Source: Rhodospirillaceae bacterium (GTDB lineage: Bacteria > Pseudomonadota > Alphaproteobacteria > UBA8366 > Aestuariispiraceae). Taken from it: 41,100 nt of DNA. The notes beneath the pieces are model-generated. The model was not told where the DNA came from and did not search any database. It was given only the letters and a program-made list of their open reading frames with translations. How positions within the stretch are numbered: the stretch's first letter is position 1; each line of letters begins with the position of its first letter. Position numbers and translations under genes: made by a program. Location: contig PAQY01000019.1 of the NCBI GenBank assembly GCA_002709955.1, positions 1 through 41,100 of the forward strand. The letters run 5' to 3'. Positions 1 through 41,100 of this stretch are shown here, piece by piece.

Positions 1-119
1 ACGTGTCGATGCAGGTCGAACTGATCGCCCCGATCGCCATGGACGAAGGTCTGCGCTTTGCTATCCGCGAAGGCGGACGCACCGTCGGTGCAGGCGTCGT
101 CGCGTCGATCATTAAGTAA
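1..119 (+). CDS. tuf: Elongation factor Tu, C-terminal fragment
   Basis: Only the last 38 codons are in the window, in the frame starting at base 3. They read from [16 protein letters not shown] to [10 protein letters not shown] and then TAA, which is the typical end of domain 3 of bacterial EF-Tu. EF-Tu delivers aminoacyl-tRNA to the ribosomal A site as a GTP complex. Its position just before rpsJ is the usual junction of the str and S10 clusters in alphaproteobacteria. The gene continues upstream of the window, so its start and G domain cannot be judged. Confidence 0.95.
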
Positions 120-133
120 TAACAGTAGACACA

Positions 134-162
134 GCGGCGGTCCCCACGGTGGGGACTGCCGC
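134..162 (+). promoter_or_regulatory. Strong hairpin between tuf and rpsJ
   Basis: GTCCCCAC (140-147) pairs with GTGGGGAC (149-156). The outer arms GCGGC (134-138) and GCCGC (158-162) add five more pairs across one G/T mismatch. No T-run follows, so it is not a classical intrinsic terminator. It lies in the leader of rpsJ and could be an mRNA processing, stability or attenuation element of the S10 operon. The structure is visible in the sequence; the role is inferred. Confidence 0.55.
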
Positions 163-220
163 AAGCCTTCCCCAAAACGGCTCATAGGAGTGCGGGCGGG
201 GATGACAGAGGGTGAACGGC

Positions 221-529
221 ATGGAAAGCCAGAACATTCGTATCCGCCTTAAGGCGTTTGATCACCGGGTCCTCGATCAGTCGACCAAGGAGATCTGTAA
301 CACCGCTAAGCGGACGGGCGCAGAAGTACGGGGTCCTATCCCACTTCCGACGCGCATTGAGAAGTTCACGGTGTTGCGCTCGCCGCACATCGATAAAAAG
401 AGCCGTGAGCAGTTTGAAGTTCGCACGCATAAGCGCGTGTTGGACATCGTGGACCCGACCCCACAGACCGTGGACGCGCTGATGAAGCTCGACCTGGCTG
501 CTGGTGTCGACGTCGAAATCAAGCTCTGA
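221..529 (+). CDS. rpsJ: 30S ribosomal protein S10
   Basis: The product has 102 residues and begins [20 protein letters not shown], the normal N-terminus of alphaproteobacterial S10. The motifs GPIPLPT and [14 protein letters not shown] follow. S10 is a 30S head protein and also the NusE subunit of the Nus antitermination complex. I chose ATG 221 over the in-frame GTG at 212, because AGAGGG (206-211) is well spaced from 221 and family members start at this Met. It is the first gene of the S10 cluster; rplC follows after 16 bases. Confidence 0.97.
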
Positions 530-545
530 CGCGGGGGACGGAACG

Positions 546-1340
546 ATGAGAACCGGCGTTATCGCTAAGAAATTGGGCATGACCCGCATCTGGACGGAAG
601 ATGGCACCCATGTGCCGGTCACCGTGTTGCAGATGGACGGGCTGCAAGTCACTGCCGTGCGCACCCAGGAAACCGATGGCTACACTGCGGTGCAGCTGGG
701 TCTGGGCAAGCGTAAGGTGAAACACACCACCAAAGCCATGCGCGGTCATTTCGCGAAGGCCAGCGTGGAGCCGAAGCGCAAGCTGGCGGAATTCCGTGTT
801 GATGCGGAAAACCTGCTGGCACCGGGCGACGAGCTTCAGGCGGATCATTTCCTGGCAGGCCAATGGGTCGACGCCACGGGGATCACCATCGGTAAAGGCT
901 TTGCCGGCGCGATGAAGCGACACAACTTCGGTGGTCTGCGGGCCAGCCACGGTGTGTCGGTTTCTCACCGCTCGCATGGTTCCACCGGTCAGTGTCAGGA
1001 TCCGGGTAAGGTGTTCAAGGGCAAGAAAATGGCCGGTCATATGGGTGCCAGCCAGATCACGAAGCAGAATCTGCAAGTCGTGCAAACGGATGTTACCCGT
1101 GGCTTGATCCTGGTGAAGGGCGCCATTCCTGGCTCCAAGAATGCCTGGATCCTGTTGAAGGATGCCGTGAAAAAAGCTTTGCCGGAAGGCGCTCCGTCGC
1201 CGGCGTCGCTCAAGCCGACCAATGCGCCGGTTGAAGAAGAAACCCCCGTCGCGGCAGCCGCCGATGACGCACCGGTTTCTGATGCAACACAAGCGCCTGC
1301 GGTCGAATCTGAAACCGACGGCGAGCCGTCCGGCGCGTAA
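546..1340 (+). CDS. rplC: 50S ribosomal protein L3 with acidic C-terminal tail
   Basis: L3 nucleates 50S assembly near the peptidyl transferase centre. The product has 264 residues, starting [16 protein letters not shown] at ATG 546 behind a GGGGAC-like ribosome binding site. The central loop [19 protein letters not shown] contains the Gln that corresponds to the PrmB methylation site in E. coli L3. The conserved fold ends near residue 213. The remaining roughly 50 residues are rich in Ala, Pro, Glu and Asp and look disordered. E. coli L3 has 209 residues, so this tail is an extra; some alphaproteobacterial L3 proteins also carry one. A longer frame open from base 504 overlaps rpsJ and is not used. 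Confidence 0.97.
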
Positions 1341-1353
1341 GGGGTAAGGGACA

Positions 1354-1974
1354 ATGAAAACCAAAATCCTCACGCTCGACAATAAGGCCGCTGGTGACAT
1401 CGATCTGAACGATGCCATCTTCGGGCTCGAGCCTCGCAAGGACATCCTTGCACGCATGGTCAACTATCAGTTGGCGAAGCGTCGGGCCGGGACCCACAAG
1501 GTCAAAAACCGGGCAGAGATCAACGGCAACAGCGCCAAAATCTACCGCCAGAAGGGCACAGGTCGTGCCCGTCAGGGTAACGGTAAGGCCCCGCATTTCC
1601 GCGGTGGTGGGCGCGCATTCGGACCGACTCCTCGGGATCATTCGATTGATCTGCCGAAAAAGGTCCGTCGCTTGGCCATGATGCATGCCCTGTCGTCCAA
1701 AGCGACGGCTGGCAAGCTGATCATCCTGGACGATGCGCTGTCATCAGAGCCGAAGACGAAACTGTTGAAGGCTCAACTGGCCGCAATGGGTCTGGCGAAT
1801 GCCTTGATCGTTGGCGGTGCGGAACTTGATCGCAATTTTGCACTGGCTGCTCAGAACATCCCGAATATTGATGTTCTGCCGACCCAGGGCGCCAACGTTT
1901 ACGACATCCTGCGCCGCGACACGCTGGTCTTGACCAAAGCGGCCGTCGAAGGTCTGGAGGCACGGTTAAAATGA
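1354..1974 (+). CDS. rplD: 50S ribosomal protein L4
   Basis: The product has 206 residues and binds domain I of 23S rRNA, with a long loop reaching the exit tunnel. The loop is visible in the region [19 protein letters not shown] and in [11 protein letters not shown], both hallmarks of L4. ATG 1354 follows GGGGTAAGGG by a few bases. The stop codon overlaps the rplW start (ATGA), so the two are probably translationally coupled. In E. coli L4 autoregulates the S10 operon. That leader structure is not recognisable here, so the same control cannot be assumed. Confidence 0.97.
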
Positions 1975-2294
1975 GCTGGAGATATTTCAACAAATCAACG
2001 CCAACGATGGAGCGGATGTACCGCATCATTCTGGCACCAGTGATCACCGAAAAGGCAACGCTGGCTGGCGAACATGGCCAGGTTGTTTTCAAAGTGGCCA
2101 ATGACGCGACCAAACCAGAAATCAAATCGGCGATCGAAAAGATCTTCGACGTGAAGGTGAAGGCCGTGAACACGTTGCTGGTAAAAGGCAAGACCAAGCG
2201 CTTTAAAGGCCGCTTGGGCATGCGCAGCGACTGGAAAAAGGCTGTGGTGAGTTTGGAAGAAGGGCATTCGATCGACGTCGGTGCCGGCATTTAA
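1971..2294 (+). CDS. rplW: 50S ribosomal protein L23
   Basis: L23 lies at the tunnel exit and is the docking site for trigger factor and SRP. The product has 107 residues, somewhat longer than the usual 95-100. The extra is an N-terminal stretch [15 protein letters not shown] ahead of the typical start [15 protein letters not shown]. Start 1971 is supported by GGAGG at 1956-1960 with a 10-base spacer and by the ATGA overlap with rplD. The internal Met codons at 2007 and 2016 lack a well-placed ribosome binding site. The loop [17 protein letters not shown] is characteristic of L23. Confidence 0.95.
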
Positions 2295-2332
2295 GCCGTA
2301 TCGATAGACCGGATCGAAAGAGGAGTTAAGCA

Positions 2333-3163
2333 ATGGCGCTTAAGAGCTATAAACCGATCACACCAGGCCAGCGCGGCCTGGTTCTGGTCGACCGCTCAGA
2401 CCTTCACAAAGGGGACCCGATTAAGTCCCTGACCGAAGGCCTGCACAAGCATGGCGGACGCAACAATACTGGTCGCATCACCCAGCGCCGTCGTGGCGGC
2501 GGGGCAAAGCGCCGCTATCGCGTCGTGGATTTCAAGCGCCTGAAGCATGATGTTTCGGCGACTGTGGAACGGCTGGAATACGATCCGAACCGCACGGCGT
2601 TCATCGCCTTGATCAAATATGACGACGGTGAGCTGAGCTATATCCTGGCCCCGCAGCGCCTCAAGGCCGGTGACAAGATCATCGCCGGTAAGAAGGTCGA
2701 TGTGAAGCCCGGTAACGCGATGGCCATGGCCAATATGCCGATTGGGACCATCATCCACAATGTGGAGATGAAGCCAGGCAAGGGCGGTCAGATTGCCCGT
2801 TCCGCTGGGACCTATGCCCAACTGGTCGGTCGTGATCAGGGCTATGCTCAGTTGAAGCTGTCTTCTGGTGAATTGCGCGTCGTTCGTGCGGAATGCATGG
2901 CGACCGTCGGTGCGGTGTCAAATCCGGACCAGCAGAACATCAACCTGGGTAAAGCAGGTCGTAATCGTCATCTGGGCAAGCGCCCGTCAGTTCGTGGCGT
3001 TGTCATGAACCCGGTCGATCACCCGCATGGTGGTGGTGAAGGCCGCACCTCTGGTGGTCGCCATCCGGTGACCCCGTGGGGCAAGCCGACCAAAGGCAAG
3101 CGCACCCGTTCCAACAAGTCGACGGATAAATTCATTATCCGCCGCCGTAACGCGAAGAAGTAA
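2333..3163 (+). CDS. rplB: 50S ribosomal protein L2
   Basis: The product has 276 residues, normal for bacterial L2, which joins the subunits and supports the peptidyl transferase centre. It begins [15 protein letters not shown]. The C-terminal signature [14 protein letters not shown] includes the His implicated in peptidyl transfer, and the protein ends in the basic tail [32 protein letters not shown] gives a clear ribosome binding site. rpsS follows after 11 bases in the conserved S10 operon order. Confidence 0.98.
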
Positions 3164-3174
3164 GGGTAGAGACC

Positions 3175-3453
3175 ATGGCACGCTCGGTATGGAAAGGGCC
3201 CTTCGTGGAGTTGAGCCTTCTCAAAAAGGCAGAAAAGACTCGCGATTCAGGCCGCAAGGAGGTGATCAAAACTTGGTCCCGCCGCTCCACCATTCTGCCG
3301 CAATTCGTCGGATTGACGTTCGGCGTTCACAACGGTCAGAAATTCATTCCCGTCATGGTGAATGAGCAGATGATCGGTCACAAATTCGGTGAATTTGCGC
3401 CGACCCGGACCTATTACGGTCATGCGGCTGATAAAAAGGCGAAGAGGAAGTAA
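3175..3453 (+). CDS. rpsS: 30S ribosomal protein S19
   Basis: S19 sits in the 30S head with S13 and contacts A-site tRNA and the intersubunit bridge. The product is 92 residues, as usual, starting [20 protein letters not shown]. The conserved segments [14 protein letters not shown] and [20 protein letters not shown] are present. ATG 3175 follows AGGGTAGAGACC. rplV begins two bases after the stop codon, so tight coupling is likely. Confidence 0.97.
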
Positions 3454-3455
3454 CG

Positions 3456-3836
3456 ATGGGTAAGTCGGCAAGAGAACGTACGCTGACCGATACGGAAGCC
3501 CGCTCGGTCCTCCACTCGATCCGGGTCAGCCCGCAAAAGCTGAACCTGGTCGCGACGATGATCCGTGGCAAAGATGTCGGTTCTGCACTGCATGATTTGA
3601 CCTTCACGCATCGCCGCATTGCGGATACGGTGAAGAAGGCTCTGGAATCGGCTGTGGCCAATGCGGAAAACAATCACCAGCTGGACGTTGACCGGCTGTA
3701 TGTCAAAGAAGCATTCGTCGGCAAGGCCTTCGTGATGAAACGCATGCGCCCCCGGGCGCGCGGTCGCGTGGGCAAAATTCAAAAGCCGTTTTCCAATCTC
3801 ACCATTGTGGTGCGTGAGCGTGAGGAGGCCGCATAA
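3456..3836 (+). CDS. rplV: 50S ribosomal protein L22
   Basis: The product has 126 residues. L22 lines the exit tunnel with a beta-hairpin, here [20 protein letters not shown], where macrolide resistance changes occur in other bacteria. No insertion or deletion is evident in that loop. The N-terminal part [20 protein letters not shown] is also typical. The stop codon shares a base with the next start (TAATG), which suggests translational coupling to rpsC. Confidence 0.97.
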
Positions 3837-4549
3837 TGGGTCAGAAAATTAATCCAGTCGGTCTGCGCGTTGGAATCAACCGCACATGGGACTCTCGTTG
3901 GTACGCCGATAAGAATTATGCAGATTTGTTGCATAAAGATGTTGCAATGCGCGCCTATCTGCAGGACAAGCTGCAGGCCGCCGGGATTTCCCGTGTGGTG
4001 ATTGAGCGTCCGGCAGGCCGCGCCCGTGTAACCATTCATACCGCCCGTCCGGGTGTTGTGATCGGTCGCAAGGGTCAGGATATCGAAAAGTTGCGTCGTG
4101 ATCTGTCGACCCGCTTTGGCGGCGACATCGCGCTGAACATCATCGAAATCCGCAAACCGGAATTGGATGCCAAGCTAGTCGCTGAAAACATTGCGCAGCA
4201 GCTGGAGCGTCGCGTTGCTTTCCGTCGCGCCATGAAGCGTGCGGTACAAAATGCCATGCGCATGGGCGCAGAAGGCATCCGGATCAATTGTGGTGGCCGT
4301 TTGGGCGGCGCGGAAATCGCGCGCACGGAATGGTACCGCGAAGGTCGGGTGCCGCTGCACACGTTGCGTGCGGATATCGATTATGGCACGGCTGAAGCAT
4401 CCACGACCTACGGGATCTGTGGTGTGAAGGTCTGGATCTTTAAGGGCGAAATCATGGCCCATGATCCCTATGCCCAGGACAAGCGGTTGGCGGAACAGGG
4501 CGGCACAGCGTCGTCCAGCACCGGCAGCACCGGCGGTGGAAACCGCTAA
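3836..4549 (+). CDS. rpsC: 30S ribosomal protein S3
   Basis: S3 lines the mRNA entry channel and helps the ribosomal helicase activity. The product has 237 residues beginning [17 protein letters not shown] type II KH domain shows [15 protein letters not shown], and the C-terminal domain shows [20 protein letters not shown]. The last 20 or so residues are Gly, Ser and Thr rich. The gene overlaps the rplV stop by one base. An unusually long gap of 120 bases separates it from rplP, which directly follows rpsC in most bacteria. Confidence 0.97.
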
Positions 4550-4669
4550 GACTATCGGCAAGGGTTTGCCGGAATTGAGGGTCGCCTCTGTTGGGCGGCT
4601 GGACACTGAAAGCGAACATGATGGGCTGGGTCTGATGATCCGCCCCTCTAAGAAAATGGGTTCAAGACG
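4550..4669 (+). promoter_or_regulatory. Long spacer between rpsC and rplP with a hairpin
   Basis: This 120-base gap is the longest inside the S10-spc block before secY. It contains a hairpin, CGGCAA (4556-4561), loop GGGT, TTGCCG (4566-4571). No ribosomal gene fits here, and the only start-stop frames are a few codons long (for example ATG ATG GGC TGG GTC TGA at 4618-4635). No T-run follows the hairpin, and no consensus promoter is evident. It may modulate mRNA processing or simply be a relic; no function can be assigned. Confidence 0.4.
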
Positions 4670-5083
4670 ATGTTGTCACCGAAGCGCACGAAGTACCGCA
4701 AGCAGCATAAAGGCCGCATCCATGGCAATGCCAAGGGTGGAACCGCGCTGAACTTCGGTTCGATCGGCCTGAAAGCCATGGAGCCGGGCCGTGTTACCGC
4801 ACGTCAGATCGAAGCCGCCCGTCGTGCTCTGGTCCGCCATATTCGGCGTCAGGGTAAGGTGTGGATTCGCATTTTCCCGGATGTGCCGGTCACGCAAAAG
4901 CCTGCCGAAGTCCGGATGGGTAAAGGTAAGGGGTCCGTTGAATTCTGGGCCTGCCGCGTAAAGCCAGGTCGTGTGATGTTTGAAATGGACGGCGTGGCAC
5001 CTGAATTGGCCACAGTGGCATTTGAACTTGCGGCCGCGAAGATGCCGATTAAGTGCAAAATTGTCACCCGCATTGGTGGGTAA
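4670..5083 (+). CDS. rplP: 50S ribosomal protein L16
   Basis: L16 contacts A-site and P-site tRNA and organises 23S rRNA at the central protuberance. The product has 137 residues, normal length, beginning [19 protein letters not shown]. The motifs [35 protein letters not shown] and [11 protein letters not shown] are family hallmarks. The sequence before ATG 4670 (GGTTCAAGACG) is a weak ribosome binding site compared with the neighbours. The start is nevertheless fixed by the family N-terminus. Confidence 0.97.
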
Positions 5084-5095
5084 GGAAGCAAAGTC

Positions 5096-5308
5096 ATGAC
5101 CAAGATCACGGATCTGCGTCCCAAGACGGACGACGAATTGAAAACGCAACTGACCGAGTTGCAAAAGGAACAATTCAACCTGCGTTTCCAGGCGGCCGGT
5201 GGCCAGCTGGAAAATACCGCGCGGGTTCAGGTGGTGCGCCGCGATATCGCGCGTATCAAGACATTGATGAATGATCGCCAGCGCGCCGCGCAGGCAACCA
5301 CGGCTTAA
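5096..5308 (+). CDS. rpmC: 50S ribosomal protein L29
   Basis: The small two-helix protein L29 lies next to L23 at the tunnel exit. The product has 70 residues: [19 protein letters not shown], then [20 protein letters not shown], and [19 protein letters not shown]. This pattern is diagnostic for L29. The gene is preceded by GGAAGCAAAGTC and sits 12 bases after rplP. It ends in an Ala-rich tail after the usual end of the second helix. Confidence 0.96.
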
Positions 5309-5339
5309 CGGTCGCGGATTTAGACGGAGGTTCGGATTC

Positions 5340-5579
5340 ATGCCGAAACGCATTCTTACGGGGACAGTGGTCTCCAACGCGACTGACAAGACCATCGTGG
5401 TCAAGGTCGAACGCCGGGTTAAGCATCCGGTATTTGGAAAGTTTGTGCGCTTGTCGAAGAAATTCATGGCGCATGACGAAAACAACACGGCGCAAGTGGG
5501 CGATCACGTCCGCATCCGCGAATGTCGGCCAATTTCCAAGCGTAAGTCTTGGGAATTGCTAGTCGGCGCGGACGCTTAA
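5340..5579 (+). CDS. rpsQ: 30S ribosomal protein S17
   Basis: S17 is a primary binder of 16S rRNA, with an OB-like beta barrel. The product has 79 residues beginning [20 protein letters not shown]. The motifs [20 protein letters not shown] and [16 protein letters not shown] are typical. ATG 5340 has GGAGG at 5326-5330, a 9-base spacer. A longer open frame starting at 5271 overlaps rpmC and has no such site, so it was not used. Confidence 0.97.
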
Positions 5580-5607
5580 CGTCGATACCTGATCGGGAGT
5601 AGGTGCA

Positions 5608-5976
5608 ATGATTCAAATGCAAACCACACTCGATGTAGCGGACAATTCCGGTGCCCGGAAAGTCCAGTGCATCAAGGTGCTCGGCGGTTCAAAACGCCGC
5701 TTCGCATCGGTCGGCGATATTATCGTCGTATCGGTGAAGGAAGCCATTCCGCGTGGCCGCGTGAAAAAGGGTGCGGTTCATCGCGCCGTCATCGTGCGGA
5801 CCCGTAAAGAGATCGCCCGCCCAGATGGATCGACCATTAAGTTCGATACCAATGCGGCGGTCCTGATCAACAAAACGAAAGAGCCGATCGGCACGCGTAT
5901 TTTTGGCCCGGTCGTGCGCGAGCTGCGCGCCAAGCAGTTCATGAAAATCGTTTCCCTGGCGCCGGAGGTGATCTGA
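5608..5976 (+). CDS. rplN: 50S ribosomal protein L14
   Basis: L14 forms intersubunit bridge B8 and is the docking site of the silencing factor RsfS. The product is 122 residues, the exact usual length, beginning [20 protein letters not shown]. It includes [20 protein letters not shown] and ends [12 protein letters not shown]. It opens the spc-type block with rplX, whose start lies one base after this stop codon (TGATATG). Confidence 0.98.
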
Positions 5977-5977
5977 T

Positions 5978-6295
5978 ATGGCTGCGAAGATCAAAAAAGG
6001 CGACACTGTTGTGGTCCTGTCGGGCCGCGATAAGGGCAAAGAAGGTGAAGTTCTGACGGTACTGCCGAAAGAAAACCGGGCCACTGTGCAGGGTGTGAAT
6101 ATGGTCAAGCGCCATACCCGCCCTAGCCAGACGACCCAGGGCGGTATCGTTGAAAAGGAAGCCATGATCGACTTGTCAAACCTGGCGATCAAGGATCCAA
6201 AAACAGGGGAACCGACTCGCGTTGGTTTCAAAACTCTCGAGGACGGTCGCAAGGTACGTTTTGCCAAGCGGTCCGGCGAAAATATCGACGCCTAA
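5978..6295 (+). CDS. rplX: 50S ribosomal protein L24
   Basis: L24 is an assembly initiator for the 50S subunit. The product has 105 residues. A KOW motif is visible near the N-terminus ([20 protein letters not shown]), and [19 protein letters not shown] follows. The C-terminal part [20 protein letters not shown] is also typical. The gene follows rplN with a single-base gap. Confidence 0.97.
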
Positions 6296-6330
6296 GGGCG
6301 ACGGTTTTAGGAAGGTAAGGGATACGAGCG

Positions 6331-6891
6331 ATGGCTGAAGATCGTTACGTCCCGCGGCTGAAGCAGCTTTACGACGAAAAGGTTAAAGCTGACCTGTTGC
6401 AGGAATTCGGGTACAAAAATGCCCTACAGGTGCCGCGGCTGGACAAGATTGTCGTCAATATGGGTGTCGGCGAAGCGTCGGCAGACCGTAAGAAGCTGAC
6501 GAACGCAATTGCGGAAATGGCACAGATCACCGGGCAAAAGCCGGTATCGACCAAAGCCAAGAAATCCGTCGCGGGCTTTAAAATCCGTGATGGCATGGCA
6601 ATTGGCTGCAAGGTTACGCTGCGCGCCGACCGCATGTGGGAATTTCTTGACCGCTTGATCAACATCGCGCTGCCGCGCGTTCGCGATTTCCGCGGTATCA
6701 GTGCCAAAAGCTTCGATGGATACGGCAACTATGCTATGGGCCTGCGCGAGCAGATTGTTTTCCCTGAGATCGAATACGATCAGGTAGAAGACGTTCGCGG
6801 CATGGATATCATCATCTGCACGACGGCAGGAACGAATGAGGAGGCTTTGAGCCTGCTCACCAAGTTCAATATGCCGTTCGAAAAAGCGTAA
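6331..6891 (+). CDS. rplE: 50S ribosomal protein L5
   Basis: L5 binds 5S rRNA and contacts P-site tRNA at the central protuberance. The product has 186 residues. Conserved segments are [52 protein letters not shown] and [21 protein letters not shown] 6331 lies behind AGGAAGGTAAGGGAT. Length and motifs match the family with no anomaly. Confidence 0.98.
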
Positions 6892-6910
6892 GGCGGAGGA
6901 GAGAAATCCA

Positions 6911-7216
6911 ATGGCTAAGAAAAGCTCCATTGAAAAGAACAATCACCGCCGTAAGCTGTCCAAGCGTTATTCGAAAAAACGCGAGGCGCTTAAGGCCTTG
7001 ATCCATAATCGCGAAATTGCTCCAGAAGAGCGTTTTGCGGCGGTGATCAAGCTGGATGGCCTGCCGAAGAATGCGAGCCCGATCCGTGTGCGCAATCGTT
7101 GCGAAATCACGGGGCGTCCGCGCGCTTTCTACCGCAAGTTCCGTATTTCCCGTATCGCGCTGCGCGACATGGCCTCTCTTGGCCTTGTCCCCGGTGTGGT
7201 CAAGTCAAGCTGGTAA
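6911..7216 (+). CDS. rpsN: 30S ribosomal protein S14
   Basis: The product is 101 residues, beginning MAKKSSIEKNNHRRKLSKRY and ending ALRDMASLGLVPGVVKSSW. This is the long, zinc-free form of S14: the segment NRCEITGRPRAFYRKFRISR lacks the CxxC pairs of the short Zn form. The gene has an upstream GGCGGAGGAGAG sequence as a strong ribosome binding site. rpsH follows after 13 bases. Confidence 0.97.
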   Translation: MAKKSSIEKNNHRRKLSKRYSKKREALKALIHNREIAPEERFAAVIKLDGLPKNASPIRVRNRCEITGRPRAFYRKFRISRIALRDMASLGLVPGVVKSSW

Positions 7217-7229
7217 GGAGGATCAAGTC

Positions 7230-7628
7230 ATGTCTATGAGTGATCCGCTTGGCGATATGCTCACCCGCATTCGTAACGGTCAACACGCCCGCAAGGCCGT
7301 GGTTCCGGTTCCTGCATCCAACATGCGCATGCGTGTTCTGGACGTGTTGAAGCGCGAAGGGTTCATCCGTGGTTATTCTGAGTCGGAAGTCCGCCAGGGT
7401 ATCCGGGAGCTGTCGATCGAATTGAAATACTCAGATGGCGAACCCGCCATTCGGGAAGTGTCGCGCGTGTCCAAGCCGGGCCGTCGCGTCTATTCAAAAA
7501 TTAAGGATTTGCCCCGTTTCTACAACGGCCTTGGCATTCAGATCCTCTCCACCCCCCGGGGTGTGATGTCTGACGCCGAAGCCCGCGAAGCGAATGTCGG
7601 TGGCGAGATCCTTTGCCGCGTTTATTGA
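7230..7628 (+). CDS. rpsH: 30S ribosomal protein S8
   Basis: S8 is a primary 16S rRNA binder, and in E. coli it represses the spc operon. The product has 132 residues starting MSMSDPLGDMLTRIRNGQ and ending VGGEILCRVY. ATG 7230 lies behind AAGGAGG (7215-7221). A longer open frame from 7056 overlaps rpsN and was rejected. The S8 signature STPRGVMSDAEAREANVGG is present. Confidence 0.97.
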   Translation: MSMSDPLGDMLTRIRNGQHARKAVVPVPASNMRMRVLDVLKREGFIRGYSESEVRQGIRELSIELKYSDGEPAIREVSRVSKPGRRVYSKIKDLPRFYNGLGIQILSTPRGVMSDAEAREANVGGEILCRVY

Positions 7629-7644
7629 TCGGGAGGAGAGAACG

Positions 7645-8184
7645 ATGTCACGCATTGGTATCAATCCAGTAACGATCCCCAGCGGCGTAGATGTAACGCT
7701 GGCCAATGGCGTCATTACTGCCAAGGGCAAGAATGGCGAACAGCTGGTTAAGGTTCTGGACAATGTTGAAGTCACAATTGACGACGGCAAGGTCACGGTA
7801 ACCCCGTTGCTGAAAACCAAACGCGCCCGTCAGGCCTGGGGTACAACCCGTGCCTTGATCGCGAATGCGATTGAAGGGGCCAGCGATGGTTTCACGAAGC
7901 GTCTTGAAGTGAATGGCGTGGGATATCGAGCGGCGGTTCAGGGCACGACCCTGAAACTGTCGCTTGGTTTCAGCCACGACGTAAACTTCCCAATCCCCAG
8001 CGATCTGAAGATTGTTGTGGAAGGGGATAAGAGCAACGTGATCTCCATTTCCGGCGCCTCGAAACAGCGCGTCGGTCAGATTGCCAGCGAAATTCGCGCC
8101 TATCGGCCGCCAGAGCCTTACAAAGGCAAAGGCGTTAAGTATTCGGACGAGACCATCCTTCGTAAAGAAGGTAAGAAGAAGTAA
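7645..8184 (+). CDS. rplF: 50S ribosomal protein L6
   Basis: L6 lies near the sarcin-ricin loop and the factor-binding site. The product has 179 residues, starting MSRIGINPVTIPSGVDV at ATG 7645 after GGGAGGAGAG. The first L6 domain spans about residues 1-80 and the second 81-179. The second ends with the signature RPPEPYKGKGVKYSDE. The open frame extending up to 7594 overlaps rpsH and is not used. Confidence 0.97.
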   Translation: MSRIGINPVTIPSGVDVTLANGVITAKGKNGEQLVKVLDNVEVTIDDGKVTVTPLLKTKRARQAWGTTRALIANAIEGASDGFTKRLEVNGVGYRAAVQGTTLKLSLGFSHDVNFPIPSDLKIVVEGDKSNVISISGASKQRVGQIASEIRAYRPPEPYKGKGVKYSDETILRKEGKKK

Positions 8185-8196
8185 GGAACGGGTAAA

Positions 8197-8559
8197 ATGC
8201 TCAAGACGAAAGAATTATTCGAGCGTCGTAAAGAGCGGACCCGCTTCAAGGTCCGCAAACTTGCGAATGGGCGTCCGCGGTTGTCGGTGTTCCGCTCTTC
8301 CAAACAGATCTATGCACAGATCATTGACGATCAGGCAGGGCGTACCCTGGCTGCAGCGTCTTCGATCGATAAAGATCTCAAGGGGAAGCTGAAGACTGGT
8401 GCAACGGTAGAAGCTGCTTCAGAAGTCGGCAAATTGCTGGCGGCACGGGCAAAAGACGCTGGTGTAGAAGTCGTGGTCTTCGATCGCGGCGGGTATAAAT
8501 TCCATGGTCGGGTGAAGGCGCTGGCGGATGCCGCGCGTGAATCCGGTCTGACGTTTTAA
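8197..8559 (+). CDS. rplR: 50S ribosomal protein L18
   Basis: L18 binds 5S rRNA together with L5. The product has 120 residues, beginning [20 protein letters not shown]. Key segments are [20 protein letters not shown] and the C-terminal [20 protein letters not shown]. Length, position after rplF and motifs all agree with the family. ATG 8197 follows AAGGAACGGGTAAA. Confidence 0.97.
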
Positions 8560-8577
8560 GAGTCGGGAGCCGCTGAT

Positions 8578-9195
8578 ATGGCACGAGGACCGAGAGAAGA
8601 TGGTGGTGGTAAAGGTCGCGGACGCGATCGGGACCGCGACAATAGCAACCGGGACAGCAACGAACCGGATCTGACCGAAAAGCTGGTCGCGATTAATCGC
8701 GTCGCCAAGGTCGTGAAGGGCGGGCGTCGCTTTGGCTTCGCCGCGTTGGTAATCGTCGGGGACGGCCGTGGTCGTGTTGGCTTCGGATCAGGTAAGGCGC
8801 GTGAAGTGCCCGAAGCGATCCGCAAGGCGACCGAACAGGCCCGCAAGACGATGATCCGCGTACCGTTGCGGGAAGGTCGCACATTGCACCATGACATCAA
8901 GGGGCATTTCGGTGCCGGTCGTGTGATGATGCGCGCAGCCCCTCCGGGAACGGGGATTATCGCAGGGGGTCCAACCCGTGCGGTGTTTGAGGCCCTGGGC
9001 GTTCAGGACATCGTTGCCAAATCTATCGGCACGTCCAACCCCTATAACATGATCAAGGCTGCTTTTGACGGGCTGAGAAACAGTCAGTCGCCCCGTATGG
9101 TGGCGTCCCGTCGGGGCTTGAAGGTCGCTGATCTGGTCGGTCGTCGTGATGACGGCGTTGACAACAGCGCCCAGGAGGCGATGAGCAATGGCTGA
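8578..9195 (+). CDS. rpsE: 30S ribosomal protein S5 with charged N-terminal extension
   Basis: S5 stabilises the decoding region and the mRNA entry channel. The product has 205 residues. The first 30 or so are Gly, Arg and Asp rich with GRGRDRDRD-type repeats. The double-stranded RNA-binding domain [20 protein letters not shown] and the loop [18 protein letters not shown] follow. Charged N-terminal extensions are common in alphaproteobacterial S5. The 3' end overlaps rpmD by 8 bases. Confidence 0.97.
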
Positions 9196-9382
9196 TAAGA
9201 AAACCCTGACCGTGCGTCAGATCGGTAGCCCGATCCGTCGCCCCAAGGAACAGCGTGACACGCTGATTGGGCTGGGCCTGAACAAGATGGGCCGCACGCG
9301 GGTGTTGGAAGATACCCCGTCGGTGCGCGGAATGATCCGCAAGGTCCATCACATGGTGGAAATCGTCGAAGAGACCAAGTAA
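9188..9382 (+). CDS. rpmD: 50S ribosomal protein L30
   Basis: The product has 64 residues, beginning [19 protein letters not shown] and including [21 protein letters not shown]30 is a small peripheral protein of the 50S subunit. ATG 9188 lies within the end of rpsE, preceded by CAGGAGGCG, so translation is probably coupled. The 55 bases before rplO hold a small GC-rich inverted repeat (GGGG and CCCC arms near 9388-9400) that is not obviously functional. Confidence 0.96.
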
Positions 9383-9437
9383 CGCCGGGGGCTGTCCCCA
9401 GCAACCGTCTTTTCGCAAGCGTTTGAGGATGCGTATC

Positions 9438-9977
9438 ATGAAACTCAACGAACTCGTCGACAACGAAGGGTCCCGCAAGGACCGCATGCGTGTTGGCCGT
9501 GGTGCCGGGTCCGGTAAGGGCAAAACCGGTGGTCGCGGTGTCAAGGGGCAGAAATCCCGCACGGGCGTGTCGATCAATGGTTTCGAAGGCGGGCAAATGC
9601 CGCTGTATCGGCGTCTGCCGAAACGCGGCTTTAACAATGTCAGCCGTAAGAACTTTGTCACCGTCAATATCGGTCGCATTCAGAAATGGGTCGATGATGG
9701 CAAGCTGGACATCAGCAAGACCGTCGATGCGGCGGCTCTGGTTGCGTCCGGTCTGTTGACCCAGTCCCGGGATGGCGTGCGCCTGTTGGGCAATGGTGAA
9801 TTGACCGCCAAGATCAATTTTGACATTGCTGGTGCGTCTAAAACTGCAATTGATGCGGTGGAAAAAGCCGGTGGCTCTGTCACTGTGCCGACCCCGGTTG
9901 TTAAGAAGGAAGGCAAGCGCGTCGCGCGTCGCAAGGATGCGGCGAAAAAACGCGAAGCGCGGCTTGCCGCAGAGTAA
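9438..9977 (+). CDS. rplO: 50S ribosomal protein L15
   Basis: L15 is a late 50S assembly protein with a long Gly/Arg-rich N-terminal extension, seen here as [20 protein letters not shown]. The product has 179 residues from ATG 9438. GAGGA at 9425-9429 fits that start better than the in-frame TTG 9423 or ATG 9429. The C-terminal portion after about residue 150 is a Lys/Arg/Ala-rich tail, longer than in E. coli L15 (144 residues). secY follows after 211 bases instead of the usual tight junction. Confidence 0.96.
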
Positions 9978-10188
9978 GACTTCTGCTGGCCCGTTAGGGT
10001 CGGATGGTACCGCGCGGGTCGGGGCGATGAGACGAGATAAAGTCCTTTCGCCCCGCTCGCGCATTTCCTATATACGATGCTCGTATATACGGTATGTGTG
10101 TGCACACAGGGTGTCCCCAAAGGCTTCAGCCACCTGAAGAAATGGGATCGGCGCCCCGGTGATCAGAGGATGAGGACGGGACAGACCC
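9978..10188 (+). promoter_or_regulatory. rplO-secY spacer with a hairpin and two palindromes
   Basis: Three symmetric elements lie in this gene-free stretch of 211 bases. CGGGGCGA (10020-10027) pairs with TCGCCCCG (10048-10055). TATATACGA (10069-10077) and TCGTATATA (10081-10089) form a perfect 9-bp inverted repeat around TGC. TGTGTGCACACA is a perfect 12-bp palindrome at 10097-10108. The AT-rich repeat stands out in its GC-rich surroundings. Possible roles are an operator, a secondary promoter region for secY-adk, or mRNA hairpins. No consensus -35/-10 pair could be placed with confidence. The secY ribosome binding site lies in GAGGACGGG near 10172. Confidence 0.5.
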
Positions 10189-11541
10189 ATGGCATCAGCC
10201 GCGGAACAACTGGCAGCGAACTTCAATTTCAGCTCAATTGCGAAGGCGACAGAGCTTAAGCAGCGACTGTGGTTTACCCTTGGCGCACTGATCGTCTACC
10301 GGATTGGGACCTATATCCCGCTGCCCGGCATTGATCCCACCATCCTGAATGACATTTTTGAACAACAGCGCGGCGGCGTGCTGGATATGGTCAATGCCTT
10401 TGCCGGCGGGGCCATCGGGCGCATGGCAATTTTCGCGCTTGGTATTATGCCGTATATCTCTGCCTCCATTATCATGCAGTTGCTGACCGCTGTCTTTCCG
10501 ACGCTGGAGCAGTTGAAGAAAGAAGGCGAGACCGGCCGCAAGAAAATCAACCAATACACCCGCTATCTGACCGTCGTTCTGGCAGTGGTGCAGGGCTATG
10601 GGATTGCTGTTGGCCTTGAAGGGCTGCAAACCTCTACCGGGGCCAGTGCTGTCGTGGATCCGGGCATGTTCTTCCGGGCCTCTGCGGTTATCACCCTGGT
10701 GGGTGGGACCGTGTTTATGATGTGGCTGGGCGAACAGATCACCCAGCGGGGCGTTGGCAACGGTATTTCCTTGATTATCTTCTCCGGGATTGTGGCTGGT
10801 TTCCCTGCCGCCCTGGCTGCGACCTTTGAACTGGGCCGCAGCGGTCAGTTGTCCACCCCTCTGTTGTTGGGTGTACTGATCCTGGCGGTTGCCGTGATTG
10901 TGTTCATTGTTTTCGTGGAACGGGCCCAGCGGCGTATCCTGGTGCAATATCCCAAGCGCCAGGTTGGCAATAAGATGTTCGGTGGCGACAGCTCACACCT
11001 GCCGTTGAAGCTTAACACGGCGGGCGTTATTCCCCCGATTTTCGCCAGCTCTATCCTTTTGATGCCGTTGACGGTCGCCAATTTCTCTGGCCCGTCCAGC
11101 ACCGATGGCGGGATTCTGTCCTTCCTGACAGCCAATCTGGGTCATGGTCAGCCATTGTACCTGGCGCTGTATGTCACGATGATTGTGTTCTTTGCGTTTT
11201 TCTATACCGCGGTTGTTTTCAACCCTACCGACACCGCAGACAATCTGAAGCGCAATGGTGGTTTTGTTCCTGGGATTCGTCCTGGTAAGAACACTGCGGA
11301 TTATCTGGATTATGTCCTGACACGCCTGACGGTTATCGGCGCTGCCTATCTGGCGATTGTGTGTATCCTGCCAGAAATTCTGATCGCCCGGCTGTCTGTG
11401 CCATTCTATCTTGGCGGGACGACACTGTTGATTGTTGTCACGGTGACGATGGACACGGTAACCCAGATTCAAAGCCATCTGATCGCGCATCAGTATGAAG
11501 GACTGATCAAGAAGTCCAAGCTGCGGGGGAAAAAGCGATGA
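10189..11541 (+). CDS. secY: Protein translocase subunit SecY
   Basis: SecY is the channel of the SecYEG translocon in the inner membrane. The product has 450 residues, normal for alphaproteobacteria, with about ten membrane spans beginning at [20 protein letters not shown]. The first span is followed by the plug segment and [20 protein letters not shown]. Cytosolic loop signatures are [20 protein letters not shown] and [18 protein letters not shown]. It precedes adk with a four-base ATGA overlap, so the two are translationally coupled, as in most bacteria. Confidence 0.98.
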
Positions 11542-12182
11542 ACATCATTCTGCTGGGTCCGCCCGGCGCAGGGAAGGGCACCCAGGCGAAGCGTCTGGAA
11601 GAATCGCGCGGGATGGTTCAGTTATCCACTGGTGATATGTTGCGCGCCGAAGTCCAAAGCGAAAGCACCCTGGGCAAGGAAGCAAAGGCTGTGATGGATG
11701 CGGGCAAATTGGTGTCCGATGCTTTGGTGATTGGCATCATCGGCAATCGCATCGACCAGCCGGACTGTAAGAATGGTTTTATCCTGGACGGTTTCCCGCG
11801 CACTGTTGCGCAGGCCGAAGCCCTGGACGGGATGCTGGAAGAAAAAGGCATGACCCTGGATGCGGTCATCGAAATGAAGGTTGATGACGCTGCCCTGACA
11901 GAGCGGATCACCGGACGGTATACCTGTGGGACCTGTGGTCAGGGATATCACGACACATTTCATAAGCCGGCCAAGGCTGGCATATGTGATAAATGCGGCG
12001 GGACAGAGTTTAAGCGTCGCGCCGATGATAATGCGGAAACTGTGACCTCACGGCTGGAAGCATATCACGCACAGACGGCACCAATCCTGCCGTATTATGC
12101 GGATCGGGGTATGCTGAAATCCGTGGATGGCATGGCCGATATGGATGAAGTGACCCGTCAAATTGAAAAGGTTCTCGGCTGA
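11538..12182 (+). CDS. adk: Adenylate kinase with zinc-type LID
   Basis: The enzyme interconverts AMP + ATP and 2 ADP in the cytosol. The product has 214 residues, the long form. The P-loop [14 protein letters not shown] is near residue 7, and the AMP-binding region includes [10 protein letters not shown] and [12 protein letters not shown]. The LID carries a Cys4 site, with [10 protein letters not shown] followed by CDKCGG, so it probably binds a structural zinc, as known for several Gram-positive and some alphaproteobacterial enzymes. The start overlaps the secY stop. Confidence 0.98.
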
Positions 12183-12250
12183 CGTCGATATCCTTGTCAT
12201 GATGGTGTAAGAAAAACTGAAACTCTGGATGTTTTCAGGGTGGTGGTGCG

Positions 12251-12278
12251 TTGACAAGCGGGCGGTTTTCCCTATACT
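12251..12278 (+). promoter_or_regulatory. Sigma70-type promoter of the alpha operon
   Basis: TTGACA (12251-12256) and TATACT (12273-12278) are separated by 16 bases. The first is a perfect -35 hexamer and the second differs from the -10 consensus at one position. It lies in the 311-base gap between adk and rpsM and points at rpsM-rpsK-rpoA-rplQ. Transcription would start near 12285, leaving a leader of about 210 nt. It is the best promoter match I found in the window. Confidence 0.8.
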
Positions 12279-12284
12279 CCGCGC

Positions 12285-12493
12285 GCTTTACTGGGTGACT
12301 GTCCAGAAGCGCTTGAAATATAAGCGACTTCGCGAGTCAGGCCATGCAGTTGAATCGAATTTAGGACCGATAGGGTCCAGGCAGATCACGACGAGGACTG
12401 AATTCAGTCCAAAAAAATGATCTGATCGTAATCTGAGTTGATCGATGGAGACGTCGCAGACGTCTCCTAAACACGTTTGAAGGAGTACGCGAC
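12285..12493 (+). ncRNA. Structured 5' leader of rpsM operon
   Basis: The predicted leader contains a series of hairpins. GAAGCGCTT (12306-12314) pairs with AAGCG-A-CTTC (12322-12331), enclosed by TGACT (12296-12300) and AGTCA (12335-12339). GGACC (12364-12368) pairs with GGTCC (12374-12378). GGACTG (12395-12400) pairs with CAGTCC (12405-12410), followed by seven A. GGAGACGTC (12447-12455) pairs with GACGTCTCC (12459-12467), 12 bases before the ribosome binding site AAGGAG (12480-12485). Such a layout fits autogenous control by a ribosomal protein. The operon lacks rpsD, so the S4 mechanism of E. coli is not a given. It is a candidate only. Confidence 0.55.
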
Positions 12494-12862
12494 GTGGCAC
12501 GTATCGCCGGCGTTAACATCCCGACCAACAAGCGAGTGCTGGTCGCGCTGACTTACATTACCGGCATTGGCCCGGCAAAATCCGTTGAGATTTTGGGCAA
12601 ATGCACCATCGACCCCACCAAGCGCGTGAACGAGCTGGGGGAAGATGAACTGGCCCGGATCCGTGAAGTGATTGATCGGGACTATACGGTTGAGGGTGAC
12701 CTGCGCCGTGAAGTCGCGATGAACATCAAGCGTCTGATGGATCTTGGTTGCTATCGCGGCCTGCGTCATCGCAAGGGTCTGCCGGTTCGGGGTCAGCGTA
12801 CCCACACGAATGCGCGCACCCGCAAGGGCCCTGCCCGCGCGATCGCTGGTAAGAAGAAGTAA
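12494..12862 (+). CDS. rpsM: 30S ribosomal protein S13
   Basis: S13 lies in the 30S head and contacts tRNA and the 50S subunit. The product has 122 residues. It uses a GTG start (12494) behind AAGGAG with an 8-base spacer. The sequence reads [20 protein letters not shown] and ends with the basic tail [20 protein letters not shown]. It is the first gene of the alpha operon. A small hairpin, CTGCC-AGTT-GGCAG at 12869-12882, follows its stop codon. Confidence 0.97.
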
Positions 12863-12935
12863 TACGGTCTGCCAGTTGGCAGGGCGGCGCGGGGCATTTC
12901 TGTACCCGCGTGCGAAATGAAGGACGGAATAGACT

Positions 12936-13322
12936 ATGGCTAAGGCTCCGGTTCGTAAGCGTAAAGAGCGGAAGAATATCGCAGCGGGCATCGCCCATGT
13001 GAATTCGACGTTCAACAATACGATGATCACCATCACCGATGTGCAGGGAAATACGATTTCCTGGTCGTCCGCAGGCTCCAAGGGCTTCAAGGGCAGTCGG
13101 AAATCCACCCCTTTCGCGGCACAGATGGCGGCGGAAGATGCGGGTGCCAAGGCACAGGACCACGGGGTCAAGACCCTGGAAGTCAATGTGAAGGGTCCAG
13201 GTTCAGGGCGTGAATCAGCGCTGCGCGCGCTGCAGTCCGTTGGGTTCCAGATTACCGGTATCCGCGACGTCACCCCCATTCCCCACAATGGTTGCCGTCC
13301 GCGCAAGCGTCGTCGGGTTTAA
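12936..13322 (+). CDS. rpsK: 30S ribosomal protein S11
   Basis: S11 forms part of the 30S platform near the E-site codon. The product has 128 residues: the basic start [20 protein letters not shown], the motif [20 protein letters not shown], and the C-terminal signature [20 protein letters not shown] 12936 follows AAGGACGGAATAGACT. Downstream comes an intergenic region of 125 bases with a terminator-like structure before rpoA. Confidence 0.97.
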
Positions 13323-13338
13323 TTCTTCGGCTTGCGAT

Positions 13339-13361
13339 CCCATCCCTGATTTTGGGATGGG
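13339..13361 (+). promoter_or_regulatory. Hairpin after rpsK
   Basis: CCCATCCC (13339-13346) and GGGATGGG (13354-13361) form a perfect 8-bp stem with a 7-nt loop, 17 bases after the rpsK stop. No T-run follows, so on its own it is not an intrinsic terminator. It could protect the 3' end of the rpsM-rpsK message or pause RNA polymerase before the second structure at 13371. Confidence 0.5.
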
Positions 13362-13370
13362 GCGCGCCGC

Positions 13371-13421
13371 GATCCCGCCAATGATCTGATTAGATCATTA
13401 TACCGGGCAGGATCCTTTTTT
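13371..13421 (+). terminator. Terminator-like attenuator between rpsK and rpoA
   Basis: GATCC-C-GCC (13371-13379) pairs with GGC-A-GGATC (13406-13414), with one C/A mismatch. Nested inside is the perfect stem AATGATCT (13380-13387) with AGATCATT (13392-13399). The outer stem is followed by C and six T (13416-13421). This has the layout of an intrinsic terminator with a 6-nt bulge on one side, placed 27 bases before the rpoA start. Partial termination here could set the ratio of RNA polymerase alpha subunit to ribosomal proteins. Structure seen, function inferred. Confidence 0.55.
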
Positions 13422-13447
13422 ACTTTAGCTGTGAGGCGAGAACCAAC

Positions 13448-14482
13448 ATGAATGATGTTACCGCGAACGCCCAGAAGAACTGGCAAGCCCTGATTAAGCC
13501 GAAGAAGCTGGAAATCGCCTCGGGCTATGATGCCCGTCGCATCGCGACTGTTGTTGCTGAACCGCTCGAGCGTGGTTTTGGCCTGACGTTGGGGAATGCC
13601 CTGCGTCGCGTGCTGCTCAGCTCTCTGCAGGGCGCTGCGGTCACCGCGATCCAGATCGATGGCGTGTTGCACGAATTCTCCTCGATCCAGGGTGTGCGGG
13701 AAGATGTCACCGACATCGTTTTGAATGTGAAGGCTCTGGCGCTGCGTATGCACGGCGAAGGCCCGAAGAAGATGCGCCTGTCCTGTGAAGGTCCTTGTGA
13801 AGTGACCGCTGGCATGATCGAAACCGGCCATGACATCGAAGTCATGAACCCCGACCTGCCGCTCTGCACGCTGGACAGCGGTGCGTCGCTGAATATTGAA
13901 TTTACCGTTGAAAATGGTATGGGCTATGTGCCTGCGACCCAGAACCGTCCGGAAGATGCGCCAATCGGCCTGATCCCGGTCGACTCCGTGTTCAGCCCGG
14001 TGCGCAAGGTATCCTACAAGGTGGAAAACACCCGCGTTGGTCAGGTCACCGACTATGACAAGCTGTCCATGTCGCTGGAAACCAATGGCGCGGTCACCCC
14101 GGATGATGCTGTCGCCCTGGCCGCCCGCGTGTTGCAGGATCAACTTCAGGTCTTCATCAACTTTGAAGAGCCTGAAATCCGCACCGAAGAAGATCGCCCG
14201 TCGGAACTGCCGTTCAACAAGAACATGTTGCGCAAGGTCGACGAGTTGGAATTGTCGGTTCGCTCTGCCAACTGCCTGAAGAACGACAACATCGTCTATA
14301 TCGGAGATCTGGTTCAGAAGACGGAATCGGAAATGCTCCGGACCCCGAATTTCGGTCGCAAGTCGCTGAACGAAATCAAGGAAGTGCTGGGCCAGATGGG
14401 TCTGTCACTGGGTATGGAAATCAACAATTGGCCGCCTGAGAATATCGAAGACCTGGCCAAAAAGCTGGAAGAGCCCTTCTAA
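13448..14482 (+). CDS. rpoA: RNA polymerase alpha subunit
   Basis: Two alpha subunits start assembly of RNA polymerase; the C-terminal domain binds UP elements and activators. The product has 344 residues. The N-terminal domain contains [20 protein letters not shown] and a dimerisation region. The C-terminal domain shows [17 protein letters not shown] and [23 protein letters not shown] 13448 follows GAGGCGAGAACCAAC. It lies 125 bases behind rpsK and beyond a terminator-like hairpin. A second promoter upstream was not evident. Confidence 0.98.
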
Positions 14483-14523
14483 GAAGGATTTTTCAGCGCC
14501 ACTGCGTACCGCGTTCAAGTCCC

Positions 14524-14553
14524 CCGTCGGCTGTAGCCTAGAGCGACCGGCGG
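14524..14553 (+). promoter_or_regulatory. Hairpin in rpoA-rplQ spacer
   Basis: CCGTCGG (14524-14530) and CCGGCGG (14547-14553) can form a 7-bp RNA stem with one G-U pair and a 16-nt loop. It lies 41 bases before the rplQ start, in a spacer of 112 bases. There is no T-run. It might modulate rplQ translation or mRNA stability, but the evidence is only the pairing. Confidence 0.35.
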
Positions 14554-14594
14554 AGACGCACCCGAAACCATTGTTATTTTAAAGGACGAAAGCC

Positions 14595-15011
14595 ATGCGG
14601 CACCTGAAAGACGGACGGAAACTTAATCGGACAGCCGAACACCGCAAAGCGATGTTCGCCAATATGTCTAATGCCCTGATCAAACACGAGCAGATCGTGA
14701 CCACGCTGCCGAAAGCCAAAGAGCTGAAGCGCGTTGCTGAAAAGCTGATCACGCTTGGCAAAAAGGGTGGCCTGCATCGCCGCCGCCAGGCCTATTCGCA
14801 ACTGCGCGATGAAACCATGGTCAAGAAGCTGTTCGACGTGCTGGGCCCGCGCTATGAAGCGCGCCCGGGCGGGTACACCCGCGTTCTGAAGGCCGGTTTC
14901 CGCTATGGCGATAATGCGCCGATGGCTGTGATCGAACTGGTTGAACGCGACGAATTGGCCAAGGGTCAGGACAGCGGTCCTGTGGCTGAAAAGGTCGAAA
15001 CCGAAGAATAA
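14595..15011 (+). CDS. rplQ: 50S ribosomal protein L17
   Basis: L17 lies near the tunnel exit on the 50S surface. The product has 138 residues, starting [20 protein letters not shown]. The typical motifs [20 protein letters not shown] and [20 protein letters not shown] are present. The last 20 residues form an acidic tail. ATG 14595 follows AAAGGACGAAAGCC. It is the final gene of the alpha operon and is followed by a strong terminator. Confidence 0.97.
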
Positions 15012-15036
15012 GGCGCAAGCCACAGAATAGAGGTAA

Positions 15037-15070
15037 GGGCGGTTCCGAAATCGGGCCGCCCTTTTTCTTT
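15037..15070 (+). terminator. Intrinsic terminator of the alpha operon
   Basis: GGGCGG (15037-15042) pairs with CCGCCC (15056-15061). An inner stem CCGA/TCGG closes most of the loop. The T-rich run TTTTTCTTT follows at 15062-15070. It lies 25 bases after the rplQ stop and separates the ribosomal cluster from the protease gene. Confidence 0.85.
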
Positions 15071-15153
15071 GGGCTGTTTGTGTCGGGGGACTGGTCCAGG
15101 AAGGATTGTCGCAATGCCTTCCCAAACCCTGATGGAATGCTTAGATTACCGCC

Positions 15154-16578
15154 ATGCGAGATACATCTATGAAAATCATTCCCCGCCTTGCTTTGCTCTT
15201 CGGACTATTGGTCTTCCCTCAGGGGGCCAGCGCCGAAACCACACCTGTCATTCCGCAATCAGCGCAACAGGTGCGCCTTAGTTATGCGCCCTTAGTGGAT
15301 GCCGTGGCCCCGGCGGTTGTGAATATTTACACCCGAAAGACAGTGGCCGCCCGGGGACCGCAAAGTCCCCTGTTCAGCGACCCCTTCTTTCAGCGGTTTT
15401 TTGGCAATGCCTTTCCTGGCACCCAACAACGCCGCCAGGAAAACTCCCTGGGGTCAGGCGTCATCGTTTCCGAGTCTGGACTGGTGGTGACAAACCATCA
15501 TGTGATCGCCGATGCGGATGATATTCAGGTAATCCTGAGGGATCGGCGCGAATTTAAGGCAACAGTGCTGGTATCGGATGAGCGCACGGATCTGTCGGTC
15601 CTGCAATTGGTCGATGTAAAAGGCGCCTTGCCCGTTGGCAGGCTGGGGGATTCCGATGCCGTTGCGGTTGGCGATCTGGTGCTGGCGATTGGCAATCCCT
15701 TCGGGGTCGGTCAGACGGTGACCAGTGGAATTGTGTCGGGTCTGGCGCGAACATCGCTGGATATCTCAGACTATCAATCCTTCATCCAGACCGATGCCGC
15801 GATCAATCCCGGCAATTCCGGGGGCGCATTGGTTGCGATGGATGGGTCGATCATTGGCATCAATACCGCGATTTTCTCCAAGACGGGCGGGTCTCAGGGT
15901 ATCGGATTTGCCATCCCGTCGATCATGGTCCAGGCCATTTTGAACAGCGCCACATCCGGCACGCCCTTGTTGCGCCCCTGGCTGGGTTTTGACAGCAAGG
16001 TGGTGGATTGGGATATCGCCAATGCCTTGGGGATGGATGTCCCCCATGGCCTGATCGTCGAACATGTACGCCAGAATGGTCCTGCTGACCTGGCCGGCCT
16101 GAAATCGGGTGATATCATCCTCAGTGCCGATGGAAAGATTATTGAGGATGCCCAGAACCTGCGCTTTCGGGCCGCAACAAAAGGCGTTGGCCAGACTGTA
16201 AAATTGGAATTCCTGCGGGATGGGACCGCCATGGAAACAGACTTCGTGTTGCAGGTTCCACCAGAAGACCCCCCGAAAGACCCGGTCGTGGTGCGAAACA
16301 ATGCCCCCTTTGCAGGCACGGTTTTTGTTAATCTGTCGCCTGCCCTGACGGAGGAATTGAATCTGCGGCTGGATCGGTCTGGTGTGATGGTAATGGAAGT
16401 CGCCCGCGGATCGCCTGCCGCGCGGATGGGGTTACGCCCTGGGGATTTGCTGAAGTCTGTGAATGACTATGAAATCAAGCTGACGGAAGACATACGCGAC
16501 GTCTTGTCTGATCCGCCCAGAACCTGGCGCATGGTTTTTGATCGCAACGGGGAAACCCGAACCATCGAAGCCCGGTGA
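15154..16578 (+). CDS. Do/HtrA-family periplasmic serine protease
   Basis: DegP/HtrA-type proteases degrade or refold damaged envelope proteins. The product has 474 residues. An N-terminal signal peptide (MKIIPRLALLFGLLVF, cleavage after GASA near residue 27) sends it to the periplasm. The trypsin-fold domain carries His116 (NHHVI), Asp146 (RTDLSVLQ) and Ser222 (GNSGGAL). Two PDZ domains follow, from about residues 280 and 385. Start 15154 is uncertain: ATG 15169 begins directly at the signal peptide, and neither has a strong ribosome binding site. rarA starts four bases after the stop. Which paralogue (DegP, DegQ or MucD) it is cannot be decided here. Confidence 0.93.
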   Translation: MRDTSMKIIPRLALLFGLLVFPQGASAETTPVIPQSAQQVRLSYAPLVDAVAPAVVNIYTRKTVAARGPQSPLFSDPFFQRFFGNAFPGTQQRRQENSLGSGVIVSESGLVVTNHHVIADADDIQVILRDRREFKATVLVSDERTDLSVLQLVDVKGALPVGRLGDSDAVAVGDLVLAIGNPFGVGQTVTSGIVSGLARTSLDISDYQSFIQTDAAINPGNSGGALVAMDGSIIGINTAIFSKTGGSQGIGFAIPSIMVQAILNSATSGTPLLRPWLGFDSKVVDWDIANALGMDVPHGLIVEHVRQNGPADLAGLKSGDIILSADGKIIEDAQNLRFRAATKGVGQTVKLEFLRDGTAMETDFVLQVPPEDPPKDPVVVRNNAPFAGTVFVNLSPALTEELNLRLDRSGVMVMEVARGSPAARMGLRPGDLLKSVNDYEIKLTEDIRDVLSDPPRTWRMVFDRNGETRTIEAR

Positions 16579-16582
16579 CGCG

Positions 16583-17923
16583 ATGGCAACGCCGCCCCCC
16601 GGAGTGTCAGGTGGTGGAGTGTCTGGTGGTCTGTTTGAAGCGGACGCCCCCCGCCCGTTGGCGGATCGGTTGCGCCCAAAGGATCTGACGGAAGTCTATG
16701 GCCAGGATCACCTGATCGGGCCCCAGGGCAGCCTGCGCCGGATGCTGGATAACAAACGGCTGACATCCATGATTTTGTGGGGGGGGCCGGGCTGTGGCAA
16801 GACCACATTGGCGCGATTGATCGCGGAAGGCAGCGGATTGGTGTTCGAGCCCCTGTCGGCTGTTTTTTCCGGTGTGGCGGATTTGCGCAAGGTCTTTGAT
16901 CGCGCCCTGTCCCGTCGCCAGGGCGGGCAGGGGACATTGCTATTCGTCGATGAAATCCATCGCTTCAATCGCGCGCAGCAGGATGGATTCCTGCCGGTGG
17001 TGGAAGACGGCACCATCATTCTGATCGGGGCGACGACGGAAAACCCCAGCTTTGAATTGAATGCCGCGCTGTTGTCGCGGTGTCAGGTCTTTATCCTGAA
17101 CCGTTTGGATGAGGCTGCGATGCGCGAAATGCTGCTGCGGGCGGAGGAAACAGAGGCACGCAGCCTGCCCGTTGATGAGGAGGCCCGCACAGCCCTGATT
17201 GCCATGGCAGATGGGGATGGCCGGTATCTTCTGAACATGGCCGAAGCGTTGTTTGCCCTGGGCACCACGGAAAAGCTGACCCCGAAAGGCCTGGCCGGTG
17301 TGGTTCAGAAACGCCTGCCGGTCTATGACAAGCATCAAGACAGCCATTTCAACCTGATCAGCGCCTTGCATAAATCCTTGCGCGGGTCTGATTGTGACGG
17401 GGCCTTGTACTGGTTTGCGCGCATATTGGAAGGCGGCGAAGACCCGCTGTATGTCGCGCGGCGATTGGCCCGGTTTGCCTACGAAGATATCGGTCTTGCT
17501 GATCCCCAGGCGGCTCATCAGGCCTTAATGGCTTGGGACACCTATGAACGGTTGGGCAGCCCGGAAGGGGAACTGGCCCTGGCACAGGCCGTGATCTATC
17601 TGGCGACGGCACCGAAGTCGAATGCCGCCTATACCGCCTTTAAGGCAGCGCGGCGCACGGCGAAAGAAACCGGGTCCCTGATGCCGCCCAAACACATCCT
17701 GAATGCCCCGACATCCATGATGAAGGATCAGGGCTATGGCAAAGGCTATGCCTATGATCATGACGCCCCGGATGGGTTTTCCGGCCAGAATTATTTTCCA
17801 GAATCCATGTCGCGGGTTTCCCTGTATCAACCGGTAGAGCGGGGTTTTGAACGGGAAATCAAGAAGCGTTTGGAATATTGGGATGGCCTTCGGCGCAAAC
17901 GCCGCGAAACAGATACAGATTAG
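16583..17923 (+). CDS. rarA: Replication-associated recombination ATPase RarA
   Basis: RarA (MgsA) is a clamp-loader-like AAA+ ATPase that acts at stalled replication forks with SSB. The product has 446 residues. The start of the core is [20 protein letters not shown]. Walker A is GGPGCGKTT with Lys73, Walker B is [11 protein letters not shown], and sensor 1 is [14 protein letters not shown]. The C-terminal tetramerisation part contains [21 protein letters not shown] 16583 was chosen because the TTG upstream at 16538 lies deep inside the protease gene. A four-base gap suggests an operon with the protease. Confidence 0.96.
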
Positions 17924-17934
17924 GGGGTCCTGAC

Positions 17935-18678
17935 ATGGAAGAGATACTCACATTGGCTGCCAGTCCAGCGGCGTGGATTGCGCTGTTGACCTTGATTGTG
18001 ATGGAAGTCGTGCTGGGAATCGACAATCTGGTCTTTGTTTCCATCCTGACCAATAAATTGCCAGAGAAAGACAGGGCCCGCGCCCGCACGATCGGAATCG
18101 GCGGGGCGCTGATCATGCGCCTGTTGTTGCTGAGCCTGCTATTCGTGCTGGTCGGGTTGACCGACCCGATATTCGCTGTTTTCGGGGAAGAGTTTTCCTG
18201 GCGGGATATCATCCTGATTGCGGGTGGATTGTTCCTGGTCTGGAAGGCCACAACGGAAATTCACCATTCCGTTGACCCGGATGTGGAAAAGGAAGTCGAC
18301 CCCAAACGCGCTGTTGTGGTGAATTTCGGCCTTACCATTGTGCAAATTCTGGCCCTGGATCTGGTTTTCTCCCTGGACAGCATCCTGACCGCAGTGGGCA
18401 TGACGCCGCATCTGCCCATCATGATTTGTGCCGTCGTTGTCTCGGTCATTTTGATGTTGGTCGCCAGTGGTCCCCTGGCGCGGTTTATTGAACAGAACCC
18501 AACCGTCGTCATGCTGGCGCTAGGCTTCCTGTTGATGATCGGCATGTTGTTGATCGCAGACGGCTTTGGCGTTCACGTGCCAAAAGGCTATGTCTATGCA
18601 GCAATGGCATTTTCCGGCGCGGTTGAGGCATTGAACATGCTGGCCAGACGCGCGCGCAGGCGAAAAGAGGGTCTGTGA
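17935..18678 (+). CDS. TerC-family integral membrane protein
   Basis: The product has 247 residues and about seven membrane spans. The acidic membrane motifs [15 protein letters not shown] (near residue 24) and [17 protein letters not shown] are the family's metal-linked signatures. TerC/Alx-type proteins export manganese or help load metal into secreted proteins, but the substrate here is unknown. ATG 17935 follows the rarA stop by 11 bases with AGGGGGT as the ribosome binding site. A yybP-ykoY riboswitch is not possible in so short a gap. The last 12 residues are basic and cytosolic. Confidence 0.9.
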
Positions 18679-18738
18679 GGATTTACATGCTGGTTCAGGC
18701 CCTTGCATCTGATTGACGGAAACAGCATAACGTAGCCT

Positions 18739-19119
18739 ATGAACCCGATTATCGCCATTGCGGCGGGAGGTGCCCTTGGGGCGCTGGCCCGTCACTATTT
18801 CGCCGCCCAGGTTATGCGCTGGACCGGGGATGGATTCCCGTGGGGAATTTTTATCACGAATATTCTGGGATCCTTTCTGATGGGGGTGCTGGTTCAGGTT
18901 TTTATGCATCTGGCGGAACCGATGCCAAATCTGCGTGCCTTTCTGGCGGTGGGTGTTCTGGGGGCATTTACGACGTTTTCCACGTTTTCGTTGGAGGTCG
19001 TGTCCCTGCTGAACCGTGGGCAACTGGGCGAGGCGGCGCTATATACATTGGGGTCCGTTTGCCTTGCTGTGCTGGGCCTGTATGCCGGCATGATGCTGGT
19101 GCGCGCAATTCTGGGCTGA
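18739..19119 (+). CDS. crcB: Fluoride channel CrcB/Fluc
   Basis: Fluc channels let fluoride leave the cytosol. The product has 126 residues and four membrane helices, with the motifs GGALGALARHYF, TNILGSFLMG and GVLGAFTTFSTFSLE, the last carrying the Phe box and the central break. It works as a dual-topology dimer in the family. The 60 bases upstream do not resemble a fluoride riboswitch. No clear ribosome binding site precedes ATG 18739. rluC-type gene follows after 25 bases. Confidence 0.95.
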   Translation: MNPIIAIAAGGALGALARHYFAAQVMRWTGDGFPWGIFITNILGSFLMGVLVQVFMHLAEPMPNLRAFLAVGVLGAFTTFSTFSLEVVSLLNRGQLGEAALYTLGSVCLAVLGLYAGMMLVRAILG

Positions 19120-19144
19120 GCCCTTATAAATTCTAGGAGAGACT

Positions 19145-20143
19145 GTGGTGCAAGGTGTTCAAACACTGGAAGTGCGCGACGATGAAGATGGCATGCGACT
19201 GGATCGTTGGATAAAGCTGAAGTTTCCAGACATGCCCCACAGCCGCCTGCAAAAGGCGATGCGCAAGGGAGAATTGCGGATCGATGGCGGGCGCGTGAAA
19301 AGCGATGCCCGCGTTGGTGCCGGGCAGACCGTGCGTGTTCCGCCCTATGAGCCGGCCTCCACAGCCCCGCATAAGCGCCCGCCTAAGCCGGTTGATCCGA
19401 AGGATGAAGCTTTCGCCAAGAAACTGGTGATTTTCCGGAATGACGCCGTTCTGGCCATTGATAAGCCACCGGGCCTGGCGGTTCAGGGCGGCAGCAAGAC
19501 AGAGCGGCATGTCGATGCCATGTTGGAATTCCTGCATTTTGAGGAAATAGACCGGCCCCGCCTGGTGCATCGGCTGGATAAGGATACCAGCGGCGTGATG
19601 TTGCTGGCGCGCAATCGCAATTCCGCAGCGACGCTTGGCCAGGCGCTGAAAGGGCGCGAGGTTAAAAAGATCTACTGGGCGATTACCGTTGGTGTTCCAA
19701 CCCCCCACGAAGGATCGATTCATTTGCCATTGAGCAAACTGGGCGGACCTGGGGGTGAAAAAGTCGTACCGGACGAGGAAAATGGCGATGTCGCCATTAC
19801 TGAGTTCAAGGTGCTGGATCAGGCCGCCCAGAAGATGGCGCTGGTGGCATTATGGCCCAGGACGGGGCGCACCCATCAGATTCGCGCCCATCTGGCCGCG
19901 CTGGACACCCCCATTCTGGGTGACGGAAAATATGGTGGCAAGGCGGCCTTTCCAGACGGGGATGAATTGCCAAAGGGGATGCATCTGCATGCGCGCTCCA
20001 TCGTTCTGCCGCCCGGCATTTCTGGTGCGGGCACTTTGATCAAGGCGGCCCCGCCTGCGCATTTCCGTAAAACGCTGGCGCTGTTTGAATTTGATACATC
20101 CGGTCCTGATATAGAAGATCCCTTTGCCGAACTTGAACAGTAA
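19145..20143 (+). CDS. RluC/RluD-type pseudouridine synthase
   Basis: This family converts uridine to pseudouridine in 23S rRNA. The product has 332 residues. An S4 RNA-binding domain spans about residues 10-70 (RLDRWIKLKFPDMPHSRLQK). The catalytic core has the motif RLVHRLDKDTSGVMLLARN, whose Asp is the nucleophile, and later GRTHQIRAHLAAL. The start is GTG: 19145 and 19148 are both possible behind AGGAGA (19135-19140). Synteny with crcB suggests the RluC-like enzyme usual in alphaproteobacteria; the target site is not proven. Confidence 0.92.
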   Translation: MVQGVQTLEVRDDEDGMRLDRWIKLKFPDMPHSRLQKAMRKGELRIDGGRVKSDARVGAGQTVRVPPYEPASTAPHKRPPKPVDPKDEAFAKKLVIFRNDAVLAIDKPPGLAVQGGSKTERHVDAMLEFLHFEEIDRPRLVHRLDKDTSGVMLLARNRNSAATLGQALKGREVKKIYWAITVGVPTPHEGSIHLPLSKLGGPGGEKVVPDEENGDVAITEFKVLDQAAQKMALVALWPRTGRTHQIRAHLAALDTPILGDGKYGGKAAFPDGDELPKGMHLHARSIVLPPGISGAGTLIKAAPPAHFRKTLALFEFDTSGPDIEDPFAELEQ

Positions 20144-20163
20144 GACTGCGGGTGAGATGACCA

Positions 20164-20847
20164 ATGCGTGAGCCGACACCCCGCCTGATCGTTTTTGATT
20201 GCGACGGAACCCTGGTTGATAGCGGGCATATCATTGTCGACACCATGACCCTGGTTTGGCAGGGCGCGGGATTGGTTCCGCCGACACCTGACCAGATACG
20301 CCATCAGATCGGGACATCCCTGGATCATGCGATCGGGGCCCTGCATCCGGACGGGGACCCTGAAATTCTACAGCAGTTGACTTTAGCCTGTCGCAAGGCC
20401 TTTGTTAGTGACCGCGCAGCGGGAAAATATGAAGAACCACTTTATGAGTCCTGTAGTGGTGTCTTGGAGGCGCTGTCTGGGGTTGATCACTATGTTTTGG
20501 GCGTCGCGACCGGCAAGGGGCGTCGCGGCCTGAATCACACCCTGCAGCGCCATGGCATTGCGCATCATTTCAGCATTCTGAAGACAAGTGAGGATGGACC
20601 CGGAAAGCCGCATCCTGAAATCTTAATAAATGCGATGGCGGAAATGGGCGTTTCCCCATGGCAAACCGTTGTGATTGGCGATACCATCTTTGATGTGACG
20701 ATGGCGGTACGCGCTGGGGCCAAGGCAATCGGTGTTTCCTGGGGGTATCATGCCCCGGAGATGCTGAAAGAGGCCGGGGCCAGTGTGATTGCCAATCACT
20801 TTGCTGAGTTGCCCGGCTTAATTGAAAACCTATGGAGCACGGAATAA
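20164..20847 (+). CDS. HAD-superfamily phosphatase, phosphoglycolate phosphatase-like
   Basis: The product has 227 residues. Motif I is FDCDGTLVDSG, with the nucleophile and acid Asp. Motif II is GVATGKGRRG, the Lys of motif III lies in GPGKPHPE, and motif IV is VVIGDTIFDVTMA. A cap domain lies between motifs I and II, as in subclass IA enzymes such as Gph. The substrate is not known. Its stop codon overlaps the next start (TAATG), so it is probably co-translated with the AsmA-family gene. In many alphaproteobacteria an HAD gene sits between rluC and ATP12, as here. Confidence 0.9.
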   Translation: MREPTPRLIVFDCDGTLVDSGHIIVDTMTLVWQGAGLVPPTPDQIRHQIGTSLDHAIGALHPDGDPEILQQLTLACRKAFVSDRAAGKYEEPLYESCSGVLEALSGVDHYVLGVATGKGRRGLNHTLQRHGIAHHFSILKTSEDGPGKPHPEILINAMAEMGVSPWQTVVIGDTIFDVTMAVRAGAKAIGVSWGYHAPEMLKEAGASVIANHFAELPGLIENLWSTE

Positions 20848-23846
20848 TGCGACGTTTTATTAAAATTCTTGGCGGATTTCTGGCGGTTCTGGTCGTCGTA
20901 TCGGTCGGCGCAATCGTCTATGTCCTGAATATTGATCTGAATGATTGGAAACCTGAAATCCAAAGCGCCGTCAAGGATGCGACCGGCCGCACATTGGTGA
21001 TTGAAGGGCCAATTGAATTCGAATTGGGCACGGATACCCGATTGAAGGCGACGGGCATTGCGCTCAGCAACGCCGATTGGGGGTCCCGCCCGAATATGGT
21101 GGAAGTGGATTCAGTTGAGGTCAGCTTGAAGCTGTTCTCTCTGTTGGGGTCCACGCCGGATATCACGCTGGCCCATGTAGACGGCGTGCGCGCGATTATT
21201 GAAAAGAATCAGCAAGGCGTCAGCAACACCCAGTTCCAGACTGCGGATGCCAGTGCGGATACACAGGCGGATGCTGGCCAAAGTCAAAGCGACGGGGGAT
21301 ACAGTGGCGGTGGCGATCTGGTGCTGCCGATCCTGCGCGACCTGCGTATTGCGGGTGTCGAGGTGGTGATGAAGGATCCGGCGGCGGGTCCAGACCGGGT
21401 GTTTACCCTGACGGAACTGACACTGGGCAGCCAATCTGAAACAGATCCATTGAAGCTGAACCTGGATGCTGCTTTTGATCAGCTGGATCTGGTCATGTCT
21501 GGTGAAATGGGTTCCCTGCAAACCATGACGGATGCCAGCCAGCCGACACCGATTGATTTCGTCGGTAATCTGGCCGGGATCGATGTTGCAATCCAGGGCC
21601 AGATTCAAGATTTGGCCGGGCAGCAGGGCATTGATGTCAAGCTGACCGCTTTGGGCGAAGAATTGGCAAATGTTGCCCAGATTGCCGGTATCAATGTACC
21701 GCGCCTTGGGGGCTTTAAGGTCGATGCAACGCTGAAAGGCGATGGCGACAGCCTGTCGGTCAACCCGCTGGTGGTTGATCTGGGATCCGCCGATGTCATC
21801 CATGTGACGGTGAATGGGACAATTGAAAACGCGGTCGCGACCGAAGGTGTTGATCTGGCCGTTATGGTGAAAAGCAACCAGGTGGGCAATCTATCCCCCA
21901 TCACTCAGGAGCTTTCTGGTCAGAAAGTCCCGGCCTTGGGTCCATTGGATATTTCATTGAATGTGCGCGGTGATTTGGCAGATGAACTGTCCGTTGAAGA
22001 CCTGTCGCTCAATCTTGGCACCCAGGAGATGGTCACGCTTGCCGTCAATGGTGGTATCAAGGATATCATGAAGCAGAATGGCATCGCGCTGGATATTGCG
22101 GCCAATTCACCGGAGCTTGGGAATTTGTCACCCATTGCGAAGGATTATTCTGGCCAGGGCATTCCCAATATCGGGCCCATGTCGATGACGGCAAAAGTTG
22201 CTGGCGGCATGCAGTCCGGTATGGGTCTGACGGATCTGGCGGTCGACTTTGGCAAGCCTGAGACCATTCAGGTGCAGGTCAATGGCGGCATAGAGGATTT
22301 GTTGGCGCAAAAGGGTGTTGATCTGTCGGTCAAGGCCGTGTCGCCGGAAGTTGGCAATCTGTCCCCGCTTGTCAAGGCATTCTCTAACGCATCCGTTCCC
22401 GCATTGGGCCCACTGAACCTGAATTTGCAGGTCGCTGGTGATGCTCAGGATGTGCTGACGCTCAGCCAGCTTGACCTTAACCTTGGCACGGAACAAACCC
22501 TGCTGGTCGAAGCCAAGGGCACGGTGACCGATTTGGTCAAACTGTCCGGGGCGGATGTCGCGTTCAAGGTGATCTCTCCCAATCTGTCGGTTTTGTCTGA
22601 TCTGGCACCGGGCATTCCCCCAATGGGCCCGGTTGATGTGTCCGGCAGTTTGAAGGGGGATAATGGCAAGCCCATTACCCTGGATCCCTTCACGGCGAAA
22701 ATTGGTGGCAGCGATATTGCCGGAACCGCGACCATCGATGCGACAGGCGATGTGCCCAAAATTGTGGCGCGGCTGTCGTCAACACGGTTCGATATCAACG
22801 ATGTCAATCCACCGGCCAAAGGGGGCGCATCCAAAGCCTCGACCTCTGGCGGGGCGACAGGCGGTGGCACGTCCACGGCTTCTTCCGATGGGCGCTTAAT
22901 TCCGAATGATCCGCTGCCGCTGGATGTGATGAAGTCGGTCGATGCGGATATTGAATACAACGCGGCGACCTTCGTTGCCACGGTTGCTGAACTGACCGAT
23001 TTTGAGATCAAGATCGTGCTGGAGAATGGCAAGCTGGATGTCAGCCCGTTTAAAGCGGGTGTGGGCGCAGGCACCTTGGAAGGGGCGATCTCGCTGGATG
23101 GCAGTCAGGAAAACGCGCCTGTATCGATTTCGATTGATGGCAAGCAGATGGGTCTGGAATCGCTGTTGGCCGGGGCTGGCATGCGCGACAAAATCGTTGG
23201 CCCGCTGGATGTGAATATCGATCTGAAAGGGGCAGGGGCCTCGCCGCGCGCGATTGCCGGGTCACTGACAGGCAACACCTTGGTCAGCCTGTATGACAGC
23301 CGCGTCCTGAAGAAGGCTTTTGAGGACGCGATGGGGGAAACCCTGGCTGGTCTGTTGGCCACCGAAAATGGCTGGGTCGTGATTGACTGTGCCGTGCTGG
23401 ATTATGACATCCAGGACGGTTTGATGGAAACCAAGGCGGGCTTTACCGCATCGGGGCCAGTCACGGTGATTACCGATGGTACCATCAGTCTGAAGACCGA
23501 GGAACTGGACCTGACCGCCAAACCAGCGGGCGGCGGTGGTTTCACCAGCGTGCCTTTGGTTATTCAGGGTACCTTTGCCAATCCATCGGTTATTCCTGAC
23601 CCCCAGGCAATTGGTCTGGGCATTGTCACGGGCCTGCTGACGGGGGGTATTGCACCCGCATTGCTGGCCGTAGTTGGCGACCTTCCGGCGGACCATCCGT
23701 GTAAGAAAGAGGTCGAGGAAAGCAAGGAGCAGGTTGAGAATGCCCCGGCGCAGCAACAGTCTTCCCCGACAGATGTTCTCAAAGACCCCGGCAAGGCCAT
23801 CGAAGAAGGTGTTGGCGGTGCGCTGAAAGGCCTGTTTGGTAACTAG
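20847..23846 (+). CDS. AsmA-family protein with tandem 78-residue repeats
   Basis: The product has 999 residues. A single N-terminal membrane anchor (about residues 4-28) is followed by the AsmA-type start DLNDWKPEIQSAVKDATGR. AsmA and TamB relatives are periplasmic and linked to lipid movement between membranes. The middle consists of similar units beginning G-[VIA]-[DA]-[LV], at residues 334, 412, 490 and 568: exactly 78 residues apart, with VGNLSP and [VI]P-LGP in most. A related unit begins near 261. A Ser/Gly/Thr linker lies near 660, and the C-terminal AsmA domain ends with HPCKKEVEESKEQ. Start 20847 has GGAG at 20835-20838. The upstream ATG 20832 overlaps the HAD gene. Confidence 0.9.
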   Translation: MRRFIKILGGFLAVLVVVSVGAIVYVLNIDLNDWKPEIQSAVKDATGRTLVIEGPIEFELGTDTRLKATGIALSNADWGSRPNMVEVDSVEVSLKLFSLLGSTPDITLAHVDGVRAIIEKNQQGVSNTQFQTADASADTQADAGQSQSDGGYSGGGDLVLPILRDLRIAGVEVVMKDPAAGPDRVFTLTELTLGSQSETDPLKLNLDAAFDQLDLVMSGEMGSLQTMTDASQPTPIDFVGNLAGIDVAIQGQIQDLAGQQGIDVKLTALGEELANVAQIAGINVPRLGGFKVDATLKGDGDSLSVNPLVVDLGSADVIHVTVNGTIENAVATEGVDLAVMVKSNQVGNLSPITQELSGQKVPALGPLDISLNVRGDLADELSVEDLSLNLGTQEMVTLAVNGGIKDIMKQNGIALDIAANSPELGNLSPIAKDYSGQGIPNIGPMSMTAKVAGGMQSGMGLTDLAVDFGKPETIQVQVNGGIEDLLAQKGVDLSVKAVSPEVGNLSPLVKAFSNASVPALGPLNLNLQVAGDAQDVLTLSQLDLNLGTEQTLLVEAKGTVTDLVKLSGADVAFKVISPNLSVLSDLAPGIPPMGPVDVSGSLKGDNGKPITLDPFTAKIGGSDIAGTATIDATGDVPKIVARLSSTRFDINDVNPPAKGGASKASTSGGATGGGTSTASSDGRLIPNDPLPLDVMKSVDADIEYNAATFVATVAELTDFEIKIVLENGKLDVSPFKAGVGAGTLEGAISLDGSQENAPVSISIDGKQMGLESLLAGAGMRDKIVGPLDVNIDLKGAGASPRAIAGSLTGNTLVSLYDSRVLKKAFEDAMGETLAGLLATENGWVVIDCAVLDYDIQDGLMETKAGFTASGPVTVITDGTISLKTEELDLTAKPAGGGGFTSVPLVIQGTFANPSVIPDPQAIGLGIVTGLLTGGIAPALLAVVGDLPADHPCKKEVEESKEQVENAPAQQQSSPTDVLKDPGKAIEEGVGGALKGLFGN

Positions 23847-23870
23847 TGTGCCGCGCGGTTAGTTCGGGAT
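23843..23870. repeat. Short repeat, copy A, at convergent gene ends
   Basis: The 28 bases from CTAGTGTG through GCGCGGTTA to GGGAT recur at 40887-40913 with three substitutions and one gap. This copy spans the AsmA stop codon and the end of the diguanylate cyclase gene, which converge here. No hairpin with a T-run was found in the 12-base gap. The resemblance may be chance or a small dispersed repeat. Confidence 0.3.
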
Positions 23871-25304
23871 GGGCGTGGCTGCACGAACGCAGTTACGCCC
23901 ATCGTGCTTGGCCTTGTAAAGTGCCCGATCTGCGCGATCCATCAATGCCTCCGGCTGTTCGTTTCCAGCCAATGTTGCAACGCCAAAGCTGGCTGTTTGT
24001 TTCAGGGCCTTCAGGGTGTTGACCGGCGTGCTTTCGCTGAGTTTGCGCCGCAGTGTATTCGCGGCTTCCAATGCGGCTTCCTGGGTGCAGTTTTCCATCA
24101 GAAGCACAAATTCTTCGCCCCCCCAACGGGCCAGGATATCCGATGTGCGGACGGAGGCTTTCAGCAGATTCGCCGAAGACTTCAGCACCTCATCCCCCGT
24201 CAGATGTCCGTGGCGATCATTGATCAGCTTAAAATGGTCCAGGTCGATGATGATAATCGACAGCGGTTGTTTGGTCCGTTTGGCCCGTTCGACGGCGTGG
24301 CGCAAGGCAATGTCAAAAACCTGGCGATTGTTCAGCCCCGTCAGGGGGTCTGTCGTTGCCATTTCTTCCAATCGGTTTTGGAATCGCGCAATCGCCAGGA
24401 ATATGGCCAGCCCCGTGACAAGAATCGCAACCAGGCCAATGATGACATTCAAGGTAATGCCGCGCCCCGCCGCCTTTGTCGCGTCCGATTCGCTTTGTTC
24501 CACCATCAGGATCCATTCCAGCTCTGGAATATAGCGCGTGTTCAGCAAAATCGTTTCGTCGTCCTGCTGAAATTCAAAGCTCTCTCCAGGATTCTTCAGG
24601 ATGGTATTGGCAATGTCGCTTATGCCCGGAATGGCGTTGATATTCTTTCTATAGCTGATCTCTCGATTGGGGTGCAGCGTGACATTGCCGGTTTGATCGA
24701 TGAAATAGACCGTGCGGCTGAAATCGCTGCGATAGCGATTGATGATTTGCCCCATCGTGTCCAGATCCATGCCAACGCCGGTCACACCGATGAATCGATT
24801 CTGATAGTCATAAACACGATAATTTATGAAAATTGTGGTCTTGTCGTCCTGTTGCTGGTTCGGATCGACATTGATTTCATAATCCGATGTCATGCCGCGC
24901 ACGCGAAAAAACCATTCATCGCGGGGGTCATTTTCATCGACGGCCTTGGTAACGCCGCTGAAATGGTAATAGTCCCTGGAAAATTCAGAAACGAAAAAGG
25001 CCGTGAAGAAGCCATATTTCGACCGAACGGATTCCAGATAACGTGTCATCGCCTCGGGATCTGTTTCACCGGACAATATCCAATCCCGCAAAAAGGTATC
25101 ATTGGCCATTTGCGACGAAATAAAGATCGGCTGTACCAGGTCGGCCTGAATTTCGGAATAGATCGTATCGCCTGTCAGCGGCAGCTCTGTCTCAACAACA
25201 CTCTGTTTCAGGGCATCCCGGGTTACATGATAACTTGTCACTGTTGTGCCGATAAAAGCCACCGCCAGAACCAAAGCAACAACCGAGAGCAAACGCCCTC
25301 GCAT
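23859..25304 (-). CDS. Membrane-bound diguanylate cyclase with dCache sensor
   Basis: The enzyme should make cyclic di-GMP from two GTP. The product has 481 residues from ATG 25304: a short basic start (MRGRLLS), a membrane span, and a periplasmic dCache-like domain of about 250 residues with WFFRVRGMTSDYEINVD and VTGVGMDLDTMG. A second span (NVIIGLVAILVTGLAIFLAI) and a GGDEF domain with the intact active site GGEEF at 395-399 follow. The inhibitory site RxxD is present (Arg386, Asp389), so product feedback is likely. An in-frame GTG at 25322 is an alternative start. The ligand of the sensor is unknown. It is convergent with the AsmA gene and divergent from ATP12. Confidence 0.93.
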   Translation of the reverse strand: MRGRLLSVVALVLAVAFIGTTVTSYHVTRDALKQSVVETELPLTGDTIYSEIQADLVQPIFISSQMANDTFLRDWILSGETDPEAMTRYLESVRSKYGFFTAFFVSEFSRDYYHFSGVTKAVDENDPRDEWFFRVRGMTSDYEINVDPNQQQDDKTTIFINYRVYDYQNRFIGVTGVGMDLDTMGQIINRYRSDFSRTVYFIDQTGNVTLHPNREISYRKNINAIPGISDIANTILKNPGESFEFQQDDETILLNTRYIPELEWILMVEQSESDATKAAGRGITLNVIIGLVAILVTGLAIFLAIARFQNRLEEMATTDPLTGLNNRQVFDIALRHAVERAKRTKQPLSIIIIDLDHFKLINDRHGHLTGDEVLKSSANLLKASVRTSDILARWGGEEFVLLMENCTQEAALEAANTLRRKLSESTPVNTLKALKQTASFGVATLAGNEQPEALMDRADRALYKAKHDGRNCVRAATPIPN

Positions 25305-25457
25305 TGATCCAAATCCTATCACTCTATAACATCCTATACCGTTTACTTAGGCGCAGCCGTCTGGCATGCACACTAGCGATTTCATCTGTAAGACCGAAAC
25401 TCAATAATCTGACCATATGGGATAAAGTTTAAGAAAACCCAAAGATTTGGAGTAAAT

Positions 25458-26156
25458 ATGAAGCGATTTTATAAATCTGCTGCGGCCGTGCAAACGGAAA
25501 GCGGCTTTATGGTTAATCTGGATGGTCGTCCCGTGCGCACACCGGCCCGCGCACCGCTGGTCCTGCCCAGCCAGGCGCTTGGGGAGGCCGTGGCGGCGGA
25601 ATGGAATGCCCAGGGGGATAAAATCATCCCTGACACAATGCCCTTGATGTCCTATGCGTCGACCGCAATTGACCGGGTTACCGGGGCAATGGAGGTCGTT
25701 GCGGCGGAAGCGTCGGGATATGCCGCGTCGGACCTGTTATGCTATCGCGCCGATCAACCCATCGAACTGGCACAGCGACAGGCAGAGGCGTGGGATCCCC
25801 TCCTGGATTGGGCCAGAACCCGCTATGATGTGACATTTACGGTCACAGCCGGGATCATGCCGGTAGACCAACCCGCAGAGAATAAAGCCCGGTTCACGAC
25901 GGTGGCGCAGGCCTTTGATGCCCATACCCTGACCGCGCTGCATGTCATGACCACGGCCTTTGGATCGTTCATTCTGGCGCTGGCCGTGGTCGAAGGGCGC
26001 CTGACCGCCCCGGAAGCCCTTGCGACCTCTCGCGTGGATGAGACATTCCAGGCGGAGTTATGGGGTGCGGATGAAGAGGCGGAAAAACGCCACCAGCGGC
26101 TGTTGCGGGAGGTCACGTCCGCCCAGCATTTCATCGAATTGCGTCGCTTAGCGTAA
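25458..26156 (+). CDS. ATP12-family F1-ATPase assembly chaperone
   Basis: ATP12 proteins bind free alpha subunit of F1 during ATP synthase assembly; they occur in alphaproteobacteria and mitochondria. The product has 232 residues. It starts MKRFYKSAAAV, then shows the typical NLDGRPVRTPARAPLVLPS, EWNAQGDKIIPDTMPLMSYA, ASDLLCYRADQP and WDPLLDWARTRYDV. GGAG at 25450-25453 supports ATG 25458. In many alphaproteobacteria it directly follows the HAD gene. Here the AsmA and cyclase genes lie between them. Confidence 0.93.
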   Translation: MKRFYKSAAAVQTESGFMVNLDGRPVRTPARAPLVLPSQALGEAVAAEWNAQGDKIIPDTMPLMSYASTAIDRVTGAMEVVAAEASGYAASDLLCYRADQPIELAQRQAEAWDPLLDWARTRYDVTFTVTAGIMPVDQPAENKARFTTVAQAFDAHTLTALHVMTTAFGSFILALAVVEGRLTAPEALATSRVDETFQAELWGADEEAEKRHQRLLREVTSAQHFIELRRLA

Positions 26157-26239
26157 TCCCAAACAAACGGATTCGTGCATGACGACGCATTTGCTTAGAA
26201 AACAAGGGGTCAGAGTATCCTGCCCAAGCGCGTGATGCT

Positions 26240-26860
26240 CTAGGCTGAGGCGGCGACCTTCGCACTTTCAACAATCATCGGCACCTGAACCCCTGGCTGC
26301 AGAACGGCTGGGTCCCAGGCCTTGCGGGCAAAAACCTGGCGCACCATGGGTTCAAAATGCGACAGTGGCGCACTTTTATAGGTGGGATCAAAACAGTTTT
26401 CGTCCCAACGCTCGCAAAAGGTCACACAGGACTCATAATTCGGATCATCGATATATTTGGCGCGGCTTTCCGGATCGGCCCCGACCTTGGCCCCATAATA
26501 CCTCAACTGGAAAATGCCATGGTGTTTCAGGACCCAGGTGCATTCCTCCCGGACATAGGGGGCCAGAATGGCAGCCGCCATGGAATCATGGTTCATTGGG
26601 GACAGGGTGTCGCCCATATCGTGCAACAGGGCGGTGACAATCCAATCGATATCCGCACCATCGGCTTGGGCCCGTGTCGCCGATTGCAGGGAATGCTCAA
26701 AGCGACTGATCTGATAGCCGCCCAGCGATCCATCCAGCATTTTCAGATGGTCTAACACACGATCTGCCAGGCCATTGATGAATTCCTGCTCATAATGATG
26801 CAACAGGTCGTAATCGGCCTGGGTGCCGTCCCTCATGCGGGTGAAGGAAACTGTGCTCAT
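26240..26860 (-). CDS. tmpB: HD-domain diiron oxygenase, TmpB-like
   Basis: The product has 206 residues from ATG 26860, seven bases behind GAGGAG. An open frame to a TTG at 26875 runs through that ribosome binding site and is not used; ATG 26863 is also possible. The metal ligands of PhnZ-type enzymes can be placed: His56 (RFEHSLQ), His80-Asp81 (ALLHDMGD), His91, His113 or His114 (KHHGIF) and Asp153 (ERWDE). Tyr49 lies just before His56. PhnZ/TmpB enzymes use a mixed-valence diiron centre and O2 to cleave the C-P bond of an alpha-hydroxyphosphonate. TmpB releases glycine betaine and phosphate from the hydroxylated trimethylaminoethylphosphonate. Pairing with the oxygenase upstream supports TmpB over PhnZ; substrate is inferred. 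Confidence 0.72.
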   Translation of the reverse strand: MSTVSFTRMRDGTQADYDLLHHYEQEFINGLADRVLDHLKMLDGSLGGYQISRFEHSLQSATRAQADGADIDWIVTALLHDMGDTLSPMNHDSMAAAILAPYVREECTWVLKHHGIFQLRYYGAKVGADPESRAKYIDDPNYESCVTFCERWDENCFDPTYKSAPLSHFEPMVRQVFARKAWDPAVLQPGVQVPMIVESAKVAASA

Positions 26861-26901
26861 CATTCTTCTCCTCAAAATACAATCTATCCCGCTAACTGGG
26901 A

Positions 26902-28035
26902 TTATGCAGCGACCGTCTGAGCCGTCTGTGTCTGTCGAAGGTGACGGCTCAACGTGCGATATTGGCTTTCCGGTCCATCATGGTCGATATAACAGCCCTG
27001 AAGAAAGCGAAATCCGTCTTCTGCAAAGGCTGTTCTGCCATGCAGGGTGCGGTGATTGTCCATCATCAGGCAATCCCCCTTCTTTAACTTGAAGGAAAAG
27101 ACGAAGCGGGGTTCCGCCGCAAGACGGGCCAGATGCCGACGCCCCGCATAAAAGGTTTTCAGGGTTTCCGGGTCAACAGCGGGGGCGAAATCCAGGCGGG
27201 TCGACAGGCGCAATTGGCGCAGATTGCCCGATGAATCCAATCGGATCATCGGCGCGGTTTCCCGGTCATTCACATCCTTGGACAGATATCGGAACGAAAT
27301 CGGCAGGCTGCTGAGAACATCATACTCCGCAGGGGATTGCTGTTTCAGCGCGGTGCAGATCGACAGGCCATCGACAATCGTGCTTTCACCGCCCGTCGCG
27401 TCATTGGCCAGACAGTGCAGGAATTGGATCCCCGGCACGGACCGGCGATAGGGATTATCTGTGTGCGCGGTCAATGCCAGCCCGGTATAGGCCAGATCCG
27501 TCGCGACAGCTTCGGTGCGGACATTAAACAGCCGCCCCCAATTGGTTTCTCGGATCGGGCCAAAAACCTGTGCGATATCCAACAGGCTGTCTTCCGTGCT
27601 GGGCGTGTCGCGCAACAGGGCAAACCCGTATTTGAAGAATCCATCCAGAACCTGATGCCGGGCCCAGGAATCATGGCGGTTTTCCCACTGCAGAATGGGT
27701 GGTGTCAGCGTGTCGATGGTCCAGGGGGTCGGTTGCGGCAGGTCGTCCGGATGGGTCTGTAACCCGGCCTCTATCATCATCCGTTCCAGTGGATAGAAAT
27801 GCCGGTGACCGTCGGAAAACAGAATCTCCACCCCCTGGTCATTCGCCTGTGCCTCCACAATTGCCAAATCGTTTGGTAATTGGGTTGGATCATAGAACCG
27901 CTGATAGCTGTTATGATCAATCTGGTCCGGCGCGTCACTCAATTGCCGCAGCCACTCCGCCATCAGCGGGATGACCTGACCCTGATGGTGCAATTCCAGA
28001 AACCCGGACTCCCAGTTCATTTGAAAACCAGCCAC
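26902..28035 (-). CDS. tmpA: 2-oxoglutarate/Fe(II) oxygenase, TmpA-like
   Basis: The product has 377 residues and belongs to the gamma-butyrobetaine hydroxylase type. Fe ligands are His191 and Asp193 (AHTDNPY) and His332 (TLHGRTAF); Arg343 probably holds 2-oxoglutarate. Trp166 and Tyr183 fall where the hydroxylase forms its aromatic cage for a trimethylammonium group. The N-terminal domain is kept, but the cysteines that bind zinc in the hydroxylase are absent (WLRQLSDAPDQ instead). TmpA hydroxylates 2-(trimethylamino)ethylphosphonate for TmpB, and the tmpB-like gene starts 41 bases after the stop codon. GTG 28035 has AAAGGG upstream; TTG 28053 and ATG 28020 are alternatives. A true gamma-butyrobetaine hydroxylase is the main competing call. 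Confidence 0.68.
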   Translation of the reverse strand: MAGFQMNWESGFLELHHQGQVIPLMAEWLRQLSDAPDQIDHNSYQRFYDPTQLPNDLAIVEAQANDQGVEILFSDGHRHFYPLERMMIEAGLQTHPDDLPQPTPWTIDTLTPPILQWENRHDSWARHQVLDGFFKYGFALLRDTPSTEDSLLDIAQVFGPIRETNWGRLFNVRTEAVATDLAYTGLALTAHTDNPYRRSVPGIQFLHCLANDATGGESTIVDGLSICTALKQQSPAEYDVLSSLPISFRYLSKDVNDRETAPMIRLDSSGNLRQLRLSTRLDFAPAVDPETLKTFYAGRRHLARLAAEPRFVFSFKLKKGDCLMMDNHRTLHGRTAFAEDGFRFLQGCYIDHDGPESQYRTLSRHLRQTQTAQTVAA

Positions 28036-28119
28036 GGTGCGCCCTTTCGCCAATATCTACTGTGGTGGAAAATTCAATAATTCTTGTCGCAAAAAAACCC
28101 ATAAAATGGCAATGCCTAT

Positions 28120-28136
28120 CATAACATAAAGTTATG
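28120..28136. promoter_or_regulatory. Inverted repeat, possible LysR operator
   Basis: CATAAC (28120-28125), five bases, GTTATG (28131-28136) is a perfect interrupted palindrome in an AT-rich divergent promoter region. The second arm includes the ATG of the LysR gene at 28134. LysR regulators often bind such sites near their own promoter to control themselves and the divergent target. No -35/-10 pair could be assigned. Confidence 0.45.
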
Positions 28137-29048
28137 AAAGAAATTCGACACAGCCTGCCTTCTTTGAATGCGCTGGCGGTCTTTGAGGCCGCCGGGCGTC
28201 TGGGGGGATTCACCAAGGCGGCAGAAGAGTTAAGGATCAGCCAGCCTGCGGTCACCCGTCATATTCGGGGGCTTGAGGAGTCGCTGGGGCGTCCATTATT
28301 CGTGCGCAGTCATAACCGCATCGCCCTGACAGAAGCCGGTCTTCGGCTGTGGCATGCGGTTAATACCGGGTTCGGGGATATCGCCCAGGTCGTAGAGGCA
28401 TTGCGTCGGCAGGAGGAGGCGCGGTCCCTGACATTTGCAACGCATTCAGGGTTTGGACAGGAATGGCTGATGCCGCGCCTGAATGATTTGCGCGCGGATC
28501 TGGGTGGGCGCACGATCAACCTGGCGATTGTTGACAGTTCATCAGATTTTGACCGGACCGATTTTGACGTTGCGGTGCGCCATGGGCGGGGCGATTGGCC
28601 GGGTATGGAGGGGGTGCTGCTGCGCCCGGAAACAGTCTTACCCCTGATCAGTGCCGGACTGGCGGCAAAACGCCCGGAACTTTTGGTGGCGACTCCAGAA
28701 GACCTGATGACAGAACGCCTGATCCATATGGACGAGGGGGATCGACCCTGGATGAGCTGGGCAGTGTGGTTCCGTTTGGCCGGGGTCCATCGCACCCCCC
28801 CGCCTGCAAATGTCCGACTGAATAACTATCCATTGGTTATCCGGGAAATTCTGGTGGGAAATGGTGTTGGTTTAGGGTGGCGTCCCCTGGTGGATGAAAT
28901 GATATTGGCGGGGACGCTGGTGCCTGTTGGTCCGGAAGTGGTGCGGGAAGAATATGGCTGGTGGCTGGTCTGGCGCGATGGCGTGCGGGACCCCAGCTTT
29001 GATCAGATCCGGCGCTGGATACAAATTCAGTTAATCGACCCACCATAA
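28134..29048 (+). CDS. LysR-family transcriptional regulator (GcvA-like)
   Basis: The product has 304 residues. The winged helix-turn-helix is clear ([20 protein letters not shown], then [20 protein letters not shown] and [17 protein letters not shown]). An effector domain of the GcvA/AmpR type starts near residue 95. The gene is divergent from the tmpA/tmpB pair with about 98 bases between starts, so it is the likely regulator, perhaps responding to a quaternary amine phosphonate. No ribosome binding site precedes ATG 28134 and no other Met fits, so translation may be leaderless or weak. Confidence 0.9.
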
Positions 29049-29139
29049 GCATTCCACCAGGCTGGGTCTTTTCGTTGCTGGTAAAGCAGAAAATGACGCG
29101 CTAAAACGGACGCCAAGGTTCAAAAAAAGGGGGAAGCCC

Positions 29140-30672
29140 ATGCAAGATATTCTTCAACGCCTTGAAGATATGCGCGAAGACGCGCGGCAAGGCGGCGGTG
29201 CCAAGCGAATTGAAGCCCAGCACAGCAAGGGAAAGCTGACCGCGCGGGAGCGGCTGGATCTGCTGCTGGATCCAGGCTCTTTTGAAGAATGGGACATGTT
29301 TGTCGAACATGACTGCACCGATTTCGGGATGCAGGATCAGAAAATCCGCGGCGATGGCGTTGTCACCGGCCATGGGCTGGTCAATGGTCGGCGGGTTTTC
29401 GTCTTTTCTCAGGATTTTACCGTGTTCGGTGGGTCCCTGTCCGCCGCCCATGCCCGCAAGATCTGTAAAATCATGGATCAGGCGATGAAGGTTGGTGTCC
29501 CGGTGATCGGCCTCAACGATTCCGGCGGTGCGCGCATTCAGGAAGGGGTGGCTTCTCTGGCGGGCTATGCCGATGTGTTTCAGCGCAATGTGATGGCGTC
29601 CGGTGTTGTGCCGCAGATTTCCATGATCATGGGCCCCTGTGCCGGGGGCGCGGTCTATTCACCCGCCATGACCGACTTTATCTTCATGGTCAAAGATTCC
29701 TCATACATGTTTGTCACCGGACCGGAAGTGGTGAAAACCGTCACCAATGAGACCGTGACCGCCGAAGAATTAGGGGGCGCGACAAGCCATACCAGCAAAT
29801 CGGGCGTTGCCGACCTGGCCTTTGAAAATGATGTGGAGGCACTGCTGCAATTGCGCCGCTTCCTGGGTTTCCTGCCGTTGAATAATAAGGAACAGCCGCC
29901 CCACCGCCCGACCGACGATCCCCATGACCGGCTGGACATGTCGCTGGACACATTGGTCCCGCCCAATCCCAACAAGCCGTATGATATCAAGGAATTGATC
30001 CATAAGATTTCGGACGAGGAAGATTTCTTTGAAATCCAGCCCAACAATGCAGGCAACATCGTAGTTGGCTTTGCGCGGATCGAAGGGCACCCGGTCGGCA
30101 TCGTTGCCAATCAGCCTATGGTTCTGGCGGGCTGTCTGGACATTGCCAGTTCCATCAAGGCGGGTCGTTTCGTGCGCTTCTGCGATGCCTTTAACATTCC
30201 TATCGTGACCCTGGTCGATGTGCCAGGCTTCCTGCCCGGCACGGCCCAGGAATATGGCGGCATCATTAAGCACGGCGCGAAGCTGCTCTATGCCTATGCC
30301 GAAGCGACGGTGCCCAAGGTGACCGTTATCACCCGCAAGGCCTATGGCGGGGCCTATGACGTGATGTCGTCCAAGCATTTGCGCGGCGATGTGAATTATG
30401 CCTGGCCGTCAGCGGAAATCGCCGTCATGGGCCCGAAAGGGGCGGTGGAAATCATCTTCCGCGCGGACCGGGACGACCCTGCGAAATTGGCAGAAAAAGA
30501 AGCAGAATACCGCGATAAATTCGCCAATCCCTTCGTGGCGGGTCAGCACGGTTTCATCGATGACGTGATCATGCCCCACAGCACACGCCGCCGAATCTCG
30601 CGCGCGCTCAGCATGCTGCGCACGAAAGACATCAAGAACCCGTGGAAAAAACACGGCAATATTCCGCTATAG
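29140..30672 (+). CDS. pccB: Propionyl-CoA carboxylase beta subunit
   Basis: The carboxyltransferase subunit moves CO2 from biotin to propionyl-CoA, giving methylmalonyl-CoA. The product has 510 residues, the normal length. The N-terminal half shows [20 protein letters not shown] and [20 protein letters not shown]; the middle shows [20 protein letters not shown]; the C-terminal half shows [20 protein letters not shown]. The Asp in the pocket that distinguishes propionyl- from acetyl-CoA enzymes was not checked, so acetyl-CoA activity is not excluded. The ribosome binding site is AAAAAAAGGGGGAAG. pccA lies 851 bases downstream, separated by a foreign-looking gene. Confidence 0.95.
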
Positions 30673-30684
30673 GAAGGCGGGGAA

Positions 30685-31437
30685 ATGGAAAAGAAAAAAC
30701 TAAATATTTACTTTTTTATCGGTCAAACAATCCGCACGATCCAAACAACAGAAATCCATCATAGATCCCAGCCTGACAAAGGCGTTTTTTATGATGTTCA
30801 GCGGTTAGTGAGCGCGCTGGATGAAGTTGGCTTAACGGTGTCAATGGGGGTTGCAGAAAAATTTTTAGGTCGCATGCGGGAATGGTCGCCGAATGGTGAT
30901 TTTATAGTGAATGATAGTAAGAAGAAGTTTATCGAAAGAAACATTCGAAGTGTATTTGATTGTATGAATTCAGAGATGAATAATTCGTTCGTTTTTTCTC
31001 TGACGCAGAAACAGTTTGATGTAAATAATCTTATGTCAGATATGCCCAAAATTATCGGCGTTGATGTTTATGAAAAACTTCCGGGTTTGGCAAAGTACGA
31101 TTTTGATGAAGCAGGAAAATGTATCGCGTTTGAAAGGTCGACAGCAGCAGCATTTCATCTCATGCGATGCACCGAATGCGTTCTGAATTCTTTTTATGAA
31201 AAGCATAAGAAACAGAAAAGATTGAAAAATAGAATGTGGGGACCGATAGTAAGCGAGTTAAGAAGTTTACGTTCCCCGCCACAAAAGGTTCTGCTAGATC
31301 ATTTAGATAATATTCGAAGTAATTTTAGAAACCCTACGCAGCATCCAGAAAAAATTTACGATCTATCTGAGGCTCAGAATCTTCTCCATGTTTGTATTGA
31401 TGTAATAAGCCGGATGGTTACCGACAAGAAATGGTAG
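30685..31437 (+). CDS. HEPN-like protein of unknown function, AT-rich insertion
   Basis: The product has 250 residues and no confident family assignment. It is mostly helical. Residues 142-165 (EAGKCIAFERSTAAAFHLMR) resemble HEPN proteins, and Arg215 to His220 (RNPTQH) fits the HEPN R-x4-6-H RNase motif, followed by HPEKIYDLSEAQNLLHVCID. HEPN domains occur in toxins, anti-phage nucleases and RNA-processing factors. Base use is very different from the neighbours: GC counts of 27 and 35 percent in two 60-base lines sampled, against well over 50 percent around it. That suggests recent transfer into the pcc locus. No toxin partner or mobility gene is adjacent. Confidence 0.7.
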   Translation: MEKKKLNIYFFIGQTIRTIQTTEIHHRSQPDKGVFYDVQRLVSALDEVGLTVSMGVAEKFLGRMREWSPNGDFIVNDSKKKFIERNIRSVFDCMNSEMNNSFVFSLTQKQFDVNNLMSDMPKIIGVDVYEKLPGLAKYDFDEAGKCIAFERSTAAAFHLMRCTECVLNSFYEKHKKQKRLKNRMWGPIVSELRSLRSPPQKVLLDHLDNIRSNFRNPTQHPEKIYDLSEAQNLLHVCIDVISRMVTDKKW

Positions 31438-31468
31438 TGATTTGAAATCAGATTTAAAGATGTCTGTT

Positions 31469-31498
31469 TTGTTAAAGCGTTACGCACGGTTGTAGGAT
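31469..31498 (+). promoter_or_regulatory. Possible promoter upstream of pccA
   Basis: TTGTTA (31469-31474) and TAGGAT (31493-31498) are 18 bases apart, ahead of pccA and after the inserted gene. Both hexamers match the sigma70 consensus only partly. If used, it would give pccA its own transcript despite the insertion. No TTTGCAAA-type PccR site was seen nearby. Confidence 0.25.
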
Positions 31499-31522
31499 CG
31501 CGAATCTCAGAGGTGAAATAAC

Positions 31523-33532
31523 ATGTTCAAAAAAATCCTAATCGCCAATCGCGGGGAAATTGCCTGTCGGGTGATGCGCACGGCCCATAGGATGGGGATC
31601 GTGCCGGTCGCGGTATATTCTGAGGCGGATGCGCAGGCGCTGCATGTGAAGACGGCCCTGGCGCTGGGCGGGGAAGCGGTGCTGGTCGGGCCGGCGGCGT
31701 CTTCTGAAAGCTATCTGGTGATCGATAACATCGTTAAGGCCTGTAAGGACACGGGCGCAGAGGCGGTGCATCCTGGCTATGGCTTCCTGTCGGAAAACAA
31801 ACGCTTTGCAGAGCGGCTGGAGAAAGAAGGCATTGCCTTTATCGGCCCGCCGGTCGGCGCGATTGAGGCGATGGGCGACAAGATCGAATCCAAGAAGCTG
31901 GCTTTGGCCGCAGGTGTCAGCACCGTGCCCGGCCATCTGGAGGCGATTACCGACCCCGAAGAGGCGGTGCGGATTTCCAACGATATCGGCTATCCGGTGA
32001 TGCTGAAGGCGTCTGCCGGTGGCGGCGGTAAGGGCATGCGCCTGGCCTGGAATGATAAAGAGGCCCGCGAGGGTCTGGTCTCGGCCATGAATGAAGGGCG
32101 TAGCAGCTTTGGCGATGATCGCGTCTTCATTGAAAAATTCATTGAAGAACCCCGCCATATCGAAATTCAGATTCTGGCCGATGGGCAGGGCACCTGCCTG
32201 TATCTGGGGGAGCGGGAATGTTCCATCCAGCGCCGCCATCAGAAGGTGATTGAAGAAGCCCCGTCCCCCTTCCTGGATGAGGCAACCCGCAAGGCGATGG
32301 GCGAACAGGCGGTTGCGCTGGCCGAGCAGGTGAAATACCGCACCGCCGGGACGGTGGAATTCATCGTCGATAAGGATCGCAATTTCTATTTCCTGGAAAT
32401 GAACACCCGCCTGCAGGTGGAACATCCGGTCACGGAACTGGTTACCGGCTATGATCTGGTTGAATGGATGATCCGCGTCGCCTATGGCGAGAAGCTGCCG
32501 ATGAAACAGTCCGATATCACGCTGACCGGCTGGGCGATTGAGGCGCGGTTATATGCGGAAGATGCGGAACGTGGCTTCCTGCCATCAACGGGCCGCCTGA
32601 GCCGCTATCGGGAGCCGGAAGCGGTGGAAGGAAAAGTACGGGTCGATAGCGGATGCTATGACGGCGCTGAAATTTCCATGTTCTATGATCCGATGATTTC
32701 CAAACTGGTGGTCGGCGGCAAGGATCGGGCCTCAGCCATCGCGGAATTGCGTCGGGCGATTGATGGCTATGTGGTGCGTGGCTTGAGCCATAACATGCCC
32801 TTCCTGGCAAATCTGGCGAAACACCCCCGCTTTGCCGAAGGTCAGATCACCACCAATTTCATTGCGGAGGAATATCCAGACGGCCTGACCGAAGCGCATC
32901 TAAAGCCGGATGACCCGGACCTGTTCGCGGCGATTGCAGCCGTCATTCAGGACCGGATTGAACAGCGGGAGCGGCGTATTTCCGGTCAGGAACAGGGCCG
33001 TGCGCCGGATCTGCCATCAGAATATACAGTGTTCCTGGGGGACAAGGATGCGCAGGAAATCTCCCTGCATCTGGACCGGGGCGCGGATGGGGATCGCCTG
33101 ACCCTGGGGGACCGAACACTGTTCATTGAAAGCGGCTGGCGGCCGGGCATGATCATTTTCCGGGCCACAGTGGATGATGAATTGCGTCTGTTCCAGGTGG
33201 ATCGGGACGGGGCCGGTTTTGTGTTAAGCCATGATGGCGCGCGCATTCGGGCGCTGGTGCTGGAAACCCGGCATGCGGGCCTGCGCCGGTTGATGCCCTA
33301 TAAGCCACCGCCGGACATGTCGAAATTCCTGCTGTCCCCCATGCCGGGCCTGTTGGTGCGGCTCAGCGTTTCCCCCGGCGATGTGGTCGAGGCGGGGCAG
33401 GAACTGGCGGTTGTTGAAGCGATGAAGATGGAAAACGTCTTGCGCGCCGTCAGCAATGGCACGGTCAAGGCCGCCCACGCCAGCCAGGGGGAAGGGCTTG
33501 CCGTCGATCAGATGATCCTGGAATTTGAATGA
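31523..33532 (+). CDS. pccA: Propionyl-CoA carboxylase alpha subunit
   Basis: This subunit carboxylates biotin with ATP and bicarbonate. The product has 669 residues. The biotin carboxylase domain (about 1-450) starts MFKKILIANRGEIACRVM and includes the Gly-rich ATP loop SAGGGGKGMRL and the motif NTRLQVEHPVTE. The biotinyl domain at the C-terminus has AMKMEN with the biotin-accepting Lys635. The linking BT domain lies between. ATG 31523 follows AGAGGTGAAATAAC. With pccB it forms the propionate/odd-chain entry into methylmalonyl-CoA. Mutase and epimerase are not in this window. Confidence 0.96.
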   Translation: MFKKILIANRGEIACRVMRTAHRMGIVPVAVYSEADAQALHVKTALALGGEAVLVGPAASSESYLVIDNIVKACKDTGAEAVHPGYGFLSENKRFAERLEKEGIAFIGPPVGAIEAMGDKIESKKLALAAGVSTVPGHLEAITDPEEAVRISNDIGYPVMLKASAGGGGKGMRLAWNDKEAREGLVSAMNEGRSSFGDDRVFIEKFIEEPRHIEIQILADGQGTCLYLGERECSIQRRHQKVIEEAPSPFLDEATRKAMGEQAVALAEQVKYRTAGTVEFIVDKDRNFYFLEMNTRLQVEHPVTELVTGYDLVEWMIRVAYGEKLPMKQSDITLTGWAIEARLYAEDAERGFLPSTGRLSRYREPEAVEGKVRVDSGCYDGAEISMFYDPMISKLVVGGKDRASAIAELRRAIDGYVVRGLSHNMPFLANLAKHPRFAEGQITTNFIAEEYPDGLTEAHLKPDDPDLFAAIAAVIQDRIEQRERRISGQEQGRAPDLPSEYTVFLGDKDAQEISLHLDRGADGDRLTLGDRTLFIESGWRPGMIIFRATVDDELRLFQVDRDGAGFVLSHDGARIRALVLETRHAGLRRLMPYKPPPDMSKFLLSPMPGLLVRLSVSPGDVVEAGQELAVVEAMKMENVLRAVSNGTVKAAHASQGEGLAVDQMILEFE

Positions 33533-33586
33533 CTTGATCCATGGGAGAGATTGACGCGGAAAGATGCTGAGGTCTAAACCACAGTT

Positions 33587-34807
33587 ATGAGCCGTGCAAT
33601 TTATCTGGACAGTCGGATATGGTGCCTTGGGATTGCCGAAACCTTGGTTTGGGCAGGGATGTATTACCTTTTCCCGGCCCTGTTGGTGCATTGGGAATCC
33701 GATCTGGGATGGTCTAAGACGGAACTGACCCTGGCGGCGACGTGCGCCTTGTTGGTTTCTGCGGTGGTTGCGCCAAAGATCGGGGGGTTGATTGATCAGG
33801 ATGCGGGACGCTGGATTCTAACAGGAAGCGCGGCATTGGGCGGTGTATTGCTGTTACTGTTGACCCAGGTCCAGTCCTATCCTGTCTTTTTCGCCCTCTG
33901 GATCGGTATCGGCATCGCCATGGGGGGATGCCTGTATGAGCCCTGTTTCGCCTTCCTGACACACCGCCGCGGGATTCAGGCCAGAAGCGCGATTACCATG
34001 ATCACCCTGATGGCTGGATTTGCGGGAACCGTCGCTTTCCCGCTGTGTAACTGGATTGCAGTATCGGCCAATTGGCAGGCGGCAAGTGGCACGATGGCCG
34101 TTCTGATCCTGGCCATTGCCGTGCCCCTGTTCTGGTTTGGCACCCGATTGAGGGCCGGGGATGTCGCGTTTGACAGTTCCGCGCATCACTCCAGTCAGGG
34201 CGACGTTACAAAATTGCGCAAATCAGCGCTGCGCCAGACATTATCGCGCCCGACTTACTGGTTGCTGGCTGCCAGTTTTGCGGTTCTGGGTCTAAACCAT
34301 GCCATTGTTGTCACGCATTTGCTGCCCCTGTTGGACGAACGGGGCATATCATTGGCATCTGCCGTCCTGGCGATTTCCCTGTTGGGGCCAATGCAGGTGG
34401 TCGGGCGTATCGTTATGCTGTTGACGGAACGGTGGATAGGGGTGATCACACTGTGTGGTGTAATCTTTGTATCCATCGCGGTTGGCGGCGTCTTTTTGGG
34501 GCTGGCGGCGGTGATTCCGGTGCTGATTTATCTGTTCGTGTTGTTGCAAGGTGCCAGCCATGGGGTCGTCAGCATTCTGCGTCCGCTTGTCACGGCGCAT
34601 CTGCTGGGGCGCACCGGGTTTGGAACCATTTCCGGTGCGGTGGCTGTGCCTTTTGTCGCTGCGACGGCATTGGGGCCCAGTGTGGGCAGTCTGATTTGGC
34701 GTTGGGGCGGCTATGATCTGGTCGTGTTGGCTTTGATCGGCTTGGCGCTGATCGGGCTGTTTAGTTTTGGTTTGGCGGTGAAAATATCCGCCCGCCATCC
34801 GGTTTAA
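33587..34807 (+). CDS. Major facilitator superfamily transporter
   Basis: The product has 406 residues with about 12 membrane spans. It begins MSRAIYLDSRIWCLGIAETL; the segment between spans 2 and 3 (KIGGLIDQDAGRWILTGS) resembles the MFS motif A region. The two halves are separated by a hydrophilic loop near residues 190-215 containing HHSSQGDV. No substrate can be assigned. It follows pccA after 54 bases without an obvious terminator, so read-through is possible. No ribosome binding site with good match precedes ATG 33587. Confidence 0.85.
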   Translation: MSRAIYLDSRIWCLGIAETLVWAGMYYLFPALLVHWESDLGWSKTELTLAATCALLVSAVVAPKIGGLIDQDAGRWILTGSAALGGVLLLLLTQVQSYPVFFALWIGIGIAMGGCLYEPCFAFLTHRRGIQARSAITMITLMAGFAGTVAFPLCNWIAVSANWQAASGTMAVLILAIAVPLFWFGTRLRAGDVAFDSSAHHSSQGDVTKLRKSALRQTLSRPTYWLLAASFAVLGLNHAIVVTHLLPLLDERGISLASAVLAISLLGPMQVVGRIVMLLTERWIGVITLCGVIFVSIAVGGVFLGLAAVIPVLIYLFVLLQGASHGVVSILRPLVTAHLLGRTGFGTISGAVAVPFVAATALGPSVGSLIWRWGGYDLVVLALIGLALIGLFSFGLAVKISARHPV

Positions 34808-34830
34808 GTAGGTTTGAAAGGATACTGATT

Positions 34831-35661
34831 ATGCCGATTGAATTCGATTTCGCCTTTTTATTGCCGTTTGCCTTGGCCTTGCTGGCGACGGGGGCCTTTG
34901 CGGGTACCCTGGCCGGATTGCTGGGTGTTGGCGGTGGAATCGTGATCGTGCCCATCCTGTATATGCTGTTGCCTGCCTTTGGCGTGCCGGAGGATTTGCG
35001 CATGCATTTGGCGGTTGGGACGTCATTGGCGACAATCGTGCCGACCGGTCTGGTTTCTGCCCAGTCACACTGGAAACGGGGTGGGGTGGATGTTGATCTG
35101 TTGAAGAAGTTGGGCGTCTTTGTCGTGCTGGGCGTTGCGATTGGCATTTTCATCGGGACTCGGGCCGGTGGGGAAACCCTGAAGATCATCTTCGCCTCCG
35201 TCGCCTTGCTGGTCGCCGTGCATATGGGCCTGGGCAAGCAGGAATGGTGCCTGAGCAAATCTTTACCATCCTGGCCCGGTCGCGCCTTAATCGGCATGTT
35301 TATCGGGGGTTTCAGTGTCGTCATGGGGATTGGCGGGGGAACGCTGGGTGTGCCCACGCTCAGCCTGTTTAATGTGCCGATCCGACGGGCCGTGGGAACC
35401 GCAGCCGCACTGGGCCCGGTGATCGCATTGCCCGGCGTGATCGGTTTCATCATCAGTGGATTTGGAGAGCCTGGCCTGCCGCCTTTCAGCCTGGGTTATG
35501 CAAATCTGTTGGCCTTTGCGGTTATCGTGCCCTCAACGATCGCTTTTGCACCGCTGGGGGCAAAGCTGGCTCATACCATCTCTCCACCCCTTTTACGCCG
35601 GGCCTTCGCCGTGTTTTTGTTGATCACGGCCTGTCGCATGGCCTGGGCTGTTTTTGGGTAA
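34831..35661 (+). CDS. TauE/SafE (TSUP) family membrane permease
   Basis: The product has 276 residues and about eight membrane spans. The two family repeats are visible: LAGLLGVGGGIVIVPILYML near residue 28 and FSVVMGIGGGTLGVPTLSLF near 165. TSUP proteins move small sulfur or organic anions such as sulfite, sulfoacetate or taurine-derived products. The substrate here is unknown. ATG 34831 follows GAAAGGATACTGATT, 23 bases after the MFS gene, so the two may be co-transcribed. No sulfur metabolism gene is near. Confidence 0.9.
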   Translation: MPIEFDFAFLLPFALALLATGAFAGTLAGLLGVGGGIVIVPILYMLLPAFGVPEDLRMHLAVGTSLATIVPTGLVSAQSHWKRGGVDVDLLKKLGVFVVLGVAIGIFIGTRAGGETLKIIFASVALLVAVHMGLGKQEWCLSKSLPSWPGRALIGMFIGGFSVVMGIGGGTLGVPTLSLFNVPIRRAVGTAAALGPVIALPGVIGFIISGFGEPGLPPFSLGYANLLAFAVIVPSTIAFAPLGAKLAHTISPPLLRRAFAVFLLITACRMAWAVFG

Positions 35662-35698
35662 TCGGGCTGCGGGTGACCGGTTAATCGTCAGGCATTGA

Positions 35699-36592
35699 TT
35701 ATTCGACCGGACCCTGCCCTTCGCGGCTGTTGTCGGATGAAAAAACCGCATTCATTTCCGTATGGCGAATGGCGCGCTCCACCAGATTCAGAATGGTGTA
35801 AATTGGCACGGCGGTATTTGTGACGGTACCGTCTGTCAGCGGGACATTGGTCGCACTGTTCAAGCCAATCACCTGCAGGCCCGATTTTGTGCGGATTGCG
35901 ATGGGTGCACCGGAATCGCCGCTGACAATCTCGCAACTGTGGCTTAATAATTCCCCATGCCCCAGGAATCCCAGGATACGGCAGGCATTGTCGACGGAAA
36001 TTACATGGGCACGGTCCTTGGGATAGCCAGCCAAAGAGAAATACTGTTTTGTATCGATCATCTGCTTCAGGGTTTCTGCATCCAAGGCCTGAAAGCCCAG
36101 ATACCCGGCTTTGCGGCCAATTGGATCTTTTAGAATCACGATCGCCCAGTCGTGTTCCATATTGGATGGATCTGCCCAAAGCTCCCCATTAAAATTGGGG
36201 GAGGGGATGATCTGAATGGCTGTTGAATGGGCAACATATTTTTCGCGCTGATAGCCTGCAACAAAGTTAATAAGCTGTGGTGCGGCATAGCGTTTTGTCG
36301 GGCGAAAATACAGGCAATGAGCGGCCGTCAGGACGATACGCTCCCCGATCAATGATCCCGTGCAATGGGATCTGGAACTGACGCCACTGATATTGACCCG
36401 CCCAACCGCACTCCACGGATATTCGGACGCATCGACTACCGTGCGCGCCAAGGTCGATGGCGCATTGGCGATGGAGTCCGCGTATACGTTACGAAAAGGA
36501 AGCGCAAAGGCCAAGCCAATCGCCCATAGGATCAGCACCACGTGGCACCGACGAAAGAATGGCTGGGGCAACGGGTGTTCAGAAAAATGCAT
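35699..36592 (-). CDS. Secreted trypsin-like serine protease
   Basis: The product has 297 residues from ATG 36592. An uncleaved anchor or signal peptide spans residues 16-38 (CHVVLILWAIGLAFALPF, with VYADS after it). A chymotrypsin-fold domain follows with His92 (LTAAHC), Asp148 (EHDWAIVIL) and Ser227 (SGDSGAPIA). It resembles V8/glutamyl-endopeptidase-like bacterial trypsins of family S1. A longer open frame starts at 36631, but it has no better ribosome binding site. The gene is convergent with the TSUP gene and divergent from the large kinase. Substrate unknown; secretion is predicted, not shown. Confidence 0.85.
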   Translation of the reverse strand: MHFSEHPLPQPFFRRCHVVLILWAIGLAFALPFRNVYADSIANAPSTLARTVVDASEYPWSAVGRVNISGVSSRSHCTGSLIGERIVLTAAHCLYFRPTKRYAAPQLINFVAGYQREKYVAHSTAIQIIPSPNFNGELWADPSNMEHDWAIVILKDPIGRKAGYLGFQALDAETLKQMIDTKQYFSLAGYPKDRAHVISVDNACRILGFLGHGELLSHSCEIVSGDSGAPIAIRTKSGLQVIGLNSATNVPLTDGTVTNTAVPIYTILNLVERAIRHTEMNAVFSSDNSREGQGPVE

Positions 36593-36813
36593 TATATCGG
36601 GACCTACTGTTAACCTATGCGACCGTAGCATAGTATATATACGTTGCGATCATATTTTTCTGACCAGTGTATTAGTACTTTTTTAGCATTTATAGTCCAT
36701 CTGTCAGTCTATACTGGGTATCAGACCGCATCGGTCACATATAGAAAGTCGTTTTGTTGAAGCCGGAAATAAAATCGAATTCTAGCGGGTCTACGGCAAG
36801 CTGGTGGAGTGTG
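36593..36813. promoter_or_regulatory. AT-rich divergent promoter region
   Basis: This stretch separates the protease and kinase genes and is more AT-rich than its surroundings. TATACT occurs on the plus strand at 36710-36715 and on the minus strand inside the run TAGTATATATACG near 36633, either of which could be a -10 element. No matching -35 hexamer at the right distance was found for either, so promoters remain unproven. The plus-strand part also contains the possible TTG start of the kinase (36754). Confidence 0.4.
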
Positions 36814-39800
36814 ATGGCATTATCCATTGGATTTGCGGGACTGGTCGTTATCTCCAGTTCAATCCTGGCTGGTCTTTGGTTGTTCGGCAACCCGGAACCA
36901 GGTTTCATGGCGATCGATAGCGCGCCAACATATCTGGATGCAGGGATCAGTCTGTTTGCGGTGTCGCTGGCTCTGCTGTTGCGGATATACCCGTTCAGTA
37001 TGTCAGGGCACCGTCGGGGGCTGATACCGGTGTTTTTACGGCGTTGGCTGGTGATCGGCTTGTCAGGGCTTGCCATGGTCACATGTGCATTGTCGCTGGG
37101 ACAAGGGTTTACCGAGCAACATATCGGACTGGCAAATCTTCTTGTGGCGTTCAAGAACGCAGAAAATGCGCCCGTGATACAGCGCATGCCTTTGGGAACG
37201 GCGGTATGTATCTTTCTATTAACTGCGGCCGTGATCGCTACGTTTTTTGAGGGACGGTCGTCTGTTGCAATCCGCGGGGCGATAAGTGTCATTCTGGTTC
37301 CGGCCGGCTTCAGTGGTATCGCCGCCTGGATATTCAGCACCAATCCAGGAACGCAATTGGACCAGCATTCGGATGTTGGCGTTTTCACATCATTTAGTCT
37401 GATTTTTCTGGGATTGGCGATTCTGGGTAATGTTTATCTGACAGTGCGCGCCACTGGGCGGCAAAGTCGTGTAATCAGAAATGCCGCCAGCTTAGTGATC
37501 GGTCTGATTTTCAGCCTGATCGCCTGGCAGTTGGCGATGGAAAATCAGAAAGAGGCTGAATCGCGTGAGTTACAGCTTCAAGTGGATGCAGTTGCGGATG
37601 CGGTTTCCGGAATACTGATCCGGCGCGCCGCTGGAATTGAGCGTATGGCGGGTCGCTGGAATACAAGTAATCCTGATGTCGAGACTTTCTGGCGACGTGA
37701 CGCAAGTGAATTGGTGCGGGATTATCCGGGTATCCTGTCACTTGAGCACACGGATCAGAATGGCATCATTAAATGGATTGAGCCAATTCGGGGGAATGCG
37801 GCAGCGATTGGATTGTCTGTGTTTGATTTACCCACGGTGGGCGATAGTTTCCGACGCGCCATGCGGACTGGGGAGATGGCGTATTCAGGGTTCTTTAAAT
37901 TGTTAACCGGTAATTTGGGTTTTGTGGTTGTGGCCCCGCCCAATCAAAATGTTCTTTTCTATGGTCAGACGTTTGGCGTGTTTGATCTGCCGACATTGTT
38001 GACCGATCATAAAGAGCTGCCTTTTCCGGAGGACCTGTCGATTGTGTTGCAGGATGATTCCGGGCAGGCTTTTCATATTGGCGCAAATTTAGATCAACGG
38101 TCGTCATTGACGGTTTCCAAAACGCTGGATCGGATTAGTCCGGATTGGCGCATTACGGTCGGTCACGCTGCTCGTCGTGGGTTGATGAGTTGGTTCCCAG
38201 AGTTAATTTTACTGATCGGGCTGGCTGCAACGGCATTGGTCTATCGGATGAGTTTTTTGTCAGGCATTGCGGCACAGCGACAGCAGGATGCTGAGGTCGC
38301 ATTGGAAAAGGCGCAATTCTCTTTGCGCGCGCAGAAACGGGCAGAGCACCAAATGAGCATCGCCCTGGAATCCTTAAGCGAGGGTTTTGTGCTGTATGAT
38401 AGCGAAGATCGCCTGCAGGTCTTCAATTCGCGATATGCAGATTTTTATGCCCTGACCAAACCTGCCTTGAAAATCGGAAATACATTCGCGGAAATCATCC
38501 GGTATGGCGCGCAACGGGGGCAATTCACGAATGTTGCAACAGATCCCGCCTCAGTAGAGGCATTTGTTCAGGAACGGGTGGCGATTCACCAGAATCCTGG
38601 GGAGCCCGTGTTGCAAAACCTGGAAGACGGTCGCTGGCTGCGCATTGAGGAGCGCCGAACCCCGGATGGCGGGATTGTGGGATTTCGCATTGATGTGACC
38701 GAACTGGTAAAGCGGGAAAAGGAACTGGAAAAAGCGCTTGTGGCCCAGGCGCGCGCCGAAATGGTGCTGAAAACAGCCGTGGAATCGATTTCAGCAGGGT
38801 TTGTTATTTTTGACTCAGAACATCGATTGGTGATGTGTAATACGCAATATAAAACCATGCATCCCCTGGTTGCCGATAAATTTGTCACCGGTGCCCATTA
38901 TGAGGAATTGTTGTGGGATGGTCTGAAAGCCGGTGTTTTCCAGATCGAACCAGAAGACTGGGAAGATTTTATAAGAATGCGAATGGACGCGCATAAATCT
39001 CCCCAAAGCTCCTTTATTCAGAAAAATGCAGATGGCACCTTCACCCGCGTTGAGGAGCGGGCGTTGGATGATGGCGGCGTGGTGGGGCTGCGCATTGATG
39101 TCACGGAGGTTGTCGAGCGCGAAACCCGCATGGCGCAAGCGTCCGCCCGTGTTGAAGAGGCTCAGACATTGGCGCGGCTGGGTGATTTTTCTTATTCCCT
39201 GGAGCAGGGACGGTTCACCCATCTGTCCAATCAGGCCTGTGCGCTGTTTGGCCTTCAGCCGTTAGGCGAGAACATCGTTGATTTTAATACCCTGGCTGAT
39301 TTGGTCAGCGAAAAAGATGCCCAACGCATTCGCGATCGGGCCGCATCGGCAATCGCAGCGCTGGAAGATTATGCGGATGAATACAGGATTACACTGCCCA
39401 GCGGGGAATGGCGTTATATTCAGGAACGCGGCCGTCTTGCTTTTGACTCCACAGGAACCTGCACCGGATTTGATGGGACATTCCAGGATATCACGGACCG
39501 AAAGCAGGCTGAATTAGAACTGCAGCGCATTGTTTCAGAACAAAAGCTGGCCCAGCGCCGCCTGGAACGGCAAAGCGCGGAGCTGGTGGTGATGACAGAA
39601 GATATCGCGGTCGCCCGTGATGAGGCAGAGGCGGCAACCCGGGCCAAGTCAGAATTCCTGGCGGCGATGAGCCATGAGATACGCACCCCAATGAATGGCA
39701 TTCTGGGCATGACCGGCCTGTTGCTGGACACTGACATGACAGCCGAACAGCGCCGATTTACCGAGATTGCACGGCAATCCGCATCGGACCTGTTGATCAT

Positions 39801-40881
39801 CCTGAACGATATTCTTGATTTCTCCAAGCTGGAGGCGAAGAAAATTGAGATCGAACAGGAAGCCTTCCGCTTGGGCGATGTTCTACAAAGCGTTGTTCAA
39901 TTGTTGCGGCCCCAGGCAGAGCAGAAATCGGTATCGCTGATAACGCAGGGGGATGAAGAGGCAATTCAAAACCTGTTAGGGGACGCCACAAGAATACGTC
40001 AGATCCTGTTCAATCTGGTGGGTAACGCGATCAAATTCACCAAGGAAGGCCAGGTGATCTTGCGTGTGGTGACCCATTCAGAAGGGACCGATGACGCAGA
40101 AAGTATTCACATTCGATTTGAAATCCAGGACAGCGGTGTCGGCATTAAAGAAGAGGCAAAGGGGCGTTTGTTCAACAGTTTTACCCAGGCGGACAGTTCC
40201 ACGTCCCGGCAATATGGTGGGACGGGTCTTGGTCTGGCGATCTGTAAGCAATTGGTTGAACTGATGGGGGGCCAGATTGGTTTCAGCAGCCAGGAAGGTG
40301 TTGGTTCGACATTCTGGTTCGAATTGCACTGCAAGCCTGGTCCGACATCCATTCCTTTGGATACAGACGCCGTTAAGATAACACCGGACGAAACCCGCCG
40401 CCTGCGCCTGTTGCTGGTGGAAGACAACCACGTCAATCAGATCGTCATCGGGACCATGTTACAAAAACTGGGTCATCATGTAGATACCGTGTCAAACGGG
40501 ATGGAAGCGCTGCAAACTCTGCGGTTGGTTCCCTATGATTTGGTCTTTATGGATGTCCAGATGCCCGTCATGGATGGGCCGACGGCAACACAATGGATCC
40601 GGGCCAGTGAAGAAGCATGGGCCGATATCCCGATCGTGGCGTTGACGGCGAATGCGCTGGACGGGCACCGGGAATATTATATCGACAGCGGTATGTCTGA
40701 TTACGTTTCCAAACCGGTCCAGATGGAAGAATTGGCGGCGGCAATCCAGCGCCAGACAGGCACGTCCGCAGCTGTTGTCGATCAGGACAGGGACTCTGAG
40801 GAGTCCGAGGATGCACTCGGCAGCGATGCCAAGGCGGCCTTGTCTGATCTGCTTGCGTCCATCAAAGGGCTGGGCGATTAA
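36814..40881 (+). CDS. Large hybrid histidine kinase (7TM-CHASE-PAS3-HK-REC)
   Basis: The product has 1355 residues. Seven membrane spans occupy about residues 1-245. A CHASE-like extracytoplasmic domain spans about 250-430 (AAGIERMAGRWNTSNPD), and another span follows near 460. Three PAS domains start near 514, 652 and 788. The first two are alike, each with YDSEDRL/FDSEHRL and a GFRIDVTE/GLRIDVTE end. The kinase core has His954 (MSHEIRTPMNG), N box NLVGNAIKFT and G2 box GGTGLGLAICKQL. A receiver with Asp1247 (FMDVQMP) closes the protein. There is no HPt domain, so phosphotransfer must continue elsewhere. Start 36814 has GGTGGAG upstream; TTG 36754 would add 20 residues. Signal unknown. Confidence 0.9.
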   Translation: MALSIGFAGLVVISSSILAGLWLFGNPEPGFMAIDSAPTYLDAGISLFAVSLALLLRIYPFSMSGHRRGLIPVFLRRWLVIGLSGLAMVTCALSLGQGFTEQHIGLANLLVAFKNAENAPVIQRMPLGTAVCIFLLTAAVIATFFEGRSSVAIRGAISVILVPAGFSGIAAWIFSTNPGTQLDQHSDVGVFTSFSLIFLGLAILGNVYLTVRATGRQSRVIRNAASLVIGLIFSLIAWQLAMENQKEAESRELQLQVDAVADAVSGILIRRAAGIERMAGRWNTSNPDVETFWRRDASELVRDYPGILSLEHTDQNGIIKWIEPIRGNAAAIGLSVFDLPTVGDSFRRAMRTGEMAYSGFFKLLTGNLGFVVVAPPNQNVLFYGQTFGVFDLPTLLTDHKELPFPEDLSIVLQDDSGQAFHIGANLDQRSSLTVSKTLDRISPDWRITVGHAARRGLMSWFPELILLIGLAATALVYRMSFLSGIAAQRQQDAEVALEKAQFSLRAQKRAEHQMSIALESLSEGFVLYDSEDRLQVFNSRYADFYALTKPALKIGNTFAEIIRYGAQRGQFTNVATDPASVEAFVQERVAIHQNPGEPVLQNLEDGRWLRIEERRTPDGGIVGFRIDVTELVKREKELEKALVAQARAEMVLKTAVESISAGFVIFDSEHRLVMCNTQYKTMHPLVADKFVTGAHYEELLWDGLKAGVFQIEPEDWEDFIRMRMDAHKSPQSSFIQKNADGTFTRVEERALDDGGVVGLRIDVTEVVERETRMAQASARVEEAQTLARLGDFSYSLEQGRFTHLSNQACALFGLQPLGENIVDFNTLADLVSEKDAQRIRDRAASAIAALEDYADEYRITLPSGEWRYIQERGRLAFDSTGTCTGFDGTFQDITDRKQAELELQRIVSEQKLAQRRLERQSAELVVMTEDIAVARDEAEAATRAKSEFLAAMSHEIRTPMNGILGMTGLLLDTDMTAEQRRFTEIARQSASDLLIILNDILDFSKLEAKKIEIEQEAFRLGDVLQSVVQLLRPQAEQKSVSLITQGDEEAIQNLLGDATRIRQILFNLVGNAIKFTKEGQVILRVVTHSEGTDDAESIHIRFEIQDSGVGIKEEAKGRLFNSFTQADSSTSRQYGGTGLGLAICKQLVELMGGQIGFSSQEGVGSTFWFELHCKPGPTSIPLDTDAVKITPDETRRLRLLLVEDNHVNQIVIGTMLQKLGHHVDTVSNGMEALQTLRLVPYDLVFMDVQMPVMDGPTATQWIRASEEAWADIPIVALTANALDGHREYYIDSGMSDYVSKPVQMEELAAAIQRQTGTSAAVVDQDRDSEESEDALGSDAKAALSDLLASIKGLGD

Positions 40882-40886
40882 GCCGC

Positions 40887-40913
40887 CTAGTGTGGTGCGC
40901 GGTTATTTGGGAT
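40887..40913. repeat. Short repeat, copy B, after the kinase
   Basis: These bases match 23843-23870 from CTAGTGTG through GCGCGGTTA to GGGAT with three substitutions and one missing base. The copy begins five bases after the kinase stop codon. On the minus strand the repeat includes TAACCGCGC followed by a stretch ending CACACTAG, in both places. It lies directly before the long inverted repeat at 40915. Confidence 0.3.
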
Positions 40914-40914
40914 C

Positions 40915-41025
40915 GACCAGGACGCTGTTTGCGGTGCTCCGGTTAGGAGCGTTTCGCGAAGCGATGCGGGGCATCGCAAGTGGAAGGCGACGCGGCCCGG
41001 AGCGCCGCAAACAGCGCCTTTGGTC
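40915..41025. repeat. Long imperfect inverted repeat with nested hairpin
   Basis: CGCTGTTTGCGGTGCTCCGG (40923-40942) pairs with 40997-41016 over 20 positions, the only non-Watson-Crick pair being a T/G. GACCA (40915-40919) and TGGTC (41021-41025) extend the stem. Inside lies a perfect hairpin, GCGATGC-GGG-GCATCGC (40961-40977), and the palindrome TTCGCGAA (40953-40960). No credible gene was found on either strand, although one plus-strand frame stays open to the window end. It could be a BIME-like intergenic repeat, a structured RNA or a bidirectional terminator. Confidence 0.55.
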
Positions 41026-41100
41026 CCTTTATCGGCCCGTCGGACGGCGTCGAGAGCGCTTGACGATGAACCACATCGCCTGCACGCTCTCTTCTAGCCG
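41026..41100. other. Unassigned right edge
   Basis: The last 75 bases hold no start, ribosome binding site or RNA gene that I can support. The frames open to the edge are too short to judge. A gene beyond the window could end or begin here. Confidence 0.3.

Follow-up and report, generated by a model that had tools for sequence, protein, structure and literature searches.

This analysis identified a pair of adjacent minus-strand genes that encode a GBBH/TmpA-like Fe(II)/2-oxoglutarate (2-OG) oxygenase, named OxA, and an HD-domain oxygenase-like protein, named HD-X. The pair is best read as a different kind of hydroxylase/HD-oxygenase pair, whose substrate would be an amino acid carrying a quaternary ammonium group, perhaps trimethyllysine. 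The genes lie in the window, the 41,100-nucleotide stretch of DNA that was analysed (G000:C19:1-41100), which is part of a 4.2-Mb genome. A preliminary description had interpreted them as a TmpA/TmpB-like pair for an organophosphonate that carries a quaternary amine. The pair itself is real and located as described; homology is far beyond chance, and its strength, together with the retention of the pair in distant taxa, ruled out a chance pair of open reading frames (ORFs). A GBBH/TmpA-type oxygenase beside an HD oxygenase-like protein stands, as does the quaternary amine, since the aromatic positions are kept. The phosphonate is not supported, given a missing loop in HD-X, replaced residues in OxA, scores below model cut-offs, the tree and the gene neighbourhoods. 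We see about an even chance that OxA and HD-X catalyse the two steps of an oxygenase module that works like PhnY*/PhnZ and TmpA/TmpB with a different substrate, and the substrate is probably of a non-phosphonate betaine type.

Features of the window discussed in the text (positions in the window; scores as bits/cut-off)
Feature	Position	Strand	Remark
OxA, GBBH/TmpA-like Fe(II)/2-oxoglutarate oxygenase	26902-28053	-	383 aa counted from first TTG (28053)
HD-X, HD-domain oxygenase-like protein	26240-26875	-	211 aa counted from first TTG
LysR-family regulator	28134-29048	+	divergent from OxA
HAD hydrolase	20164-20847		phosphonoacetaldehyde hydrolase 50/220; phosphoglycolate phosphatase 86/225 (higher)
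ORF between two propionyl-CoA carboxylase subunit genes	30685-31437	+	250 aa; no Pfam match at E<=1e-5

Besides the TTG, OxA has candidate starts at GTG 28035 (codon 7 of the longest ORF) and ATG 28020; its residues are numbered here in the 383-aa form. For HD-X, alignment indicates that ATG 26860 is probably the true start. The window opens with a ribosomal-protein region containing secY, adk and rpoA, followed before the pair by genes for a protease, an AAA ATPase, AsmA, a GGDEF protein and ATP12. Beyond the pair lie the propionyl-CoA carboxylase genes and those for MFS and TauE proteins and a sensor kinase. Besides the pair, 10 + 10 + 9 proteins from the larger ORFs were annotated, and among these we found no ABC transporter and no phosphonate-degradation gene over cut-off, in agreement with the preliminary description.

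Among solved structures, OxA matches TmpA best (6npb, E=1.3e-59), followed by human GBB hydroxylase (E=2.6e-30) and DfmD (E=6e-24). Judged by the cut-offs of the sequence models, it is kin of TmpA, GBBH and trimethyllysine dioxygenase (TMLD) and a member of none: it scores 334 bits against the TmpA equivalog (cut-off 400), 250 bits against the GBBH equivalog (cut-off 414.75) and 168 bits against the TMLD equivalog (cut-off 268.3), the last being lower than its TmpA score. As a control, the TmpA that lies beside a YxxE protein in Halomonas urmiana (locus L098) reaches 563 bits in the TmpA model, and the OxA of the same locus 346 bits. The TauD domain cut-off is passed by OxA (PF02668, 164 vs 27 bits). 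The metal ligands can be placed, as had been proposed: the facial triad H197, D199 and H338 and the 2OG arginine R349 are invariant in 22/22 relatives, a chosen set from whose alignment the odd hydroxylases L070, L091 and L124 and the overlong L087 were left out. The AlphaFold2 model of OxA (pLDDT 89, 21 sequences) has TmpA as its nearest structure (TM 0.83); BBOX, with 24% identity in the fold match, is the second-closest solved structure, and shares the fold and the cage positions. W172, F176 and Y189 occupy what we take to be the aromatic cage positions. Because the preliminary description counted from GTG 28035, its Trp166 and Tyr183 are W172 and Y189 here, and both hold as cage positions at which the aromatic residue is kept.

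The residues that bind the other end of the substrate differ. TmpA is described in PMC9296572 as holding the phosphonate via Asn187, Asn287 and Arg288, which we placed using the six-residue offset of the TmpA PDB sequence. D186 of OxA aligns with Asn187, and S284-T-R286-L-D288 with TmpA 286-290, which makes the three ligands Asp/Thr/Arg in OxA, with 1/3 kept. By alignment and adjacency, with near-copies included, Asp stands at TmpA 187 in 24/26 OxA-like rows beside HD-X; the remaining two, L091 and L124, are distant and carry Asn. Positions 286-290 read S-P-R-L-D in most of these D-type rows and S-T-R-L-D in the window. The OxA-like rows beside a YxxE protein, near-copies again included, have Asn187 in 16/16, Arg288 in 16/16 and Asn287 in 11/16; the duplicates L019, L024, L025, L028 and L013 were dropped from this residue table. 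A further OxA-like 2-OG oxygenase gene adjoins the TmpA/YxxE-HD pair in two loci (L055:3-884 and L058:2656-3690); these short fragments downstream of the YxxE genes carry Ser at TmpA 187 and stand outside the 16 YxxE-linked rows and outside the tree.

OxA has Asp, not Asn, at the BBOX 191 position. Mapped via BBOX Asn191 rather than an aligned TMLH sequence, D186 also falls at TMLH position 231, and TMLH Asp231 is thought to bind the alpha-ammonium, according to PMC7764450, which also gives the aromatic cage positions shared by TMLH and OxA. Taken with the kept aromatic cage, this Asp seems to point away from a phosphonate and towards a substrate that has a quaternary ammonium and an alpha-amino acid head. 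The kept Arg (TmpA 288) could bind either acid, carboxylate or phosphonate. OxA differs from TMLH in its TMLD score, in adjoining HD-X and at the TMLH Asn334 position, which is Pro/Thr in most D-type rows.

The tree sets OxA apart from TmpA. It is a quick maximum-likelihood tree of 57 rows without bootstrap, with the switch columns included and with hBBOX as a long branch. The window OxA falls into a 30-row set (SH-aLRT 98) of 23 HD-X-linked rows, 6 unlinked rows and 1 odd row. TmpA, 15 other YxxE-linked rows and 3 unlinked rows form a separate 19-row set (SH-aLRT 97), and the YxxE-linked L063 lies outside both. The grouping with true GBB hydroxylases that had been named as evidence against the original proposal was not found either, OxA being nearer to TmpA than to BBOX. 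HD-X accompanies D-type OxA across the sampled class: it is present in 9/10 genomes with D-type OxA, G030 being the one without, vs 72/278 other genomes (Fisher p 6e-5, with the window's genome excluded and the genomes not independent). The two genes are adjacent in 4/10 D-type genomes. This comparison derives from an OxA search of 289 genomes in which only 30 matches had a locus, the other matches being unclassified.

HD-X is predicted to share the fold of the HD-domain oxygenases, keeps their metal-ligand positions and departs from the C-P cleaving ones elsewhere. It matches PhnZ (E=2.6e-5) and TmpB (E=2.6e-4) among solved structures, and a 49-sequence HD-X profile matches PhnZ with E=3e-11. 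Its metal-ligand positions (H61, H85, D86, H96, H119 and D158), which the preliminary description had also located, are invariant in 49/49 sequences, 38/80 rows resembling others having been removed beforehand, and align with those of the YxxE family. The predicted fold resembles those of PhnZ, TmpB and MIOX more than those of HD hydrolases; PhnZ is the top structural match at 20-23% identity, while MIOX is 14-15% identical and the MIOX Pfam score of 20.6 bits lies below the cut-off of 25. The classification of HD-X as PhnZ-type is nevertheless not supported. The YxxE loop before the first metal histidine (YIGE in PhnZ, YLGE in TmpB, and present by construction in the 12/12 comparison proteins, which were chosen by that motif), a feature overlooked in the preliminary description, is missing: HD-X has LGGY there, with Y54 in the place of the Glu in an ungapped alignment. 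HD-X likewise has neither the AKRY lysine nor the LQGG segment that C-P cleaving proteins possess. All equivalog scores stay below cut-off (Phn-HD 38/214.6, TmpB 31/300 and HMP-PhnZ 22/300 bits), and these scores and the missing YxxE ruled out an ordinary TmpB. HD-X is present in 82/289 genomes sampled from the window's class (E<=1e-20), and also in named groups of marine bacteria, among them SAR11, SAR116 and Rhodobacteraceae.

Of 80 named loci, 33 have HD-X immediately behind a 2-OG oxygenase gene, which is of the TauD type (OxA) in 19 and of the PhyH type in 14. In 46/80 no hydroxylase of either family adjoins it on either strand, and in L091 it stands with a divergent GBBH-like gene. Adjacent PhyH partners of full length share 40-50% identity with the PhyH of L067, a locus in which regulator and HD-X are arranged as in the window with PhyH instead of OxA. 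Identity to the window proteins is 69% for the HD-X of L067 and 57% for its LysR (other LysR genes <=40%), and a close PhyH is lacking from the window's genome (best 34 bits). This swap of hydroxylase inside a kept module suggests that both types hand HD-X the same or a similar product. Partner type shows no single clean split on the HD-X tree, a quick tree with many weak forks (11 changes for OxA, 12 for PhyH). An OxA-like match (E<=1e-20) occurs in 14/30 genomes reached via HD-X loci, with a best score of 212 bits that lies below the HD-X-linked rows of most loci. Similarly, a PhyH at least 45% identical to a partner is encoded elsewhere in 7/28 genomes reached in this way, L078 and L113, with adjacent PhyH, being excluded from the count.

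Some neighbourhoods point to betaines and carnitine. Homologues of carnitine dehydrogenase and BKACE occur within the fetched flanks of 6/80 HD-X loci (three from SAR11 and one each from Comamonadaceae, Rhodobacteraceae and Mesorhizobium); because the 80 loci total 1.39 Mb and one copy per 4-Mb genome is assumed, we estimate that well under one such locus is expected by chance. The SAR11 loci L118, L119 and L139 also encode an acetoacetate-CoA ligase and a second GBBH-like gene (322/415 bits in L139), and L118 and L119 an aldehyde dehydrogenase too. HD-X lies between the BKACE and carnitine dehydrogenase genes in L116, whose genome encodes elsewhere a PhyH 66% identical to that of L078, and beside both genes in G161, where OxA is elsewhere. 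In L159 (G159), conversely, a D-type OxA relative adjoins BKACE and carnitine dehydrogenase with no HD-X nearby. In L140 HD-X stands beside carnitine genes, and the genome gave no match to PhyH and none close to OxA (148 bits at best). In L069 and L102 the pair has a BCCT betaine transporter gene as neighbour, and in L086 another gene from that cluster lies opposite OxA. Most HD-X loci have none of these betaine or carnitine neighbours. A catabolic cluster of the Pseudomonas aeruginosa plasmid pF045_1 (L147, 33-13841), with IS66 genes inside, contains the pair together with an 837-aa two-domain CoA transferase and an iron alcohol dehydrogenase; genes for a choline-type binding protein, a choline dehydrogenase-like GMC oxidoreductase and a betaine aldehyde dehydrogenase-like protein follow the pair. 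From this gene content, which presumably resembles a ddd cluster, DMSP-like degradation was considered.

The window's own genome has both carnitine-type and phosphonate genes outside the window. Contig C5 contains a run of genes for BKACE, L-carnitine dehydrogenase (453 bits, cut-off 414), an acyl-CoA dehydrogenase, a CoA ligase and a crotonobetainyl-CoA hydratase-like protein (342/500), with a GbdR-like regulator (319/480 bits) opposite. Of six TauD matches in the genome, OxA is the only one of the GBBH-like type. If OxA and HD-X made gamma-butyrobetaine, the C5 operon could use it without a GBB hydroxylase. The genome also encodes the C-P lyase protein PhnJ on C1 and a PhnZ-like YLGE protein on C6 (G000:C6:160539-161072; L163; L171:8468-9073), which scores 209.8 bits, just under the 214.6 cut-off; by eye, no hydroxylase gene lies beside it among the called ORFs of an 18-kb stretch.

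By analogy with the known HD-domain oxygenases, we infer that HD-X is an oxygenase, that it acts after OxA and that it cleaves a C-C rather than a C-P bond. OxA would hydroxylate a carbon of a quaternary-ammonium compound that most likely also has an alpha-amino acid head; N(CH3)3 would sit in the aromatic cage, the alpha-ammonium at Asp186 and the carboxylate at Arg286. HD-X would take up the product of this step at a diiron centre, where O2 would serve to break the bond beside the new C-OH. As in PhnZ and MIOX, the C-OH would sit on Fe1 with a neighbouring donor (in an amino acid, the alpha-amine) and O2 on Fe2; hydrogen would be removed from the C-OH carbon, and the adjacent bond would then break. 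The module is probably under the control of the divergent LysR regulator. N6-trimethyllysine is our guess for the most likely single substrate, based on the Asp switch and the carnitine context, and it is doubtful that it is the actual one. OxA would then form 3-hydroxytrimethyllysine, and HD-X gamma-butyrobetaine and a two-carbon, glyoxylate-level fragment, with gamma-butyrobetaine possibly passing to the carnitine-type operon elsewhere in the genome. Several results speak against a trimethyllysine-type substrate: OxA keeps Arg288, a phosphonate ligand of TmpA; its TMLD score is lower than its TmpA score; the TMLH Asn334 position differs; the Halomonas urmiana pair lies beside TmpA/TmpB; carnitine genes mark only 6/80 HD-X loci, three of them from SAR11; 46/80 loci have no adjacent hydroxylase of these families; and L140 combines carnitine genes and HD-X with neither a close OxA nor a PhyH. 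The combined reading is more tentative still and unlikely to hold in full: HD-X would be a widespread new family of HD diiron oxygenases that cleave C-C bonds of beta-hydroxy amino acids from TauD-like or PhyH-like hydroxylases, and the window pair would turn trimethyllysine into gamma-butyrobetaine in two oxygen-dependent steps, with neither the aldolase nor the aldehyde dehydrogenase that eukaryotes use on the way to carnitine, feeding bacterial carnitine catabolism, also in SAR11.

The original proposal would make the pair a divergent TmpA/TmpB, in which OxA hydroxylates 2-(trimethylamino)ethylphosphonate and HD-X frees phosphate and glycine betaine. The likeness to this pathway of Leisingera caerulea (PDB 6npa-6npd) is considerable: a hydroxylase gene is followed by an HD oxygenase gene, TmpA is the closest characterised enzyme to OxA by sequence and fold, HD-X has the fold nearest PhnZ/TmpB and the TmpB metal-ligand positions, Arg288 and the cage are kept, and other phosphonate genes exist in the genome. 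We nevertheless regard it as quite unlikely, given an HD-X without YxxE and far below the cut-offs, Asp186 and Thr285 in place of TmpA Asn187 and Asn287, a distinct TmpA-type set in the tree, and phosphonate neighbours that were not seen. Halomonas urmiana moreover keeps both pairs adjoining (L098, 8858-13302), with an opposite-strand LysR-like gene between them, and where one cell retains the two pairs, they probably serve different substrates. The same adjacency could be a sign of related phosphonates. If the substrate were a different phosphonate, such as an aminophosphonate that has a quaternary ammonium besides its amine, Asp186 would bind the amine and Arg286 the phosphonate, and HD-X would cleave the C-P bond; the kept Arg288 and the HD-X fold agree with this, yet the missing YxxE, AKRY lysine and LQGG segment and the betaine/carnitine nature of the named neighbours make it unlikely.

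OxA might alternatively be GBB-hydroxylase-like and make carnitine or a homologue, with HD-X cleaving or handling that hydroxy acid directly. Carnitine genes near some pairs, the D-type L159 and the window's carnitine operon in a genome with no other GBBH-like TauD seen are in keeping with this reading; the GBBH score, the replacement by Asp of the Asn191 with which BBOX binds the carboxylate, and the second GBBH-like gene in the SAR11 loci argue against it, and we consider it rather unlikely. OxA as a GBB hydroxylase is not favoured by cut-off, Asp-for-Asn replacement or tree placement. That HD-X is an ordinary HD phosphohydrolase merely near OxA is very improbable, even though most HD proteins are phosphohydrolases, as stated in PMC8177086, and more than half of its loci have no adjacent OxA/PhyH-type gene.

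Among established systems, PhnY*/PhnZ and the methylphosphonate GmPhnY/GmPhnZ share with HD-X the structural match to PhnZ and differ in the YxxE loop and in partner type. PhnY* is of the PhyH type and the window partner of the TauD type. PhnZ acts after a 2-OG hydroxylase according to PMC8177086 and PMC10574752; the former names MIOX, PhnZ and TmpB as the only HD-domain oxygenases, and the latter extends the list by a PhnZ for methylphosphonate and a fusion protein from fungi. Among the literature matches listed (titles and abstract openings, few of them subscription papers), there was no account of an HD-X family and no bacterial trimethyllysine-to-GBB route. If HD-X is an oxygenase, HD-oxygenase chemistry would widen beyond C-P cleavage and inositol, the pair would be a candidate bacterial route for trimethyllysine or other amino-acid betaines, and surveys should beware of counting such genes as tmpB/phnZ.

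Further genes recur around HD-X. MttB-superfamily methyltransferase genes lie near it in L069 (1778-5363), in L110, where the gene is downstream of HD-X, and in L125; an NADH:flavin oxidoreductase family gene accompanies the MttB gene in L069 and L110. PhyH/HD-X pairs recur in Rhodobacteraceae (L078, L082, L083, L106 and others) near one common gene cluster, a member of which is a valyl-tRNA-synthetase-like gene in L072. Finally, on a Phaeobacter inhibens plasmid (L148:12013-14495), the genes behind HD-X, which carries the annotation inositol oxygenase family, are one of the sterol desaturase family, a different type of hydroxylase, and a PanB-like one.
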